64,000 nucleotides of DNA from Vibrio atlanticus (lineage in GTDB: Bacteria; Pseudomonadota; Gammaproteobacteria; Enterobacterales; Vibrionaceae). Shown piece after piece: positions 1 to 64,000 of this stretch (positions are counted from its first letter, which is position 1; every line of letters starts with the position of its first letter). The notes beneath the pieces are model-generated. The model was given only the letters and a program-made list of their open reading frames with translations. It was not told where the DNA came from and did no database searches. Both the position numbers and the translations under genes were made by a program. The stretch spans positions 744,001-808,000 of the forward strand of contig NZ_AP025460.1 of assembly GCF_024347315.1 (NCBI RefSeq), written 5' to 3'.

Positions 1-43
1 GTAGCAGTTCCCAGCGAATATCAGTTAGCATTGTTCTTGGCAT
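1..43 (-). CDS. IS5-family transposase, N-terminal fragment (runs off left edge)
   Basis: Reading leftward from an ATG whose complement is at 41-43 gives MPRTMLTDIRWELLL before the window ends. That opening (MPRTMLTDxxWxxL) is characteristic of IS5-family transposases. Only about 14 residues are visible, so the assignment rests on this motif alone. The 130 bp to the right (44-177) would hold the terminal inverted repeat of the element and then the leader of the next gene; I cannot define the IS end. If right, the left edge of the window already lies in transposon-visited DNA. Confidence 0.5.
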   Translation of the reverse strand, partial: MPRTMLTDIRWELL

Positions 44-177
44 GGTATTGGTTATGGTTTTACTTTTGGCGAAGCAAATTATAACTCTTTACCATGCTGT
101 TCAAAAAACACTCACGAAAGATCAACACGCCCTAGTTATCCCAAATAGTCCTCAACAAACTAATCACCGAGAGCATA

Positions 178-906
178 ATGAAATACATCGGAATTGATGG
201 CTGTAAAGCCGGTTGGATCGCTTGGATTGTCTCTGATAATGCTATGCCAACGTATAGAGTGGTAAACACCCTCTATGAGTTGGTTGATGATCTTACGGGA
301 TCAACAACGTTAATCGATATGCCTATTGGCTTTAGCGATTCGCTCACTCCTGATAGATTATGCGATAAAGCGGCAAGGCGCTTTCTCACCAGCAAGCGTG
401 GCTCTTCCGTGTTTCCAGTTCCGTGTCGTGAGGCGATTTATCAGACCGATTACATTGCGGCGTGTAGTGTCAATGTGGAGAAGCTTAATAAGAAGTTTTC
501 TAAGCAAACTTGGGGAATTGTGCCCAAGATTCGTGAGCTTGATGAACTCATTGAATCTCATCCCACTCTTTCGATAAGGGAATCACATCCTGAGGTGGTG
601 TTCGCTGCCTTGAAAGGGGAACCGTTAACCTTTTCTAAGCGAACTCAAGAGGGCAAAGAGGAACGGCTTTCTATTATTCAACAACTCGCTCCACAATGGT
701 GTGACGGTTTGGCGTTGGCCATTGTAAATACCAAGCGTAAAGACGTCGCGATAGACGATATTTATGACGCATTCATTTTGATGTTGATTGCTTATCACGC
801 TCCAACATTGTCGTGCTTGCCTGAGCTTTCTGAAATCGGTGGAAAGGCTGATAAGGATCAGAACGGAAGAGTTCGCGAAATCGTTTACTGGAATAAAACG
901 CACTAG
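178..906 (+). CDS. DUF429 family protein (predicted RNase H-fold nuclease)
   Basis: A 242-residue protein starting MKYIGIDGCKAGW, with the GIDGC(K/R)xGW signature of DUF429. The family is predicted to have an RNase H-like fold, with an N-terminal D in GIDG and later acidic residues. Here a conserved DMPIGF segment lies near residues 47-52, and SHPEVVFAAL near 135-145 matches the family's E/H-rich middle. Biochemical function is not established. The ATG follows a GAG-containing stretch (gagagcataATG). It stands alone between the IS5 fragment and a secreted peptidase gene 79 bp downstream on the same strand. No membrane segments or signal peptide are visible. Confidence 0.85.
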   Translation: MKYIGIDGCKAGWIAWIVSDNAMPTYRVVNTLYELVDDLTGSTTLIDMPIGFSDSLTPDRLCDKAARRFLTSKRGSSVFPVPCREAIYQTDYIAACSVNVEKLNKKFSKQTWGIVPKIRELDELIESHPTLSIRESHPEVVFAALKGEPLTFSKRTQEGKEERLSIIQQLAPQWCDGLALAIVNTKRKDVAIDDIYDAFILMLIAYHAPTLSCLPELSEIGGKADKDQNGRVREIVYWNKTH

Positions 907-985
907 CAAAATATGCGCTCTGTTATGTTGAGTGTGTTATTTTTCACTTCCTGTCTTTTTACTCTTACTGTTTTTGAGCCTTGAT

Positions 986-1795
986 ATGAAACGTTTAATT
1001 GTCGGCTGGCTGGCCACTGTGCTCAGTGCTGCGAGTTATGCCCAAGTTGCCCCTATATCTCAATGGCAATGCGACATGATGAAAAAGAACAATGTCTTGA
1101 GTAGCGGTGCGCCTGTTGGTTGTGATCGACTATCCAAAGTGGATTTCGATTTCATTAATTTCAAAGGGGAAACGCAACAGGGCAATATGATCGTGCTGGA
1201 TGTTATTGCGACTGCCGTTGAACAAATCTTTTCAGATCTTAAACAGCGCAATTTCCCTCTTCATTCCGCTCGCCTAATGCGTGAATTCAGAGGGGACGAC
1301 AACGCCTCAATGGACGCGAACAACAGCAGTGCGTTTAACGCTCGTCCTATTACAGGCGGAGGTGGTTGGTCGAAGCATGCTTATGGTGTGGCAATCGATA
1401 TCAACCCAGTTCAAAACCCTTTCTTAGAGTTTGATAACAACGGAAGAATCACGGTAAAGCCTTCACAATCTGCGACTCGCTATGTGAACCGTACTCGTTT
1501 TCGCGCGCGTGATGAAATAGAACGTAGTGGCATGGCAGAAGATGTGGTGGAGCTTTTCGCCCATCACGGATTTATGATCTGGGGAGGGGATTGGAATAGC
1601 CCAGTCGATACCCAACATTTTGAGGTCGGCTCAAGAAAATTCGTTAACCAACTGCTTTCTAAACCACAACCTGAAGCCAAAGTGTTATTTGAGCGTTACG
1701 TCGAATCTTATCGTCAATGTTTTGAACAGAATCAAGGCGAGGGAGCAGAAAAAGCTCGTGCTATCTGTGCAAAGAAAACAGTTGGCACTTTTTAG
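986..1795 (+). CDS. secreted M15-family (VanY-like) peptidase
   Basis: I place the start at ATG 986 because it gives a clean signal peptide (MKRLIVGWLATVLSAASYAQ); an upstream ATG at 932 in the same frame would add 18 hydrophobic residues and is less likely. The mature protein carries the M15 zinc-peptidase pattern: WSKHAYGVAIDI (SxHxxGxAxD, supplying a His and an Asp ligand) and a C-terminal WGGDW...DTQHFE with the third ligand His. M15 enzymes of this type cleave D-Ala-containing or L-Ala/D-Glu bonds in peptidoglycan, here presumably in the periplasm. Length (269 aa) fits the M15C/VanY-like group. The exact bond cleaved cannot be told. It is followed by a terminator-like hairpin, so it is probably transcribed alone. 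Confidence 0.8.
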   Translation: MKRLIVGWLATVLSAASYAQVAPISQWQCDMMKKNNVLSSGAPVGCDRLSKVDFDFINFKGETQQGNMIVLDVIATAVEQIFSDLKQRNFPLHSARLMREFRGDDNASMDANNSSAFNARPITGGGGWSKHAYGVAIDINPVQNPFLEFDNNGRITVKPSQSATRYVNRTRFRARDEIERSGMAEDVVELFAHHGFMIWGGDWNSPVDTQHFEVGSRKFVNQLLSKPQPEAKVLFERYVESYRQCFEQNQGEGAEKARAICAKKTVGTF

Positions 1796-1864
1796 TGCTA
1801 TGTTTATCTAGAACCGTTTGTGTTTTAGCAAGTTAAACTCGCTTCAGGTGTGTTTTGAATCGCT

Positions 1865-1893
1865 AAGGTCAGCGCTCGTCGTTGGCCTTTTTT
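1865..1893 (+). terminator. rho-independent terminator after the M15 peptidase gene
   Basis: AAGGTCA pairs with TTGGCCTT (one G-T pair) around a 10-nt loop and is followed by a run of T. The rest of the gap 1796-2100 shows nothing further that I can support; the leader of the next gene lies there. Confidence 0.6.
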
Positions 1894-2100
1894 GTATTCA
1901 TTTCTTCAATAGAACACTGAGCATTGAAAAGGTTATTGGGTATCCATTAGTCAATAATCGATAAGCGAATGCAGCGCAAAGTCATCGGTTTGTCATCGAA
2001 AAACTCATAGCGTTAACGTTATGTGAGAACCATTGCTGGTGGGGGAACTATTTGCCGAATCGCCAGTATTATTAGTGAACTGATCACAACGGACCAACTA

Positions 2101-3981
2101 ATGAAAAAGATACCTTTGGCTCTAACTCTTTTAAGCACTCTACTTTTTTCACAATATTCTTTGGCTACAGACACTTCACACACCACTCAAAATCCGACCT
2201 ACGAACTCGATGGTAAGGCGGTATTAGGGCGTACAGAGAATGTGTACCTATCTAGCGTTCAAGGGCTAAAAGACGTTCCTTTCATTGGTAAAATCGATAC
2301 CGGTGCAGAAACCACTTCTATGCATGCGGAGGACATTCATGTGAAGAGCACGAATGCTGATTATAGAAATCTTAAAGACAAAGAGTTGATGGCGGCGTTA
2401 ACCGAAGACCTGTTGAACAATTCTGATGTTGATTACGATGATTGGGATGGTAGCACCTTTGCGAAATATGAAGCTGTGGTCTCTTTCAAGGTTCAAAACC
2501 CGCGCACGGGAGACATGGTATTAATTGAAGCGCCTTTAGATCGTGTCAGCATGATACGTAGCCGCACCAGCAGCACGCCTTTGCTTCGCCCTACTGTCAA
2601 AATGTCGCTCACCATTGCGGACCAAGAATTAAAAACCGACGTTAACCTGACCGACAGAAGCCACTTTTCTGCGCCAGTATTGATCGGCAAAACCTTCCTT
2701 GCGGATAACGCACTGGTGTTTGCTGGTTACGACTATTTGCAGGAGCAGGAAAACGCGACGGTTGTTGGCCGAAAAGAGGTGATGTCTATCTCGGGAATGG
2801 CGATGAACGCGACCTTCTCATTAAAAAATCGCTACAGCATTCTTCATGCGAAAGACATCGATGTAGATAAGAAGAACAGTGAAGTGACGTTTGATATGTT
2901 CGACAACGATGGTAAGCAGAAAGAGATGACACTGCCATTAGTTCGTATGTTAAGTGTAGGTGGTAAAAAGAGACCTCTGGTATATGTACCAGTCCAACTC
3001 GATGAAAACACAACCAAAGACGTTCTGGTGTACCTACGTGACCGCTCAAGTAGCGTGTCACAGTTGAGATTTGGTACAAGCACCGCAAGCGAGCTTTTTA
3101 TGATTGACACCAGTGCTGAGAATATTCTTTCAGAAGGATCTGAGAATTTCAGTGAGGTCACGAAAAAGACTGAGCCACTGATTATCTCACCGGAAGAAGA
3201 TATCACATTAGATGGTTTCCCTATGAAGGCTGTTGCTTCATTTACTGTCAACACGCCTTTGTTGAAGGTCGACAGTTTTGAAATGACAGGTAAAGGCAAA
3301 GAGGCTTCCGTTGAATTTTATCTTACAGATGTAAATGGTGAGAAGCAGAAGATAACAAAGCCAATTATTAAGAAGCTTAAGGTCGGTGATGATACTCGCC
3401 CGGTTGTAAGTGGTGAGTTTTTGGGAGCTGGTAAAGTTCGCCAACAAGAGTTTGCTATCGATGTGCTGGATAGCAATGAAAAAGAAGCGTACTTCATTCT
3501 AGGTAAGAAGATGGCGAAAGATGGGGTATATGTGAATACTCGATCTGATTATCTTTTGAAATCGGAACCTTTGTTTAAAGTTGGGCATATAGAAGTTGTT
3601 GAAGTCAACGGCATGAAGTTCCCGGCCAAGTTGGATACTGGGGCGGATGTGAGTTCCATGAACGCAGTCAACATCAAACGATTTAAGAAAGACGGCCAAG
3701 ACATGGTGAGCTTTACCTATCAAAACAACCAAGGCGATAAGCAAGATTTCACCAAGCCAGTGATTGATGTAATGCGCATTAAAGCTAAGAAAGGCGAGAA
3801 GGTGAACATTCGCCCAGTGGTAGAAATGAAAGTGAAGCTAGGCGATTTAGAGAAAGAGGTGAGGGTAAACCTTCAAGATCGCTCTCGCTTTGAATACAGC
3901 ATGATCCTAGGTAAGAACTTCTTGAAGCACGGCGCAGTAGTCAGTAGCGATGAAGATTACTTACTGGGCGATATGGAGTAA
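2101..3981 (+). CDS. four-repeat RimB-like (ATP-dependent zinc protease family) periplasmic protein
   Basis: Start chosen at ATG 2101, which begins a signal peptide (MKKIPLALTLLSTLLFS...SLA); an in-frame start at 2023 would bury it. The 626-residue protein consists of four tandem copies of the RimB/PF05618 fold, a retropepsin-like domain. Each copy ends with a block of the form RPxV..v.L....LxDRS.....xLGxxFL......Dyll. Copy 1 has KIDTGAETTSMHA with D66, and copy 4 has KLDTGADVSSMNA with D512. Copies 2 and 3 (beginning near VMSISGMAMNATFSLKN and LDGFPMKAVASFTVN) have lost the DTG loop. Single-domain relatives are annotated as ATP-dependent zinc proteases, although the fold is aspartic-protease-like and no zinc motif is visible. 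I infer a periplasmic, possibly dimer-like, protease or binding protein. It is a single gene with no clear terminator seen. Confidence 0.75.
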   Translation: MKKIPLALTLLSTLLFSQYSLATDTSHTTQNPTYELDGKAVLGRTENVYLSSVQGLKDVPFIGKIDTGAETTSMHAEDIHVKSTNADYRNLKDKELMAALTEDLLNNSDVDYDDWDGSTFAKYEAVVSFKVQNPRTGDMVLIEAPLDRVSMIRSRTSSTPLLRPTVKMSLTIADQELKTDVNLTDRSHFSAPVLIGKTFLADNALVFAGYDYLQEQENATVVGRKEVMSISGMAMNATFSLKNRYSILHAKDIDVDKKNSEVTFDMFDNDGKQKEMTLPLVRMLSVGGKKRPLVYVPVQLDENTTKDVLVYLRDRSSSVSQLRFGTSTASELFMIDTSAENILSEGSENFSEVTKKTEPLIISPEEDITLDGFPMKAVASFTVNTPLLKVDSFEMTGKGKEASVEFYLTDVNGEKQKITKPIIKKLKVGDDTRPVVSGEFLGAGKVRQQEFAIDVLDSNEKEAYFILGKKMAKDGVYVNTRSDYLLKSEPLFKVGHIEVVEVNGMKFPAKLDTGADVSSMNAVNIKRFKKDGQDMVSFTYQNNQGDKQDFTKPVIDVMRIKAKKGEKVNIRPVVEMKVKLGDLEKEVRVNLQDRSRFEYSMILGKNFLKHGAVVSSDEDYLLGDME

Positions 3982-4120
3982 CACCTAAATTTATCTAATT
4001 TCTATCGGTTCAACTTCTTCATCAGTAACTGAACTGGCTGCGTTAATTATCAAGTAGGTAACACAAAGAGCTTTTGCTCTTTGTGCTTTCTATATTCTGA
4101 TTAGATAGCTTATCTATAAG

Positions 4121-5434
4121 TTAAAGCTCAATTTCAGTGATGAGTGGTGATTGTTTAAGGAAGTGCTTACATCTAGCCACAACGATTTCACGGTATCGGT
4201 TTAAATAAGGTAATAGTGAATCAGAAGTAGGAGTGACGAGAGATATAGCATCATCAATGTTGTTTATAATGTCATTTGCGATCTTTACTAGGCTCTGTTG
4301 AAGCAATTTTGGTGAAATACCACAATCGTCAGCAAACTCTACAAGTTGGTAGGCATTAATAGAATCTGAGTCAAATTCATCCCCAATTGCCATCGCAAGA
4401 TCCTGCTCAAATTCAGGGTACATCCTTACATTGACTAGATCGTAAAGTGGCGTTGGTGTTAAGCCCGATTTTTGGACAAAGAAACTGAAGTTTTTGCCAT
4501 GTGCATCTGCGTTATAAATGCAGAGATTGAACATTGCCCACTTTAGGATCGCTAGTTTTGCCGCTAATGGGTTTTCACATTGCTCTGTTACCGAAAAAAG
4601 TCGGGTGAAGCTGACACCATCACGAATATGACTGACATCTCTTTGTTTACCTAAGTTTCGTTCATACTTTCTATCGACACCTAGGTTACAAGCTTGACAG
4701 GCATCGATCATATGCCTTCGTTTCACACTTGTTGAGCTAAATAGCTTTCGATCAAATCTCTCTACAATTAAGGCTGGAAATTGGTCAAAATACCGCAACT
4801 CAACATCAGCAACATCTAGTTCAACTAGCTTCGCTAACTTCATCGTCACAAATTCATTTATGACAAGGTGTTGTTGGTCATTTTTTTCGAACTTCACAAT
4901 ATGAGTTGAGCATAGTTCACCCTCTCCAAACCCTAAGTTTCCATCGATAGATAAAACGTTTAGCTTAGATTGAACCCCCGCTACTGATAGTCTTGGTTTT
5001 CCTTCCCATATTTCTAAATACCAAAGCTCAGGGTCAGATAGTTTCTTAATTAATTCACTATCGTTGATTGGGTTGAAAGAGGTTTCAGTTTGAACTGGAG
5101 AAACACCTTCAGATAAGAACATCATTGCACCTGATGTATCTGTTCCAATACCACCAACTTGTGCAAATACGTTTGAACGTGATACGCCAAGAAAGTCGAT
5201 CAAATAATCTAACCCTTTATTTTCAGGGAGCAAATTCTGTAAAAACCTTCTGATATTGACTGATGGTATATCAGAGTTAAATGGAAGGTGTGGCGATATG
5301 GGAAACCCATTATCAATCCAATCTTGCTTGTAGATTACAGATAGAGCATCACTTTCTTTACTCAGTGATAGCTTGCCTATGACTTGCTGGCTATAAACTA
5401 TATCGAGGATGTATTGATTAGACCCAGACGTCAT
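4121..5434 (-). CDS. hipA: HipA-family serine/threonine kinase toxin
   Basis: A 437-residue HipA kinase. The N-terminal subdomain has the family's LPENKGLDYLIDFLG stretch. A P-loop-like RLSVAGVQSKLNV lies near residues 150-165. IVERFDR follows, and the catalytic NADAHGKN (Asp and Asn of the kinase active site) is near residue 310, with the metal-binding YDLVNVR just after. In E. coli HipA phosphorylates GltX and causes growth arrest; other HipA proteins have other targets, so the substrate here is unknown. It overlaps the upstream hipB gene by 17 bp, the usual antitoxin-first arrangement. All key residues appear present, so it should be active. The 140 bp between its stop and the RimB-like gene hold a weak hairpin (AAAGAGCttttGCTCTTT, near 4066-4083) that may terminate either gene. 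Confidence 0.9.
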   Translation of the reverse strand: MTSGSNQYILDIVYSQQVIGKLSLSKESDALSVIYKQDWIDNGFPISPHLPFNSDIPSVNIRRFLQNLLPENKGLDYLIDFLGVSRSNVFAQVGGIGTDTSGAMMFLSEGVSPVQTETSFNPINDSELIKKLSDPELWYLEIWEGKPRLSVAGVQSKLNVLSIDGNLGFGEGELCSTHIVKFEKNDQQHLVINEFVTMKLAKLVELDVADVELRYFDQFPALIVERFDRKLFSSTSVKRRHMIDACQACNLGVDRKYERNLGKQRDVSHIRDGVSFTRLFSVTEQCENPLAAKLAILKWAMFNLCIYNADAHGKNFSFFVQKSGLTPTPLYDLVNVRMYPEFEQDLAMAIGDEFDSDSINAYQLVEFADDCGISPKLLQQSLVKIANDIINNIDDAISLVTPTSDSLLPYLNRYREIVVARCKHFLKQSPLITEIEL

Positions 5435-5738
5435 TACCTTTCTCCTGTGATGGGACTGAAGTATCTAAGTCTTGCCATGGTTGTATCGATATCTTTATCC
5501 CTAGAGCAGACACAACTTTCATTAAAGAGGTTAGTTTAATATCGGAGCTGCCTTGTTCAATTTTTATGTAGGTTTGTTTTGAAACACCAGAAAGCAATGC
5601 TGCATCTTGCTGGGTGATTTTACTTTGAGTTCTTTTTGCTTTGATCGCCTCACCAAGTAGTGATGGTGTGAACACCTGGCTTAGATCTGGTGACTCAGTT
5701 GCTTTTACTTTCTTAACCATGGAACCTCCATATAGCAT
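5418..5738 (-). CDS. hipB: HipB-like XRE-family antitoxin and repressor
   Basis: A 106-residue protein with a helix-turn-helix of the XRE/Cro type: ITQQDAALLSGVSKQTYIKIEQG (positions about 40-62), followed by the usual LxxLxxVxxALGI segment. HipB proteins bind HipA and also repress their own operon. The start at 5738 could be replaced by an internal ATG six codons in (MVKKVKATES), which sits closer to a ggaacctcc-like purine stretch. The long 5' region carries four matching palindromes (see the operator entry), strong evidence for autoregulation. The gene overlaps hipA by 17 bp, implying translational coupling. Confidence 0.88.
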   Translation of the reverse strand: MLYGGSMVKKVKATESPDLSQVFTPSLLGEAIKAKRTQSKITQQDAALLSGVSKQTYIKIEQGSSDIKLTSLMKVVSALGIKISIQPWQDLDTSVPSQEKGNDVWV

Positions 5739-5746
5739 GATGCAAT

Positions 5747-5918
5747 AAAGTATGCCTTGATAGACTTTTAAATTATTAATACGTAGATTTTAAGTAAAAG
5801 TCTATTAAAGTTAACTTTTATGGTAAGTGTATTGAGCTACTGCATAAAAGTCTACAGTAGTGAACTTTTATGCTTATAAACTTGGCGATCTTATTTAAAG
5901 TCTAGTGTGATTTACTTT
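5747..5918. promoter_or_regulatory. four evenly spaced palindromic operators upstream of hipBA
   Basis: Four sites share AAAGT-N12-ACTTT. O1 has arms at 5747-5751 and 5764-5768, O2 at 5797-5801 and 5814-5818, O3 at 5847-5851 and 5864-5868, O4 at 5897-5901 and 5914-5918. Their centres fall at 5757.5, 5807.5, 5857.5 and 5907.5, exactly 50 bp apart. O3 is the strongest, with 10-bp perfect arms (GCATAAAAGT/ACTTTTATGC, 5842-5851 and 5864-5873); O2 has 7-bp arms. The sequence between sites is not repeated, so this is spaced operators, not a tandem duplication. The half-site AAAGTCTA occurs in O2-O4 and inverted in O1. E. coli hipBA also has four operators but with a different sequence and N8 spacer. 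Confidence 0.8.
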
Positions 5919-5942
5919 ATATAATGAAAGAATAATAGAGAA

Positions 5943-5964
5943 CTCAAAGCCATGGGGCTTTGAG
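5943..5964 (-). terminator. hairpin after the AAA/DUF4143 gene
   Basis: CTCAAAGCC-atgg-GGCTTTGAG, a perfect 9-bp stem just beyond the stop of the leftward ATPase gene. No long T-run follows on the minus strand. The stem core CAAAGCC-N4-GGCTTTG recurs at 8369 and 22615. Confidence 0.5.
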
Positions 5965-5979
5965 ATACCTAAAGTATGG

Positions 5980-7311
5980 CTAACTATCTATCGGAACCTT
6001 AAGGTGGTCGTTCAAGTATTGTGTGTAATACAAAGGCATTACAACATTGTCTTGCTCTAGTGCATTGGAGCCTTGTGTTCCTGTTAGCTTGATTGTCTTG
6101 TGTGGCTTACACTTCGATATATAGGATTGCAGTGACCTAGCACGAGTCCTTTTGCCACTCTTTACTTCTATAGGAATTATACGACCAACCTCATCGGCAA
6201 TGACAAACTCAATCTCAGCTCTAGCATCCCCCCATGAAAAAGTCGGTTCGTAGCCTAGTGCTGCAAGTTCTTGTTGAACAAAGTTTTCAGCAACGTAGCC
6301 TTTGTATTCGTACCCCTGTTGCTTTATTTCACGGTAACTTGTTGCGAGCATGTGATTAAGTAGTCCTACATCAAATAGAAACAGCTTTATAGCATTTTCT
6401 TTTTGATAGGCTGATAAGGGCGATCTAGGTTGCCCATCGATAGGGTAATTCTTCAAGGTTAGTCTGCATTTATGTAGCCATGTAATGGCACTTTCGTATT
6501 CAGCATATCGAGATTTACGCTGATGGACGCCTTTAAACTTGAAACGTTTTACTGAATCATCAAATACTGACGATAACTGTGAAGGAATGTTTCTGAATAC
6601 GGACTCTATAAGTGTGGCATCGACTTTATCCGAGTACTTGCCAAAGTCTCGTAAGTAACCTTGAATTAAGTTGCTTTGAACATCTGAAACAAGCTCCGTT
6701 CGTTCAATGATACTTCTGTCTGAATGAGTAAACCAAGCATCAACAGCTTCAGGCATTCCGCCCACAAAGTAATAATCAGTAAGCATGCCGAATAGCTTTG
6801 TATGTGCAACTTCAGAGTTCACTTGCTGCTCAAATGCTTTAATGAGTGGCTTTTCTTCACTTGCCCAAAGAAACTCTTTAAATGTTAATGGTCTTAAGTT
6901 GTGTTGTTCAACCTTACCGACAGGAAAGGATGTAAGTAAACCAATGTTAGAGCCACTTGCTGCAATATAAGCTTGTGGTGCTTTTTCGGCAAAATACTTC
7001 AAGGCAGTGACCGCTTTTGGACACTCACCTATCTCATCGAGGATCAGTAGATCAGTGGCGAGGTCAAATACCTCTCCCGTTAATAGTTCAATATTGGTAA
7101 TGATATCGTCAGGATTTAGAGAGTTAGAAAATGCTTCTCTGAACTGCGGCTCTTCTAAGAAATCAATTCTTATAACTTTGTTAAAATTTTGACCTAGTAG
7201 TTCCTGTAACAGATAAGTTTTACCCGTCTGTCTGGCACCATCGATCAAGAGTGGCTTTCTTGATGACTTCTCTTTCCATTTGAGTAGTTTGTTTAAGATT
7301 TCTCTCTTCAT
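5980..7311 (-). CDS. AAA ATPase with DUF4143 domain
   Basis: A 443-residue ATPase. Walker A is GARQTGKT at residues 25-32 and Walker B is LLILDEIGE near residue 90. The C-terminal DUF4143 region contains a PD-(D/E)xK-like pattern (ARAEIEFVI...PIEVKSG), which in this family resembles a nuclease core. Proteins of this type are very common in accessory DNA, are often duplicated, and their role is unknown. The ATG is preceded by AGGTGA at about 8 nt. It stands alone on its strand with its own hairpin after the stop. Two palindromes 70-120 bp upstream could control it or the divergent gene at 7512. Confidence 0.8.
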   Translation of the reverse strand: MKREILNKLLKWKEKSSRKPLLIDGARQTGKTYLLQELLGQNFNKVIRIDFLEEPQFREAFSNSLNPDDIITNIELLTGEVFDLATDLLILDEIGECPKAVTALKYFAEKAPQAYIAASGSNIGLLTSFPVGKVEQHNLRPLTFKEFLWASEEKPLIKAFEQQVNSEVAHTKLFGMLTDYYFVGGMPEAVDAWFTHSDRSIIERTELVSDVQSNLIQGYLRDFGKYSDKVDATLIESVFRNIPSQLSSVFDDSVKRFKFKGVHQRKSRYAEYESAITWLHKCRLTLKNYPIDGQPRSPLSAYQKENAIKLFLFDVGLLNHMLATSYREIKQQGYEYKGYVAENFVQQELAALGYEPTFSWGDARAEIEFVIADEVGRIIPIEVKSGKRTRARSLQSYISKCKPHKTIKLTGTQGSNALEQDNVVMPLYYTQYLNDHLKVPIDS

Positions 7312-7382
7312 GCGTATTGCTCACCTCTGATATGCATTAGTACATTATCATATTATTGCGCCAGTTTATGTTTTAATTAAAC

Positions 7383-7434
7383 GCTTTTATGCGCATTAAA
7401 GTGTTGTGCTTGATCTTTTTTATGCGCATAAAAG
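7383..7434. promoter_or_regulatory. paired ATGCGCAT palindromes in a divergent promoter region
   Basis: Two palindromes centred on ATGCGCAT (7389-7396 and 7422-7429) lie 33 bp apart, about three helical turns. Each is flanked by T-rich left and A-rich right arms (CTTTTATGCGCATTAAAG and TTTTATGCGCATAAAA). They lie between the leftward AAA ATPase gene and the rightward gene starting near 7512, a position suited to a shared operator. The binding protein is unknown. Confidence 0.5.
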
Positions 7435-7511
7435 TGTTGGTTGGTGATTGATGAAAATGCCTCGTAACGGTATTATCAAATATAATTCATAGAGATAATG
7501 ATGGATGTACA

Positions 7512-7826
7512 GTGTTCAGTGACGAAAAGCTAATAGAGCTTATATGCTATGAAGAAATGATCTTGGAAGGGCTAGATAAGAGTTCCTGGCGTTTGATAAA
7601 GCTCGCTACTCCGCAGGTATGGGAACATCAATGTGAAATGTCAGAAGAGTATTCTTGGGTTCTTGGTGTTATGGGGTTTCATTGCGTCTACTTTGATGGT
7701 GAGAGAGAAATGTATGTTATCGCTACATTTGATAGTTTTGGTGAAATTGGTGAATCAAAACAAGAAAGTAAAAAACTGCATCATCTTATGACAGAATTGG
7801 TGAGATCTCGATTTACACATCCTTAG
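7512..7826 (+). CDS. small acidic protein of unknown function
   Basis: A 104-residue open frame starting at GTG 7512; no ATG lies in frame upstream, so the start is uncertain (next in-frame Met is residue 16, EEMILEG). The composition is acidic, with several Trp and Tyr residues (SSWRL, EEYSWVLGVMGFHCVYFDG), suggesting a compact folded domain rather than a random frame. I recognise no family. It ends 7 bp before the next gene, which suggests co-transcription with 7834-8364 and possibly with the primase-helicase. No signal peptide or membrane segment is visible. Confidence 0.6.
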   Translation: MFSDEKLIELICYEEMILEGLDKSSWRLIKLATPQVWEHQCEMSEEYSWVLGVMGFHCVYFDGEREMYVIATFDSFGEIGESKQESKKLHHLMTELVRSRFTHP

Positions 7827-7833
7827 GCATAGT

Positions 7834-8364
7834 ATGAATACCCAGAAAGTTTTTGAAGAGTTAGAAACTGCGAGTGACTTTGAGTTGTTTCGGCTCAAAT
7901 CAGCTATAGAGAAAGTCTTAGAAGATCCCGATAGAGCAAGAGCTTTAAAAGCGAAAATTACGGTAGGTATGGAAGTTGAATACTTTTGTACAGAACGAAA
8001 TCATTCTGTGCTTTGTACCATATTGAAAGTTGGTAGAACTCGGGTGGACATTAGTGAAAAAGAAACAGGAAAAGGTTGGTCATTACCCTTTTATTTTTTA
8101 AACCTCGATCACATTGATACTGAGTTAGTATCAAATAAAGCTGTAGGACTGTCGAAAGCGGAGCTGTCGATTGGGCAAACTGTTGGTTTTGTTAGTAATA
8201 GGGATAATCAAGAGTATATTGGACAAGTCTCTAAGCTAAACCCTAAGAAAGTGGTTGTATTGGTTGGTAATACCGCTTGGACAGTACCGTATTCAATGTT
8301 ATTTCCCGTACTAGATTCCGAAGCGAGTCAGACAAAGAAGACATTGATACTTGCAGATAAATAG
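7834..8364 (+). CDS. protein with two tandem SH3/Tudor-like repeats, unknown function
   Basis: A 176-residue protein. After an N-terminal helical region (VFEELETASDFELFRLKSAIEKVL) come two related blocks of about 50 residues. The first is ITVGMEVEYF...VLCTILKVGRTRVDI...SLPFYFLNLD and the second LSIGQTVGFV...YIGQVSKLNPKKVVVL...TVPYSMLFPVLD. The pattern (xxxGMxVxF...GxVxKlxxxxVxV....WxVPyxxLxPvxD) resembles small beta-barrel domains of the SH3/Tudor/KOW type that bind nucleic acids or proteins. I do not recognise a named family. It lies between the 104-aa gene and the primase-helicase gene, with a hairpin before the latter. I infer it is an accessory subunit of that system. Confidence 0.7.
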   Translation: MNTQKVFEELETASDFELFRLKSAIEKVLEDPDRARALKAKITVGMEVEYFCTERNHSVLCTILKVGRTRVDISEKETGKGWSLPFYFLNLDHIDTELVSNKAVGLSKAELSIGQTVGFVSNRDNQEYIGQVSKLNPKKVVVLVGNTAWTVPYSMLFPVLDSEASQTKKTLILADK

Positions 8365-8368
8365 ACCT

Positions 8369-8390
8369 ATCAAAGCCTATTGGCTTTGAT
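8369..8390 (+). terminator. hairpin between the SH3-like gene and the primase-helicase gene
   Basis: ATCAAAGCC-tatt-GGCTTTGAT, a perfect 9-bp stem followed by ttct. It is probably a weak or partial terminator allowing some read-through into the gene at 8417. It shares its stem with hairpins at 5943 and 22615. Confidence 0.5.
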
Positions 8391-8416
8391 TTCTAAATGC
8401 ATAGGATGCGAAGATC

Positions 8417-10777
8417 ATGGATGAACTGGAATCCGTCAATCATAGGATTGCTGAGTTAAAATCCGAGCTATCTCAGCTTGAGAAAAGACGAAATGAACTA
8501 CTGTCTAGTCCAGTGAATCTAGAGCAAACTCTGTTAACTCCAGGACAGAAAATCGAGCTATTTCAAAGTTACTTCCGAGGAAATCACCACTGCTACGCTA
8601 ATCGTTGGCAAAACTCGGCAGGTCGAAATGGTTACTCAATAGCTTGCTCCAATGAGTGGCAGCAAGGGGTATGTGAAAAGCCAAAGGTAAAGTGTTTAGA
8701 GTGCTTGAATCAAGCTTTTAAACCTCTGGATAGAGATGCGATCTATCGTCACTTAACTGGCGCTGAAGTCATTGGCTTATACCCTATACAGCCTGACCAT
8801 TCGTGTTTCTTATTAGCCATAGATTTTGATAAAAGCGACTGGCTTCAGGCATCTCAAGCTTATGTTGAAGCGTGTGAGTTTTATGATCTGGATTGTTTGT
8901 GGGAGCGCTCTCGTTCAGGTAAAGGAGCGCATGTCTGGATTTTCTTTGAATCCGCAACAACAGCAAAGGACGCAAGAGAATTAGGCTTTCTTCTCTTAGA
9001 CAAAGCGATGCAAATCCATAGTGCATTAGCTTTTGATTCTTATGACCGCCTCTTCCCTAATCAGGATGTTTTACCCACTGGCGGTATCGGCAATCTAATC
9101 GCCTTACCCTTACAAAAACAAGCAAGGGCTACTCAAAACTCAGTGTTTTTGGATCGTTTTGGTCAACCCTATGCCGATCAATGGTTGGCACTAAAATCAG
9201 TTCAGAAAGTACCAGTATCTAAACTTGAAAAGCTGATATCGGCTATAGAGAAAAAAGCTAAACAACCAGACGTTAGTGACTTGAAACCATGGGAACGTAA
9301 CGTATTGCCTACATCGGGCATTGATGGGTGTCCGTCAAACGTAACCGTAGTATTGGCAAACCGCATTTATTTACCTCTCTCAGAGTTTCCTAATCCATTA
9401 GTCGCTAGACTCAAAAAGTTAGCATCATTTTCTAACCCCAAGTTTTTTAAAGCGCAGGGCATGCGTCTTTCAACTAATGGTATAGCTCGCTTTATATGCT
9501 TAGCGGAGTTAGATAATGGCTATTTAAGCTTACCTAGAGGCTGCCTTGATGATGTACAGGAAATCTTGGCGGATCTGCATATCAAGGTAGATCTTGTTGA
9601 TAAAAGAACGCTTGGGCAGAAGTTGGAGTTAGTTAACTTTCAGGGTGAGTTGCGACAATCACAGCAAAAAGCAGTGGACTCCTTGCTTAAGTTTGATTGT
9701 GGTGTGCTACATGCTCCAACTGCTTTCGGTAAGACTGTGACGGCTATCGGTCTGATAGCTCAACGCAAAGTTAATACGCTGATTTTAGTGCATAGCAAGC
9801 AACTCGCAGACCAATGGAAGGAACGTCTAACAGCCTTCTCTGACGGCATTGATATCGGTATTTATACTGGGGCAAGGAAAAAACCAACAGCTCAAGTCGA
9901 TATTGCTACCTATCAAAGCCTGATAAACCGAGGTGATAATACTGTAAACCCAATGATTCAGGAGTATGGTCAGATCATTGTTGATGAATGCCACCATTTA
10001 TCTGCACCGCAATATGAACGTGTGTTGTCAGAGGCTTATGCGAAATATGTCTATGGGGTAAGTGCGACTTTAGAGCGTAGAGATGGGCATCAACCCATTA
10101 TTTTTATGCAATTAGGTAGGGTGAGACACACGATCAAGATTGATAAAACATCTCAATTCCAACAGATTCTGCATTGCAGAAAACTCGCGTATGTACCACC
10201 GCTTGTTCTGACTAATGATGAATCAAAGCCACATATATCAGAAGTCTATCGTTGGCTTATGGAGCATCCTGAGAGAAACAAGCAAATCTTATCTGATACT
10301 AAATCTGAAATATTGAAAGGTCGAGTGCCTATCATTTTGACTGAGAGAAGAGAGCATGCAGCCACTATTTATAATGCTTTGGTTGAAGAGGGGGTTCAAG
10401 TTCAGTTACTTGTTGGAGCTATGAAAAAGAAGTCTCTGAAACAAGTGATGGATCAGCTCGACTCAGCTCAGGTACTTGTTGCCACAGGAAAGTTTATCGG
10501 TGAAGGGTTTGATTTACCGAGACTGGATACATTGATCTTAGCGTTACCTGTGTCGTGGAAAGGCTCGCTAATACAGTATGTAGGGCGAATTCAAAGGCAA
10601 TATCAAGGTAAAATAGAAGTGAAGGTGATTGACTACGTAGATACTAAATTGCCAATGTTACAACGAATGTTTAAGAAGCGAGAGAAAGGTTATAAAGCCC
10701 TTGGTTTTGAAGAGGAAGTTCAAGGACGTGGGCATCAGCCTTCATTAGACTTGCCTGTAGATACTGCATCCGAGTAG
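8417..10777 (+). CDS. TOTE-type archaeo-eukaryotic primase fused to SF2 helicase
   Basis: A 786-residue two-part enzyme. It opens with a coiled coil (residues 1-30). A zinc-ligand-like CEKPKVKCLEC lies near residues 90-102. An archaeo-eukaryotic primase core follows, with the metal-binding pair in AIDFDKSDW (D136, D138) and GKGAHVWIFFE with the conserved His. The C-terminal half is a superfamily 2 helicase: Walker A PTAFGKT (K439), DECHHL (D523), SAT, and motif VI QYVGRIQR near residue 735. This layout matches proteins of the TOTE conflict-system class, thought to act in defence against invading DNA. It follows two small unknown genes and ends before a repeat array. All catalytic motifs look intact. 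Assignment to primase-helicase is firm; the defence role is inference from family and location. Confidence 0.85.
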   Translation: MDELESVNHRIAELKSELSQLEKRRNELLSSPVNLEQTLLTPGQKIELFQSYFRGNHHCYANRWQNSAGRNGYSIACSNEWQQGVCEKPKVKCLECLNQAFKPLDRDAIYRHLTGAEVIGLYPIQPDHSCFLLAIDFDKSDWLQASQAYVEACEFYDLDCLWERSRSGKGAHVWIFFESATTAKDARELGFLLLDKAMQIHSALAFDSYDRLFPNQDVLPTGGIGNLIALPLQKQARATQNSVFLDRFGQPYADQWLALKSVQKVPVSKLEKLISAIEKKAKQPDVSDLKPWERNVLPTSGIDGCPSNVTVVLANRIYLPLSEFPNPLVARLKKLASFSNPKFFKAQGMRLSTNGIARFICLAELDNGYLSLPRGCLDDVQEILADLHIKVDLVDKRTLGQKLELVNFQGELRQSQQKAVDSLLKFDCGVLHAPTAFGKTVTAIGLIAQRKVNTLILVHSKQLADQWKERLTAFSDGIDIGIYTGARKKPTAQVDIATYQSLINRGDNTVNPMIQEYGQIIVDECHHLSAPQYERVLSEAYAKYVYGVSATLERRDGHQPIIFMQLGRVRHTIKIDKTSQFQQILHCRKLAYVPPLVLTNDESKPHISEVYRWLMEHPERNKQILSDTKSEILKGRVPIILTERREHAATIYNALVEEGVQVQLLVGAMKKKSLKQVMDQLDSAQVLVATGKFIGEGFDLPRLDTLILALPVSWKGSLIQYVGRIQRQYQGKIEVKVIDYVDTKLPMLQRMFKKREKGYKALGFEEEVQGRGHQPSLDLPVDTASE

Positions 10778-11044
10778 TTGAGTGAGACTGAAATGACATA
10801 TGGGTTGATTCTGTTCATTGTTTGCTTATGAGATCAAACATTGTGATTACAGTAAAAGTGAAACTAGACTATTCAGTATTATTGTTTAAAGGATTTCGAT
10901 GATGACACGTAAGCAGCTAAAATATGACATACAAGAGTTAATGAGAAATACTGATTTTGAAGCGCAACGGAATGATCCGCGACTAAAGTCATGGCAATCA
11001 AAAGCACTTTACACTACGCGTCACTCGGTGAGTGAAAGTTCGGA

Positions 11045-11845
11045 CGGTCAAGAAGCAAAACATGGTAACGCAAGGTGATCTAAGGATCGCTGTAATTACT
11101 CAAATTTTATCCTGAAAGATCGAAAGTTCAGTATCTCCAACTCAAATAAACGGAACTTCTGATCAATTTCTTCATACTTGCACCGTACAGGTGCAAAACT
11201 ACTGAAAGTTTAGTATTAATTGAAGCGATCCTTAGATCACCTCACTCAATTATTAACGTGCGTAATAATGGAATGCACACACCCTCGCCTAGGCTATTTT
11301 TTCTTCATCAAAGTGGATATTTGAACGGTCAAGAAGCAAAACATGTTAACGCGAGGTGATCCAAGGATCGCTGTAATTACTCAAGTTTGATGTTGAAAGA
11401 TCGAAAGTTCAGTAAAATTCATCTAAATAAACGGAACTTCTGATCAATTTCTTCATACTCGCACCGTACAGGTGCAAAACTACTGAAAGTTTAGTATCAA
11501 TTGAAGCGATCCTTAGATCACCTCACTCAATTATTAACGTGCGCAATAATGGAATGCACACATCCTCGCCTAGGCTATTTTTTCTGGACATTTGAACGGT
11601 CAAGAAGCAAAACATGGTAACGCGAGGTGCTCCAAGGATCGCTATAGTTACTCAAGTTTTGTGCTGAAAGATCGAAAGTTCAGTATAATTCATCTAAATT
11701 AACGGAACTTCTGATCAATTTCGTCATACCTGCACCGTGCTGGTGCAAAACTACTGAAAGTTTAGTATTAATTGAAGCGATCCCTAGATCACCTCAACTC
11801 GTTACATGCGCAACGATAGAATACACGCCCCCTTAATGATTAGGT
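11045..11845. repeat. three tandem copies of a structured element of about 275 bp
   Basis: Copies begin with CGGTCAAGAAGCAAAACATG at 11045, 11326 and 11597. Each contains a 19-bp inverted repeat closing a segment of about 170 bp: 11073-11091 with 11224-11242 (perfect), 11354-11372 with 11505-11523, and 11625-11643 with 11776-11794. Inside lies a second hairpin, TTGCACC-N5-GGTGCAA in copy 1 (11178-11196). Copies 1 and 2 end with CGCCTAGGCTATTTTTTC, which looks like a weak terminator. No open frame of convincing length runs through. The units could be tandem structured RNAs or recombination/replication sites; the serine recombinase gene ends just beyond copy 3. The gap 10778-11044 before it shows nothing I can support as a gene. 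Confidence 0.85.
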
Positions 11846-11863
11846 ACGTATCAAGAGTTAGTT

Positions 11864-12490
11864 TTAGTTGCGTTTGTGAAACCTCCTCCAAGTCGAAATA
11901 GAAACTCCCGCTAACTGGCAAGCCTTGAGCTGGGATAGACCGTTGATAGTTATGTATTCATTAGCTTTAAGGCATTTATCAACAGTCTCTTGGGTTTGCT
12001 GCTTACCCTTATACTTTCCTTCCTTTTGCGCTTTCTCAATTCCTTCAGCTTGTCGTCTTCTTCGGTCTTCGTAGTCTTTTGAGGCAATTACGGCAAGTAC
12101 GTCAAAAAGAAGCTCATTAATTTTCTTGAAGATAATGCTGGTAAGCTCATCAGATACTGAGTCGCTCTTTTTTAGAAGTTGATAGCTTGTTGGGATATCG
12201 ACAGCAACAATGGAAACACCAGACTTAACTAGCTTGATTTTCAGCTTTTCCCAATCATCAGTTGATAGGCGAGTTAATCGATCTAACTGCTCAACGAGAA
12301 TGGTGTCGCCACTCTTGGCAATGTCGATCATCTGATTCAAGATTGGTCGTTCAAAATCTCGACCAGAAGCATTTTCAACGAAATACTCATCAACAGTCAC
12401 TTTTTGCTCATCAGCAAACCTTTCAAGATACGTTCTTGCTCGATTTGCATCTTGTTCGGTAGTTGAAGCTCTTAAATACCCATAAATCAT
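11864..12490 (-). CDS. serine recombinase (resolvase/invertase family)
   Basis: A resolvase-type recombinase of about 208 residues. The catalytic Ser is in GYLRASTTEQ near the N-terminus, and the active-site Arg cluster is LDRLTRLSTD near residues 68-78. The long E-helix region (KKINELLFDVLAVIASKDYEDRRRRQAEGI) follows, and a C-terminal helix-turn-helix ends in ISTWRRFHKRN. I prefer ATG 12490 as the start; a TTG nine bases upstream is in frame. Relatives resolve cointegrates or invert short segments. A dense set of inverted repeats lies directly upstream (12511-12610) and is the likely site it acts on or is regulated by. It lies 19 bp from the triple repeat. Confidence 0.85.
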   Translation of the reverse strand: MIYGYLRASTTEQDANRARTYLERFADEQKVTVDEYFVENASGRDFERPILNQMIDIAKSGDTILVEQLDRLTRLSTDDWEKLKIKLVKSGVSIVAVDIPTSYQLLKKSDSVSDELTSIIFKKINELLFDVLAVIASKDYEDRRRRQAEGIEKAQKEGKYKGKQQTQETVDKCLKANEYITINGLSQLKACQLAGVSISTWRRFHKRN

Positions 12491-12510
12491 ATACTGCAAT
12501 GCCTACTAGT

Positions 12511-12610
12511 TCATTTAGATACCTTATTGAACTATAGTTCATTTAAGCTATAGTTCAATCTAAATGATGCGTAAGTTCATATAGGTGTGATGGGTATACC
12601 CATATGAACT
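12511..12610. promoter_or_regulatory. nested inverted repeats upstream of the serine recombinase (possible res/crossover site)
   Basis: Left arms TCATTTAG (12511-12518) and ATTGAACTATAG (12526-12537) pair with CTATAGTTCAAT (12548-12559) and CTAAATGA (12560-12567). A second inverted repeat, AGTTCATAT (12574-12582) with ATATGAACT (12602-12610), follows at once. GAACTATAGTTC (12529-12540) is itself a perfect palindrome. Serine resolvase genes are normally preceded by their res site with several dimer-binding palindromes, and this arrangement fits. Cleavage site and use are unproven. Confidence 0.6.
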
Positions 12611-12700
12611 AATTGTTTCTTTATTTTAAGATAAGTAGTTGTGGTGCGAAATACCAAAGCCAGTGGTTAGGGTAAGAGCTGTGTTCCAGGGTGGGAGTAT

Positions 12701-13160
12701 ATGAAAATTCCACTTGTGGAATTTTGGCATCGACAACGTAACCTTAATCTCAATTTGGTAGGTGTGAACATTAACTTCAATATTCATTGATAATGCAACA
12801 CCAATTCCCAAAATCCCACCAGTGGGACTCTGGCATAGGCAACGTAACCTTAATCTCAATTTGGTAGGTGTTGAACATTAGCTTCAATATTCATTGTAGT
12901 GAAACACCAATTCCCAAAATCCCACGTGTGGGACTCTGGCATGCGGCAACGTAACCCTCATCTCAATTTGGTAGGTGTCGAACATTAGCTTAAATTTTCA
13001 TTGGTAATGAAACGCTAACTCCCAAAATTCCACGTGTGGAACTCTGGCATCGGCAACGTAACCTAAATCTCAATTTGAAAGGCACTGAACATAAGCATCC
13101 ATATTTATTGGTGATGAAATACTCGTCCCCTAATGCCATTTGTGGAATTTTGGTTCGTAG
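12701..13160. repeat. tandem 106-108 bp hairpin repeat, four full copies and a fragment
   Basis: Units start at about 12701, 12807, 12913, 13021 and 13127 (last one truncated), a period of 106, 106, 108 and 106 bp. Each begins with a hairpin of the type CCCAAAATCCCAC-GTGGGACT, followed by TGGCAT..GGCAACGTAACC and CTCAATTTGGTAGGTGTT. In the better copies GGTGTT then pairs with AACACC at the end of the unit, giving a second stem. There is no cas gene and no unique spacer, so it is not CRISPR, and no integron attC core is visible. Short open frames here are by-products of the repeat. Function unknown. Confidence 0.85.
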
Positions 13161-13218
13161 GCTGTTGAACAGTGTTCCAAGGAACTTGAATATGAACATC
13201 AACGCTTATATGGAATAA

Positions 13219-13240
13219 GCTAAAGAGCCTGCTCTTTAGC
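13219..13240. terminator. perfect 10-bp hairpin after the 106-bp repeats
   Basis: GCTAAAGAGC-ct-GCTCTTTAGC, a perfect inverted repeat without a strong T-run. It may end transcription across the repeat array in either direction. Confidence 0.4.
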
Positions 13241-13489
13241 ATTACTACTTACCCGTTACCAGCTCTGTATGAGGGATGTTTTCTCTGAACTCATACTGAC
13301 TAGGAACAGTGTTCATAGAGGTATTTAATGTGTGCAGGCTTCAATGTGAAATAGCTGCTCTGTAGTTTTACTAGCTTAAGTCTTGTCTATGGCTTGATTG
13401 CTGTAACCAAGCTGTATGAAGCTGATATATGTTGTTTGAATTTATGGTATTAGATATGACAGGTCATCGAAGTCAACTTAGCCTTTTTT

Positions 13490-13567
13490 CTTTTTCTTTT
13501 TCTTTTTCTTTTTCTTTTTCTTTTTCTTTTTCTTTTTCTTTTTCTTTTTCTTTTTCTTTTTCTTTTT
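13490..13567. repeat. hexanucleotide microsatellite (CTTTTT) x 13
   Basis: Thirteen perfect CTTTTT units from 13490 to 13567, preceded by one CTTTTTT. Such simple repeats change length by slippage. It sits 315 bp before the hsdM ATG and between the GAACA-S-TGTTC sites, so length changes would alter operator spacing rather than a reading frame. Confidence 0.95.
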
Positions 13568-13881
13568 TGCTTTTGATTAGATATCCGTGACGATAAAAGT
13601 CAACATGACCAATGTGGTGACTGTTAAGTTGCTGATATTTCTTCTGTTGGTGTTTTTATTGGTCAAAGTTAGAAGAGAACACTGTTCTAATGTGGTTTTC
13701 ACATTTTACTTTTCTGAAATCACACGATGAAAAACAAAAAAGCGCTTGAACAGTGTTCTTAGCTATCCAATATCACCAAGATTATGACTAGAGTTTACTT
13801 AAGTCGGCATTCTGTCAGGTATAATCACCTCAATTAGTAAAAAGCATTCGCAAGAGCGAATGCACTTCTATCGAGAGAATT

Positions 13882-14931
13882 ATGACAACAGAATCAGCAC
13901 CAGAAATTATTGAACTTAGTGATCTTAAAAAATGGCTTTGGGGCAGCGCTAACATTATGCGTGGCACCGTAGATAGCTCAGATTTCAAAAACTACATCTT
14001 CGGGCTTATTTTTATCAAACGTCTATCTGATGTGTTTGATGAGCGTGTTGAAGCGATAATGGCAGAAGAACAGCGTTCTAGTGATGAAGCAATGGAACTT
14101 ATTCTTGAGGATAATCCAGAGCAGTTCGTTCCTGTCGATGCTCGTTGGGCTAACTTAGTTGAAAAGACTGAAAACGTTGGTGAACGCATTGATGAAGCGT
14201 TTGCAGAAATCGAGCGTCAGAACCCATCATTAGAGAAAGTGCTTACTGCTATCCAGTTTGGTGATAAAGAGAAGCTAAGTAACGAATTGTTGATGCGTTT
14301 GTTGCGTCATTTCAACCAACACAAGCTTGGTAATAAGAACTTATACAAACCCGACCTTCTAGGTGATGCTTACGAATACCTTATCGCCATGTTTGCTGAT
14401 GATGCAGGTAAGAGAGGGGGCGAGTTCTACACCCCACATGAAGTTGTAGAGTTGATTGTTAAACTGATTGACCCTCAACCGACTCATGAAATTTACGATC
14501 CAACCAACGGCTCTGGCGGTATGTTGGTTGAAGCAGCTCGTCATATCAAAGAAAATTATCCAGAGAATGGCATGGTGATGGGCAAGCCTAACTGTAAGTT
14601 ATATGGTCAAGAAAAGAACTTAAGTACATGGGCAATTGCAAAATTGAATATGTTTTTACATAACCTAGATGGTGATATTAAGCGTGGTGATACGCTGGTT
14701 AACCCACAGCATAAAGATGGTCACGGGTTACAAACCTTTGACCGAGTAATTGCGAATCCGCCTTTCTCAATAAAAGATTGGTGGGAGCCTCTAGAGATCA
14801 ATAAAAAGACTAAGACCGATAAAAAAGGCAAAGAAGTTGAAGTTAACCCTAAATACAGTACTGATCTAAAAGATCCTTATGGTCGTTTCGGTTTAGGCAC
14901 AGCTCCCCGAAAATATGCAGACCTAGCATTT
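13882..14931 (+). pseudogene. hsdM: HsdM, type I DNA methyltransferase subunit, 5' part (interrupted by IS)
   Basis: First 350 codons of a type I modification subunit. The helical N-domain (ELSDLKKWLWGSANIMRG) is followed by the SAM-binding motif YDPTNGSGGMLVEA, with Asn where most relatives have Cys. The catalytic motif NPPF is at residues 292-295 (adenine N6 methylation). The gene is cut at codon 350 (F), where an IS3-family element has inserted; the frame then runs 6 codons into IS sequence and stops at 14949. The remainder continues at 16573. Joined, the two pieces would give 563 residues in frame, the normal size. As it stands no full HsdM can be made, so the restriction system should be inactive. 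HsdR needs the M-S core to cut, so loss of HsdM should be harmless to the host. Confidence 0.9.
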
Positions 14932-14970
14932 CGGCGTTTTTCAAGGTAGTTGTCATCATTCGCTTGTTTA

Positions 14971-15978
14971 CTAAGCAGCTTCTCTTTCTGGATTTAGGTG
15001 AATGTCACCAACAGGTTCACAGTTTCTGATATCACCTGGCCAGCGTTCAGGGTTTAGCTCTTTTGCTGCGAGTAATACCTTTGCTCGGCGCTTCAAGATC
15101 TCTTTATCTTTTCCATTGTGACGCTCTGAAGGCGTGACGTAATTTAGCTTACTGTGCTTATGCTCGGTGTTGTACCAGCGTACGAAGGCTTCAACCCAAC
15201 TTCGACTACTGTTGATACTTTCAAAGCCCTTTGTTGGCCAGCTTGGCATGTACTTTACCGTGCGGAACAATGATTCGACATACGGGTTATCATCGCTGAC
15301 TCTTGGGCGGCTATACGATGAGGTAATACCTAACTCTTCCATTTTTGCTTTAAACGTCAGCGACTTCATCGGTGCACCATTATCTGAGTGAAGAACCAGC
15401 GCTTGATTGAAGCATTGCTCTCGCATCAACGTTCGTTGCAGAAGTTGTGACGCCAGCTCACCGCATTCACGCTCATACACTTCATAACCAACGATTTTTC
15501 GACTGTAGATGTCCTCGATGACATACAGGTAATAGTGTTGGCCTCGAACTTTTGAAGGTAAGTAAGTGATATCCCATGTATAGACTTGGTTCGAATCTGT
15601 CGCTGTGTAACTTGATGGCTTCGCTTGCTTCTGCCTACTTCTTTGACGACCTCGTCTGTGGAGTTGTCCCTGTGCACTCAGCACCCGATAGTAACTCGAT
15701 TCAGAGGCGATATACTCACCTCGGTCAAGCAGTGTCGGGACGATTTGAGTCGGAGGTAAGCTTGCGAACTCAGAGCGGTTACACACCTCGATAATCGCAT
15801 CACGCTCTTGCTGAGAGAGCTTGTTAGCAGGCTCTGGCCTGATGCATATCGGCCTTTTGTCAGCTTGAACTTCACCTTGCTGATACCAGCGACGATACGT
15901 TCTCAAGTCGATTTGAACTTCATGGCAAGCTGGCTCTAAACGGCATCCGCATTGCTTCGCTTCAAGGATAAGAGTCAC
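14971..15978 (-). CDS. IS3-family transposase OrfB (DDE integrase domain)
   Basis: A 335-residue catalytic half of the transposase. The retroviral-integrase-type core shows the three acidic residues in WDITYLPS, LHSDNGAPM and DDNPYVESLFRTVK, followed by the usual FVRWYNTEHKHSKLNYVTPSERH. The nominal start is a GTG at 15978. The frame is open upstream into the orfA region and is more likely reached by -1 frameshifting at the A6G run at 16044-16050, giving an OrfAB fusion that would be the active transposase. All catalytic residues are present. Confidence 0.9.
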   Translation of the reverse strand: MTLILEAKQCGCRLEPACHEVQIDLRTYRRWYQQGEVQADKRPICIRPEPANKLSQQERDAIIEVCNRSEFASLPPTQIVPTLLDRGEYIASESSYYRVLSAQGQLHRRGRQRSRQKQAKPSSYTATDSNQVYTWDITYLPSKVRGQHYYLYVIEDIYSRKIVGYEVYERECGELASQLLQRTLMREQCFNQALVLHSDNGAPMKSLTFKAKMEELGITSSYSRPRVSDDNPYVESLFRTVKYMPSWPTKGFESINSSRSWVEAFVRWYNTEHKHSKLNYVTPSERHNGKDKEILKRRAKVLLAAKELNPERWPGDIRNCEPVGDIHLNPEREAA

Positions 15979-16004
15979 TATGGTCTGCCTTTCATCGGTT
16001 GAGG

Positions 16005-16505
16005 TTAATCGTCCTCTGGCTCTTCCCCGTAAAAGGCTCTCAGCTTTTTTCTTAGTACCAAGAGGGCGGCCGTTTCAGCGAGTGCTTTTTCTTTGAGTCG
16101 TAAATCTTTCTTCAACTCTTTGATTTCAAGTTTGTCAGCTTTAGCCTGCTTCTTTGCTTCAGCTTCCTGCTCTTTACTCGACTTAAACCCTTGCATACAT
16201 TCGCTGCGCCAACTTTGGATTTGTTCAGGGAAAAGACCTTTTTCACGACAATATTGGCTGAGTTCACTTTCGGTCATCGAGTAAGACTCGGCAACAATGG
16301 CGAGTTTAGTTTGAGCAGACCACTGCTCTGATGAAGTGTTGCTATTTGGCACGGCGGCTCCTGAACGTCTGAGTTGCTGGCGCCAATGATACAGGGTCGC
16401 AGTGCTAATTCCTTCCTCTTCCGACACTTCTTTAACTGACATCGAATAGGGAGGCAACAGCTTCTTCAATATAGCTTCTTTTCTTTCTACTGAGATACGA
16501 GACAC
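16005..16505 (-). CDS. IS3-family transposase OrfA (helix-turn-helix and leucine zipper)
   Basis: A 166-residue DNA-binding half. It has helix-turn-helix segments (VKEVSEEEGISTATLYHWRQQ and a second one near SELSQYCREKGLFPEQIQSWR) and a basic coiled coil (KEQEAEAKKQAKADKLEIKELKKDLRLKEKALAE). Near its 3' end it contains A-AAA-AAG (16050-16044 on the minus strand), the standard -1 slip site of the family. Slippage there continues into the OrfB frame through KKAESLLRGRARG. OrfA alone normally acts as a repressor of transposition. Confidence 0.9.
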   Translation of the reverse strand: MSRISVERKEAILKKLLPPYSMSVKEVSEEEGISTATLYHWRQQLRRSGAAVPNSNTSSEQWSAQTKLAIVAESYSMTESELSQYCREKGLFPEQIQSWRSECMQGFKSSKEQEAEAKKQAKADKLEIKELKKDLRLKEKALAETAALLVLRKKLRAFYGEEPEDD

Positions 16506-16572
16506 AATTACTCTTTATCGCCCAAACTGGTTAAATTTTAACAGTGACAACTATCCTGCCAGAGGGGGATTT

Positions 16573-17214
16573 CTTCAGCATATGATTTCTTCAACAAAAG
16601 AAGATGGTCGTATTGGTGTAGTAGTCCCTCATGGAGTGCTATTCCGTGAAGGTGATGAAGGTAAGATCCGCAAAGGTTTATTAGTTGGAAAAGACGATTT
16701 TACTGGTGATTTGATTGAAGCAGTGATCGGTTTACCGCCTGCCTTGTTCTTTAATACAGGTATTTCGGCATCGGTTGTGATCATCAATAAGAAAAAAACT
16801 GCTGAACTTAAAAACAAAGTGATTTTTATTGATGCCTCACAAGAGTGTGATGACAGCGATAAGATGAGTCGCCTTCGTGAAGAAGATATCCACAAAATCA
16901 CTCAAGAATACAGCAAGGCTAAGCAAGCATTGATTGAGGCTGGTGAGCAAACCTCAGAGTCTTTACCAAAATTGTTAGAATCTGTAGCGGTAGATAAATA
17001 TCTGCGTGTTGTTGATATTCGTGAGATTGAGGAAAATGAATTTAACCTAAATTTAAGTCGTTACATTGATAACTCAGAACCAGAAGAAATTGTGGATGTT
17101 TTTGGTTCGTTAGAGCGTTTAGCCAAATTAGAAGGTGAACTAAAACAGGTTACAGAAAAACTTGTAACTCAGATTAGTGTGCTAAATATTGAGGCTACCT
17201 GTAATGAGCAGTAA
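16573..17214 (+). pseudogene. hsdM: HsdM, 3' part after the IS
   Basis: Codons 351-563 of the interrupted methyltransferase, starting in frame with LQHMISS right after the duplicated ATTT. An internal ATG at 16582 could start a 210-residue fragment (MISSTKEDGRIGVVVPHGVLFR), but no well-spaced ribosome site precedes it. It carries the end of the methyltransferase domain (FNTGISASVVIINKKK) and the C-terminal helices that contact HsdS. It overlaps hsdS by 11 bp, so loss of translation across this part may also lower HsdS output. Confidence 0.88.
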
Positions 17215-18421
17215 AAATATCCCGAATGGGTGGAGAGTTTGTAAGCAGTCCCAAGTTTCTACTTTTCATAATGGGCGAGCATATAAGAAAACAGAATGGG
17301 AAGAATCTGGGACACCTGTAATTCGCTTGCAAAACTTAACAGGAAGTGGTGATAGTTATTATTATTCAACTCTAGAGCTTCCTGAGCACCAAAATGTTAA
17401 TAATGGTGAATTGCTGTATATGTGGTCAGCAACCTTTGGTCCAAGTATTTGGCGGGGAGAAAAGGCGATTTATCACTACCATATTTGGAAAGTTGATTGT
17501 CATAAAGATCTTCTTGATAAAATGTTTATGTTTTTCCATTTGGACTATGTGACGGAGTCTATGAAGAGCAAAACTAATGGTTCGACCATGCTTCATTTGA
17601 CGAAGAAAGGCATGGAAGATAATGAGATTTTATTACCTCCATTAAAAGAACAACAAAAAATCGCAGAAGTACTCTCTACGGCTGACCAGAAAATCGATCT
17701 CATTGATCAAAAAATAGCAGAAACAAAAAAGCTAAAAACAGGGTTAATGCAGAAGCTCTTTACTGAAGGTGTTGGTGTTCAGGATGAAAATGGTGAGTGG
17801 CAGCCACACGCTAGTTTTAAGGATTCTCCGTTAGGCACAACAATACCAAGTATATGGAAAGTTAAACAACAACAGAAGGTTGCCACATTTTACAACGGTA
17901 GAGCGTACAAGCGAACAGAGTGGGAAGAATCTGGCACGCCTGTAATTCGACTTCAAAATCTAACAGGATCTGGGGATAAGTATTATTACTCAAACATGCA
18001 ACTACCAGAACACCAATATGTGAATAAAGGAGAGTTGCTATTCATGTGGTCAGCCACTTTTGGTCCTAAAGTTTGGGGTGGGGATAAAGCGATATATCAT
18101 TACCATATTTGGAAAGTAGCATGCAATGAGTCTTTGTTAGGTAAAAGTTATATGTTTTATAGTTTGTTATATATGACTGAAAAAATGAAAAAACAAACTA
18201 ATGGGTCAACTATGCTGCATTTCACTAAGAAAGGAATGGAGGAACAATTAATGGTAATACCTCCAATCAGTGAACAAAATCAGATTGCAGAGATATTAGG
18301 AACAGTAGATCAAAAATTGAATTCGTTAAAGCTGCAAAAATTAGAAACAGAGCAGTTGAAAAAAGGTCTAATGCAGAAGCTTCTGACTGGTGAATGGCGA
18401 GTACCGCTAGATAATCATTAA
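17204..18421 (+). CDS. hsdS: HsdS, type I specificity subunit with duplicated recognition domains
   Basis: Start at ATG 17204, inside the end of hsdM; an in-frame TTG at 17189 is less likely. The 405 residues form two repeats of target recognition domain plus conserved helix. Both domains carry NGRAYK(K/R)TEWEESGTPVIRLQNLTGSGD, and further on WSATFGP, KAIYHYHIWKV, TNGSTMLH(L/F)TKKGME, then the helical spacers ADQKIDLIDQKIAETKKLKTGLMQKL and VDQKLNSLKLQKLETEQLKKGLMQKL. Normal HsdS proteins have two unrelated domains that read two different half-sites. Here both should read the same half-site, predicting a palindromic bipartite target. The coding DNA of the halves differs at many silent sites, so the duplication is not brand new. 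Confidence 0.9.
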   Translation: MSSKNIPNGWRVCKQSQVSTFHNGRAYKKTEWEESGTPVIRLQNLTGSGDSYYYSTLELPEHQNVNNGELLYMWSATFGPSIWRGEKAIYHYHIWKVDCHKDLLDKMFMFFHLDYVTESMKSKTNGSTMLHLTKKGMEDNEILLPPLKEQQKIAEVLSTADQKIDLIDQKIAETKKLKTGLMQKLFTEGVGVQDENGEWQPHASFKDSPLGTTIPSIWKVKQQQKVATFYNGRAYKRTEWEESGTPVIRLQNLTGSGDKYYYSNMQLPEHQYVNKGELLFMWSATFGPKVWGGDKAIYHYHIWKVACNESLLGKSYMFYSLLYMTEKMKKQTNGSTMLHFTKKGMEEQLMVIPPISEQNQIAEILGTVDQKLNSLKLQKLETEQLKKGLMQKLLTGEWRVPLDNH

Positions 18422-18442
18422 GTAATGTACACCAGTAGAAAA

Positions 18443-18464
18443 GATGCCTTCATAAGAAGGCATC
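18443..18464 (+). terminator. hairpin between hsdS and hsdR
   Basis: GATGCCTTC-ataa-GAAGGCATC, a perfect 9-bp stem followed by attaac, with no T-run. It may attenuate transcription into hsdR or protect the upstream message. Confidence 0.4.
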
Positions 18465-18499
18465 ATTAACTAGCAATAATAAAAGCGATAAGAGAAGGA

Positions 18500-21400
18500 A
18501 TGGCAATGTCAGGTCAGGCTGATGCATCGAAACCAGAATTAGCAGGGGTAGAACGCCCTGCAATCGAGTGGCTTAAAAAGCTGGGTTATATCCATATCAA
18601 AGGTAGCCAAGTCAAACAAACCAATAAAGCAGAACCTGTGATATTGGAAGAGGTTCTGATTGATAGGCTCCACGCTTTAAACCCTTGGCTAGCGGAAGTG
18701 CCAAGCGGTGCTACTAAAGCGATAAAGCAATTACGTGATATCTGGTTTGCTCAAAACAATGACCTGATGCTTGCTAACCACACCTTCTGGAAAGACGTCC
18801 TTTTCCATTCTAACCTGCAACAAAAAGACAAGAACGGACAGCCTCGTAGTATTCGATTTATCAATCAAACAGGCGCAGAAGGAAACCACTTCCACGTAGT
18901 TGACCAATACGTAGGGAGGAATGCCAATGACGAACAATTTAAACCTGACCTACTCTTGTTCATCAACGGCTTGCCTTTAGCTATAATCGAATGCAAAGCC
19001 AGCTCAATTAAGCTAAGCAAAGGCATTGCACAAATTGATGGCTATCAAGGGGCTTTTAGCCAGCATTTCGCTTTTAATATGGTTTGTGCAGCCATTAATC
19101 GTAGCCAAGCAAAATACGGTGCTATTTGTGCGCCAGAACAGTTCTACCTCACCTACAAATTTGATGCAAAAAAGCCTGATGAACAAGCCATTCTTGAAGT
19201 GTTGGAACAGAAGTTAGGTAAAGCCCCATCAGAGCAAGACAAGCTTATTTGGGCGCTGTTTGAGCCTTCACGTTTCGTCCGTTTAGTCTGCTTCTATCCG
19301 ATGTTTGAAGTTGAAGATGGGCGCATGATTAAAAAGCTTCCTCGTTACCAACAATGGCGTGCAGTAGAGAAAACATTACTTCGTCTGCAAGGCAAAGACC
19401 CTGCGTTAATGGGCGAAGAGCTTGGTGGGGTGGTTTGGCATACCCAGGGAAGTGGTAAATCACTGACGATGGCACTGCTTGCTCGTTTAATGAGAACAGA
19501 AGTCTCAAGCTTAGGTAATCCAAGTATTTTGGTGCTTACCGACCGTACCAGCCTCGATCAGCAAATTCACAATACCTTTATTAATGTAGGGCTTGAAGCT
19601 GCAAAAGCGGATTCTGTAGCGGGGCTTGAAAGCATGCTCAGTAATGACTACGGAACAATCTTTACCTCGACAGTACAGAAATTCCAAGAAAGTGATGGCA
19701 AACAAATCAATGCAGCACAAGAGTCAGAAGACAGTGATGAAACTGATGATGGAGCTAGCTCTAAAAGCCGAGTGAAGCGTGTTCTAAGGAAAGATGATAA
19801 CGGTAAAGAGCAGTGCTGGATTGTTAAAGAAAACAACCAAAACTATGGGTTATCTGATTCATCAGGTAATTCACTAAAGCCTAACTGGAAAAAAGTCAGT
19901 GAGGAGAAAGTTGATTTTAGAGTTCTGAGTACTAAGCCTAATTTCTATGTAATGGTCGATGAAGCTCACCGTAGTCAATACGGCTTCCTAGCAGCCTTTA
20001 TGCGAGCTTCTTTACCTCGTGCTAAATTTATCGCTTTCACAGGCACGCCACTCATCAAAGATGACAAAAATACCTTAGGCGAATTTGGTGGTACAGAATA
20101 CATAGATACTTACCGACTGGATGAAGCAGTTGCTGATGGTGCAACATTACCGATCAAGTACCTAGAAGGGATCTCTCAATGGGGTAGTGACGGGCTGTTA
20201 AAACAAGCCTTTGAAGATGAGTTTGCCAATGAACCATTGGCTCGGAAGAAGAAGCTTAAACAAGAGTTACTGAAAAAAAGACGTGGTGCGCTTGGGCGTA
20301 TTGAAGAGAATGCAAAACATCTAGTGGAGCACTTCCTAACAAGTGTTAAGCCTAGAGGCTTTAAAGGCATGCTTGTTTGTGACGGTCGTGATATGGCAGT
20401 GCGCTACAAAGATATGATTGATGAAATCATGGCTGAGCGCCAAAGCAAAGGTCTTCCAACCTTTGAAAGTCGTGTTGTAATCTCTTTGGGGAGCATGACT
20501 GAAAAACGTACAGGCATTAGCGAGCAACAAGCTCATTATGAGACTGGTTCAAAAACAAAGCTAGAAACAATAGAAGAGCGAGTTAAGCGTGAGCTTTCGG
20601 AAGGTATTAAGCCAATTGCCGTGCCTTCAGATGAGATTCCTAAACTGGTCAATGATGAGTTTAAATTGCCATACGGTGACGAGTCTGAGAATAAAGCAGG
20701 TGAAGACGTTAAGGTAAACAATATCGGCTTAGTGATTGTTTCTGACATGCTATTAACTGGATGGGACGCTCCTATCGTCAATACCCTCTATTTAGATAAG
20801 CCGCTAAAAGAACACACGTTGCTACAAGCCATTGCCCGAGTGAACCGTACTCGTAAAGGAAAGAAAGCAGGCTACATTGTTGATTATTATGGTGTAGTTG
20901 AGTACCTCGATGAAGCATTAAAAATGTACGGAAACGATGTGCAGCCAGATCAAGTATGGACGGATGTTGAGTCTGAATTACCTAAGTTAAAAACTGCTTT
21001 AGCTAAAGTTCAGGATATTTTGCCTAAGAAACACAACTTGGTTAAACAGCCTGAATTGTATAAGGAAGATGCTGATCTATTCTTAGACCCTGATACTAAA
21101 CTCGATATCGTAGAAGATTTCTTAGTCGCAGTGGCAGAGTTCAATAGTCGATTAGATGTAGTGCTCCCCGATGAGCGGGGAGCACCTTTTAAACCTTACT
21201 TTAAGGTGTTCAACGAAATCAAACTGCAACTGCGTAATAAAATGCCAGACAGTGCAGATGCCGTTCGTATAACGGCTTCTGAGTCTGAGCTTATTAAAGC
21301 TATGTTAGATGAGCACATTGAAGCCAGTGAAGTAAAGAGCCTTCTTGGACGTGAGGTGTCTATCCTTGATGCAGCAGACATGGACTTACTAAGAAAGCAA

Positions 21401-21889
21401 AAATCTGCTGGTAGTGCTGCTCTCGTGATGAAGAATAAGTTAAAGCACACTATCAAAACAGGCAAAGGCAAAGATCCCGCTTTCTTCGGTGACTTGGAAG
21501 AAGAGCTAGAAAAGCTTATCAATGATGAGCGTGAAGGGCGTATAGAGCAAGCCATCTTCCTTGAACAATTAGAGCTGTTTGCTCAGCGAGTTCGAGACAA
21601 AGATGCTAAGCCATCAGAGATGGGCTTAGATACGGCTACAGAGAAGTCTGTGTACCACTATCTAGAAAAACAAGTTGATGAGGCTGAAGCACTCGCTTGG
21701 ACAAAGAGCATTTTTAGTCACCCCGATATTGCGGAAGTGATGCTTTCTCCTATCTGGAAAAAACAGAAAGATATTCATAACGAGATCAAGAAAACAGTAC
21801 GCACGATCCTGCGAGGTCTCGGTGGTTGGGATATGACAGTCGCTCGCCAGCACTCAAACGAGATCTTTAACATCATGCTGAACAACTGA
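18500..21889 (+). CDS. hsdR: HsdR, type I restriction endonuclease/translocase subunit
   Basis: A 1129-residue motor-nuclease. The N-terminal HSDR_N nuclease domain shows PDLLLFINGLPLAIIECKA (PD...ExK, residues about 150-170). The helicase core has Walker A THTQGSGKS-like WHTQGSGKSLTM (near 315) and DEAH in MVDEAHRSQYG (near 487), followed by TGTP. Motif VI is LLQAIARVNRTRKGK near 770. The protein translocates DNA and cuts once assembled with HsdM and HsdS. It appears complete. A GAGAAGGA ribosome site precedes two candidate ATGs (18500 and 18506). It lies 78 bp after hsdS, with a metallopeptidase gene 16 bp downstream. With hsdM broken it should have no partner. Confidence 0.93.
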   Translation: MAMSGQADASKPELAGVERPAIEWLKKLGYIHIKGSQVKQTNKAEPVILEEVLIDRLHALNPWLAEVPSGATKAIKQLRDIWFAQNNDLMLANHTFWKDVLFHSNLQQKDKNGQPRSIRFINQTGAEGNHFHVVDQYVGRNANDEQFKPDLLLFINGLPLAIIECKASSIKLSKGIAQIDGYQGAFSQHFAFNMVCAAINRSQAKYGAICAPEQFYLTYKFDAKKPDEQAILEVLEQKLGKAPSEQDKLIWALFEPSRFVRLVCFYPMFEVEDGRMIKKLPRYQQWRAVEKTLLRLQGKDPALMGEELGGVVWHTQGSGKSLTMALLARLMRTEVSSLGNPSILVLTDRTSLDQQIHNTFINVGLEAAKADSVAGLESMLSNDYGTIFTSTVQKFQESDGKQINAAQESEDSDETDDGASSKSRVKRVLRKDDNGKEQCWIVKENNQNYGLSDSSGNSLKPNWKKVSEEKVDFRVLSTKPNFYVMVDEAHRSQYGFLAAFMRASLPRAKFIAFTGTPLIKDDKNTLGEFGGTEYIDTYRLDEAVADGATLPIKYLEGISQWGSDGLLKQAFEDEFANEPLARKKKLKQELLKKRRGALGRIEENAKHLVEHFLTSVKPRGFKGMLVCDGRDMAVRYKDMIDEIMAERQSKGLPTFESRVVISLGSMTEKRTGISEQQAHYETGSKTKLETIEERVKRELSEGIKPIAVPSDEIPKLVNDEFKLPYGDESENKAGEDVKVNNIGLVIVSDMLLTGWDAPIVNTLYLDKPLKEHTLLQAIARVNRTRKGKKAGYIVDYYGVVEYLDEALKMYGNDVQPDQVWTDVESELPKLKTALAKVQDILPKKHNLVKQPELYKEDADLFLDPDTKLDIVEDFLVAVAEFNSRLDVVLPDERGAPFKPYFKVFNEIKLQLRNKMPDSADAVRITASESELIKAMLDEHIEASEVKSLLGREVSILDAADMDLLRKQKSAGSAALVMKNKLKHTIKTGKGKDPAFFGDLEEELEKLINDEREGRIEQAIFLEQLELFAQRVRDKDAKPSEMGLDTATEKSVYHYLEKQVDEAEALAWTKSIFSHPDIAEVMLSPIWKKQKDIHNEIKKTVRTILRGLGGWDMTVARQHSNEIFNIMLNN

Positions 21890-21905
21890 TTGGGTTTAGA
21901 ACGTT

Positions 21906-22607
21906 ATGCCAGTTTTCCAATATGGAACCACTGAAATCGAGTGGATGTTTAAAGTTGATAAGAAGCTGTCACATCACTACGTCACCGTAGAGAGAGGTAA
22001 GACAGTTCTTCTTCGTGGTCCAGATGTGTCAGAAGAAGAGCAACTTGAATTGATTCGTTATCGTGCTCGTTGGATCAAGCAGCGTTTAGCAGAGGTAAAC
22101 CAGCCGCTAAAAGATGAGATTGTAAGCGGCAGTAGAGCACCCTATAGAGGACGAACGTTCTATTGTGAAGTTATCCCTGCTCCTGAGCTTTCAATGGTCG
22201 AGGTTAGCTTTAATCAAAGCCGTTTTAAGGTGTTATCGCCTGAAGGTCACTTTGTTAGCCGAGAGCTATTTAAAGCCGCTCTAGAACGTTTTTATAAGCA
22301 GAAAGCTCAAGATAAGATAGGCTCACGCCTACGTCATTGGCTGCGTGAAACTGGTTTAGATGCCACGACATACAAAATTAAAAAATTTGAGGCTCGCTGG
22401 GCTAACTGCACTGATAATGATGTATTAGAGTTTCATCCTCGCTGCATGGAGTTTTCAAACAGCGTTATGGATTACATCATCATCCATGAACTCTGCCATA
22501 CCGTGGAGAAAAGCCACAATAAAGTATTCTGGCAATTAGTGACTAAGCACTGTCCGAACTGGAAAGAGTTGCATGCAGAAGTAGAGCATTCAGGAATGGG
22601 GTTATAG
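21906..22607 (+). CDS. YgjP/DUF45-type zinc metallopeptidase linked to the type I RM locus
   Basis: A 233-residue protein with HELCHTVEKSHNKVFW near residues 195-210. This is an HExxH zinc site followed by the conserved SHNKxFW of the YgjP/SprT-like (M48-related) family. The N-terminal half is the usual basic beta-rich domain (WIKQRLAEVNQ...APYRGRTF). Such genes very often sit directly after hsdR, as here (16 bp gap), so they are thought to be part of type I loci, though their target protein is not established. A good terminator follows. Confidence 0.85.
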   Translation: MPVFQYGTTEIEWMFKVDKKLSHHYVTVERGKTVLLRGPDVSEEEQLELIRYRARWIKQRLAEVNQPLKDEIVSGSRAPYRGRTFYCEVIPAPELSMVEVSFNQSRFKVLSPEGHFVSRELFKAALERFYKQKAQDKIGSRLRHWLRETGLDATTYKIKKFEARWANCTDNDVLEFHPRCMEFSNSVMDYIIIHELCHTVEKSHNKVFWQLVTKHCPNWKELHAEVEHSGMGL

Positions 22608-22614
22608 TAGAAGT

Positions 22615-22643
22615 ATCAAAGCCAAGTATGGCTTTGATTTTTT
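22615..22643 (+). terminator. rho-independent terminator ending the restriction-modification operon
   Basis: ATCAAAGCCA-agta-TGGCTTTGAT with a 10-bp perfect stem followed by TTTTTT. The stem is the same as in the hairpins at 5943 and 8369. Confidence 0.85.
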
Positions 22644-22896
22644 CTATTATTTGGCTAGCGATAACTTACTTAACTGCTTTGGAGCAGCGAGGTTAGGCGA
22701 AGATATTTCAGTACCTTGGCTTGTTGTATTATGAAAACCAGATCTACTTGAGATTTATTATCATTTATTCCCTCAAGAAAATGTGTTATAACTATGATAA
22801 CTGTTATAACTATTTTAAAGTTATAAATTTAATATAAGGCTCAAGCGTTATTTTGCTTTAGCACACTCCTAAATCTTCATTTTTCTCTCAAAAAGC

Positions 22897-22980
22897 AGTG
22901 CGTCAAACAGCACTTCTACTGCGTCATTCGGCACTTTCAGTGCGCTATTCAGCATTTCTACTGCGTTATTACGCACTTTA
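22897..22980. repeat. four 21-bp tandem repeats 3' of the replication gene
   Basis: Units at 22897, 22918, 22939 and 22960 share the pattern A(C/G)TGCG-N2-ATTC-GGCA-CTTTCT-like (consensus ACTGCGTCATTCGGCACTTTC). Several contain GCACT/AGTGC arms. They lie about 105 bp beyond the stop of the replication helicase gene. A 68-residue frame on the minus strand (22869-23075) passes through them as a seven-residue repeat (NAVEMLNSAL); I do not accept it as a gene. The repeats resemble iterons and could be a replication origin. The rest of the gap 22644-23084 is AT-rich with no clear gene. Confidence 0.7.
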
Positions 22981-23084
22981 GCTATAGTGACACATATTTT
23001 CTTATTTTCATGTTTGCTTAGGGGTATAGCGACCATTGTTGAGTGTATGCTTATTAAAATGATAACAATACACATAAATATTCA

Positions 23085-25430
23085 CTATAACCTATTAAAA
23101 TAGGATAGAGCGTTGTCTTTGAATACTATCCTTGCTTTACCTGTATTTCCGCTAAACTTTGTTAGATCAGCTCCAATCACATGTAGTGCAGACTTTAAAA
23201 ATCGAGTTGCTTTATTTTTTGTATTTATCTGATAGGGCGCAGTTACATTAGGAAATTCGTGTCCGAGTATTTTCCAGTGTTTTGCAAGGCAAGCTACTAT
23301 ATTTAGAGTTTTACCTTCATGAATGAAATGATTGCTTTTCTCTCTAACATCAACAGTATCTGAGCGAAAAACTATGCTAACTAGTAAATTAGCGGCTCTG
23401 AGTAAGTTAGGGTCATCACTCATTAAGTCGTTAGATTCATCAGGTATAGAGCATACGACTTTAAAAAGTTTCCTGTTGAAAACCTTATCAAACTTAATGT
23501 CTTCGCGTGAGATATTATTTAGCTGATAAGTTTTTTTTAGGTTGTACCTCTTACATTCTGCTATTTCTAAAGATGTTAAATTATGACAAGCTGTCAACTG
23601 CTGATATTTTTTAGTGCTAATGTCATTAGCTTCAATTATCGCTGAGTCTTGGCTAATTCGAAAAGTTTTCGTTGTATTGCTTATGGCTCTTCGACTTGAG
23701 TTCAGCATTCCTGTCTCACACTCTTGAACATCTACATTAAAACCATCCGCATGTAACAGTTGTACTAATGAGAACGCAATATTTTCATTCAAGTAAGATT
23801 TCTTTTCATTGTACTGAAGTGATAGAGCGTGAAATTCATCTTTTCTTTCTAATTCTGAGAAATCCTGATGTAGTCTACAGACTGATCTTGGACAGAATAT
23901 TAATTGTCTAGCACTGCGAAATCTACGTGAGAAATTGATCAATTCGTCTGGTGTTAGAGTACCGTTGCAAAAAATATGAACAGAATTTGTATAGCTAGTT
24001 GTAATAGAAAAACCAGCACTTAGGCATGGAGATGCAAGTATTGCTTTATACTTTTGTATCTCGTTCTCTGGATTAGAGAGGAATGCTTTTTGTGCCTTCA
24101 TCTCTTTGTTTTTTCCGTGAAGGATGAGTACTCCAGATTTAAGAGCTTCAGCTTCACACTCTAAACCAGCTATATTTTTGAATCCTAAGCTGACAGCAGT
24201 TGCTTGGAGAGTACTTCGAGTATCAAATAAGAAAACTTTACTTTCAAATAATGTCTGTTTTAGAGTTGTTGAACATAATATGGGTTCCTGAGCTTTGACG
24301 ATAGCAGTTATGGAAGTATATGGATTCTGCGTGCAGTTCATAAAAATCAAGTCAGGTCTGATCTTCTTTAAAAAGTTAAGGCTGAAATTACTTAGGTCTG
24401 CATCACCAACAATCACCTGTTTGGCTTGTTTTAATGCTAAACAAAGCGCGTCATATACTTGTGGTGATTTCATTTCTCGATTGTTTTTCGATCCCACAAT
24501 TGCGCTGAGTACCTTTTCAAATTCATCTATGATTAGTAGGTCCGCATCCATAGCTTTAAGTAGAAGATGAGGTTTATAGAGACTGTTGATTACTAATGAA
24601 AGTCTAGTGCTGTTCTCAATTTCATTAAGCACGGAGGATGAATATGATGTTGCCTGGTTCTGTTGGCAGAATTGTTCACTCAAAGCAACTAAGTGAGATA
24701 TGTAAACCACTTTCTGAGTGCAACTTGAAGTTTGCGATAGAGGTGAGAAGACGTATTTTGTCTTTCCTACTCCTGTCTTGGCTTTTAAAGCTACTGTTGT
24801 GGTATGAGTGAAAAGCTTTTTGTGATTTAGGCTGTGGATATCATCGATATTTTCTGCTTTGAATTCAGTTGCAATTTTATAGTACGAAGATACAGCTTGC
24901 TCTTTGTGACTGGTTGCTTGATTGAATAGGTCTACAAATTTTTCAGAAAAATTTCCAGTCAGGTTGTATTTTATTAGTAATGAATTTGCATCTGGGTAAC
25001 TGAGCGGAACTATCTTTATTGTTTGTTTAACTGCTATAGATAATATTTGATCTGACATTAATAGTTTTGCTAGCTCTAGTAAGTGACCAAGCTTATCTTT
25101 ACAGTCAAAAAATCTGCCTGTATATACATCAAATATAGGAAGCTGGTAAGAAAAATAGTTATCGATTACGGTATTGATAGCATGCTCACGATATGATTTT
25201 GAGTCGATCACTATCGTTGATAATTTTTGTTTTGCTTCTTTGTAATAGGTACATATTTGAGTTGTATTTCGGTGATTTACAGTTTTAGGAGCGACTACTT
25301 TTTTATTAGCTAATAGATCAGGAATAGATATGTTTGGGTGCGAGAGCACGCAAATTTCGTTACTCTGAAAGTTGTTGATAATTTGGTGCTGGAAGGGGGC
25401 AAGAGTATTTACATCACAAGATTTCATCAC
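23085..25430 (-). CDS. superfamily 2-type replication helicase/origin-binding protein of a mobile element
   Basis: A 781-residue protein with Walker A KAKTGVGKTKYV near residues 215-227 and Walker B LLIIDEFEKVL near 295. A helicase C-half follows with LASPCLSAGFSITTSYTNSVHIF and an arginine motif NFSRRFRSARQLIF near 500. This resembles the origin-binding helicases of plasmids and satellites (CyRepA1/herpes ori-binding-like). The primase part that often precedes it is not recognisable. It lies downstream of alpA and int on the same strand, in the int-alpA-rep order seen in Gram-negative satellite islands. The DNA is AT-rich compared with the core genes. I am confident of the helicase core and less so of the replication role. 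Confidence 0.65.
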   Translation of the reverse strand: MMKSCDVNTLAPFQHQIINNFQSNEICVLSHPNISIPDLLANKKVVAPKTVNHRNTTQICTYYKEAKQKLSTIVIDSKSYREHAINTVIDNYFSYQLPIFDVYTGRFFDCKDKLGHLLELAKLLMSDQILSIAVKQTIKIVPLSYPDANSLLIKYNLTGNFSEKFVDLFNQATSHKEQAVSSYYKIATEFKAENIDDIHSLNHKKLFTHTTTVALKAKTGVGKTKYVFSPLSQTSSCTQKVVYISHLVALSEQFCQQNQATSYSSSVLNEIENSTRLSLVINSLYKPHLLLKAMDADLLIIDEFEKVLSAIVGSKNNREMKSPQVYDALCLALKQAKQVIVGDADLSNFSLNFLKKIRPDLIFMNCTQNPYTSITAIVKAQEPILCSTTLKQTLFESKVFLFDTRSTLQATAVSLGFKNIAGLECEAEALKSGVLILHGKNKEMKAQKAFLSNPENEIQKYKAILASPCLSAGFSITTSYTNSVHIFCNGTLTPDELINFSRRFRSARQLIFCPRSVCRLHQDFSELERKDEFHALSLQYNEKKSYLNENIAFSLVQLLHADGFNVDVQECETGMLNSSRRAISNTTKTFRISQDSAIIEANDISTKKYQQLTACHNLTSLEIAECKRYNLKKTYQLNNISREDIKFDKVFNRKLFKVVCSIPDESNDLMSDDPNLLRAANLLVSIVFRSDTVDVREKSNHFIHEGKTLNIVACLAKHWKILGHEFPNVTAPYQINTKNKATRFLKSALHVIGADLTKFSGNTGKARIVFKDNALSYFNRL

Positions 25431-25547
25431 ATACTACCGAGTTGATGAAAAGTGGAGATCTTTCATTTATATATACATAATCAAAAAATTCCACTTTTTC
25501 GAAGAGAAAAAGAACACATGCGTTTACACGCATGCTAGAACTATTGA

Positions 25548-25817
25548 TTAAGCGGCTAGTTGTATAAGTGCTTCACTTAAAAGTGTATTTCTCTTTTCGA
25601 TAATTCTTTCAACAGTAGCTTTTAAATCTTGATTGGTAGCCATCGCTACAATGATGAGATCTATCTCGTGAGCTAGAAATCCAACAGAATTTGCTCCTAG
25701 ATCTATAGAAGGAGGAAAAGTGCCGTTGTTGATTTTTCGGTGAAGGGTCGCTTTTGAAATTGAGACTTTTTGAAGAACGTCAGTTTTACGAAGAATTTGG
25801 ATGTTTTTAGATGTCAT
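25548..25817 (-). CDS. alpA: AlpA-family DNA-binding regulator
   Basis: An 89-residue MerR-like protein. The sequence runs ILRKTDVLQKVSISKATLHRKINNGTFPPSIDLGANSVGFLAHEIDLII. This is the AlpA pattern (xR...V....G.S..TLYR.I..G.FP....LG...VGW...EVD.W). AlpA proteins switch on integrase/excision genes in P4-type and satellite islands. It sits between the integrase and the replication helicase, transcribed in the same direction, with about 117 bp to the latter. The usual Trp after VG is Phe here. Confidence 0.85.
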   Translation of the reverse strand: MTSKNIQILRKTDVLQKVSISKATLHRKINNGTFPPSIDLGANSVGFLAHEIDLIIVAMATNQDLKATVERIIEKRNTLLSEALIQLAA

Positions 25818-26151
25818 ATGGGTCTACCTTTAGATCAAAATGAAATAGATTCAGCCCAGTTGCTGCAATTTTGCTAAATACACGCACGACTTCTGATAAA
25901 ACTTAGAAACATAAGTTTATGTACGATAAATGAGCAAAAGTGGTAAATTTTTGTTTCTGTAATTAAAAAATCTATAGCAACTATATCTTCAAAATACTGA
26001 AGATTGGGTTTTGAAAATATTTACACTGCATCTAAAGATGCAAAATCTTAGTAGACTCCTATTGCGTATTGATTACTGATCTAAACTATTGAAAAGGAAG
26101 ATCTTGTGAACTCCCCTTATTAATACAAAAGTAAGGTTAGACTGTCAACAT
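25818..26151. other. non-coding stretch between int and alpA with small inverted repeats
   Basis: No gene is visible in these 334 AT-rich bases. Three small palindromes occur: AAACTTA-gaaaca-TAAGTTT (about 25901-25920), ATCTTCA-aaatac-TGAAGAT (about 25987-26006) and GCATCT-aa-AGATGC (about 26029-26042). They could be regulator sites for alpA or replication signals. I cannot choose between these. Confidence 0.4.
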
Positions 26152-27381
26152 TTATATGGATTTTTTTGATAAGGTAAAATTCTGCCCAGCGGCAGTGTCA
26201 ATAAAGTCACTCCACCAAGACATGATCTGTCGTCTTTCCGTTAGGTATTCAGCGTTGTTGTAGATTGCACGAATGGAATTATGATCTACATGAGCTAAAG
26301 CAACTTCTATCGCATCTGGATTGAAACATTGCTCGTTCAAAGCTGTACTACCAATCGAACGCATACCATGACTAACAAGTTTTCCCGATAGTCCTGCACG
26401 TTTTAAAGCGCTATTTACTGATTGAGTATTTAAGTGTGAGGTTGGTTTAGTATTGCTTGGAAAGATGTATTCTCTGTGGGCTGAGATAGACTTCATGAAA
26501 TCCAATAGTCTTATCACTGATTGGGATAGTGGGATTTTATGATCTCGTTTCATTTTCATTTTGTTAGCAGGGATCGTCCACACTTCATTCTCGAAGTCTA
26601 TTTCATTCCATCTTGCCTTTGCTGTCTCGTTAGGGCGAGTGAGAGTATGAAGTTGAAACTCAAAGGCACAGCGTGTTATTACTTTGATGTTAACCTCGGA
26701 CATCGCCTTCATAACTACTGGTAATTCGTGTGGCGATATCGTTTTTTGATGCTGAACTTTTGGCTGTTTGAATACTTGCTTTATCCCTGCAAAAGTATTT
26801 GCTTGGATTTTTCCACTGTTTACGGCGTAGGTCATTATCTCGTTTAAACGCTGGCAAACCCTACGAACAGTTTCTAAAGATCCTGCACTTTCTAGCGGAC
26901 GCAGTTGATTTATCACTGTTGGGGCTTTTAAGTCATAGATTGCTAACTGACCTAGGTTTGGAAATATATGAAGTTCTAACGAACGCCATATATCATTTGC
27001 GTAGTCTTCACTGACGGTATCTCTTTTTAGCTCGAACCATTCTGCCGCGACACTAAAAAGTGTAGTTTCTCGTTCAAGTAACTTATTTGCCAGCTCATTG
27101 TCTCTGTGTGTTTTAGGATCAATACTTTCAGCAACTAGTTGCCTCATTTCTCTTACTTTGTTGCGTGCAGAAGATAGCGTGATATCTGGGTATTTTCCTA
27201 GACCTAGATTTTTCCGCTTTTTGGTTATTGGGTGGATATAATTAAACAGCCAAGACTTTGTGCCATTTGGCATTATTCTTAGTTGCAACCCGTTACCGTC
27301 ATACAAAGCGAATTGCTTATCAGTAGGTTTGGTATTTTTGATTTTTGTATCAGAAAGGGGGGAGGTAGCTCTAGCCATCAT
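26152..27381 (-). CDS. int: P4-type tyrosine integrase at the ssrA site
   Basis: A 409-residue integrase. The N-terminal DUF4102 arm-binding domain reads LSDTKIKNTKPTDKQFALYDGNGLQLRI...KSWLFNY. The catalytic domain has Arg in LHTLTRPNETAKARW, HGMR in LVSHGMRSIGSTAL, His in LAHVDHNSIRAIYN, and the nucleophile Tyr in NNAEYLTERRQIM. It is oriented away from ssrA, which ends 178 bp further right; P4-type integrases commonly use the 3' end of tRNA or tmRNA genes. The start is one of two consecutive ATG codons. It looks intact, so the island may still excise. Confidence 0.93.
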   Translation of the reverse strand: MMARATSPLSDTKIKNTKPTDKQFALYDGNGLQLRIMPNGTKSWLFNYIHPITKKRKNLGLGKYPDITLSSARNKVREMRQLVAESIDPKTHRDNELANKLLERETTLFSVAAEWFELKRDTVSEDYANDIWRSLELHIFPNLGQLAIYDLKAPTVINQLRPLESAGSLETVRRVCQRLNEIMTYAVNSGKIQANTFAGIKQVFKQPKVQHQKTISPHELPVVMKAMSEVNIKVITRCAFEFQLHTLTRPNETAKARWNEIDFENEVWTIPANKMKMKRDHKIPLSQSVIRLLDFMKSISAHREYIFPSNTKPTSHLNTQSVNSALKRAGLSGKLVSHGMRSIGSTALNEQCFNPDAIEVALAHVDHNSIRAIYNNAEYLTERRQIMSWWSDFIDTAAGQNFTLSKKSI

Positions 27382-27394
27382 CTATCCAAATTTA

Positions 27395-27445
27395 TGTAAC
27401 ACAAATAAAGTAACACAGAAAAGGGTGTTACATTTGATGTTACAC
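27395..27445. promoter_or_regulatory. cluster of GTAACAC repeats upstream of int (arm sites or operator)
   Basis: TGTAACAC (27395-27402) and GTAACAC (27410-27416) are followed by the inverted GTGTTAC (27425-27431) and GTTACAC (27439-27445). Spacing is 14-15 bp. The position between the integrase start and the ssrA 3' end suits integrase arm-binding sites or autorepression of int. Confidence 0.6.
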
Positions 27446-27525
27446 AAGCCGTGAGAAATAGTGAAATGCAATGAGACACTATGATCCTAACAAAGCTAGC
27501 CATCATAAGGCATTAGAACCAAAAA

Positions 27526-27547
27526 CGGGACGCCCTGAGGCGTCCCG
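27526..27547 (-). terminator. ssrA terminator
   Basis: CGGGACGCC-ctga-GGCGTCCCG, a perfect 9-bp stem. On the minus strand it is followed by a run of T (complement of aaaaa at 27521-27525). It ends ssrA transcription 12 bp past the mature 3' end. Confidence 0.9.
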
Positions 27548-27558
27548 ATACACGTGTT

Positions 27559-27925
27559 TGGTGGAGCTGGCGGGAGTTGAACCCGCGTCCAAAAATCATT
27601 CATCATTGGTACTACATGCTTAGTCGATCTTTAATTTCACCAGCAACCTGCGAACCGACACGCTAGTTAAAGGCTAACCTGAATTGTTATTCGCGCTTTT
27701 CCTCTCAGGTGGGAGAATCCGCGCTAGCTAGTTTGGGTTTGATCTCTTATTGGTCCCCGTCTTACGAGCGGAAGCTAGGGTAAGAGAGCTCTGAGCAGGT
27801 TATTAAGCTGCTAGTGCGTAGTTTTCGTCGTTTGCGACTATTTTTTTGCGGCTTTTAACGTGGCCAACCGCCCCACGGCATGCACCTCAGACTTCAAAAT
27901 TCCTGTCGAATCCTAAATCAGCCCC
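27559..27925 (-). ncRNA. ssrA: transfer-messenger RNA (tmRNA)
   Basis: A 367-nt tmRNA. The 5' end GGGGCTGATTTAGGATTCG and the 3' end GGGTTCAACTCCCGCCAGCTC-CACCA form the tRNA-like domain. The tag frame, read from about 27832 leftwards, encodes ANDENYALAA and stop, the known gamma-proteobacterial tag. tmRNA rescues stalled ribosomes together with SmpB, whose gene lies just upstream on the same strand. Its 3' end is a frequent integration site, and the integrase gene lies immediately beyond it. I could not find a second copy of the 3' end in the window that would mark the island's far border. Confidence 0.97.
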
Positions 27926-27938
27926 AAGTGTTATTTGC

Positions 27939-27966
27939 ATAGTACCAGAAAAGCATTGCCTGTCTA
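27939..27966 (-). promoter_or_regulatory. ssrA promoter
   Basis: On the minus strand TAGACA (27961-27966) and TACTAT (27939-27944) are separated by 16 bp, ending 13 bp before the mature 5' end. This is a good sigma-70 match. Confidence 0.6.
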
Positions 27967-27991
27967 GCACTGTGCGTTTAAGTGCTTAAAA

Positions 27992-28471
27992 TTAACGCAA
28001 ATTACTCTTCATAATTCGTGCTTTATCTCTCGCCCAATCTTTTTCTTTCATATCAGTACGTTTATCGTGCAGCTTTTTACCTTTCGCGACACCAACTTTA
28101 ATCTTCGCCCAAGAGCGAGACCAGTAAAGCGCGGTTGCGACAAGTGTCATGCCTTCACGGTTAATACGACCGATAAGGTTATCGAGTTCTTTTCTCGACA
28201 TTAGTAGTTTACGGATGCGTGTTGGGTTCGCCACGATATGAGTACTCGCTTGAGTTAGCGGAGTGATCGTCATACCACTGATGAATGCTTCGCCATCTCG
28301 GATGTAGACGTAGCTTTCTGCGATATTGGTTTTGCCTTCACGTAGGGATTTTACTTCCCAGCCTTGTAGCTCAAGCCCCGCTTCTATCTCATCATCGATG
28401 AAATATTCGTGGCGAGCTTTCTTATTAAGCGCAATGGTATTACTACCGGCTTTTGATTTATTCTTTGCCAT
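27992..28471 (-). CDS. smpB: SmpB, tmRNA-binding protein
   Basis: Start set at the ATG with complement 28469-28471, giving [25 protein letters not shown] (159 aa, the normal SmpB size). An upstream in-frame start at 28540 would add an unrelated 23-residue leader. The beta-barrel shows [27 protein letters not shown] and the C-terminal basic tail [26 protein letters not shown], which enters the ribosomal mRNA channel. It works with the adjacent ssrA RNA. It is divergent from ratA. Confidence 0.97.
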
Positions 28472-28590
28472 AATGGCCTCATTATACGGATTGCACCCTA
28501 GTTGGGGAATCCTTTTTATTTGCGCTCTGGCCCAATACAATTAAAATTGCAGTTTGTGTTAATGTAACGCTGTCTTTAACAGGAGTCTAT

Positions 28591-29019
28591 ATGCCAAAGG
28601 TTACTCGTTCAGCATTAGTGTCGTTTAGTGCCGACCAGATGTTCAGCTTGGTCAATGATGTTGCTCGTTATCACGAGTTTTTGCCAGGGTGTTCTGGTTC
28701 ACGTGTGATCGAATCTTCAGATTCAACTATGGTAGCTTCAGTTGATGTCTCTAAAGCGGGTATCAGCAAAACATTTACCACATCGAACCGCTTAGCGGAT
28801 GGCGCTGAGATCTTGATGGAGCTGGTGGACGGCCCGTTTAAAAAGCTACAGGGCGGTTGGTATTTTACTCCGCTCGATGAGCAAGCGTGTAAGGTTGAGC
28901 TTAAGTTAGAGTTTGAATTCTCTAGCCGAATGATTGAAATGGCATTTGGTAAGGTTTTCAATGAGCTGACGAGTAATATGGTCAGTGCTTTTACTCAACG
29001 CGCGAAACAGGTCTACTAA
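28591..29019 (+). CDS. ratA: RatA-like START/SRPBCC-domain protein (ubiquinone-binding/ribosome-associated)
   Basis: A 142-residue protein of the polyketide cyclase/START fold (MPKVTRSALVSFSADQMFSLVNDVARYHEFLPGCSGSRVIE). The Coq10-like family in mitochondria binds ubiquinone; the E. coli homologue RatA was reported to block 50S-30S joining. An AACAGGAGT ribosome site precedes the ATG. It is divergent from smpB and 3 bp before ratB, so the pair is an operon. Confidence 0.92.
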   Translation: MPKVTRSALVSFSADQMFSLVNDVARYHEFLPGCSGSRVIESSDSTMVASVDVSKAGISKTFTTSNRLADGAEILMELVDGPFKKLQGGWYFTPLDEQACKVELKLEFEFSSRMIEMAFGKVFNELTSNMVSAFTQRAKQVY

Positions 29020-29022
29020 GCC

Positions 29023-29334
29023 ATGACTATTGAATCGGATATGATCCACGTAGAGGTTGTGTTTGCACTTCCGCATGAACAGCGTGTGTTTACTTTAGTA
29101 GTAAACAAGCACGCGACCGTTGAAGAGATCATTGCGCAGTCTGGCGTTTTGGAATTGTACCCAGAGATCGACTTAGCAAAAAACAAGGTTGGCGTATTCA
29201 GCCGCAACGTTAAGCTAGATGCGACGGTTCGCGATAAAGATCGTATCGAAATCTACCGAGCACTGTTAGCCGATCCAAAAGAGATCCGCCGTAAGCGTGC
29301 TGAGCAAGCGAAAGCAGCCGCAGCTAAATCGTAA
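29023..29334 (+). CDS. ratB: RnfH/RatB family ubiquitin-like protein
   Basis: A 103-residue small beta-grasp protein ([44 protein letters not shown], then [42 protein letters not shown]). This pattern defines the RnfH family (PF03658), whose molecular role is not settled. Four bases separate it from ratA. A terminator follows. Confidence 0.92.
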
Positions 29335-29360
29335 TGCTAAAAAAATTCGACTAAGAAGAG

Positions 29361-29387
29361 AGCTCGCAATGTTGGCGAGCTTTTTTG
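29361..29387 (+). terminator. terminator of ratA-ratB
   Basis: AGCTCGC-aatgttg-GCGAGCT followed by TTTTT. Confidence 0.85.
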
Positions 29388-29430
29388 TGCCTGTTGGTTA
29401 GACACGCAGCTAATTTGTTAGCAGATATTA

Positions 29431-29463
29431 AAAAGCCTGCTCGTGTGAAGTGAGCAGGCTTTT
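29431..29463 (-). terminator. terminator of bamE
   Basis: AAAAGCCTGCTC pairs with GAGCAGGCTTTT around 9 nt, with a T-run on the minus strand side. It can act in both directions. Confidence 0.85.
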
Positions 29464-29490
29464 GCGATTCATACCTTGTCGACTGGAAAG

Positions 29491-29850
29491 CTAGCGAAGG
29501 CTTTCGAAGAACTCATCACTGGCTTCAAAATCACCATTGATCGTTACTAGAGTGCCAGTGGCATCAAAGTTCACGACAAGGTTTTTCTGGATAGGGTCGT
29601 TATGGCCTTTTTGGTGGTGGTAAATGTAGTACCACGTATCTGGGTAGCCATTTTCGATAAGCATAGGTGAGCCCATAACGTAACGAACTTGTGTTTTTGT
29701 CATGCCAAACTTGAGCTGGTCGACAGCTTCTTGTTCAACATAGTTACCCTGATTGATGTCAATTCGATAAACCAACTTCTCTAGTAGAGAGCAACCGGTC
29801 AACATTGTTAGTGCAAGTGGAACTGCAACTAACCACTTTTTAATTCGCAT
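29491..29850 (-). CDS. bamE: BamE, outer-membrane assembly lipoprotein
   Basis: Start placed at the ATG giving [26 protein letters not shown], a lipoprotein signal with lipobox LTGC; longer in-frame starts up to 29976 add residues not seen in the family. The 119-residue protein has the SmpA/OmlA fold motif [19 protein letters not shown] and ends [12 protein letters not shown]...LVVNFD. It belongs to the BAM complex that inserts beta-barrel proteins. It sits between ratAB and recN as in other gamma-proteobacteria. Confidence 0.95.
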
Positions 29851-30017
29851 AGTTTGAGATCTTTCTTCGCTAAAATACTGCCTGATAATAAACAAGCTCC
29901 AGCAAGAAGTAAAAAGCTCCTTGCGCTTTGAGCTTGTTATGACTAGCAATTTTGAATTAAGTTGCAAAATTGCCAAGAATTTTCGGTAAATTATCAGAAA
30001 GTTGCCGAATATGTAAC

Positions 30018-31682
30018 CTATGCTGCGATTAATAACTCTTTTGCGTTGGCTAGTGTCGATTCGGTAATCTGGCTGCCACCAAGCAGTCGAGCAAGCTCTG
30101 AAACGCGTTGTTGTTCATCAAGCGTGTGCATTTGAGTCTCGGTTTTACCTGATTTCGTGTTCTTCGCTACAAACAGCTGTTGGTGACCGCAACCGGCAAC
30201 TTGAGGTAAGTGCGTCACACACATCACCTGCGTAGATTCGCCCAGCTTACGTAGCATTTTTCCGACAACCGCAGCGGTTGGTCCACTGATACCTACATCG
30301 ACTTCATCGAAAATCAGGCTTGGTGTATCCACTTTTTGCGCTGTGATCACCTGAATCGCTAGTGAGATTCGTGATAACTCGCCCCCAGAAGCCACTTTAG
30401 CAATGGGCTGCATTGGTTGACCAGGGTTGGTTGAAACAATGAAGGTCACGTTATCCATACCCAATGGGGAAGGGTGTGTGTTGGTGTTGTTCACTTCAAT
30501 GGCAAATTGTGCTTTTTCCATGCTCAGTTCGTGCATGCTTTGCGTGATCAGCTTGTTGAGCTCTTTTGCGTAACGAATTCGAGATTTATGAAGCTTCTCT
30601 GATTTAGCCACGAACGACTGGTATTGGTTTTCTACCTCGTTTGCCAATTCTTCCAACTTTTCATCAGAGCAATCAAGCGCTTCAACTTGTTGTAATAAGT
30701 CTTGATGATGCTTATACAGTTCTTCAGGTAATACGTGATGTTTACGAGACATCGACATTACTTTTGAGAAGCGCTCTTCAACGTAAGCCATACGACCGGG
30801 ATCGACATCAATGCCATCTAGGTATGTTCTTAACTCGTTATTGGTCTCTTCTATCTGAATAATGGCTTCAGACAACAAGTTTGGTAACTCAGCCAATCTT
30901 TCATCTAGCTCCGCTAACTGAATTAAGGAGTTATTGGCCGATTGCAGAATACCAAGCGCATTAACTTCTTCGCCTTCATAAATAAGCTCGATAGCTTGTT
31001 GGCAGGTTGTGGCCAGTTCTCCGCTATTGGAGAGGCGCTTATGCTCTTGTTCGAGGTCTTCATATTCTTCCTCCCCAATAGACAGCTCATTTAACTCTTT
31101 GATTTGGTATTCAAGAAGTTGTTTTTGAGCTTGGTTTTGCTGGCTATTTTCACGTAACTCTTTTAAGTGGTTATCGGCTTGTCGCCAGGCTTGGTAAGCA
31201 TTACGTGTCGATTTCAATAGGTTCAAGTGACCTGCGTATTGATCAAGCATGGCCATTTGGTAATCGCTTTTCATCAGCTGATGGTGCGCGTGTTGACCAT
31301 GAATGTTGATCAACAGCTGTCCAAGCGATTTTAATTGTGAAAGAGGCACGGGACTGCCGTTGATGAATGCGCGAGAACGACCTTCTTTAGAGATGGTTCT
31401 GCGTAGGATGCATTCACCGCCATCAAGCAGTTCATTGTCTTCTAACCAGCGGGTAGCATGCAGATTGTTCTCAAGTAAAAAAGCGGCACTGACTTCGGTT
31501 TTTTCTTCACCTTGTCGAACCATTCCTGCATCAGATCTTCCTCCAAGACACAAGCCTAAAGCGTCGATAGCGATAGATTTACCCGCACCAGTTTCTCCGG
31601 TGATTGTTGTCATGCCTTTAGAGAGTTCTAGCTGTAAAGACTTAACAATAGCGAAATTATTAACACTTAGATGAGCCAGCAT
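30018..31682 (-). CDS. recN: RecN, SMC-like DNA repair ATPase
   Basis: A 554-residue SMC-type protein. Walker A is [16 protein letters not shown] (residues about 27-42). A long central coiled coil follows, then the ABC signature [14 protein letters not shown] and Walker [20 protein letters not shown] near 470. RecN helps repair double-strand breaks. Upstream there is a perfect LexA box and a weaker one, so SOS control is expected as in E. coli. Confidence 0.96.
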
Positions 31683-31710
31683 TTTTATTTACCTGTATAA
31701 CTGAACAATA

Positions 31711-31748
31711 CTGTATATAAGCTCAGTATATACTGTTTCTTTATACAG
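31711..31748 (-). promoter_or_regulatory. LexA (SOS) boxes upstream of recN
   Basis: CTGTTTCTTTATACAG (31733-31748) is an exact CTGT-N8-ACAG. CTGTATATAAGCTCAG (31711-31726) is a weaker second site with one change in the right arm. They lie 29-66 bp before the recN start. Confidence 0.85.
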
Positions 31749-31812
31749 TAAAGTCAGCAGGTGAAAATTTTTTGCGACAGATCTCAGAATTGAGGTTGTT
31801 CGTAGATCACTG

Positions 31813-32543
31813 AAACCGCAGTAGATTCCCAACTTAGTTGTTCCTCCTTCTTGGGAATGACGGTTTAGTATGTGCTTGGGATGAGTCACCGACACTCCCT
31901 TAAATGACGAAGGAGCGTGGTAGGGAATCTGTTTTGTGCGTTGGTATTTGTAAGATGAAGAGATTCCAGATACCTCGTTCCTCGGTTCTGGAATGACGTT
32001 TAATTTTGAGTTTTGTTATTCGTTGCTGTCATTCCCTATAGCGACGAAGGAGCGTGGTAGGGAATCTGTTTTGTGCGTTGGTATTTGTAAGATGAAGAGA
32101 TTCCAGATACCTCGTTCCTCGCTTCTGGAATGACGATTATTTTTGAGTTTTGTTATTCGTTGCTGTCATTCCCTACAGCGACGTAGGAGCGTGGTAGGGA
32201 ATCTGTTTTTTGCGTTGGTATTTGTAAGATTAAGAGGTTCCAGATATCTCGTTCCTCGATTCTGGAATGACGATTATTTTTGAGTTTTGTTATTCGTTGC
32301 TGTCATTCCCTATAGCGACGAAGGAGCGTGGTAGGGAATCTGTTTTTTGCGTTGGTATTTGTAAGATGAAGAGATTCCAGATATCTCGTTCCTCGGTTCT
32401 GGAATGACGTTTTATTTTTGGTTTTGTTGTTCGTTGTCGTCACTCCTTACAGCGACGAAGGAGTGTGGTAGGGAATCTGTTTTTGTTAGTGCTTATTTAA
32501 TGCTCTTGGTTTTTCAGCCTTTGTTAATTTTAAGAGCTTGATA
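31813..32543. repeat. tandem double-hairpin repeats of about 137 bp before the GIY-YIG gene
   Basis: Two hairpins alternate. One is ATTCCAGA-N-TCTGGAAT, around a cctcgttcctcg loop. The other is ATTCCCTA-N-TAGGGAAT, around gcgacgaaggagcgtgg. The second hairpin recurs at about 32030, 32167, 32303 and 32440, a period of 136-137 bp, with older variants at 31827-31932. It fills the gap between recN and the gene at 32557. The repeats resume just after that gene. There is no CRISPR structure. Confidence 0.85.
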
Positions 32544-32556
32544 TCAAGGGGGAAGG

Positions 32557-32844
32557 ATGAAGCAACCTGCAATTTACATTCTAGCTAATCGTTCGAATTC
32601 AGTTTTATACATAGGCGTTACTGGGAACCTTAAGCAAGGGGTTTGGCTACATAAAGCGGGAGAGATAGAGGGTTTTACTAAGAAGTACAATGTTCACAAG
32701 TTAGTCTATTTTGAAGTTTTCGAAGACTTTAGAGCTGCGATTGATAGAGAAAAACAGCTAAAGAAATGGAATCGTTCATGGAAGGAAGCGTTGATTAGTG
32801 AGTTGAACCCTAGTCGAAGTGATCTCTACTACGAACTATTATGA
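32557..32844 (+). CDS. single-domain GIY-YIG nuclease-like protein
   Basis: A 95-residue protein that is almost only the GIY-YIG fold. AIYILANRSNSVLYIGVTGN supplies the two tyrosines (Y-IL and Y-IG). REKQLKKWNRSWKEALI carries the metal-binding Glu. In most relatives an Arg stands in the helix xxRxxxHK; here the segment reads LKQGVWLHKAG, with Gly at that place, so the enzyme may be impaired. A strong GGGGGAAGG ribosome site precedes the ATG. It lies inside an array of hairpin repeats on both sides, and its stop codon touches the downstream copy. Function unknown; relatives of this size are widespread and often sit among palindromic repeats. Confidence 0.85.
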   Translation: MKQPAIYILANRSNSVLYIGVTGNLKQGVWLHKAGEIEGFTKKYNVHKLVYFEVFEDFRAAIDREKQLKKWNRSWKEALISELNPSRSDLYYELL

Positions 32845-32950
32845 GATTCCAAACTCAGTCGTTCCTCCTTCTTGGAAATAACGATGTTTTGAGGGTTGCT
32901 AGGAATCGTCATTCCCTACGGCGACGAAAGAGCGTGAAAGGGAGTCTCTC
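32842..32950. repeat. hairpin repeats directly after the GIY-YIG gene
   Basis: A diverged copy of the first hairpin (gagattccaaac...cttggaaata) begins at the stop codon. It is followed by a copy of the second hairpin (cattccctacggcgacgaaagagcg...gggagtctc). These are the same families as at 31813-32543. Confidence 0.75.
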
Positions 32951-32960
32951 AGGCAATAAA

Positions 32961-32987
32961 AAAGGCTGACGAATGTCGTCAGCCTTT
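32961..32987 (-). terminator. terminator of nadK
   Basis: AAAGGCTGACGA-atg-TCGTCAGCCTTT, a perfect 12-bp stem, with a T-run on the minus strand. Confidence 0.88.
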
Positions 32988-33020
32988 CAAATTTTGGTTA
33001 TTACTAAAGTCGCTTTTCTT

Positions 33021-33905
33021 TTAGAACAGCTTACTCGACCAGCCTAGTTTGTTACGTAGAACATGGTAGTAATTGTAGTCTTTAGGGTGGATCAGCTTGA
33101 GCACATTAGGGCTTTGGTAAATGTGGATCTCATCACTAGGAGAAACCGGTAGCGAGATTTGGCCATCGCAGCTGACTTCCTGTGTACCGCGGTTATCAGG
33201 CGATACGATAAGCTTGATACGACGCTTGCCATCCACCACCAGTGGGCGGCTTGAAAGGGTGTGCGGGAACATTGGCACTAATGAAATTGCATTCAGGCTA
33301 GATGACAGGATAGGGCCGCCGCCAGAAAGCGAGTAGGCGGTAGAACCTGTCGGGGTTGAGACGATCAAGCCATCAGAGCGCTGTGAGAAGGCGAAGCTGT
33401 CATCGATATACACTTCGAACTCGATCATATGTGCGACTTGACCGGGGTGAAGTACTGCTTCGTTGAGTGCGGCGTTGTGGCTTTTTATTTGGCCATGACG
33501 ATGAATTTCAGTTTCAAGTAAGAAGCGCTCTTCTTCCATGAATTCACCCTTGAGTACATCAGTCAGCGCGCTCTGGAAGTTTTCAGGGTTGAGATCGGTA
33601 AGGAAACCTAGGTTACCTCGGTTTACGCCAATCACTGAAATATCGAAACGTGACAAGATTCTAGCGGCACCGAGCATATTTCCGTCACCACCCACCACAA
33701 TGGCGAGATCGGCGCGTTTACCTAATTCAATTAGGCTAGAAAAATGTTCTTGTGGGATATCGTCTAAAATTGTAGCGAGTCTGTCATCCACAAACACTTG
33801 ATAACCCTCAGTACTTAACCACTGATAGAGCTCTCTATGAGTCTGAATTGCTTGCTGATCTCGAGGTTTACCAATAATGGCGATGACTTCAAATGGCTTT
33901 TTCAT
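33021..33905 (-). CDS. nadK: NAD kinase
   Basis: A 294-residue enzyme that phosphorylates NAD to NADP. The signature [11 protein letters not shown] is near residues 72-82, and the NE-type stretch [11 protein letters not shown] and [16 protein letters not shown] follow, all conserved in the family. It is divergent from grpE as in E. coli and other Vibrio. Confidence 0.96.
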
Positions 33906-33926
33906 AACGTTTCCAAACGAATTAGG

Positions 33927-33954
33927 CTTGAATCAAAATTCTTCATCCCCATAA
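33927..33954 (+). promoter_or_regulatory. sigma-32 (heat-shock) promoter of grpE
   Basis: CTTGAA (33927-33932), 14 bp, then CCCCATAA (33947-33954). This is a close match to the RpoH consensus, about 95 bp before the grpE start. Confidence 0.85.
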
Positions 33955-34048
33955 TAAAGGCAAGTTGAACGTCTATGCGAGTGTTTTATATCAATTTGGG
34001 GTGCAAACACACCTGTCACTTGCATTGAAAACGAATTCTGGAGAGATC

Positions 34049-34630
34049 ATGAGCAACGAAGAAAACAAAGTAACGGAAGAAGAGCTAGATCAAATCATTG
34101 CTGAAGCTGAGAAAGTTGAAGAAGCTGAGCTAAATGAAGAGTCTGTTGATGAGCAAGAAGCAAAAATCGCTCAACTAGAAGCTGCACTACTTTCTAGCGA
34201 ATCTAAAGTGAAAGAGCAGCAAGATTCTGTTCTTCGCGCAAAAGCTGAAGTTGAAAACATGCGTCGCCGTAGCGAGCAAGAAATTGATAAAGCGCGTAAA
34301 TTCGCTTTGAACAAGTTTGCTGAAGGTCTACTTCCTGTCATCGACAACCTAGAGCGTGCAATGCAAGCGGCAGATGCTGAAAACGAAGTGGTTAAGCCAC
34401 TGTTTGAAGGTGTTGAGCTAACGCACAAAACGTTCGTAGACACAGTTGCTAAGTTTGGTCTTAAAGAGATCAACCCTGAAGGTGAAGTGTTCAACCCTGA
34501 ATTCCACCAAGCGATGTCTATTCAAGAAAGCCCAGATCACGAATCAAACACGGTTATGTTCGTAATGCAAAAAGGTTACGAGTTAAACGGTCGTGTGGTT
34601 CGCCCTGCGATGGTTATGGTTGCTAAGTAA
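34049..34630 (+). CDS. grpE: GrpE, nucleotide exchange factor for DnaK
   Basis: Start at ATG 34049 after GGAGAG, giving [15 protein letters not shown] (193 aa); an earlier in-frame start at 33965 lies over the promoter. The protein has the acidic N-terminus, a long coiled coil and the beta-domain ending [17 protein letters not shown]...[22 protein letters not shown]. It releases ADP from DnaK. The promoter is heat-shock type. Confidence 0.96.
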
Positions 34631-34718
34631 TGACGTGTTACGCTGCCAAGTGATTGAGTAGCGCATTGACTGAGTAAGTCGCGGCGACAAAATAAATCAC
34701 TGGTTTACGTTAAATGAA

Positions 34719-34746
34719 AAGAGAGGCATATGCCTCTCTTTTTTTG
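34719..34746 (+). terminator. terminator of grpE
   Basis: AAGAGAGGCAT-ATGCCTCTCTT palindrome followed by TTTTT. The rest of the gap 34631-35018 is AT-rich leader with no further feature I can name. Confidence 0.85.
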
Positions 34747-35018
34747 TGCCTATAACTTGAGACCCCACGTAAATAGTCATCAAAACCGCATTAAGAATGT
34801 TGTTCTTTTTATATTACCCAGAACAATGATTTAGAGTTTTATATTATGAAACTGGTTGTTAATGAGGAAATGTTTTGATGTCACACTTGTAATGTTTTTG
34901 TAAATAAATGCTTTTAATTGTTATCTTTGTATGTAAAATCCACTGCGATATAGCGATTTCAGTCGCATATATAACTATAAAAGTACAAATTTCAAACACA
35001 ACAAACTGGAGAAGAACG

Positions 35019-36293
35019 ATGGACAAATCGCTCTCAAGTAAGATTTTTGTAGGCTTGTTTGCCGGCCTACTTATTGGTACTGCTATTCAGTACCTATTCA
35101 ACGGTATTGCAGTATTTGATACTTACCTGCTAGGTCTAGCAGAAGGTGTCGGTGGTATGTTTGTCTCTTTGATCAAACTATTGGTTGTTCCACTGGTATA
35201 CGTATCTATCGTTTGCGGAATTGTTGAATTGAAAGACATCCGTTCTTTCGGTCGCCTAGGTGGTAAAACTTTTGCTCTTTACATTATCAACACCATCATC
35301 GCGATTTCTGCAGCCCTAACTGTTGGCCTTATTTTCCAACCGGGTGCTGGTGCAGATTTAGCCGGAACGATCTCTGAGACAGTTCAACTAACAACAACTG
35401 AAACTCCAGATATCTTCTCTCTTGTTGTGAACATCGTTCCTAGCAACCCAGTTCAGGCGTTTGCAAGCGGCGACATGCTACAGATCATCTTCATGGCAAT
35501 TTTGACTGGTCTTGCTATTCAGGCTCTTGATTCACGTGGCGGTCCAGCGATCAAAACGTTCAAGATGGCTAACGAAATCATGATGAAGCTTATCGGCCTA
35601 GTAATGAGCTTGGCGCCATTTGGTGTATTCGCTCTGATGATTCAACTAGGTGCGACACTGAACGCCGAGACACTTATGTCTGTAGCTGGCTATGTAGCGC
35701 TTGTTGTTGCGATGCTAGTGTTCTGGATTTTCTTCTTCTACCCAATGATGGTTGGTATCGCGACAGGTATTACGCCTAAGCAATTCCTACGCGCAACTCG
35801 TGAGCAAATCCTTTTCTCACTATCGACGGCAAGTTCGAACGCGACTATCCCAGTAACAATGCGCACTCTAACTGAAAAGCTTGGTGTATCAAGATCTGTG
35901 GCAGGTTTCGGTGTTCCACTGGGTGCGACAATGAACATGTCTGGTGTTTCTATCTACATCGCACTCGCGACAATGTTCGTAGCAAACGCATTCGGTCAAC
36001 CAATCAACACGGCTGACATCTTTACTCTGGGTCTAACTATCTTGCTTCTGTCTATCGGTGCTGGTGGTGTTCCAGGTGGTGGTGTTGTAATGGTCGGTGT
36101 TCTATTGCACCAACTAGGTTTACCACCAGAAGGTCTAGCTATCATTGCTGCGGTAGACCGTATCAACGATATGTTCTGTACTTCTTCTAACGTAGTGGGT
36201 GATACAGCGGTTAACACTATTGTTGCTAAGTCTGAAGGCGAAATCGGCGTTGAAACACACGAAGAAGCTGAGCTAAAGAAAGCAGAAGCGTAA
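35019..36293 (+). CDS. dicarboxylate/amino-acid:cation symporter (DAACS family)
   Basis: Start at ATG 35019 (MDKSLSSKIFVGLFAGLLIG) behind GGAGAAG; an upstream in-frame ATG at 34908 would add a leader unlike the family. The 424 residues show about eight membrane spans and two hairpin loops. The substrate motif is STASSNATIPVTM, GGVPGGGVVMVGVLLHQLG lies in hairpin 2, and NDMFCTSSNVVGD follows. These define the glutamate/aspartate/C4-dicarboxylate transporters driven by Na+ or H+. The exact substrate cannot be read. It lies between grpE and dnaK with its own terminator. Confidence 0.9.
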   Translation: MDKSLSSKIFVGLFAGLLIGTAIQYLFNGIAVFDTYLLGLAEGVGGMFVSLIKLLVVPLVYVSIVCGIVELKDIRSFGRLGGKTFALYIINTIIAISAALTVGLIFQPGAGADLAGTISETVQLTTTETPDIFSLVVNIVPSNPVQAFASGDMLQIIFMAILTGLAIQALDSRGGPAIKTFKMANEIMMKLIGLVMSLAPFGVFALMIQLGATLNAETLMSVAGYVALVVAMLVFWIFFFYPMMVGIATGITPKQFLRATREQILFSLSTASSNATIPVTMRTLTEKLGVSRSVAGFGVPLGATMNMSGVSIYIALATMFVANAFGQPINTADIFTLGLTILLLSIGAGGVPGGGVVMVGVLLHQLGLPPEGLAIIAAVDRINDMFCTSSNVVGDTAVNTIVAKSEGEIGVETHEEAELKKAEA

Positions 36294-36343
36294 TCAGAGA
36301 TTTTCCTCTATAGATGAAATCTAAGTGGAAAGCCTGAATAGAC

Positions 36344-36373
36344 AAACGGAGCCTAAGTGGCTCCGTTTTTTAT
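36344..36373 (+). terminator. terminator of the symporter gene
   Basis: AAACGGAGCC-taagt-GGCTCCGTTT followed by TTT. Confidence 0.88.
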
Positions 36374-36476
36374 TGGGTGATAACCCTAGTTACTGGGCTT
36401 ATGTGAAGGTAATGATATGTATTCGTGTCTAACCATTCCTTTTATCAAAATAAATGTGAAAAAATCCAGTATCCCC

Positions 36477-36505
36477 CTTGAAAAGGATTCGTGAGCCCTT
36501 ATCTA
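36477..36505 (+). promoter_or_regulatory. sigma-32 promoter of dnaK
   Basis: CCCCCTTGAA (-35, core CTTGAA at 36477-36482), 13 bp, then CCCTTATCTA from 36496. It fits the heat-shock consensus and lies about 130 bp before dnaK. Confidence 0.75.
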
Positions 36506-36630
36506 TGGTGCATACGAAAGCAAATTACATTTGCACTTAAATTTGTGTATTAGGGTTGAATCCCTGATTACTACCCCCCACATAGTGGGTATAGCAAAAA
36601 ACTAAATAGAATTTATTCGGAGAAAGCCTG

Positions 36631-38544
36631 ATGGGTCGAATCATTGGTATTGATTTAGGTACTACTAACTCTTGTGTTGCTGTTCTTGACGGTGACAAAC
36701 CACGCGTATTAGAAAATGCTGAAGGCGAACGCACAACAGCATCGGTAATCGCATACACTGAAGGCGAGACGCTAGTTGGTCAACCTGCGAAACGTCAAGC
36801 TGTTACTAATCCTCAAAACACGCTATACGCGATTAAGCGTCTAATCGGTCGTCGTTTTGAAGATGAAGAAGTTCAACGCGATATCGAAATCATGCCTTTT
36901 AACATTGTTAAAGCTGATAACGGTGATGCATGGGTTGAAGCGCAAGGCCAAAAGATGGCTGCTCCTCAAGTATCTGCTGAAGTTCTTAAGAAAATGAAGA
37001 AAACAGCTGAAGACTTCCTAGGCGAAGAAGTAACTGGCGCAGTAGTAACTGTTCCTGCTTACTTCAACGATGCTCAACGTCAAGCAACGAAAGATGCTGG
37101 CCGTATCGCTGGTCTAGATGTTAAACGTATCATCAACGAACCTACTGCTGCTGCTCTGGCTTACGGTCTAGACAAGCAAGGTGGTGATCGCACTATCGCT
37201 GTATACGACCTTGGTGGTGGTACATTCGATATCTCTATCATCGAAATCGATGAAGTAGAAGGCGAGAAGACTTTCGAAGTTCTTTCAACTAACGGTGATA
37301 CTCACCTTGGTGGTGAAGATTTCGATAACCGCATGATCAACTACCTAGTAGATGAGTTCAAGAAAGAGCAAGGTATCGACCTTAAAGCTGATCCACTAGC
37401 AATGCAGCGTGTTAAAGAAGCAGCAGAAAAAGCGAAAATCGAGCTTTCTTCTACTACTCAAACTGACGTAAACCTACCTTACGTTACTGCAGATGCGACT
37501 GGTCCTAAGCACATGAACATCAAAGTGACTCGCGCGAAGCTTGAGTCTCTAGTTGAAGACCTAGTTCAACGTTCTCTTGAGCCACTAAAAGTTGCTCTAG
37601 CAGATGCTGACCTATCTGTAGGCGAAATCACTGACGTTATCCTAGTAGGTGGTCAGACTCGTATGCCTATGGTTCAAGCTAAAGTAACTGAATTCTTCGG
37701 TAAAGAGCCACGTAAAGACGTGAACCCTGACGAAGCTGTTGCAATGGGTGCTGCTGTTCAAGGTGGTGTACTAGCTGGTGAAGTTAAAGACGTTCTTCTT
37801 CTAGACGTTACTCCTCTATCTTTCGGTATCGAAACGATGGGCGGCGTAATGACTAAGCTTATCGAGAAAAACACAACTATCCCTACTAAAGCGGATCAAG
37901 TGTTCTCTACAGCTGAAGACAACCAAAGCGCAGTAACTATCCACGTTCTTCAAGGTGAGCGTAAGCAAGCGACTTACAACAAGTCTCTTGGTCAGTTCAA
38001 CCTAGAAGGTATCCAACCAGCACCACGTGGCATGCCACAAGTTGAAGTAACATTCGACCTAGATGCTGATGGTATCCTGAACGTATCTGCTAAAGATAAA
38101 GCGACAGGTAAAGAGCAGAAGATCACTATCCAAGCATCAGGCGGTTTGTCTGAGGAAGAGATCGAAGCAATGGTTCAAGAAGCAGAAGCTAACAAAGAAG
38201 CTGACAAGAAGTTCGAAGAGCTAGTAACTGCACGTAACCAAGCTGACCAAATGATTCACGGCACTAAGAAGCAAGTAGAAGAAGCTGGTGAAGCTCTACC
38301 TGCAGACGAGAAAGCTAAAATCGAAGCAGCTATCGAAGCTCTAGAATCAGTTAAGTCTGGTGACGACAAAGAAGCTATCGACGCTAAAGTTCAAGAACTT
38401 ATGCAAGCAGCTCAAAAGCTAATGGAAATTGCTCAACAGAAAGCTCAAGCTGAACAAGCTGGTGCTGACGCTGGTGAACAACCTAAGCAAGACGACGATG
38501 TGGTAGACGCTGAGTTCGAAGAAGTTAAAGAAGACAAGAAATAA
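36631..38544 (+). CDS. dnaK: DnaK (Hsp70) chaperone
   Basis: A 637-residue Hsp70. The actin-like ATPase domain ([44 protein letters not shown]) is followed by the linker [10 protein letters not shown], the substrate domain and the lid. The C-terminus [17 protein letters not shown] has the conserved EEV(K/D)-type acidic tail. It uses ATP to fold and release clients with DnaJ and GrpE. It is preceded by a heat-shock promoter. dnaJ follows after 284 bp. Confidence 0.98.
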
Positions 38545-38715
38545 TTTCGTTGCAGAGTAGCCTGATTTCGTTGTCGGAAGTGCTTACCTACTAACGTAGG
38601 CTCCGCGCTTCCTCCTAGAGCTCAAGCTATCTGCTTAGAAATTTGTCTCAAAGACTTATTATTGCGGGCGTCAGAGGTAACTCTCACGCCCGTAAATTTG
38701 TATTTAGACTTGTCG

Positions 38716-38768
38716 ATCTAGATAATAGCTTTATTCGGCGTTTCAGCCGACAGAACTTTTATCTAGAT
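38716..38768. other. long stem-loop in the dnaK-dnaJ gap
   Basis: ATCTAGATAA (38716-38725) pairs with TTATCTAGAT (38759-38768), and inside lies TCGGC-gtttca-GCCGA. A second hairpin, CGGGCGT...ACGCCCG with AGAG-gtaa-CTCT inside, lies at about 38666-38694. Neither has a T-run. They may tune expression between the two chaperone genes. Confidence 0.55.
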
Positions 38769-38828
38769 TGATACACAGACTGCTGAAGTGATCATTCGGC
38801 AGTAGCAATTATTTTGGTGACCTAGAAC

Positions 38829-39974
38829 ATGTCAAAACGTGATTTTTACGAAGTATTAGGCGTAAGCCGCGATGCATCAGAGCGCGATATTAAAAAAGCG
38901 TACAAACGCTTAGCGATGAAATTCCACCCAGACCGTAACCAGGGTGATGACAGCGCAGCAGACAAATTTAAAGAAGTAAAAGTAGCGTACGAGATCCTAA
39001 CCGATGCTCAAAAGAAAGCAGCTTACGACCAATACGGCCACGCAGCTTTTGAACAAGGTGGCATGGGTGGCGGCGGTTACGGCGGCGGTGGCCAAGGTGA
39101 CTTCGGCGATATCTTCGGTGACGTATTTGGCGATATCTTCGGCGGCGGTCGTCGTGGTGGTGGTCAAGCGCGTGCACAACGTGGTTCTGATTTGCGTTAC
39201 AACATGGAGCTTTCTCTAGAAGAAGCCGTTCGTGGTGTATCTAAAGAGATTGAAGTACCAACACTTGTTGAATGTGACATTTGTGATGGTAGCGGCGCGA
39301 AAGCGGGTTCTTCTGCACAAACGTGTGGTACTTGTCATGGCCACGGTCAGGTACAAATGCGCCAAGGTTTCTTTGCGGTTCAACAGACTTGTCCTACTTG
39401 TAATGGTAAAGGCAAGATCATCAAAGATCCATGTAACTCATGTCATGGTCAAGGTCGCAAACAGAAGACGAAAACGCTTAACGTTAAGATCCCAGCAGGT
39501 GTTGATACAGGTGATCGCATTCGTCTATCTGGCGAAGGCGAAGCAGGGGAGCACGGCGCTCCAGCTGGCGACTTGTACGTACAAGTACACGTAAAAGAGC
39601 ACAATATCTTTGAGCGTGACGGCAACAACCTTTACTGCGAAGTGCCAGTAAGCTTCTCTATGGCTGCTTTAGGTGGTGAAGTTGAAGTTCCAACACTCGA
39701 TGGCCGTGTAAACCTTAAAGTGCCAGAAGAGACACAAACGGGCCGTATGTTCCGTATGCGTGGCAAAGGCGTGAAAGGCGTTCGTGGCGGCGGTGTGGGT
39801 GACCTAATCGTTAAACTAGTGGTTGAAACACCGGTTAAGCTAAGCTCTCGTCAAAAAGAACTACTGCGCGAATTTGAAGAAACATGTTGTGGTGAAGCTG
39901 CAAGCAAGCACAAGCCAAAATCTGAAGGTTTCTTCAGCGGCGTGAAAAACTTCTTTGATGACCTAACTAAGTAA
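38829..39974 (+). CDS. dnaJ: DnaJ (Hsp40) co-chaperone
   Basis: A 381-residue type I J-protein. The J-domain has HPD ([10 protein letters not shown]). A Gly/Phe-rich linker follows ([20 protein letters not shown]). Four CxxCxGxG zinc motifs come next ([32 protein letters not shown]), then the substrate-binding beta domains. It stimulates DnaK ATPase and delivers clients. Confidence 0.98.
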
Positions 39975-40016
39975 TCAGTTCAGTGATTTGGTAGCTTAAG
40001 TTACTAATAAAAAATA

Positions 40017-40044
40017 AAACCTGCTCATGTAGCAGGTTTTTTTG
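40017..40044 (+). terminator. terminator of dnaJ
   Basis: AAACCTGCT-catgt-AGCAGGTTT followed by TTTT. It lies between dnaJ and the convergent pilin gene. Confidence 0.88.
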
Positions 40045-40117
40045 TGTCTGAAGATAGTGTTTTCAAAGTGATGTTATACCTTTGGCTTCAGATTTTACGC
40101 GGCTCCTGATTTCTACA

Positions 40118-40552
40118 TTACTTCCAACACGCTTGAGGCTCTGAAACACCTGAGTGATGTAACTCCAGAATATCAGTCGGTGAGTCTAAGCAGTCATCAT
40201 TTGTCTGTGGTGCGCGTGGTTCTGCTTGAATGGAGTATGAGGTACTGCTAGCCGAAATTGTTAGTGTGTACCTGCTTGTATCGGTATCGCAAAACGAGCA
40301 CGTCCCTCCAGAAACTATGTTTCCAGCAGCCGTGGCATAATTTCCGGCGTAAGCACTCTCAAGTTCAAGTTGAATTTTTGCCATATCTCCTATCGCTGTC
40401 ATTCGATGCGATTTTAAAACATGGCTTGTGTAGCTTGGATAAGCTATTGCACTGAGTACTCCTACAATGGCAACAGCGATCAATAATTCGATCAGTGTCA
40501 TTCCTTTCATACTTAAATTGTTGTTGTTACATCTTTTTATTCGAATCTTCAC
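40118..40552 (-). CDS. pilE: type IV pilin-like protein (PilE family)
   Basis: A prepilin of about 144 residues. I prefer a GTG start at 40552 because AAAGGA lies 8-9 nt upstream; it gives a 17-residue basic leader ending SMKG before the processed MTLIELLIAVAIVGVLSAIAYPSY. Met replaces the usual Phe at mature position 1. An ATG at 40510 is possible but has no ribosome site. The C-terminus has a cysteine pair region (GGTCSFCDTD...NDDCLDS...QACWK). It faces the minor pilin operon and is probably part of the same pseudopilin tip complex. Confidence 0.85.
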   Translation of the reverse strand: MKIRIKRCNNNNLSMKGMTLIELLIAVAIVGVLSAIAYPSYTSHVLKSHRMTAIGDMAKIQLELESAYAGNYATAAGNIVSGGTCSFCDTDTSRYTLTISASSTSYSIQAEPRAPQTNDDCLDSPTDILELHHSGVSEPQACWK

Positions 40553-40651
40553 GAGTAGTTTCCTTTCATAACCCTGTCCATTTTTCTCGGGTGGTAGCAT
40601 CGGTGCAAGATTAAATATTATTACGCACCTGATTACATAGGAATTTGGGAA

Positions 40652-41158
40652 ATGACTCGCGGGTTTACTTTATTAGAGCTGTTAATAACGGTGTCGATAC
40701 TGTCGATATTGGTAGCGACGGCTGCTCCGAGTTTTAGTTCAGTCACCCAAACAGTCAAGATCCAGCGCCTTGCTGGGGAGTTGAATGGTTTCTTAGTACA
40801 GGCAAAGTCTGAGTCTGTGAAAAGAAATCAAAAACTCTGGGTACATTTCTCGATGGCTAAAAATGAAGAGCAATCGACAGGGGAGTGGACCATATGGTTG
40901 AAACCTACGGAAGACCTGTCTGGCGATACATTGCTGATGTTGTCGGGAGAAGCGTTTCGAGATTTATCGCTTTCTCATAACTACACCGGTGCAAAAGTCA
41001 GCTTTGAAAGTGTCAGAGGAAGACCTGCTAGAGGTACGATTTACTTGTCTCCTAAAAGAGCTTCAAGCGACCGGCTTTTGATTAAATTATCCAGCCCACC
41101 GGGACGAATTAAGGTTTGCGGCGAGTTGAGTGCTCAGTATGGCTATTATGCTTGTTAA
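40652..41158 (+). CDS. fimT: GspH/FimT-family minor pilin
   Basis: A 168-residue prepilin-like protein starting MTRG-FTLLELLITVSILSILVATAAPSF, with the type III signal cut after Gly and Phe at mature position 1. The family forms the tip or initiates pilus assembly; FimT in some bacteria binds DNA during uptake. It is the first gene of a tight run of four minor pilin genes, overlapping the next. Confidence 0.88.
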   Translation: MTRGFTLLELLITVSILSILVATAAPSFSSVTQTVKIQRLAGELNGFLVQAKSESVKRNQKLWVHFSMAKNEEQSTGEWTIWLKPTEDLSGDTLLMLSGEAFRDLSLSHNYTGAKVSFESVRGRPARGTIYLSPKRASSDRLLIKLSSPPGRIKVCGELSAQYGYYAC

Positions 41159-41771
41159 GCCTCGAACCAGAAGCTTGCGGAAGCAAAAGGGCGCATCACT
41201 CATTGAATTGATGGTTGCTTCAGTTATTGGTGTGTTCGCGATTTCGATTATCGGCAGCGTTTTTATAACGGGGCACAGAATTGCTCAAGATAAAGGCATT
41301 GAATTATTACTGCTGCAAAACCTAACCAGCACCATTCAGATAATGAAAGAAGATATTCAACGAGCAGGCTACGATGGCTCAAATGGTGAATCCCTTAAGT
41401 TATCAGGTGCCGTTAACACGATTAATGTTAGCGCTGGTGTTGAGGTGGGGTTCGTCTATTTCAAAGAGGGATCAACTGACGGCAAAAATTATAGGAATAT
41501 CGTGTACAAAAAGGAGGGGACTCGATTGAAAATTTGTGAAAAGGGCGTCCTTACTCCTGTAGGAATTCTATCTCACGATCAAGTTTCTTTATGCTACTCA
41601 CTTTTCGACGATAGTATTATTTCCGTCGATGATTTATCAATATCCTCGCACGTGTTGAGCAAAAATGGGGTGAGCACCACGCTCACTGATGTGAATATTA
41701 TTGCGTCAATCCCAAGTGCTGGGATTTCCAAGAGCGTCGCTATAACCGTTAAGCAAAGGAATTGGCAATGA
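41139..41771 (+). CDS. pilW: PilW-family minor pilin
   Basis: A prepilin-like protein of about 210 residues (leader RSLRKQKG-ASLIELMVASVIGVFAISIIG). The start is among ATG 41139, ATG 41148 and GTG 41130; I chose 41139, inside the end of fimT, implying coupling. Mature position 1 is Ala rather than Phe. The stop TGA overlaps the start ATG of the next gene. Confidence 0.85.
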   Translation: MAIMLVKPRTRSLRKQKGASLIELMVASVIGVFAISIIGSVFITGHRIAQDKGIELLLLQNLTSTIQIMKEDIQRAGYDGSNGESLKLSGAVNTINVSAGVEVGFVYFKEGSTDGKNYRNIVYKKEGTRLKICEKGVLTPVGILSHDQVSLCYSLFDDSIISVDDLSISSHVLSKNGVSTTLTDVNIIASIPSAGISKSVAITVKQRNWQ

Positions 41772-43078
41772 CCTCAGTAAAGCCGCAAGTTGGAGTGGCT
41801 ACGTTACTAATGACCTCAGTTTTAGTATTGAGTGCTCTAATTGTTACTTTGGGTACTTATCGCAGTGTTTTTCATCAAATTAAGGTGGCGCAGAATGAAG
41901 TACAAGTACGTAAAGCTCATTGGCTCGCTGAGGCTGGGTTAGAGTGTGGTTTTACTCACATTGCAGAAAATGACCTTACGGCTATCCCTAATGACTTAAT
42001 GAACTATTGTCAGCAGTCGAAAGTCCTTACGTTGAAATCAGACAATCTAACGTCGAATATACTAGCGTCGAGTACTCACTATTTGTCTTTAAACAAAGAG
42101 ATAAGTTTTAACAATTCGTCGGGGCTAGGGGCGATGCAAACCAATTCGAGTTTGGAGTTTATTTCTGATCACAATATCGATATTACCCCAGATATTAGTC
42201 TTACTGCGGTCGGTGGTATTAACGAATGTGTGTCTGTTCGGTTCTTAGATAGTGTGATCTATAAAAACCAAGGCGGCGGGCGTTTAAAGACAATCACACC
42301 TACGGGCGGTCTCCCTCCTTTTCCTACCTTTGAGTCTTGCCAACCGACAACCGATATTAACCGCAATGCAACCATTGATTCAGTTGGGTCATTGCCTTCA
42401 AATGCTTTTCAATCAGATTTCAAATTTGACCCAGCCATCGATACGTTCTCCAATTATTTTGGGGTACCTAAAACGCCAGAAAATATTGATCAGCTTAAGC
42501 GTGATTACCATGTGATTGACCTTATGGACCGAACGGTATCTCCGCCCAAGCATACTGATTTGGTCAATGGAAAGTATCAAGGCAATAAATGTAGTCAAGC
42601 GATTAATAATGCCTTTGCAAGTGGTAAAGATAAGGTATGGGTGATAGGTGACTGTGTGGTCTATCATCCTGCAATTAATGTGGTAGAACCTATCCCCGGT
42701 GTTATTACGCCACGTTCATTGGTGATTCAAGATGGCATCGTTGCGAACGGTAATGCAAGTGTGTTTGATGGTTCCTTTTATCACCTAAATGATATGAGCA
42801 TATACGACGAACCAGCCTCTCCTGATGTTGATACGGACCTATTGAGCGGCTTATGGGCCAAAGTTCCAAATACGATACCTATCGCCGGCTTAGTGCAGAG
42901 CAATTCGGTTTATATTGGATTTGCTTCTTTTTTCCCCAAGGGAGGGATGTTCTTTGATTCAGTTGGCGGGCTATCGACAATTCAAGGTTCGATTAACTTA
43001 GATTACACAGGCGAATACAACCCCCATAGTGTTCCTTTGAAAGCCAAATGGAAAAAGGGATCATGGAATGACTTATAA
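41768..43078 (+). CDS. pilX: PilX-like minor pilus protein
   Basis: ATG 41768 overlaps the pilW stop (ATGA) and has AAGGA 8 nt upstream; a TTG at 41762 is in frame but less likely. The 436-residue protein starts with a hydrophobic helix (VGVATLLMTSVLVLSALIVTLGTY) and RKAHWLAEAGLECGFTHIAE, the PilX_N pattern. It is much longer than classic PilX, with a large C-terminal beta-rich domain resembling adhesion or tip modules. Translation is probably coupled to both neighbours. Confidence 0.8.
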   Translation: MTSVKPQVGVATLLMTSVLVLSALIVTLGTYRSVFHQIKVAQNEVQVRKAHWLAEAGLECGFTHIAENDLTAIPNDLMNYCQQSKVLTLKSDNLTSNILASSTHYLSLNKEISFNNSSGLGAMQTNSSLEFISDHNIDITPDISLTAVGGINECVSVRFLDSVIYKNQGGGRLKTITPTGGLPPFPTFESCQPTTDINRNATIDSVGSLPSNAFQSDFKFDPAIDTFSNYFGVPKTPENIDQLKRDYHVIDLMDRTVSPPKHTDLVNGKYQGNKCSQAINNAFASGKDKVWVIGDCVVYHPAINVVEPIPGVITPRSLVIQDGIVANGNASVFDGSFYHLNDMSIYDEPASPDVDTDLLSGLWAKVPNTIPIAGLVQSNSVYIGFASFFPKGGMFFDSVGGLSTIQGSINLDYTGEYNPHSVPLKAKWKKGSWNDL

Positions 43079-43517
43079 ACAACGAGGTTTCAGCTTGATA
43101 GAGGTACTTATCTCTTTTCTGCTCATCGGTGTTGCTTCGTTAGGGTTGGTTAAGCTACAGGTCTATGCAGAACAAAAATCGGATTACGCGCTGCACAGTG
43201 TAGAAGCGCTTCACTTTGCTGAAAGGCAGATGGAGTATTATCGAACTCGTGTATCGGATGTGGGGGGAGCTGTAGGGTTAATCCTTTTTACGGATCTCAA
43301 TCAAGCGGACTACTGTCGCAATGCGACAAGTTCGGATCCTTTATCTGGTTTGTCGGGCTCTGGGTATACGATGAGCTGTGAGGTGACAAATGCCAGTGGT
43401 GCCTTGTCTCACGCTTTGAAAAACATTACGGTGACTGTTGCATGGCGAGATCGCATGAACCGTGCGCAAAGTATTCACCTCGAAACTATGCTCTCCAAAT
43501 ACAGTGAGTTTGATTGA
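43068..43517 (+). CDS. pilV: PilV-family minor pilin
   Basis: A 149-residue prepilin (MTYKQRG-FSLIEVLISFLLIGVASLGLVKLQ) overlapping pilX by 11 bp. The later YTMSCEVTN and VAWRDR segments are typical of PilV/GspI-like proteins. It ends the minor pilin operon. The 297 bp that follow (43518-43814) show no gene or clear terminator. Confidence 0.85.
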   Translation: MTYKQRGFSLIEVLISFLLIGVASLGLVKLQVYAEQKSDYALHSVEALHFAERQMEYYRTRVSDVGGAVGLILFTDLNQADYCRNATSSDPLSGLSGSGYTMSCEVTNASGALSHALKNITVTVAWRDRMNRAQSIHLETMLSKYSEFD

Positions 43518-43814
43518 TCTATTAAGCAAACGTTTACTGCATGCCAAGCCCTACGCTTCTCCTTTACTGGTAGTTTTCACTCCTCGGACATTGTTTACGT
43601 GCCAGTTAAAACTCTGTATATGGAATGGTGTTTTTTGTGTTTTTATATTGTTGCTGTTGTACAGTATTTTTGCAAAATATGTCTCCATTTATGGAAAATG
43701 ATGTGGAACCTTGTGCTTTTTAACAGCGACTTTAATAGAATATGTGCTGTACCAATAGGCCATGGTCAAAACTTATATTAGGCCTAAACAAACAACATCA
43801 CATATGGAGTTACA

Positions 43815-45377
43815 ATGAGTAACCAAGCCGTAAAAAAAGCACCATCGACTGAGAAGATCAGTGGTATGGACCGCTTTCTAAACTTCATTGAACGCGCCGG
43901 CAACAAAATTCCAGACCCAGCAATTCTGTTCTTCTGGGCTCTAGTTATTGTATGGGTAGCATCTGCACTTTTATCGAATCTTTCATTCGACTTAATCAAC
44001 CCTCAAACGGGTGCTGCTCTTGAAGTAAACAACCTACTTACTGGTGAAGCGCTTGCTAGCTTCCTAGCGAATATGGTTACCACGTTCACAGGCTTCGCAC
44101 CGCTAGGCATCGTACTTGTTGCTATGCTAGGTGTTGGCGTTGCTGACTCTTCAGGCTTCATTACGACTGGCCTTAAGAAGATGCTTAACTTCACGCCAGC
44201 TAAGTTGCTAACGCCAATGCTAATTCTTGTTGCTATCGTGTCTCACACAGCAGCAGATGCAGGTTACGTTCTAGTAATCCCTCTTGGCGGTATCATCTTC
44301 CACGCAGCGGGTCGTCACCCTCTAGCGGGTATTGCAGCAGCGTTTGCTGGTGTATCCGGTGGTTTCTCAGCGAACTTCATTCCTTCAGGTATTGATCCGC
44401 TACTCGCAGGTTTCACTCAAACAGCGGCAAACGTTCTTGACCCTGCATACGTGATCAACCCTCTAGCGAACATCTTCTTCACTGGTTTGTCTTCAATTCT
44501 AATTGTGGCAATTGGTTGGTACGTTACAGAGAAAATCATCGAGCCTCGTCTTGCTAATACGCCTGTCGATGAAGATGCAGAACAAGCACCTGATCTAGGT
44601 ACGTTTACAGCCATTGAATCTAAAGCATTCAAATTCGCTGGTTGGGCAATGGTTGCTGGTATTGGTCTGCTTATCGCGGCTCTAATGCCTGAAAACTCAG
44701 CACTTCGTTCACCAGAAGGCGAACTAACGGCGTTCTCAGCACCAGTAATGAAGTCTATCGTTCCTCTGATCTTCATCCTGTTTATTATTCCGGGTATCGT
44801 CTACGGCCGTGTAGCGGGTACCTTCAAGAATAGTAATGATGTTATCAAAGCAATGTCTGAGACGATGGCAACGATGGGCGCATACATTGTAATGTCGTTC
44901 TTCTGTGCTCAGTTCCTATCAGCATTTGCTCAATCAAACATCGGTACTATGCTGGCGCTTTACGGTGCTGAAGGCTTGAAAGCAATGGATCTTCCTGGTG
45001 AAGCAACGGTTGTTGGTATGATTCTACTAACGGCTTCAGTTAACCTTCTTGTAGGTTCAGCTTCAGCTAAGTGGGCTCTTATTGGTCCTATCTTAGTTCC
45101 TATGTTAATGGTTGTGGGTATCTCTCCTGAGCTATCTCAAGCGGCTTACCGTGTAGGCGATTCAGTGTCTAACATCATCTCTCCACTGATGGTGTTCTTC
45201 CCACTGGTTGTTGTTTACTGTCAACGTTACGTTAAGTCGACAGGTATCGGTACTCTAGCTTCTCTAATGATGCCATTCTCGATTGCTATGCTAATCGGTT
45301 GGTCTATCTTCTTGCTAGGTTACTGGGCTCTTGGTATCCCGCTAGGTATCCAAGCTCCTTACACTTACACAATGTAA
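43815..45377 (+). CDS. AbgT-family transporter (p-aminobenzoyl-glutamate type)
   Basis: A 520-residue membrane protein with roughly a dozen hydrophobic segments. The family-specific stretches are GNKIPDPAILFFWALVIVW, LSHTAADAGYVLVIPLGGIIFHAAGRHPLAGIAAAFAGVSGGFSANF-like and NLLVGSASAKWALIGPILVPMLM. AbgT members import p-aminobenzoyl-glutamate or export sulfonamides. A GGAG ribosome site sits 6 nt upstream. It stands alone with a strong terminator. Confidence 0.92.
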   Translation: MSNQAVKKAPSTEKISGMDRFLNFIERAGNKIPDPAILFFWALVIVWVASALLSNLSFDLINPQTGAALEVNNLLTGEALASFLANMVTTFTGFAPLGIVLVAMLGVGVADSSGFITTGLKKMLNFTPAKLLTPMLILVAIVSHTAADAGYVLVIPLGGIIFHAAGRHPLAGIAAAFAGVSGGFSANFIPSGIDPLLAGFTQTAANVLDPAYVINPLANIFFTGLSSILIVAIGWYVTEKIIEPRLANTPVDEDAEQAPDLGTFTAIESKAFKFAGWAMVAGIGLLIAALMPENSALRSPEGELTAFSAPVMKSIVPLIFILFIIPGIVYGRVAGTFKNSNDVIKAMSETMATMGAYIVMSFFCAQFLSAFAQSNIGTMLALYGAEGLKAMDLPGEATVVGMILLTASVNLLVGSASAKWALIGPILVPMLMVVGISPELSQAAYRVGDSVSNIISPLMVFFPLVVVYCQRYVKSTGIGTLASLMMPFSIAMLIGWSIFLLGYWALGIPLGIQAPYTYTM

Positions 45378-45421
45378 GATAAGTAATAGAAGCAAAAGTT
45401 AGTAAGATAAAATCATCGAAG

Positions 45422-45450
45422 CCCGCACCGAAATGTGCGGGTTTTTTTTT
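45422..45450 (+). terminator. terminator of the AbgT gene
   Basis: CCCGCAC-cgaaat-GTGCGGG followed by nine T. Confidence 0.92.
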
Positions 45451-45613
45451 GCTATTTTTTTCTGTTTTTTTTATCCAAGATTTTTATAGCCAAGACTTTT
45501 TATATCCCAAACTTTCTATATCCCAAACTTTTTATATTCAAAATAAAGGCACTCAGCTTATACTCCGGATTACGGCTAATTGTTGGCCGGTAAATTTAGG
45601 AAATCCAAGCCAC

Positions 45614-46909
45614 ATGAAGATTCTGCTTTTAGTAGGGTTAATTGTTTTAAATGGTCTGTTTGCCATGTCAGAGATTGCACTGGTAGCAGCAAAGAATAGT
45701 CGGCTGAAACGCTTAGCCGAAAAACATCGCTCCGCTCAGGTTGCTCTTGAGCTCAAAGAAAATCCAACCCGCTTCCTTTCAACCATTCAAATCGGTATTA
45801 CGGTAATCGGCCTACTCAGCGGTATTGTGGGTGAGGCGACGCTTTCTGCTCCACTGGCCGTTCAACTTGAACTGTGGGGACTCGATCCAACACAAGCGAA
45901 TATCCTGTCTACCACGGTAGTCGTTGTGGGTATTACTTACTTCGCGATTGTTGTAGGTGAGCTAGTACCAAAACGTTTTGCTCAATCTCAATCTCAAGCT
46001 GAAAACATTGCTGTGCTAGTCGCGCTGCCTATCTTCTGGTTATCTAAAATTGCGACGCCGTTTGTGTTTGCGTTGTCTGCTTCTACGGAAGGTATTCTCA
46101 AGTTAATGGGACGTGGTGGCGAAGAAGACAGTGTGACGGAAGATGATATTCATGCACTCGTGAAAGAAGGCTCGGAATCTGGTGTGATTGAACGTGGCGA
46201 GCAAGAGATGATTCGCAATATCTTACAGCTTGATGACCGTTTGGTGAGCTCGTTGATGACGCCACGTCGAGACGTCGACTTTCTGGATATTAGCCAACCG
46301 GTTGAGCAGATATTTAAAAAGCTGCGCAGTTCAAAGCATAGTGTGTTTCCATTGTGCCAAGACCACCTAAATAAAGTGGTCGGTACGGTGTCAGCCAAAG
46401 CCTTATTGAATCAGGCGGGCAATTTAAATATTCAAGTGATCATGGGGCTATCTCGCTCTCCGATCTATGTTCCAGAATCGATGAAGGCTTTACGTCTGCT
46501 TGGCTATTTTAAAGAGTCGGGTACAGAGATGGCATTCATTGTTGATGAATATGGCGATGTTCAAGGCCTTGTGACTCATTACGATATCCTAGAGGCGATT
46601 GCGGGCGAACTATCAAATAACCCGAAAGACCTGTGGACAGAGCAAGTGGAAGATGGATTGCTGGTGGATGGATTGATTCCTATCAGTGAACTGAAAAACC
46701 GCTTAGAGCTGTCGGATTTTGAGGGGGAAAGCGAGAGCTTCCAAACGTTGAATGGCCTAGTGACTTGGTTAATAGGGCGCTTACCTGATGCAGGTGAAGT
46801 TGTTCAATACCAGCAGTGGCAGTTTGAAGTTATCTCTGTTGAGAACAATCGCATTGTGAGTATCAAAGCGACGCAAATAGCCGATGACATAGAAGGCGCC
46901 AATAGCTAG
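45614..46909 (+). CDS. CNNM/CorC-type membrane protein (DUF21, CBS pair, CorC domain)
   Basis: Start at ATG 45614 (MKILLLVGLIVLNGLFAMSEIALVAAK); an earlier in-frame start would add a non-family leader. The 431 residues contain the DUF21 membrane region (SEIALVAAKNSRLKRLAE and GELVPKRFAQSQ), two CBS domains (MTPRRDVDFLDI... and IYVPESMKALRLLGYFKES) and the C-terminal CorC/HlyC transporter-associated domain. Family members are linked to Mg2+/Co2+ efflux; older names call them hemolysins. Confidence 0.9.
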   Translation: MKILLLVGLIVLNGLFAMSEIALVAAKNSRLKRLAEKHRSAQVALELKENPTRFLSTIQIGITVIGLLSGIVGEATLSAPLAVQLELWGLDPTQANILSTTVVVVGITYFAIVVGELVPKRFAQSQSQAENIAVLVALPIFWLSKIATPFVFALSASTEGILKLMGRGGEEDSVTEDDIHALVKEGSESGVIERGEQEMIRNILQLDDRLVSSLMTPRRDVDFLDISQPVEQIFKKLRSSKHSVFPLCQDHLNKVVGTVSAKALLNQAGNLNIQVIMGLSRSPIYVPESMKALRLLGYFKESGTEMAFIVDEYGDVQGLVTHYDILEAIAGELSNNPKDLWTEQVEDGLLVDGLIPISELKNRLELSDFEGESESFQTLNGLVTWLIGRLPDAGEVVQYQQWQFEVISVENNRIVSIKATQIADDIEGANS

Positions 46910-47039
46910 CGATCCGCCTAATCAGTAAGCGGCGATTGTTCATTGCCTCTTATCTCTTTATTGTTCATTATCACGAAGATTAGGTATGCTTCACCGCATA
47001 CCTATTTTCGTTTTTATCCTTTGTTTTCTGGAGCTCCCT

Positions 47040-47624
47040 TTGTCAGACCATCAATTCAGCCCTCAAGATGAAATCTTCATGCGACGCGCCATCGAGGTAG
47101 CTAAGCAAGCAGAAAAAGAGGGAGAGGTTCCCGTTGGTGCTGTTCTAGTGAAAGATGGGGAGGTTATCTCTGAAGGATGGAACCGCTCGATTGGCTGCCA
47201 CGATGCAACCGCACATGCAGAAATCGAAACCTTGCGTAAAGCAGGTCAAGCCTTGGAAAACTATCGCTTACTTGATACCACCTTGTATGTCACCTTAGAA
47301 CCGTGCCCAATGTGCGCTGGTGCCTTATTACACAGCCGAGTAAAGCGCATTGTGTTTGGTGCTCCAGACTTAAAAGCGGGTGCAGCGGGTACGGTATTGA
47401 ATCTCTTTGAAAGCCAAGCCTCATACCACTATGCCGATGTTGAGCATGGTTTGTTAGAGGAAGAGTGTCGTGAACAATTACAGGCGTTTTTTAAGCGCCG
47501 TAGAAAAGAGATCAAAGAGAAGCGAAAGCTTGAGCGTTTGCAGGAAGAGCAGCGTTTAGAATCCGATAAGGCAAGTAACAATAATAAGGTCAGTAACAAG
47601 AACAAGGTCTGTAACAAAAAATAG
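47040..47624 (+). CDS. tadA: tRNA adenosine(34) deaminase TadA
   Basis: I choose TTG 47040 (reading MSDHQFSPQDEIFMRRAIEVA), which follows GGAG by 6 nt and matches TadA N-termini; the in-frame ATG at 46986 would add a hydrophobic leader that has no place in a cytosolic enzyme. Zinc and catalytic residues are THAE (with the proton-shuttle Glu) and PCPMC. TadA converts A34 to inosine in tRNA-Arg(ACG). The C-terminus is unusually long and basic, ending in an Asn/Lys-rich tail (SNNNKVSNKNKVCNKK). Confidence 0.93.
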   Translation: MSDHQFSPQDEIFMRRAIEVAKQAEKEGEVPVGAVLVKDGEVISEGWNRSIGCHDATAHAEIETLRKAGQALENYRLLDTTLYVTLEPCPMCAGALLHSRVKRIVFGAPDLKAGAAGTVLNLFESQASYHYADVEHGLLEEECREQLQAFFKRRRKEIKEKRKLERLQEEQRLESDKASNNNKVSNKNKVCNKK

Positions 47625-47685
47625 CAGCGAGCTTTCGGCACTCTCAATCATAAGAGTGCCAAGCAAACTTAGTTGGTCATTACTT

Positions 47686-47820
47686 TTACTCAGCAATCAT
47701 CTGCATGAAAGCACGGTTGCGCCAAATGATCTTCTTCTTATTATTTGAAAGCATACGCTTACGACGGTTGGCAGCAACGGTCTTATCAAGGCGTTTCGAT
47801 TTCAGTTTGTTCTTCATCAT
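47686..47820 (-). CDS. 44-residue highly basic protein, unknown function
   Basis: Below the size usually listed, but convincing. The protein opens MMKNKLKSKRLDKTVAANRR, continues with KRMLSNNKKKIIW and ends FMQMIAE. It has AGGA about 10 nt before the ATG. About a third of the residues are Lys or Arg, as in small ribosome- or nucleic-acid-associated proteins. It lies between tadA and mltF. A hairpin (GGCACTCT...AGAGTGCC, 47638-47661) follows its stop. I do not recognise the family. The remaining gap 47821-48074 holds only its leader. Confidence 0.65.
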   Translation of the reverse strand: MMKNKLKSKRLDKTVAANRRKRMLSNNKKKIIWRNRAFMQMIAE

Positions 47821-48074
47821 TTCAACGATTTCCTATTTGTCGTCTGGCTTTGTAAGTATGACTTCAGTTTTAATTATAGTGGTTATTTGTTTATAAGCTC
47901 TGCCACGAACTTAGCGTTGGCTTTCTGAACCACTATCGTGATGGCTAAGAGCTGAATGCAACAGAGCATTATGTCGCTTATGGTGTGACGTTATAAAGTT
48001 CGATTGTTACTGCAATATGACACACTGGATATCGCAGGCGTTTTGTTTGTTTTGGTCATTTATCGTGATGCAAT

Positions 48075-48110
48075 AAAAAAGAGCAATGCTAAATGGCATT
48101 GCTCTTTTTC
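48075..48110 (-). terminator. terminator of mltF
   Basis: AAAAAAGAGCAATGC-taaatg-GCATTGCTCTTTTT, a long symmetrical stem that can act on both strands. Confidence 0.9.
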
Positions 48111-48112
48111 TT

Positions 48113-49684
48113 TTATTTGGAAGACTCAGCGTCGTTCACTGCGGATTCAGTTTCACTGATTGTTGATTCAGCATCTGATACCTCTAGAGGTGGGATAACG
48201 ACCAAACCTTCAAGGCTCGCTTCTTCCTCTTTATTACGCTTATTTACATGGCCAATAATGCTCTGATAATAACGGCGAATGTTCTCAACGTAATTCCTTG
48301 CTTCATCACCACGCGCATACCCGTAACGAGTTTTGCTGTAGTACTTCTTCTGTCTTAGCAGAGGAAGCCTGTCTTTCACATCACCCCAAGCATCAGGATC
48401 ACCGCCTTGTGCTTTGGTTAAGCGACGAGCATCCATCATGTGCCCATAACCTACGTTATATGAGGCAAGCGCAAACCAGATCTTTTCATGCTGAGTGATT
48501 GAGTCGGGCACTCGATTCACGATACGACGTAAATATTCAACACCGCCTTGTACCGACTGTTTCGGGTCGAGACGATTGGTTACACCAACGCTCTTCGCGG
48601 TAGGCAGTGTCAGCATCATCATGCCTCGAACACCGGTTGGAGAGCGTGCAACCGGATTCCAGTGTGACTCTTGGTATGCTAAAGCGGCAATCAAGCGCCA
48701 GTCAAATTCTTGAGAATATTTCTGAAATAGTGGCGACCATTTTGGCAGCTTGCTATCCAATGCACGGATAAATGCACGAGTATCAACGTAATCAAAAGTG
48801 CCGATATGGCCGATGTATTTTTCTTCCAGTGAAGCCAGTTCACCAGACTGTTTTAGGTTACCAAAGAACTCAATCAGTAATGCATAAAGGCTTTCATCTT
48901 CAGATTTCTGTAAATACCAAGAGATAGGTTGATCTTCTGTCAGTTCAAAAGCTAAGGCTACGTCTGGGTATAAACGTTGTGCGAGTGACAGCTCAATCGA
49001 GTCCGCAACAGTAAACAAGCGTTCACCAGTCGACACTTCTTTTAGCAGGTCATTGATGTCAGCATTACCTATTGCATCGTAGATAAAGTCATCGTGCTTG
49101 TTCTGGATCTGTTTTAGTGTTGGCTCAAAATGTGAGTCCTTCACTACCACCAAAGATGGCGTCAATGTTTCGGTAGATGCCGTTTCTTCTGATTCAGTTT
49201 GTGCTTTTACGAAATCAGCTTGACGCTTATTCTCGAACTTGATCAGTTGTTGAAGATTTCTTGGTCGCCACTGGCCTTTTTTGTATACGACCTGTTGGCT
49301 TACATAGTAATAAGCAGGTGCGGCACGATAAGCGCGTGTCAGTTTATTGTTTTGCGTTAAGCCGGTTGCGATAAGATCGATTTCGCCTTTCTTTAAGGCT
49401 GGAAAGAGGCCAGACAAACGGTAAGCGGGTTTAACCTCAAGCTTTACACCAAGCTCCTGCGCAAATTCACGCGCTAATTCGTAATCCAAACCAGCAGGGC
49501 CATCGGGACCAATGTAATAAGAGAGTTGGTTATTTAGGGTGCCGACGCGAAGAACGCCTCGCTCTCGTATCTGCTCAAGGACACTTTTAGGTTCTGACTC
49601 AATCTGGCATCCAGCCAACCCAACTAGGGCAATGGCAAGCAGAAGGAACTTAGACGAAAAGATGAGCGTAAATTTAGGCATCAA
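48113..49684 (-). CDS. mltF: MltF, membrane-bound lytic murein transglycosylase F
   Basis: A 523-residue lipoprotein (lipobox LVGLAGC). The N-terminal half is a solute-binding-type domain (RGVLRVGTLNNQLSYYIGPDGPAGLDYELAREFA). The C-terminal half is a transglycosylase domain with the catalytic Glu in ALAYQESHWNPVARSPTGVRGMMML and NVGYGHMMDA. It cleaves peptidoglycan strands, forming anhydro-muropeptides, at the outer membrane. It is divergent from purL as in E. coli. The C-terminal tail is Ser/Glu-rich. Confidence 0.95.
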   Translation of the reverse strand: MMPKFTLIFSSKFLLLAIALVGLAGCQIESEPKSVLEQIRERGVLRVGTLNNQLSYYIGPDGPAGLDYELAREFAQELGVKLEVKPAYRLSGLFPALKKGEIDLIATGLTQNNKLTRAYRAAPAYYYVSQQVVYKKGQWRPRNLQQLIKFENKRQADFVKAQTESEETASTETLTPSLVVVKDSHFEPTLKQIQNKHDDFIYDAIGNADINDLLKEVSTGERLFTVADSIELSLAQRLYPDVALAFELTEDQPISWYLQKSEDESLYALLIEFFGNLKQSGELASLEEKYIGHIGTFDYVDTRAFIRALDSKLPKWSPLFQKYSQEFDWRLIAALAYQESHWNPVARSPTGVRGMMMLTLPTAKSVGVTNRLDPKQSVQGGVEYLRRIVNRVPDSITQHEKIWFALASYNVGYGHMMDARRLTKAQGGDPDAWGDVKDRLPLLRQKKYYSKTRYGYARGDEARNYVENIRRYYQSIIGHVNKRNKEEEASLEGLVVIPPLEVSDAESTISETESAVNDAESSK

Positions 49685-49818
49685 AATGAAATCTCGAAAA
49701 GTGGAAGCCCCTTTATACCAAACCCCGCAAGGCTGGCAAAGCAGGTTTATTTAAACAGTTGTAAAAGTGCTGATAAATGCAGCAAAAGTACCATTTACGC
49801 ATAAAGATAAAAAAAATC

Positions 49819-49834
49819 ACGCAAACGGTTGCTT
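49819..49834 (+). promoter_or_regulatory. PurR box upstream of purL
   Basis: ACGCAAACGGTTGCTT fits the PurR operator pattern AnGCAAnCGnTTnCnT at every fixed position. It lies about 180 bp before purL in the 326-bp gap from mltF. No other feature there is clear. Confidence 0.8.
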
Positions 49835-50010
49835 TTGGTGTTACGTCACAAAAAGAAATGCTTTATAATGCGCTCGCATTGAAGAGGTGGAATCGGCATA
49901 GGTTTGGCAACCTTCGGGAATAGCTTCGAAGAAAACAGTTAGGTTGTTCCTATAACCCACTGAATTTATTCCAATACTACCTTAATCAACTGCATAAGAG
50001 ACCTAAGCAC

Positions 50011-53000
50011 ATGAGAATTTTGCGTGGCTCCCCAGCTCTATCTGAGTTTCGTGTTAACAAGCTTTTAGAGCTTTGTCGTGAATTAAGCTTACCTGTAACA
50101 GGTATTTACGCTGAGTTTGCCCACTTTGCTGATCTAACGGCAGACCTAGATGAGTCTGAAGTTGAGAAGCTAGAAAAGCTACTGACTTACGGTCCAACGA
50201 TTGAAGAGCATGAACCTGAAGGTTTACTGCTGCTTGCAACGCCACGCCCGGGCACTATCTCGCCTTGGTCTTCAAAATCAACAGATATCGCACACAACTG
50301 TGGACTGGCTAAAGTGTCACGTCTAGAGCGCGGTACTGCTTTCTACATTGAAACCTCTTCTGAACTTTCTGAGCTTCAACTTGTTGAGCTGAAAGCCATT
50401 CTGCACGACCGTATGATGGAAGTGGTTTTCACTGACTTCGAATCAGCGGCGGCACTGTTCACTGTTGCTGAGCCTGCTCCTTATGCGGAAGTTGACCTAC
50501 TAACTGGTGGACGTAAAGCGCTTGAAAAAGCAAACGTTACCCTAGGTCTAGCACTTGCAGAAGACGAAATTGATTACCTTCTTGAAAGCTTCACTGAGAA
50601 GCTAGGTCGTAACCCGACTGACATCGAGCTAATGATGTTTGCACAAGCGAACTCAGAGCACTGTCGTCACAAGATCTTTAACGCTGATTGGACTATCGAT
50701 GGCGTTAAGCAAGAAAAATCATTGTTCAAGATGATTAAGAACACCTTTGAAACGACACCAGAGCACGTTCTGTCTGCTTATAAAGATAACGCAGCGGTAA
50801 TGACAGGTTCTGAAGTGGGTCGTTTCTTCCCAGATCCAGAAACTCGCCAGTACAACTACCACCAAGAAAAAACACACATCTTGATGAAAGTTGAAACGCA
50901 CAACCACCCAACGGCAATCTCTCCATGGCCGGGCGCATCGACAGGTTCAGGCGGTGAAATCCGCGATGAAGGCGCGACAGGTATTGGCGGTAAGCCAAAA
51001 GCGGGTCTGGTTGCTTTCTCTGTATCTAACCTGAAAATTCCGAACTTCGTTCAACCTTGGGAAACAGACTTTGGTAAGCCAAGCCGTATCGTTACTGCTT
51101 TGGATATCATGCTTGAAGGTCCTCTTGGTGGCGCAGCATTCAACAACGAATTTGGTCGTCCAAACCTATTGGGTTACTTCCGTACTTACGAAGAGAAAGT
51201 AAACTCTCACGCAGGTGAAGAAGTACGTGGTTACCACAAACCAATCATGCTGGCTGGTGGTCTAGGTAACATTCGTGATGATCATGTTCAGAAGAAAGAG
51301 ATCCCAGTAGGCGCAAGCCTAATCGTTCTTGGCGGTCCAGCAATGAATATCGGCCTTGGTGGCGGTGCTGCATCTTCAATGGATTCTGGTTCTTCTTCTG
51401 AAGACTTAGATTTTGCTTCTGTACAACGTGAAAACCCAGAAATGGAACGTCGTTGTCAGGAAGTTATCGACCGTTGTTGGCAGCTTGGTGATGCGAACCC
51501 AATCGCATTTATCCACGATGTGGGCGCGGGCGGCATCTCCAATGCTCTTCCTGAGTTAGTAGACGATGGCGAGCGTGGCGGTATCTTTAACTTACGTGAC
51601 GTGCCAAACGATGAGCCGGGCATGAGCCCACTTGAGATCTGGTGTAACGAATCTCAAGAGCGTTACGTAATGGCGGTTGCTGATAAAGACTTAGCGACAT
51701 TTGAAGCGATTTGTAAGCGTGAACGCGCTCCATTCGCGATTGTTGGTAAAGCAACAGAAGAACGTGATCTTAAATTAGAAGATTCACACTTCGACAATAC
51801 GCCAATCGACATGCCGATGGACATCCTATTAGGTAAAACGCCTAAGATGCACCGTGACGCGAAGACGCTAAAAGCAAACAATCCTGCGATTGACCGTTCT
51901 GGTATCGAACTAAACGAAGCGGTTGACCGTATTCTTCGCCTACCAACAGTGGCAGAGAAAACATTCCTTATCACCATCGGTGACCGCTCGGTAACAGGCC
52001 TTGTAGCTCGTGACCAAATGGTTGGCCCATGGCAGGTTCCTGTAGCAAACTGCGCAGTAACAGCAGCAAGCTACGACTCTTACCATGGTGAGGCGATGTC
52101 TCTTGGTGAGCGTACGCCAGTAGCACTTCTAGACTTTGGCGCGTCAGCTCGTCTAGCAGTTGGTGAAGCAATCACTAACATCGCAGCGACCAACATCGGC
52201 GATATCAAACACATTAAACTGTCGGCTAACTGGATGTCTCCAGCGGGTCACCCGGGTGAAGATGCAGGTCTTTACGAAGCGGTTAAAGCCGTGGGTGAAG
52301 AGCTATGTCCGGCTCTGGGTCTAACTATCCCTGTGGGTAAAGACTCAATGTCGATGAAGACTAAGTGGGAAGAGAACGGCGAGCAGAAAGAAGTAACGTC
52401 TCCGCTATCTCTTGTTATTACTGCGTTTGCTCGTGTTGAAGATGTTCGTAAAACCATTACGCCTCAACTTCGCACTGACAAAGGTGGTTCAAGCTTAGTA
52501 CTTATCGACCTAGGTAACGGTAAAAACCGTCTAGGTGCTACGGCACTGGCACAAGTTTACAAGCAGCTTGGTGATAAGCCAGCTGACGTAGACAACGCAG
52601 CACAACTAAAAGGCTTCTATGAAGGCGTTCAAGCACTGGTTGCTAATGACCAAGTTGTGGCTTACCACGATAAAGGCGATGGCGGTCTATTTGTAACGCT
52701 AGCAGAAATGGCATTCGCAGGTCACTGTGGTGTTAATGCAAACATTGAAGCTTTAGGTGAAGACACACTAGCTGCACTATTTAACGAAGAGCTAGGTGCG
52801 GTAATCCAAGTTCGTAACGATGACCTAGACGCAGTACTTTCTACACTTGCTGCAAACGGCCTAGAAGCGTGTTCACACGTAATTGGTTCTGTTGAAGCAT
52901 CAGACGAAGTAGTGATTAAGTCAGGCGCAGACGTTGTAATCCAACGTAACCGTACTGAACTACGTACTATCTGGGCTGAAACTACGCACAAGATGCAAGG

Positions 53001-53907
53001 TTTACGTGATAACCCAATCTGTGCAGACCAAGAGCACGAAGCGAAGAAAGACAATTCAGACCCAGGTCTGAACGTGAAACTAAGCTTTGACGTAAACGAA
53101 GACATTGCTGCTCCTTACATCAACACGGGCGCTAAGCCTAAGATGGCGATTCTACGTGAGCAGGGTGTTAACTCTCACGTTGAAATGGCAGCAGCATTTG
53201 ACCGCGCAGGCTTCGAAGCGACTGATATTCACATGAGCGACATCCTAACGGGTCAAGCGGTACTAGAAGAGTACAACGGCCTTGTGGCTTGTGGTGGTTT
53301 CTCTTACGGTGATGTACTAGGCGCTGGTGAAGGTTGGGCTAAGTCGGTTCTGTTTAACGACTCTACGCGTGACCAGTTTGAAAACTTCTTCAAGCGTGAA
53401 GATACCTTCTCTCTAGGTGTGTGTAACGGTTGTCAGATGCTGTCTAACCTGCGCGAGCTAATCCCTGGTGCTGAGTACTGGCCACGTTTCGTTCGCAACG
53501 AATCTGAGCGTTTTGAAGCACGTTTCAGCCTCGTTGAAGTTCAGAAGTCAGATTCTGTATTCTTCAATGGCATGGAAGGCTCTCGTATGCCAATCGCTGT
53601 TTCTCATGGTGAAGGCCGCGTAGAAGTACGTGATAACGACCACCTAAACGCGATTGAAAATTCAGGTACAGTTGCTCTACGTTACGTTGATAACAACGGT
53701 AACCAAACGCAGCAATACCCGAATAACCCGAACGGTTCGCCAAACGCTATCACTGGTTTAACGACTACAGATGGCCGCGTGACTATCATGATGCCTCACC
53801 CAGAGCGTGTATTCCGTACGGTTGCTAACTCTTGGTCTCCAGAAGGCTGGGGTGAGAATGGCGCTTGGATGCGTATGTTCCAAAACGCACGTAAGAACGT
53901 GGGTTAA
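50011..53907 (+). CDS. purL: PurL, phosphoribosylformylglycinamidine synthase
   Basis: A 1298-residue single-chain enzyme of purine synthesis that converts FGAR plus glutamine and ATP to FGAM. The N-terminal PurS-like part is followed by the ATP-binding halves ([34 protein letters not shown]). The glutamine amidotransferase domain at the C-terminus has the nucleophile in GVCNGCQML and the His/Glu in [10 protein letters not shown]. The length is the norm for gamma-proteobacteria. A PurR box lies upstream and a terminator downstream. Confidence 0.98.
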
Positions 53908-53955
53908 TTGAGTTAATCAAAAACAGGGTTAATCTGAACTAAGATTGACCCTAAC

Positions 53956-53989
53956 AAAAAAGCGCAGACCAATTGGCCTGCGCTTTTTT
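53956..53989 (+). terminator. terminator of purL
   Basis: AAAAAAGCGCAG pairs with CTGCGCTTTTTT around ten bases. Confidence 0.92.
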
Positions 53990-54081
53990 GTTAGTTTTTA
54001 GGTGTTATATTTCAATTTTATATGAGTGATTATATTATAAGTTATTACTAGTTTTTTTAGTTACTTTAAGGCGTGTTGTAA

Positions 54082-54594
54082 ATGTGTAATGCTCACAATC
54101 ATTTACCTAGTTGTAATTGTGGTTATGGTAGAGGGCGTAATAGCTCTTTTAGTTCTCGGGGTTATCAACCATCCTCAATAGAGAGTAAACCTGAAAAAGA
54201 TAAAGCAGAGGTATTTTCACCACTATTGATTCTAATGGAATGTAACCAGTGTGGTAAGTCTGTATATTTCTATCGTTCAAGATACAATGGTAGAGTTTTT
54301 TTTGATTCATTAGGTAAGCCTTGGCCAAAGCACTTATGCTTGTCGAATGATAGCGTGAAGACAACTGACGATAACTTTTTTGATATCCTCTCAATGCAAG
54401 AGCAGAAGAATCTATATACTAAAATTACAGGTATACATAAAGATGAAGTGATTTGTTTGACTCTGCAGACAGAAGTACTCAATAAATATAAAATTAATAT
54501 CAATAGTGAGTTGAAGTTAGTTAAAAATAAATACTCTGATAAGGTGATTTACATGGATCACTTGAAAAGAAAAGTTGAGATTAGATGCCAGTAG
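54082..54594 (+). CDS. cysteine-containing orphan protein, unknown function
   Basis: A 170-residue protein. The N-terminus CNAHNHLPSCNCGYGRGR has several possible zinc ligands (Cys and His). A second block reads ECNQCGKSVYFYRSRYNGRVFFDSLGKPWPKHLC, where two Cys, then His and Cys, could form a zinc ribbon. Related openings (MC.A.NHPPGC.CG.GG) occur in hypothetical proteins of accessory regions. The gene is clearly more AT-rich than purL and dapD on either side and has its own leader, suggesting acquisition as a single gene. A terminator shared with dapD follows. Function unknown. Confidence 0.75.
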   Translation: MCNAHNHLPSCNCGYGRGRNSSFSSRGYQPSSIESKPEKDKAEVFSPLLILMECNQCGKSVYFYRSRYNGRVFFDSLGKPWPKHLCLSNDSVKTTDDNFFDILSMQEQKNLYTKITGIHKDEVICLTLQTEVLNKYKININSELKLVKNKYSDKVIYMDHLKRKVEIRCQ

Positions 54595-54606
54595 GAATTT
54601 ATAATC

Positions 54607-54641
54607 AAAAAAAGCCGCTGGACTTAACTCCTGCGGCTTTT
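54607..54641 (-). terminator. bidirectional terminator between the orphan gene and dapD
   Basis: AAAAGCCGC pairs with GCGGCTTTT around 14 nt, with a long A-run on the left that is a T-run for dapD. Confidence 0.85.
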
Positions 54642-54677
54642 GGCTTTCTATTTATATAGAACTCTAGAATCTAACGA

Positions 54678-55709
54678 TTAGTTGTTGCTGTGTAGCTCGC
54701 TGTTTAGCTCAACAGCAGACTTGTTCGCTAGACATTCAATTTGGCCAGTAATCGAGTTACGACGGAACAGAAGGTCAGAAACGCCAGCAAGGTCACGAGC
54801 TTTAATGATTTCTACTTCGTTGCCTTCTTTATCTAGCATGCGAACCTTAGTACCCGCAGTCACGTAAAGGCCAGACTCAACCGTACAACGGTCGCCCATT
54901 GGGAAACCAAGACCCGCATTTGCGCCTAGTAAGCAGTTTTCGCCGATAGAGATAACCATAGTACCGCCACCCGACAGAGTACCCATGATAGAAGCGCCGC
55001 CGCCGATGTCTGAACCGTTACCCACAACAACACCCGCAGAGATACGACCTTCAACCATGCTTACGCCAGTAGTACCCGCATTGAAGTTGATGAAACCTTC
55101 GTGCATTACTGTTGTGCCTTCGCCTACGTGTGCACCAAGACGAACACGAGAAGTGTCAGCAATACGAATACCTGTTGGTACCACGTAATCTACCATTTTA
55201 GGGAACTTGTCTACGCAATCTACAGACAGAGCGCGACCCGCTAGGCGAGCTTCGATTTGACGATCAGCCAACTCAGGAAGATCGATAGGGCCTTCGTTAG
55301 TCCATGCGATGTTGTGCAGTAGACCGAAGATACCGTCTAGTACCGTACCGTGTGGTTGAACTAGGCGGTTAGAGATCAGTTGCAGCTTAAGGAAGCCTTC
55401 AGCAACTGATGCTGGCTTCTCGTCAGTCGCAAGAACAACAAGAACAAGAGGTTGCTCAGATGTTGCTGCTTTTTCTGCGAAAGATGCGTTTGCTGCATCG
55501 TCGTTTGCTGCGAATGCTTTCGCTAGTTCTGCGCTTTGTGCAGCAGAGATTTCGATAGCTTGGTTGCCTTCAGTGTAACCTGCAACTTCACCAACAGCCG
55601 CAACAAGAGCGTCGCTTGGGTTTAGAAGTGGGTTAGGGAAGAACGCTTCAATGATTTTATTGTCGCGGTTTTTGGTTGCCGTACCGAAGGCTAGTGAAAA
55701 GTAAGCCAT
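54678..55709 (-). CDS. dapD: DapD, tetrahydrodipicolinate N-succinyltransferase
   Basis: A 343-residue enzyme of lysine/diaminopimelate synthesis. The left-handed beta-helix repeats are seen in TSRVRLGAHVGEGTTVMHEGFINFNAG...GRISAGVVVGNGSDIGGGASIMGTLSGGG. It is the longer DapD type found in Vibrio and Pseudomonas. GGAG stands 7 nt before the ATG. A hairpin with GCGCCCT/AGGGCGC at 55818-55840 lies in its upstream region. Confidence 0.95.
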   Translation of the reverse strand: MAYFSLAFGTATKNRDNKIIEAFFPNPLLNPSDALVAAVGEVAGYTEGNQAIEISAAQSAELAKAFAANDDAANASFAEKAATSEQPLVLVVLATDEKPASVAEGFLKLQLISNRLVQPHGTVLDGIFGLLHNIAWTNEGPIDLPELADRQIEARLAGRALSVDCVDKFPKMVDYVVPTGIRIADTSRVRLGAHVGEGTTVMHEGFINFNAGTTGVSMVEGRISAGVVVGNGSDIGGGASIMGTLSGGGTMVISIGENCLLGANAGLGFPMGDRCTVESGLYVTAGTKVRMLDKEGNEVEIIKARDLAGVSDLLFRRNSITGQIECLANKSAVELNSELHSNN

Positions 55710-55817
55710 GTTGAATCTCCATGTGTTGAGTCTTGATTTTGCTATTTCATAACAGCGGCTCGAATAACAAGCGCTGCCGTTAGCAAAGTTAATTTAATTG
55801 CGTTCATCATAAAGAGA

Positions 55818-55840
55818 GCGCCCTCGTTATGAAAGGGCGC
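55818..55840. other. hairpin in the dapD upstream region
   Basis: GCGCCCT-cgttatgaa-AGGGCGC, about 110 bp before dapD. It could be a leader structure of dapD or the end of a transcript entering from the right. No lysine riboswitch is visible. Confidence 0.4.
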
Positions 55841-55973
55841 ATCGGGATAAAGTCTGTAAAATGATATTGCTTGTCTTTCTGGAGATAGTTTTCTGCAATG
55901 AGAAAGTGATGCAATTCAACAAAATTTGATATCAAAGTTAGATAACCAACGTTCTTTAAATGAACAACACTCT

Positions 55974-56615
55974 TTAGATAAATAGCGCTTTGTAAGCCTG
56001 CTCAATCCCTTCAATCAGCATCTGCATACCGATAACTGCGAGTATTAAGCCCATCATTCGAGTAATCACGTTCAGTGCACTTGGTCCGACCGCTTTAACG
56101 AAGCGTTCGCCGAATACAAATAAGACGTAGGTTAGGGTGCAGAGGAGGCCAAATGCCACGATGGTAATGATGGTCTCGTAAATCCCCTCGGTACTGGCAA
56201 AGTTCATCGCGGTGGCAATGGTGCCGGGGCCTGCCAGTATGGGCATGGCTAAAGGTGATACTGCGATGCTTAGCGCCGCGTCTCTCTGGGCGTCTGAGTT
56301 CACTTTCTCTTTTGCTTTTGAATGTGTTGAATCACCTTGCAGCATGTGGAAGCCAATCAAAAAGACCAGAATACCACCTGTGATACGCAGCGCGTACAGC
56401 GTGATACCAAAGAGGTCAAAGATCAGTTTGCCAGAGAGTGCAAAAGTACTGACGATAACGAAGGCAATGAGTACCGATCGGAATGCGATAGATTTAACCG
56501 TTTCCCTGTCATTGTCACCGGTTAATCCAAGAAATATTGGCGTATTAGCGATAGGGTTCATGATGGCAAAAAAGCCCATGAACACGGTAATGGTATGAAT
56601 GATGAGCTCTTTCAT
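55974..56615 (-). CDS. MarC-family inner membrane protein
   Basis: A 213-residue protein with six hydrophobic segments. The family motif MGFFAIMNPIANTPIFLGLT lies near the N-terminus, and SPLAMPILAGPGTIATAMNF lies in the middle. This is the MarC/UPF0056 family (E. coli YhgN, MarC). The function is unsettled; the early link with antibiotic resistance was withdrawn. AAAGGA precedes the ATG. It appears monocistronic. Confidence 0.88.
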   Translation of the reverse strand: MKELIIHTITVFMGFFAIMNPIANTPIFLGLTGDNDRETVKSIAFRSVLIAFVIVSTFALSGKLIFDLFGITLYALRITGGILVFLIGFHMLQGDSTHSKAKEKVNSDAQRDAALSIAVSPLAMPILAGPGTIATAMNFASTEGIYETIITIVAFGLLCTLTYVLFVFGERFVKAVGPSALNVITRMMGLILAVIGMQMLIEGIEQAYKALFI

Positions 56616-56717
56616 ATTATTCCTTTGAAAAGATGCAGTTAAATACCAATGGTTTGTGTATTTAATCTTAGATACAAATAATTATTAGAAATAGATGGTA
56701 GAGCAAGTGTGAATAAA

Positions 56718-56744
56718 AAACAGCCAGCATAAGGCTGGCTGTTT
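56718..56744 (-). terminator. terminator of the NifU-like/GGGtGRT operon
   Basis: AAACAGCCAGC-ataag-GCTGGCTGTTT, a perfect 11-bp stem, with an A-run on the left. Confidence 0.9.
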
Positions 56745-56844
56745 GGTTTTAGTGATAGGGGTAGAGTTTTGGTCGTCTGTTATTGCTTGTTTCTCAATTA
56801 ACGGACTCTACGCTATGGATAGATTGCGGCGCTCAATTTTGTCG

Positions 56845-57834
56845 TTATGCGTTCAAAGATTCGCTCACCGCCACAGCCAATGCAACTGTCGCACCGACCA
56901 TTGGGTTGTTACCCATACCTATGAAGCCCATCATTGCCACGTGAGCCGGAACAGAAGAGCTACCTGCGAACTGAGCATCAGCGTGCATTCTGCCCATGGT
57001 ATCTGTCATGCCGTAAGACGCTGGGCCTGCTGCTACGTTATCTGGGTGCAATGTTCGACCTGTACCGCCGCCTGAAGCAACTGAGAAGTAAGGTAAACCT
57101 TGGCGAGTACGTTCTGCTTTGTAGATACCCGCAACAGGGTGTTGGAAGCGCGTTGGGTTGGTTGAGTTACCCGTAATACTTACATCAACTTCTTCTCTGT
57201 GCATGATTGCCACACCTTCACGTACATCATCAGCGCCGTAACACAAGATCTCTCCGCGAGGGCCTTGTGAGAAGCGGCGACGTTCTGTTTCAACAAGCTC
57301 GCCTGTTTGGTAATCGTATTGAGTGCGTACATAGGTAAAACCATTGATGCGAGAAATTAAGTAAGCTGCATCTTTACCTAGACCATTTAAGATCACTTTC
57401 AATGGGTTTTGACGCGATTTGTTGACGTTTAGCGCAATTTTAATCGCACCTTCAGCTGCAGCAAAAGACTCGTGACCCGCAAGAAAGGCGAAGCAGTGGC
57501 TCTCTTCATTGAGAAGACGAGCGGCTAGCGCACCATGTCCGATACCGACTTGGCGTTGCTCAGCAACACTGCCGGGTTTAGTGAATGCTTGAAGGCCTTC
57601 ACCAATGATATTTGCAGCTTGTTCTGCGCTGGTTGCTTTGCGAAATAACGCCAGTGCTGAGCCAAGAATATAAGCATCGGCAGCGCTTTCAAAAGCAATA
57701 GGTTGGGTGTCCATCACCATGGCTTTTGGGTCGACATTGTGTGATTTACAGTATTGGTTCGCTTGCTCTAAAGAGTCGAAGTTCATTTCTGCCAATACGC
57801 GAGTTACTGATTCATTCAATTGAGTGTTCATCAT
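56845..57834 (-). CDS. GGGtGRT family protein
   Basis: A 329-residue protein containing the name-giving SGGGTGRTLHPDNVAAGPASYGMTDTMGRMHADAQFAGSS near residues 258-296. It is a well-conserved family of unknown activity, usually encoded next to a NifU-like scaffold as here (24 bp gap), which suggests a role with iron-sulfur clusters or a metal cofactor. The start is one of two consecutive ATGs behind GAGGAAAG. It is the second gene of a riboswitch-led operon. Confidence 0.85.
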   Translation of the reverse strand: MMNTQLNESVTRVLAEMNFDSLEQANQYCKSHNVDPKAMVMDTQPIAFESAADAYILGSALALFRKATSAEQAANIIGEGLQAFTKPGSVAEQRQVGIGHGALAARLLNEESHCFAFLAGHESFAAAEGAIKIALNVNKSRQNPLKVILNGLGKDAAYLISRINGFTYVRTQYDYQTGELVETERRRFSQGPRGEILCYGADDVREGVAIMHREEVDVSITGNSTNPTRFQHPVAGIYKAERTRQGLPYFSVASGGGTGRTLHPDNVAAGPASYGMTDTMGRMHADAQFAGSSSVPAHVAMMGFIGMGNNPMVGATVALAVAVSESLNA

Positions 57835-57857
57835 ATCTTTCCTCTAAATTGGCAAAA

Positions 57858-58550
57858 TTATTGTTGGCGTGGGTTAATGGTGGTTACGGCTTCATCGAAG
57901 CGACCGTAAGTTCCCATAGCAAGGTCTGCAGCTTCATTGGCTGACATACCTTGATTAATCGCCTTCATCATTTTGCCGAGGTTGAGATATTCGTAGCCAA
58001 TCACTTCGCTATGGTCATCAAGTGCAAGCTTGGTCACGTAGCCCTCTGCAAGCTCTAGGTAACGTACGCCTTTTGCAGCAGTTGAATAGCTGGTACCTAC
58101 TTGGCTACGTTGTGTTTGACCTAGGTCTTCCAATGCAGCGCCAATTTCTAGGCCGCCTTCAGAGAATGCAGATTGAGTTCGACCGTAAACAAACTGCAGA
58201 AAGATTTCACGCATCGCTACGTTGATCGCATCACACACCAAGTCAGTATTCAGAGCTTCAAGAATGGTTCTTCCTGTGAGGATTTCGGCTGCCATCGCGG
58301 CTGATTGAGTCATGCCTGAACAACCAATCGTTTCGATTAGTGCTTCTTCGATGATGCCGTTTTTTACGTTCAGCGTTAGTTTTGCTGCACCTTGTTGTGG
58401 TGCACAAGTGCCGACGCCATGGCTTAAGCCAGAAATAGCGATAACGTCTTTTGGGCTAACCATAGCGCCTTCAACTGGAATTGGCGCTGAAGTGTGCAGA
58501 TCACCCCTTTGAATAGGGCACATTGATTGAATTTCTGAAGAGTAGTGCAT
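57858..58550 (-). CDS. NifU-like iron-sulfur cluster scaffold protein
   Basis: A 230-residue protein with the NifU N-terminal fold. Cysteines occur in GVGTCAPQQGAAKL, IETIGCSGMTQSAAMAAEIL and DLVCDAINVAM, at positions used by IscU/NifU scaffolds for cluster assembly. It is not the housekeeping IscU (different sequence, longer C-terminus). It is paired with the GGGtGRT gene. The 433-bp upstream region contains a fluoride-riboswitch-like RNA and a promoter. Confidence 0.85.
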   Translation of the reverse strand: MHYSSEIQSMCPIQRGDLHTSAPIPVEGAMVSPKDVIAISGLSHGVGTCAPQQGAAKLTLNVKNGIIEEALIETIGCSGMTQSAAMAAEILTGRTILEALNTDLVCDAINVAMREIFLQFVYGRTQSAFSEGGLEIGAALEDLGQTQRSQVGTSYSTAAKGVRYLELAEGYVTKLALDDHSEVIGYEYLNLGKMMKAINQGMSANEAADLAMGTYGRFDEAVTTINPRQQ

Positions 58551-58740
58551 AATGTTTTCTCACAGTTAGAGTCATTGAAGACCTAGAGTGTTGAGAAAAC
58601 AGGACGTGTTGGAAGAGGTGCGGCTAATTCACTACAGATCTTGAGTATCGATAATCCAAAGGTGTCATGAAGCTCGGTCTTAAGAGACTAAGCCCATTTC
58701 AAAATGGAGGAATAGCGATACATCCAACAGTATTACCTGT

Positions 58741-58820
58741 TTTCGATTCTGTAGGAGTCATTAGCACTGTTCGAAAGAACGGGCGGTTGAAGCAAAAGCT
58801 TAGGTGGAACCCCATCACCT
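58741..58820 (-). promoter_or_regulatory. candidate fluoride (crcB-type) riboswitch leading the NifU-like/GGGtGRT operon
   Basis: On the minus strand the RNA reads AGGUGAUGGGGUUCCACCU, then AAGC-UUUU-GCUU, AACCGCC, GUUC-UUUC-GAAC, and GCUAAUGACUCCUACAGA. P1 is AGGUG with CACCU. GGGGUU can form the pseudoknot with GACUCC. AACCGC and UAAUGACUCCUAC are hallmarks of the crcB motif. An extra small hairpin between P1 and the core is unusual. It lies about 190 nt before the first gene. A possible hairpin (CCATTT-tg-AAATGG) follows at about 58692-58705. Confidence 0.6.
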
Positions 58821-58829
58821 GATGGCTAT

Positions 58830-58859
58830 AGATTAGATCTTTATCACACTTTCATGCAA
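58830..58859 (-). promoter_or_regulatory. promoter upstream of the riboswitch
   Basis: TTGCAT (complement 58854-58859), 18 bp, TAATCT (complement 58830-58835) on the minus strand, ending about 10 bp before the riboswitch. A moderate sigma-70 match. Confidence 0.5.
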
Positions 58860-58921
58860 GCGAATGTTTAGAGCGATTTCGACTATAAACAGAGTTCATT
58901 ATATTTCGATAAGTATAAAAA

Positions 58922-58962
58922 AACGCCAATAACGAGCTCTAATTAGAGGTGTCATTGACGTT
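58922..58962 (-). terminator. terminator of yebG
   Basis: AACGTCAAT (minus) pairs with ATTGGCGTT with one mismatch and is followed by T7. An inner CTCT-aatt-AGAG stem strengthens it. Confidence 0.7.
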
Positions 58963-58983
58963 TTCAACAGAAGTATCAGCTAG

Positions 58984-59277
58984 TTACGCTGCATCTTCTT
59001 CTGCGTCTTCAACAGCTTCAAGTTTCTTTTCTTTTTTCGGAGCTGGTTTACGCTTAGCACCTAATGCGTAAAGAACTTCTTCTTTGTTCTTCGCTAGGTA
59101 CATTGCAAGCTCTTCTTGCTTGCCTTCATCTTCAACTAAATCGCTTTTGCTTAATAGTTCAAAAAGCTCATCAGCCATATCCAGCATTTTGTCGTATGCG
59201 TCAGCTTCGGCTTTAGAGGTAAAAGTCATTTTCTCTTCTCCGTTGCGTTCGACCACGTACTTGACGATAACAGCCAT
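58984..59277 (-). CDS. yebG: YebG-family SOS-inducible protein
   Basis: A 97-residue acidic protein (MAVIVKYVVERNGEEKMTFTSK...AEADAYDKMLDMADELFELL), the YebG pattern. E. coli YebG is induced by DNA damage; its role is unknown. The C-terminus is Lys-rich and then Glu/Ala-rich. A LexA-like box lies 30 bp upstream. Confidence 0.9.
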   Translation of the reverse strand: MAVIVKYVVERNGEEKMTFTSKAEADAYDKMLDMADELFELLSKSDLVEDEGKQEELAMYLAKNKEEVLYALGAKRKPAPKKEKKLEAVEDAEEDAA

Positions 59278-59306
59278 GGTTAATCCTCTAAGTTTGATAA
59301 ATTTTA

Positions 59307-59322
59307 CTGGCTTTTTATACAG
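59307..59322 (-). promoter_or_regulatory. LexA-like SOS box upstream of yebG
   Basis: On the minus strand CTGTATAAAAAGCCAG, CTGT-N8-ACAG with one change in the right arm. It is placed like the E. coli yebG box. Confidence 0.7.
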
Positions 59323-59365
59323 TTTCTGATGTTAAAAGTCCAGTTGGAGCCCTAACAATGCGGCC

Positions 59366-60262
59366 TCAATCTTGATGTGTAGCCCAGTCTTCACAATAAC
59401 TCATGAAAGATTTCAGTAGCGGGCTTTGATATTTGTCTTTATGGACCAGCATCCAGAATCGACGTTTCATGTCGAGTGGGACATCGAGTGCTTTCACTCG
59501 GCCTGAGTCAATTGCTCGTTGCGCAGCCAGCCGTGATAAACACGCGAATCCAAGATTGGCAGAAACAGAATTGATGATCGCCTCAGTCGTGTTGAGCTCA
59601 AAGGATTCATACCAATGTTCGATACGCGGTGCGACGGCACGCAGGAAAAACTCGCGAGTGCCTGAACCAGACTCACGTAAAATCCAATGACTATCTTCTA
59701 AATCGCTTAAAATCACTTTTTCTTTTGAATTGAGAGGGTGTTGATTACTAACAATAATACACATTTCATCGCTACTGAACTGGCTAGAGATCAACTCCGG
59801 ATGGAGTGTTTTTCCTTCAATTAACGCGATATCCAGTTCATAATCCACCAGCTTTTGGCAGATCAGTGCACTGTTTGAAATGAACAAGCTTTGATCCTGA
59901 TGCTGAGTTCGTTGACGAAAGCCCGATAAAATAAACGGTGCGACTTGATTACCAATCGTGTCACTCGCGCCGACCTTTAAATTGCCACTCAAAGGCTGGT
60001 CGTCACGGAATAAAACATCGATGCCTGCAGCTCTATGAAGAATCTCGTCAGCCAAAGGAAGTAGTTTTTGTCCTTCTTGATTGAGAATTAATCGGTTGTT
60101 GACCCGGTCAAATAGAGAGTGGCCCAATTGTTTCTCCATTTCGCCCAGCGCCATGCTGACAGCAGCCTTAGACAAAAACAGTGCTTCCGATGCGGCGGTA
60201 AGCGTCGAATGCTGAGTAATAGTGACAAACACTTTAAGTTGTTTGATTGAGATATTAGCCAT
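59366..60262 (-). CDS. LysR-family transcriptional regulator
   Basis: A 298-residue LysR regulator. The N-terminal winged helix reads QLKVFVTITQHSTLTAASEALFLSKAAVSMALGEMEKQLGHSLFDR, followed by an effector-binding domain with IILSGFRQRT and WILRESGSGTREFF. The latter resembles the YeiE/CysB-like group. The effector is unknown. It is divergent from the transporter gene at 60422 with 159 bp between, so it probably controls that gene. Confidence 0.9.
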   Translation of the reverse strand: MANISIKQLKVFVTITQHSTLTAASEALFLSKAAVSMALGEMEKQLGHSLFDRVNNRLILNQEGQKLLPLADEILHRAAGIDVLFRDDQPLSGNLKVGASDTIGNQVAPFILSGFRQRTQHQDQSLFISNSALICQKLVDYELDIALIEGKTLHPELISSQFSSDEMCIIVSNQHPLNSKEKVILSDLEDSHWILRESGSGTREFFLRAVAPRIEHWYESFELNTTEAIINSVSANLGFACLSRLAAQRAIDSGRVKALDVPLDMKRRFWMLVHKDKYQSPLLKSFMSYCEDWATHQD

Positions 60263-60421
60263 CAGGTTCCTAGTTTACGCTGCAGGTGGAATAGGCTGTT
60301 CAGTATTGATGAACGCTTGTTATATATAATTGGATATTACTGAACTAAGCGCAAGCGTATTATGGCTTCAACAAGCTGATGAGTTCACAAGTTTAGTGAA
60401 TTAAGTTTAAGAGAGGCTGAC

Positions 60422-61417
60422 ATGATTCAACGTATTAAATATAGATTAACAGGAGCTCCAACCCCCATGGCTGGGTTAGCACTGGCAATCGCAAGCTTAG
60501 GCTGGTGCTGGGATGGCGTTTTAGTCGCACAAGGTATTTTGCACACACCGGGTTTGGTGCAGTGGGTCAGTGCTGGTATTGCGGCTGTATTGCTTCTTGT
60601 TTTAGCTGTGAAATTTTTGATTCACGGCCACTTATTACGTGAAGACCTTGCTCACCCTGTTGTCGGCAGTGTGGTACCCACATTCGCAATGGGTTGTATG
60701 GTGGTGTCTGCTTCGTTGGCGCCAATCTCTCAATTCTTACAAGAAGCTGTGTGGCTCGCTTCGGTAGCGTTACATGTCGTGTTCTTGGTGAGCTTCTTAT
60801 ACCACAGAGCTAAAAACTTTGAGATTCACCACATGGTGCCAAGCTGGTTTGTGCCACCAATCGGTATTATCGTGGCAGACGTTTCTTTTTCAGGTAACCC
60901 GATCTTAGAGCCCGTTGCTCACGCGACTTTAGTTTTTGGCTTATTGGTTTATGCGGTAATGCTACCTCTCATGATTTACCGTTTGATCTTCTCTCATGAA
61001 GTGCCTGACGCAGCAAAACCAACCATTGCGATTATGGCGGCACCAGCAAGTCTATCTTTAGCTGGCTACCTAACGGTGACGGCAAATCCTTCGCCAGTGA
61101 TCATTGGTTTGCTATTTGGTATCGCGGTGTTGATGACGTTTATTATCTACATCGCGTTTTTCAAACTACTTCGTCTGCCATTCAGCCCGGGCTATGCGGC
61201 GTTCACTTTCCCAATCGTGATTGGTGCAACGGCGTTATTCAAATTGGCGGCTTGGATGCAAACTGTTGGTGTGGAAACTCACTATGTGGATCAAGTCTTC
61301 AACCTAGCGTATCTAGAATTGATTGTGGCAACGTTTGTAGTGGGTTATGTGGCGGTTCGTTATTACATGAATTACAAACCTCACCGTGTTCTAAGTGCGG
61401 TAGGCAGTAGATTGTAA
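60422..61417 (+). CDS. SLAC1/TDT-family transporter (TehA-like)
   Basis: A 331-residue membrane protein with about ten hydrophobic segments (PMAGLALAIASLGWCWDGVL ... LRLPFSPGYAAFTFPIVIGATAL). The PTPMAGLALAIASLGW opening and SPGYAAFTFP are typical of the tellurite-resistance/dicarboxylate transporter (TDT) family, which includes TehA and plant SLAC1 anion channels. The substrate may be an anion such as sulfite or a C4-dicarboxylate. GAGAGG precedes the ATG. It is divergent from a LysR gene. Confidence 0.88.
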   Translation: MIQRIKYRLTGAPTPMAGLALAIASLGWCWDGVLVAQGILHTPGLVQWVSAGIAAVLLLVLAVKFLIHGHLLREDLAHPVVGSVVPTFAMGCMVVSASLAPISQFLQEAVWLASVALHVVFLVSFLYHRAKNFEIHHMVPSWFVPPIGIIVADVSFSGNPILEPVAHATLVFGLLVYAVMLPLMIYRLIFSHEVPDAAKPTIAIMAAPASLSLAGYLTVTANPSPVIIGLLFGIAVLMTFIIYIAFFKLLRLPFSPGYAAFTFPIVIGATALFKLAAWMQTVGVETHYVDQVFNLAYLELIVATFVVGYVAVRYYMNYKPHRVLSAVGSRL

Positions 61418-61544
61418 GAAGCAATAGTTCAAAAGATAAACGGACCTTAAGTTTTCAGTATTTCATAAGCTTATATTCCTAATCCAAACTCTGCACTTAT
61501 GCTAATCTGGCTTTATATTGTGGCAAGATTAGCGTGAGTGCACT

Positions 61545-64000
61545 TTGTTTACTGTTTACCATTCCAATAAAGTCGATACTTTAAAAATCCTTCTCGTTCA
61601 CTTAATCAAAAGTGACCCTTTAGCCAATCCTTTCGAAAAAGAGCAGATCTTGGTTCAGAGCCCAGGTATGTCTCAATGGCTTAAGATGGAACTCGCCAAA
61701 GAGTTTGGCGTAGCAGCAAATATCGATTTCCCACTTCCAGCAACCTTCATTTGGGATATGTTTACCCAAGTGCTTCCTGATGTACCTAAACGCAGTGCTT
61801 TTAACAAGGAAGCGATGACATGGAAGCTGATGAGTTTGTTACCCGCTAAGCTTGACCACCCTGATTTTTTACCTCTACAACGCTACCTTGAAAACGACGA
61901 AGATGATTCGAAGTTGTATCAATTGGCAGAAAAAATTGCCGATATCTTCGATGGTTACTTGGTGTATCGACCTGAATGGATGGCGATGTGGGAAGCGGGA
62001 GAGCCCGTTGCAGAACTTATCGATGATGAGGGACAACAAGAGCACCCTTGGCAACCGATTTTGTGGCAAGCACTCTATGAGAAAACCTTGTCTCAAGGCC
62101 AATCTAAATATCACCGTGGCAACTTGTATCACGACTTCATTGAAGCGCTAGCCAAGCAACAAGGTCAACTGCAACATCTGCCTAAACGCTTATTTGTGTT
62201 TGGTATTTCTTCGTTGCCTCCTCGCTACATGGATGCATTGAAAGCGCTTGGCGAGCAGATTGATGTGCACTTGATGTTTACCAATCCGTGCCAACATTAC
62301 TGGGGCGATATTCGCGATCGTAAATACTTGGCAAGAGTCGAAGCACAGCGCCGCAAGCAGTTTGCTTTGATTGATGGTTTACCTCAGCTTGAAGGCGAAG
62401 CCTCACCATTGAAAGATGGCATTGAAGCTAATATTGAAGACGAACTGCATACCAGCCAAGCCGTGGGTAATAGTTTACTTGCGTCTATGGGGAAACTGGG
62501 CAGAGATAACCTGTTTTTACTATCTCAATCAGACTGCGAAGAGCATGAGTTCTTTATTGATGTTGAGAGAGATAACCTATTGCATCAACTGCAAGCCGAT
62601 ATTCTCCAGTTAGAAGAACATCAAGACGACCACATCTTAGATTCCAGTAACCATAAGCAGGTGGTTGAACTGGGTGATCGCTCGTTGACTGTACATGCTT
62701 GTCATAGCCCAATGCGTGAGGTTGAAGTTCTTCATGACCAGCTATTGGCGATGTTTGATGCGGACCCGACACTGAAACCACGCGATATCATCGTGATGGT
62801 GTCTGACATTAATGCTTATAGCCCAGCGATTCAGGCGGTATTTGGTAATGCTCCGGGTGAGCGTTATATCCCTTACTCGATCTCTGATAGAACCGCAGAC
62901 CAAGAAAGCCCAATTCTGACCGCCTTCATGCAGTTGGTCGCGCTACCGAACACGCGCTGTTTAGCCTCTGAGTTGCTAGAGCTGTTAGAAATTCCTGCGA
63001 TGATGGCACGTTTTGGTATTGACGAGTTTCAATTCGAGCAAGCTAAGCAATGGGTTGAAGAAGCGGGTATCCGTTGGGGTGTTGATGCTTCAACGGCGAC
63101 AGAATTTGATCTACCTGCGACCGAGCAAAATACTTGGCTCTTTGGTATCCAGCGTATGTTGTTGGGCTATGCGATGTCGGATTCTGCGGGTTTATTTGAA
63201 ACTGAACACTCTCCGATTGCCGCTTATAACGAAGTTCAAGGCATTAACGCCGAACTTGCAGGTAAGTTAGCTCACTTTATCGATCGTATTGCCCAATACC
63301 GTCAACGCTTAACTGAGACTCAATCTATCGATATGTGGCGTGAAATCTTGCTGCAAATGATTGATGATTTCTTTGCGGTTGAACTGGAAGGCGAGGTGGT
63401 GCTCAAATCGATTCGTGATGCGCTTTCTCAACTGAATGAACAGCTTGATGATGCCTTGTACGAACAAGAACTGTCGCCAAGCATTATCTACCAGTACCTC
63501 AATAATAAGTTATCTGGCGCGCGCATTAGCCAGCGTTTCTTAGCTGGCCAAGTTAACTTTTGTACCTTGATGCCGATGCGTTCTATTCCGTTCAAAACCG
63601 TCTGTTTGTTAGGCATGAATGATGGTGTTTACCCTCGCTCAATGCCGCCAGAAGGTTTTGATCTAATGAACGGACGCACACGACCTGGCGATCGTTCTCG
63701 TCGTGATGATGACCGCTATCTATTCTTAGAGGCGATGCTGTCGGCGCAAGAGTGTTTGTACATCAGTTATGTTGGCCGCTCGATTCAAGATAATACTGAG
63801 CGAGTGCCGTCAGTATTGGTTTCAGAGTTGATTGAATACTGCCAGCAGAACTACTGCCTAAGTGAAGACCAAGCGTTGCCAAGCGATGATTCTGGTATCA
63901 ACCTGACTCAAGCGATCAGTTTTGAACACACCATGACACCGTTTAGCCCTGCTGCGTTTACTCAAGGTGATGCGAGCCATGTGCTGAGTTACGCCAAAGA
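61545..64000 (+). CDS. recC: RecC, exonuclease V gamma chain (5' part, runs off right edge)
   Basis: The frame opens at TTG 61545 (MFTVYHSNKVDTLKILLVHLIKSD) after an in-frame stop, and no ATG or GTG lies in the correct place, so a TTG start is likely, matching known RecC N-termini. It continues without a stop to the window end, about 818 codons. Recognisable stretches are QILVQSPGMSQWLKMELAKEFGVAANIDFPLPATFIW, RLFVFGISSLPPRYMDALKAL, VHACHSPMREVEVLHDQLL and TVCLLGMNDGVYPRS. RecC reads Chi sites within RecBCD. The C-terminal part is outside the window. Confidence 0.95.
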   Translation, partial: MFTVYHSNKVDTLKILLVHLIKSDPLANPFEKEQILVQSPGMSQWLKMELAKEFGVAANIDFPLPATFIWDMFTQVLPDVPKRSAFNKEAMTWKLMSLLPAKLDHPDFLPLQRYLENDEDDSKLYQLAEKIADIFDGYLVYRPEWMAMWEAGEPVAELIDDEGQQEHPWQPILWQALYEKTLSQGQSKYHRGNLYHDFIEALAKQQGQLQHLPKRLFVFGISSLPPRYMDALKALGEQIDVHLMFTNPCQHYWGDIRDRKYLARVEAQRRKQFALIDGLPQLEGEASPLKDGIEANIEDELHTSQAVGNSLLASMGKLGRDNLFLLSQSDCEEHEFFIDVERDNLLHQLQADILQLEEHQDDHILDSSNHKQVVELGDRSLTVHACHSPMREVEVLHDQLLAMFDADPTLKPRDIIVMVSDINAYSPAIQAVFGNAPGERYIPYSISDRTADQESPILTAFMQLVALPNTRCLASELLELLEIPAMMARFGIDEFQFEQAKQWVEEAGIRWGVDASTATEFDLPATEQNTWLFGIQRMLLGYAMSDSAGLFETEHSPIAAYNEVQGINAELAGKLAHFIDRIAQYRQRLTETQSIDMWREILLQMIDDFFAVELEGEVVLKSIRDALSQLNEQLDDALYEQELSPSIIYQYLNNKLSGARISQRFLAGQVNFCTLMPMRSIPFKTVCLLGMNDGVYPRSMPPEGFDLMNGRTRPGDRSRRDDDRYLFLEAMLSAQECLYISYVGRSIQDNTERVPSVLVSELIEYCQQNYCLSEDQALPSDDSGINLTQAISFEHTMTPFSPAAFTQGDASHVLSYAK

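Follow-up and report, generated by a model that had tools for sequence, protein, structure and literature searches.

Here, we report that a two-gene operon of Vibrio atlanticus, encoding a NifU-like protein and a GGGtGRT protein, is headed by a genuine fluoride riboswitch aptamer. Behind the aptamer lies an expression platform that covaries among related leaders, and in Clostridia GGGtGRT is enriched in genomes without an enolase match. Fluoride very probably induces the operon, as predicted from the ON direction known for this riboswitch class, and a putative role of the operon in fluoride tolerance is quite probable. More speculatively, and with the chances evenly balanced, we propose that the pair is an iron-dependent, fluoride-tolerant substitute for enolase that is induced by fluoride in Vibrio, a reading in which we infer the enzymatic step.

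The leader lies on the minus strand of the window, by which we mean the whole stretch of 64,000 nucleotides that was analysed, and has the following features.

58745..58828, minus strand: fluoride riboswitch aptamer (RF01734), by covariance search
58808..58813, minus strand: 5' strand of the aptamer pseudoknot, GGGGUU, by position and by pairing with GACUCC across leaders
58754..58759, minus strand: 3' strand of the aptamer pseudoknot, GACUCC, pairing with GGGGUU
58830..58859, minus strand: possible promoter, TTGCAT-18-TAATCT, suggested by reading of the sequence

A preliminary description of this DNA had placed a crcB-like leader at 58741-58820 and named a covariance search with RF01734 as one of its checks. 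That search, run on both strands of the 64-kb window, returned a significant match at 58828-58745 (minus) with 48.3 bits (gathering cut-off 34; E 2.7e-10) over the whole length of the model (1-64); the proposed identity is thereby borne out, and the extent is corrected to 58745-58828. P1 (AGGUG/CACCU), the pseudoknot and the conserved 3' strand AUGACUCCUAC all lie where they had been placed and, together with the full-length match, are what the leader has in common with the RF01734 class. In an alignment of 37 leaders, P1 is paired in 177 of 185 cells and the pseudoknot GGGGUU:GACUCC in 215 of 222. Among the 33 leaders that remain when the divergent ones are left out, the pseudoknot has no double change, a value reached by 300/300 shuffles, and it thus adds no covariation there. 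This leader is the sole RF01734 match found in the 5.1-Mb genome. The possible promoter is absent from the hits of a consensus scan whose hit count is at chance level.

The operon itself comprises two genes and ends at a terminator.

57858..58550, minus strand: NifU-like gene, 230 aa; PF01592 (NifU_N), 22.3 bits; alignment of 25 sequences
56845..57834, minus strand: GGGtGRT gene, 329 aa, the proposed catalytic partner; PF14057, 561.8 bits; alignment of 25 sequences
56718..56744, minus strand: intrinsic terminator 3' of the operon, by consensus scan

As had been described, an iron-sulfur-scaffold-like gene is combined with a gene of unknown role, and the operon encodes no fluoride exporter; the one CrcB/Fluc match of the genome lies elsewhere. 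The NifU-like protein is divergent, its NifU_N score standing just above the cut-off of 22, and relatives score 23.8 (L242) and 21.2, under the cut-off (L224). It resembles the IscU/NifU scaffolds in a weak match within residues 39-113 and in an IscU-type fold, and differs from them in scoring far under the equivalog cut-offs (NifU, 27.7 vs 187.9; IscU, 22.5 vs 192.4), in an extra C-terminal part and in being accompanied by GGGtGRT in 80/80 loci. Three cysteines (C49, C77 and C106) are invariant in all 25 aligned sequences; C77 aligns with an IscU cysteine, and C49 and C106 are either offset or lie beyond the aligned region. GGGtGRT of the window matches PF14057 alone and no enolase family, none of the families listed for 25 GGGtGRT relatives is an enolase model, and a fold comparison with the GGGtGRT model gave no significant match. 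GGGtGRT therefore does not belong to the enolases (PF00113/PF03952), and our claim is that it works like enolase. A weak GGGtGRT match in one genome (G501, 18.5 bits) was dropped as antisense to a long ORF.

Between the aptamer and the first gene, five strands, the first of them at the aptamer 3' end, make up the proposed switch.

58744-58551, minus strand: expression platform, the stretch between aptamer and first gene
58749..58754, minus strand: strand A, CUACAG, at the aptamer 3' end, where the ligand-bound fold competes with strand D
58736..58744, minus strand: strand B, GAAAACAGG, anti-sequestor and ON-state partner of E
58632..58637, minus strand: strand D, CUGUAG, anti-aptamer strand
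58592..58603, minus strand: strand E, CCUGUUUUCUCA, partner of B (ON) or F (OFF)
58554..58562, minus strand: strand F, UGAGAAAAC, with the Shine-Dalgarno sequence ahead of the ATG at 58550

The pairings A:D, B:E and E:F are mutually exclusive, with E shared, and all three covary in the alignment of 37 leaders: A:D is paired in 216 of 222 cells with 21 double-change cells, B:E in 320 of 333 with 15, and E:F in 267 of 296 with 22. Strand D precedes E in 37/37 leaders. Against shuffles, complementarity reached p <= 0.05 for A:D in 35/37 leaders and for B:E in 33/37; a blind duplex test of E:F did so in just 2/37, perhaps because the short purine strand often has its best partner elsewhere. Locking the aptamer in silico made the Shine-Dalgarno sequence more accessible, with a gain above 0.1, in 24 of the 37 leaders, compared with 3% of shuffled ones. 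The 13 leaders that missed this gain include the divergent L064, L093, L097 and L099, and in L093 accessibility falls; for the leader of the window, accessibility is predicted to go from 0.09 to 0.19, a small gain of 0.10 (shuffle p 0.19). The consensus scan detected no intrinsic terminator between aptamer and first gene on the minus strand.

We consider it likely that the platform acts translationally in Vibrio, the covarying strand exchange serving to free the Shine-Dalgarno sequence. Without fluoride, A would pair with D, B would be trapped, and E would mask the Shine-Dalgarno sequence in F; in the presence of fluoride, A would be held in the pseudoknot, B would pair with E, and F would be free, so that the riboswitch would turn translation of the two-gene operon ON. 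PMC11077080 describes, for transcriptional fluoride riboswitches, a fluoride-gated strand displacement at the aptamer 3' strand. The Vibrio leaders would share this displacement with the transcriptional members; they differ from known RF01734 members in that present evidence places their action at the Shine-Dalgarno sequence, not at a terminator, and in having NifU-like/GGGtGRT as target. Further down the leader of the window, repeats of an ATGAC motif occur, of which ATGACACC is found in 18/30 close relatives and ATGACTC in 7/30.

The association of riboswitch and operon recurs widely. GGGtGRT is carried by 86 of 196 sampled genomes of the same genus, and in 86/86 of these carriers the riboswitch adjoins the NifU-like gene; seven further riboswitch matches under the cut-off (L100-L106), without gene assignment, were regarded as doubtful. 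The pair follows a riboswitch in six loci from Vibrio, Aliivibrio, Photobacterium, Shewanella (two) and Motilimonas. In Persicobacter (Bacteroidota), it is under the riboswitch directly in one locus (L241) and via a CLC-type gene in another (L242), and in one Clostridia genome (G684) a riboswitch with an overlapping terminator lies ahead of it. Thus, the same pair is under riboswitch control in three phyla and with two different platforms. An adjacent riboswitch match is absent in 102 of 103 Clostridia carriers of GGGtGRT and in two gut Gammaproteobacteria loci (L195 and L201), and no other regulatory RNA scored above the gathering score before the pair in 13 loci of anaerobes. The genome of L165 has a weak riboswitch match that could not be placed on a contig; L165 was scanned for this reason, and neither it nor three other scanned loci had a fluoride riboswitch match. 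In the sample of 80 loci, L163, L191 and L212 contain no DNA before the NifU-like gene. In the literature searched, which took in neither supplementary tables nor Baker et al. 2012, no mention of NifU-like/GGGtGRT as a fluoride riboswitch target came up; the 2012 article is said to give the first list of fluoride-riboswitch genes and may name the pair.

Several lines of evidence connect the pair to enolase, an enzyme that fluoride inhibits. Within one class of bacteria, the Clostridia, GGGtGRT is present in 42 of 50 genomes without a PF00113 match and in 61 of 166 with one (Fisher p 4.3e-9, ancestry not removed). The association has exceptions in both directions: 8 of the 50 enolase-negative genomes, among which incomplete assemblies may count as losses, are without GGGtGRT, and 61 of the 103 GGGtGRT carriers keep an enolase match. 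Enolase matches are weak (best E above 1e-120) in 19/61 carriers compared with 6/105 non-carriers, and the four with in-frame stops among the matches listed are all in GGGtGRT carriers. On the GGGtGRT tree, the enolase state changes at least 13 times, with five changes forced by well-supported branches; 13 is fewer than the ~21.6 expected for shuffled labels, that is, enolase-negative genomes cluster. A fluoride riboswitch match is found in 4/50 Clostridia genomes without enolase and in 42/166 with it (p 0.0096). A further line is the response to iron. In Clostridium pasteurianum, according to PMC5395762, GGGtGRT is higher with iron (7.1x early, 2.2x late), as is the NifU-like protein (2.4-3.7x early, 1.6-2.9x late), enolase is higher without iron (4.1-4.8x early, 1.8-4.0x late), and many other proteins also change with iron. 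In B. thetaiotaomicron, expression of the pair drops under iron limitation.

We suggest that the products of the operon would together replace the work of enolase while fluoride blocks the ordinary enzyme. The NifU-like protein, with its three invariant cysteines, may carry an iron-sulfur cluster for GGGtGRT or deliver one to it. GGGtGRT would then use aconitase-like iron-sulfur chemistry to convert 2-phosphoglycerate into phosphoenolpyruvate by dehydration, and so do without the fluoride-sensitive magnesium mechanism. The pair would then be like classical enolase (PF03952/PF00113) in the proposed reaction only, no sequence relation having been found, and differ from it in using iron-sulfur chemistry instead of magnesium. 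The apparent absence of enolase from many anaerobes, including gut bacteria, is treated in the literature as an open question. Tentatively, and a little short of an even chance, the pair is the enolase long missing from gut and rumen anaerobes, a second enzyme with this activity that is unrelated to the first, depends on iron-sulfur chemistry and resists fluoride. It would be switch-free in most strict anaerobes, where it would have allowed the classical gene to decay many times, and kept as a riboswitch-controlled emergency copy in marine bacteria. With a two-gene candidate named, the question becomes testable by a simple assay. If true, the proposal would explain the strong conservation and iron regulation that the GGGtGRT family shows in gut bacteria, bring a further enzyme into the known means of fluoride resistance and provide a case of a riboswitch pointing to enzyme function. 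The preliminary description had proposed that the leader, if real, would link fluoride stress to metal-cluster biology and give a clue to GGGtGRT function. The link recurs, in all 86 carriers of the genus sample, other Gammaproteobacteria, Persicobacter and one Clostridia genome; a clue did emerge, and what it suggests is less metal-cluster assembly as such than a role in central glycolysis, as an enolase substitute.

A module that maintains or repairs iron-sulfur clusters, rebuilding those damaged by fluoride stress or by the accompanying acid and metal disturbance, would also account for the IscU-type fold, the three invariant cysteines and the drop in expression that both B. thetaiotaomicron and C. 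pasteurianum show when iron is limiting. We regard it as unlikely: it leaves the enrichment of GGGtGRT in enolase-lacking genomes unexplained, and apart from the two members of the pair themselves no partner recurs in all 80 loci. The enolase co-distribution and the iron data also fit a different glycolytic bypass that spares enolase, e.g., from 2- or 3-phosphoglycerate to pyruvate without PEP; however, PEP would still be required, e.g., for PTS transport, as PMC11257099 notes with regard to the enolase-less Endomicrobia, and such a bypass seems improbable.

The clustering of enolase-negative genomes on the tree (13 changes vs ~21.6) and the lack of a nearby riboswitch in most anaerobe carriers would be expected if the operon answered another stress, with the riboswitch as one of several switches for a general low-growth programme and the enolase association a product of ancestry. 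That riboswitches control the pair in three phyla, by way of two distinct platforms, and in 86/86 carriers of the genus sample argues against this, and we think it doubtful, somewhat more so than cluster repair. A functionless leader, its aptamer arisen by chance or decayed, for which the small computed gain of the window's own platform might speak, is scarcely credible given an E of 2.7e-10 and retention in 86/86 carriers with compensatory changes. The idea that the pair substitutes for an exporter was ruled out because 84 of the 86 same-genus carriers also have CrcB/Fluc (the others being G117, an incomplete assembly, and G130), unlike the riboswitch-controlled CLC-type genes, which occur in 11 same-genus genomes, 11/11 of them without CrcB/Fluc (8/11 called by Pfam; L037, L045 and L095 by start sequence).

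The NifU-like and GGGtGRT genes occur together in 80/80 loci, and no other partner is common to all. Of the 14 largest neighbour gene clusters, two correspond to the pair itself, and a third (12 loci) is a reading frame antisense to the pair; enolase (3 loci) alone was noticed in unrelated taxa, and the remainder are common to up to 8 loci, apparently Bacteroidales relatives. In favour of the proposed substitution, L168 and L213 have the enolase gene right beside the pair, and L194 has it nearby; against it, in the Clostridia sample, enolase adjoins the pair in only G226 (the genome of L168) among the matches listed, and in G794 it lies 12 kb away. PMC5533749 describes in Enterobacter cloacae FRM a fluoride riboswitch operon of ppaC, uspA, eno, gpmA, crcB and orf5249, which supplies fluoride-inhibited enzymes plus an exporter. 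The CLC-nifU-GGGtGRT run of P. psychrovividus resembles that operon, with the difference that Enterobacter cloacae FRM makes more ordinary enolase, whereas NifU-like/GGGtGRT would provide a non-homologous, fluoride-tolerant substitute. One Vibrio (L098), like Enterobacter cloacae FRM, has its enolase gene placed under fluoride riboswitch control, a further point in favour of substitution.

The NifU-like and GGGtGRT (PF14057) genes of the window lie behind a fluoride riboswitch, as the preliminary description had suspected from the sequence alone, and no other match to the Rfam model RF01734 was found in the 5.1-Mb genome. The operon, which has yebG and a LysR regulator upstream and a MarC-type gene downstream, comprises the following features.

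58828-58745, minus strand: fluoride riboswitch (RF01734), whole model matched, 48.3 bits (cut-off 34), E 2.7e-10
58550-57858, minus strand: NifU-like gene, 230 aa, behind the riboswitch
57834-56845, minus strand: GGGtGRT gene, 329 aa, after the NifU-like gene
56744-56718, minus strand: intrinsic terminator, after the GGGtGRT gene

Elsewhere in the window, a tmRNA gene (RF00023, 256.7 bits) lies at 27559-27925 on the minus strand.

By the naming of its closest proteins, the genus is Vibrio. An RF01734 search with strict filters matched 103 of 196 same-genus genomes, 98 of them over the cut-off, and 86 genomes of the sample carry GGGtGRT; in all 86 carriers, a riboswitch match adjoins the NifU-like gene. 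In the 106 same-genus riboswitch loci examined, the target is the NifU-like/GGGtGRT operon in 86, a CLC-type gene in 11, crcB in one, and an enolase gene in one (L098 in genome G142, 38.8 bits); the remaining seven fall below the cut-off and were given no target gene. In a class-level sample of 369 genomes, GGGtGRT scored over the cut-off in the window's own genome only. Within the genus, regulon type and exporter type go together: a match to the fluoride exporter CrcB/Fluc is missing from every one of the 11 genomes whose riboswitch lies on a CLC-type gene and present in 84 of the 86 GGGtGRT carriers. At L092 (G178), the two genes read as a single 415-aa frame, reflecting either a deletion fusion or an assembly fault; at L089 (G150), the NifU-like frame is shortened to 142 aa, and the GGGtGRT match in this genome is full-length.

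The association of riboswitch and gene pair extends beyond Vibrio. From a scan of named genomes for GGGtGRT, the best 80 of 589 loci were examined (four of the matches are partial, three of these at contig ends), and RF01734 was searched genome-wide for the genomes of 79. The NifU-like gene precedes GGGtGRT on the same strand, 18 to 513 bases apart, in all of these best 80 loci. The riboswitch lies just upstream of the pair in six (Vibrio, Aliivibrio, Photobacterium, two Shewanella, and Motilimonas); by position, no riboswitch lies upstream in the other loci of the 80, which include L195 and L201 of gut Gammaproteobacteria and three loci without upstream DNA. A plasmid collection holds GGGtGRT in ten records, and among the four inspected, one Vibrio and two Persicobacter (Bacteroidota) replicons have the riboswitch and a Subdoligranulum record has none. 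In one Persicobacter locus (L241), the riboswitch lies directly before the NifU-like gene; on plasmid pPP1 of Persicobacter psychrovividus (L242:1184-4960), fluoride riboswitch, CLC-type transporter gene, NifU-like gene, and GGGtGRT gene form a single run. In the Clostridia sample, the riboswitch accompanies the pair in one of 103 carriers, G684, where the aptamer overlaps a terminator-like hairpin. The occurrence of the riboswitch before the pair in Gammaproteobacteria, Persicobacter, and G684 indicates that the pair is fluoride-riboswitch-controlled in three phyla and through at least two kinds of expression platform. The G684 cluster (L224:569-6195) continues from riboswitch/hairpin, NifU-like gene, and GGGtGRT to a second, sub-cut-off fluoride-riboswitch-like match (33.2 bits) ahead of two MutS-domain genes, and a cobalamin riboswitch lies beyond these; MutS genes are listed among crcB-motif targets (PMC2864571).

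The Vibrio switch is likely translational and is predicted to be ON with fluoride. Five strands recur among the leaders listed: A, the 3' end of the aptamer; B, directly behind A; D, complementary to A; E, complementary to both B and F; and F, the Shine-Dalgarno strand. A:D and E:F would pair in the OFF state, and B:E in the ON state, leaving F free. In duplex tests on 37 representatives of the 86 leaders, A:D beats shuffles in 35 and B:E in 33 (p ≤ 0.05), and D comes before E in all 37; a blind E:F test succeeded in just two of the 37. Aligned with MAFFT, the leaders show pairing in 216/222 cells for A:D (21 double-change cells), 320/333 for B:E (15), and 267/296 for E:F (22); 0 of 300 column shuffles, which leave relatedness in, reached these paired counts. 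When pairs of the aptamer's ligand-bound strands were forbidden and the Shine-Dalgarno region was scored, computed accessibility rose by >0.1 in 24 of the 37 leaders and fell by >0.1 in one, with 3% of shuffled platforms rising by >0.1; the window's own leader rises by 0.10 (0.09 to 0.19), which is not distinct from shuffles (p 0.19). Between aptamer and first gene in the window, a consensus scan listed no minus-strand terminator. The same strands were recognised by eye in Shewanella and Aliivibrio leaders.

The pair also responds to iron. An iron-limitation comparison in B. thetaiotaomicron gives it as -12.8 to -11 fold (PMC10434189). For C. pasteurianum, the published values with iron are 7.1-fold (early) and 2.2-fold (late) higher for GGGtGRT and 2.4- to 3.7-fold higher (early) for the NifU-like protein, and without iron 4.1- to 4.8-fold (early) and 1.8- to 4.0-fold (late) higher for enolase (PMC5395762). 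The two proteins are markedly conserved: when 25 sequences spanning several phyla are aligned, column identity averages 80% for the NifU-like protein and 79% for GGGtGRT, and each has three invariant cysteines (C49, C77, and C106; C29, C114, and C198, respectively). The NifU-like protein matches IscU folds; for GGGtGRT, a fold search gave no significant match and PDB sequences no relative below E 0.28.

Iron-sulfur enzymes, including aconitase, dehydrate hydroxy acids. We suggest that the NifU-like/GGGtGRT pair may be an iron-dependent, fluoride-tolerant enolase substitute, which would explain the riboswitch, the iron response, and enolase losses at once. Enolase is described as inhibited by fluoride and as frequent in fluoride-riboswitch operons (PMC11139923, PMC5533749), of which L098 is an in-sample instance. 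It is missing in many gut and rumen bacteria, with a replacement described as not known (PMC11026938, PMC11187502, PMC11257099, PMC6118326, PMC3558957). The Hungate1000 authors, who looked for a complementing gain by comparing Butyrivibrio with and without enolase, report no substantial insight (PMC6118326); such a comparison would miss a substitute that both groups already possess. Our literature search, whose coverage excluded most subscription papers and the 2012 riboswitch-class gene list, found no paper tying GGGtGRT to fluoride or enolase.

Among 216 Clostridia genomes, with any PF00113 match of E ≤ 0.001 counted as enolase, 61 have both, 42 GGGtGRT alone, 105 enolase alone, and eight neither, against 26.2 expected under independence; gaps in the data would by themselves produce shared absences rather than alternating ones. 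GGGtGRT is present in 42/50 enolase-negative versus 61/166 enolase-positive genomes (Fisher p 4.3e-9), a p value that overstates the evidence because enolase state is clustered on the GGGtGRT tree (65 proteins, 36 from enolase-negative and 29 from enolase-positive genomes), with at least 13 changes, five of them forced by well-supported branches, versus ~21.6 for shuffled labels. Fluoride riboswitch matches, including those under the cut-off, are rarer in enolase-negative genomes (4/50 versus 42/166, p 0.0096), a pattern that loss of fluoride's main target would predict. The enolase match is more often weak in carriers (19/61) than in non-carriers (6/105), and all four listed enolase matches that contain in-frame stops come from carriers. 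The pair has an enolase gene next to it in L168, whose genome has two enolase matches, and in L213, and close by in L194; among the matches listed, the remaining Clostridia genomes of the sample did not show this arrangement. For G668, one of the enolase-negative carriers, the best-named relatives are Eubacterium sp., Lachnospiraceae (including strain NE2001), and others.
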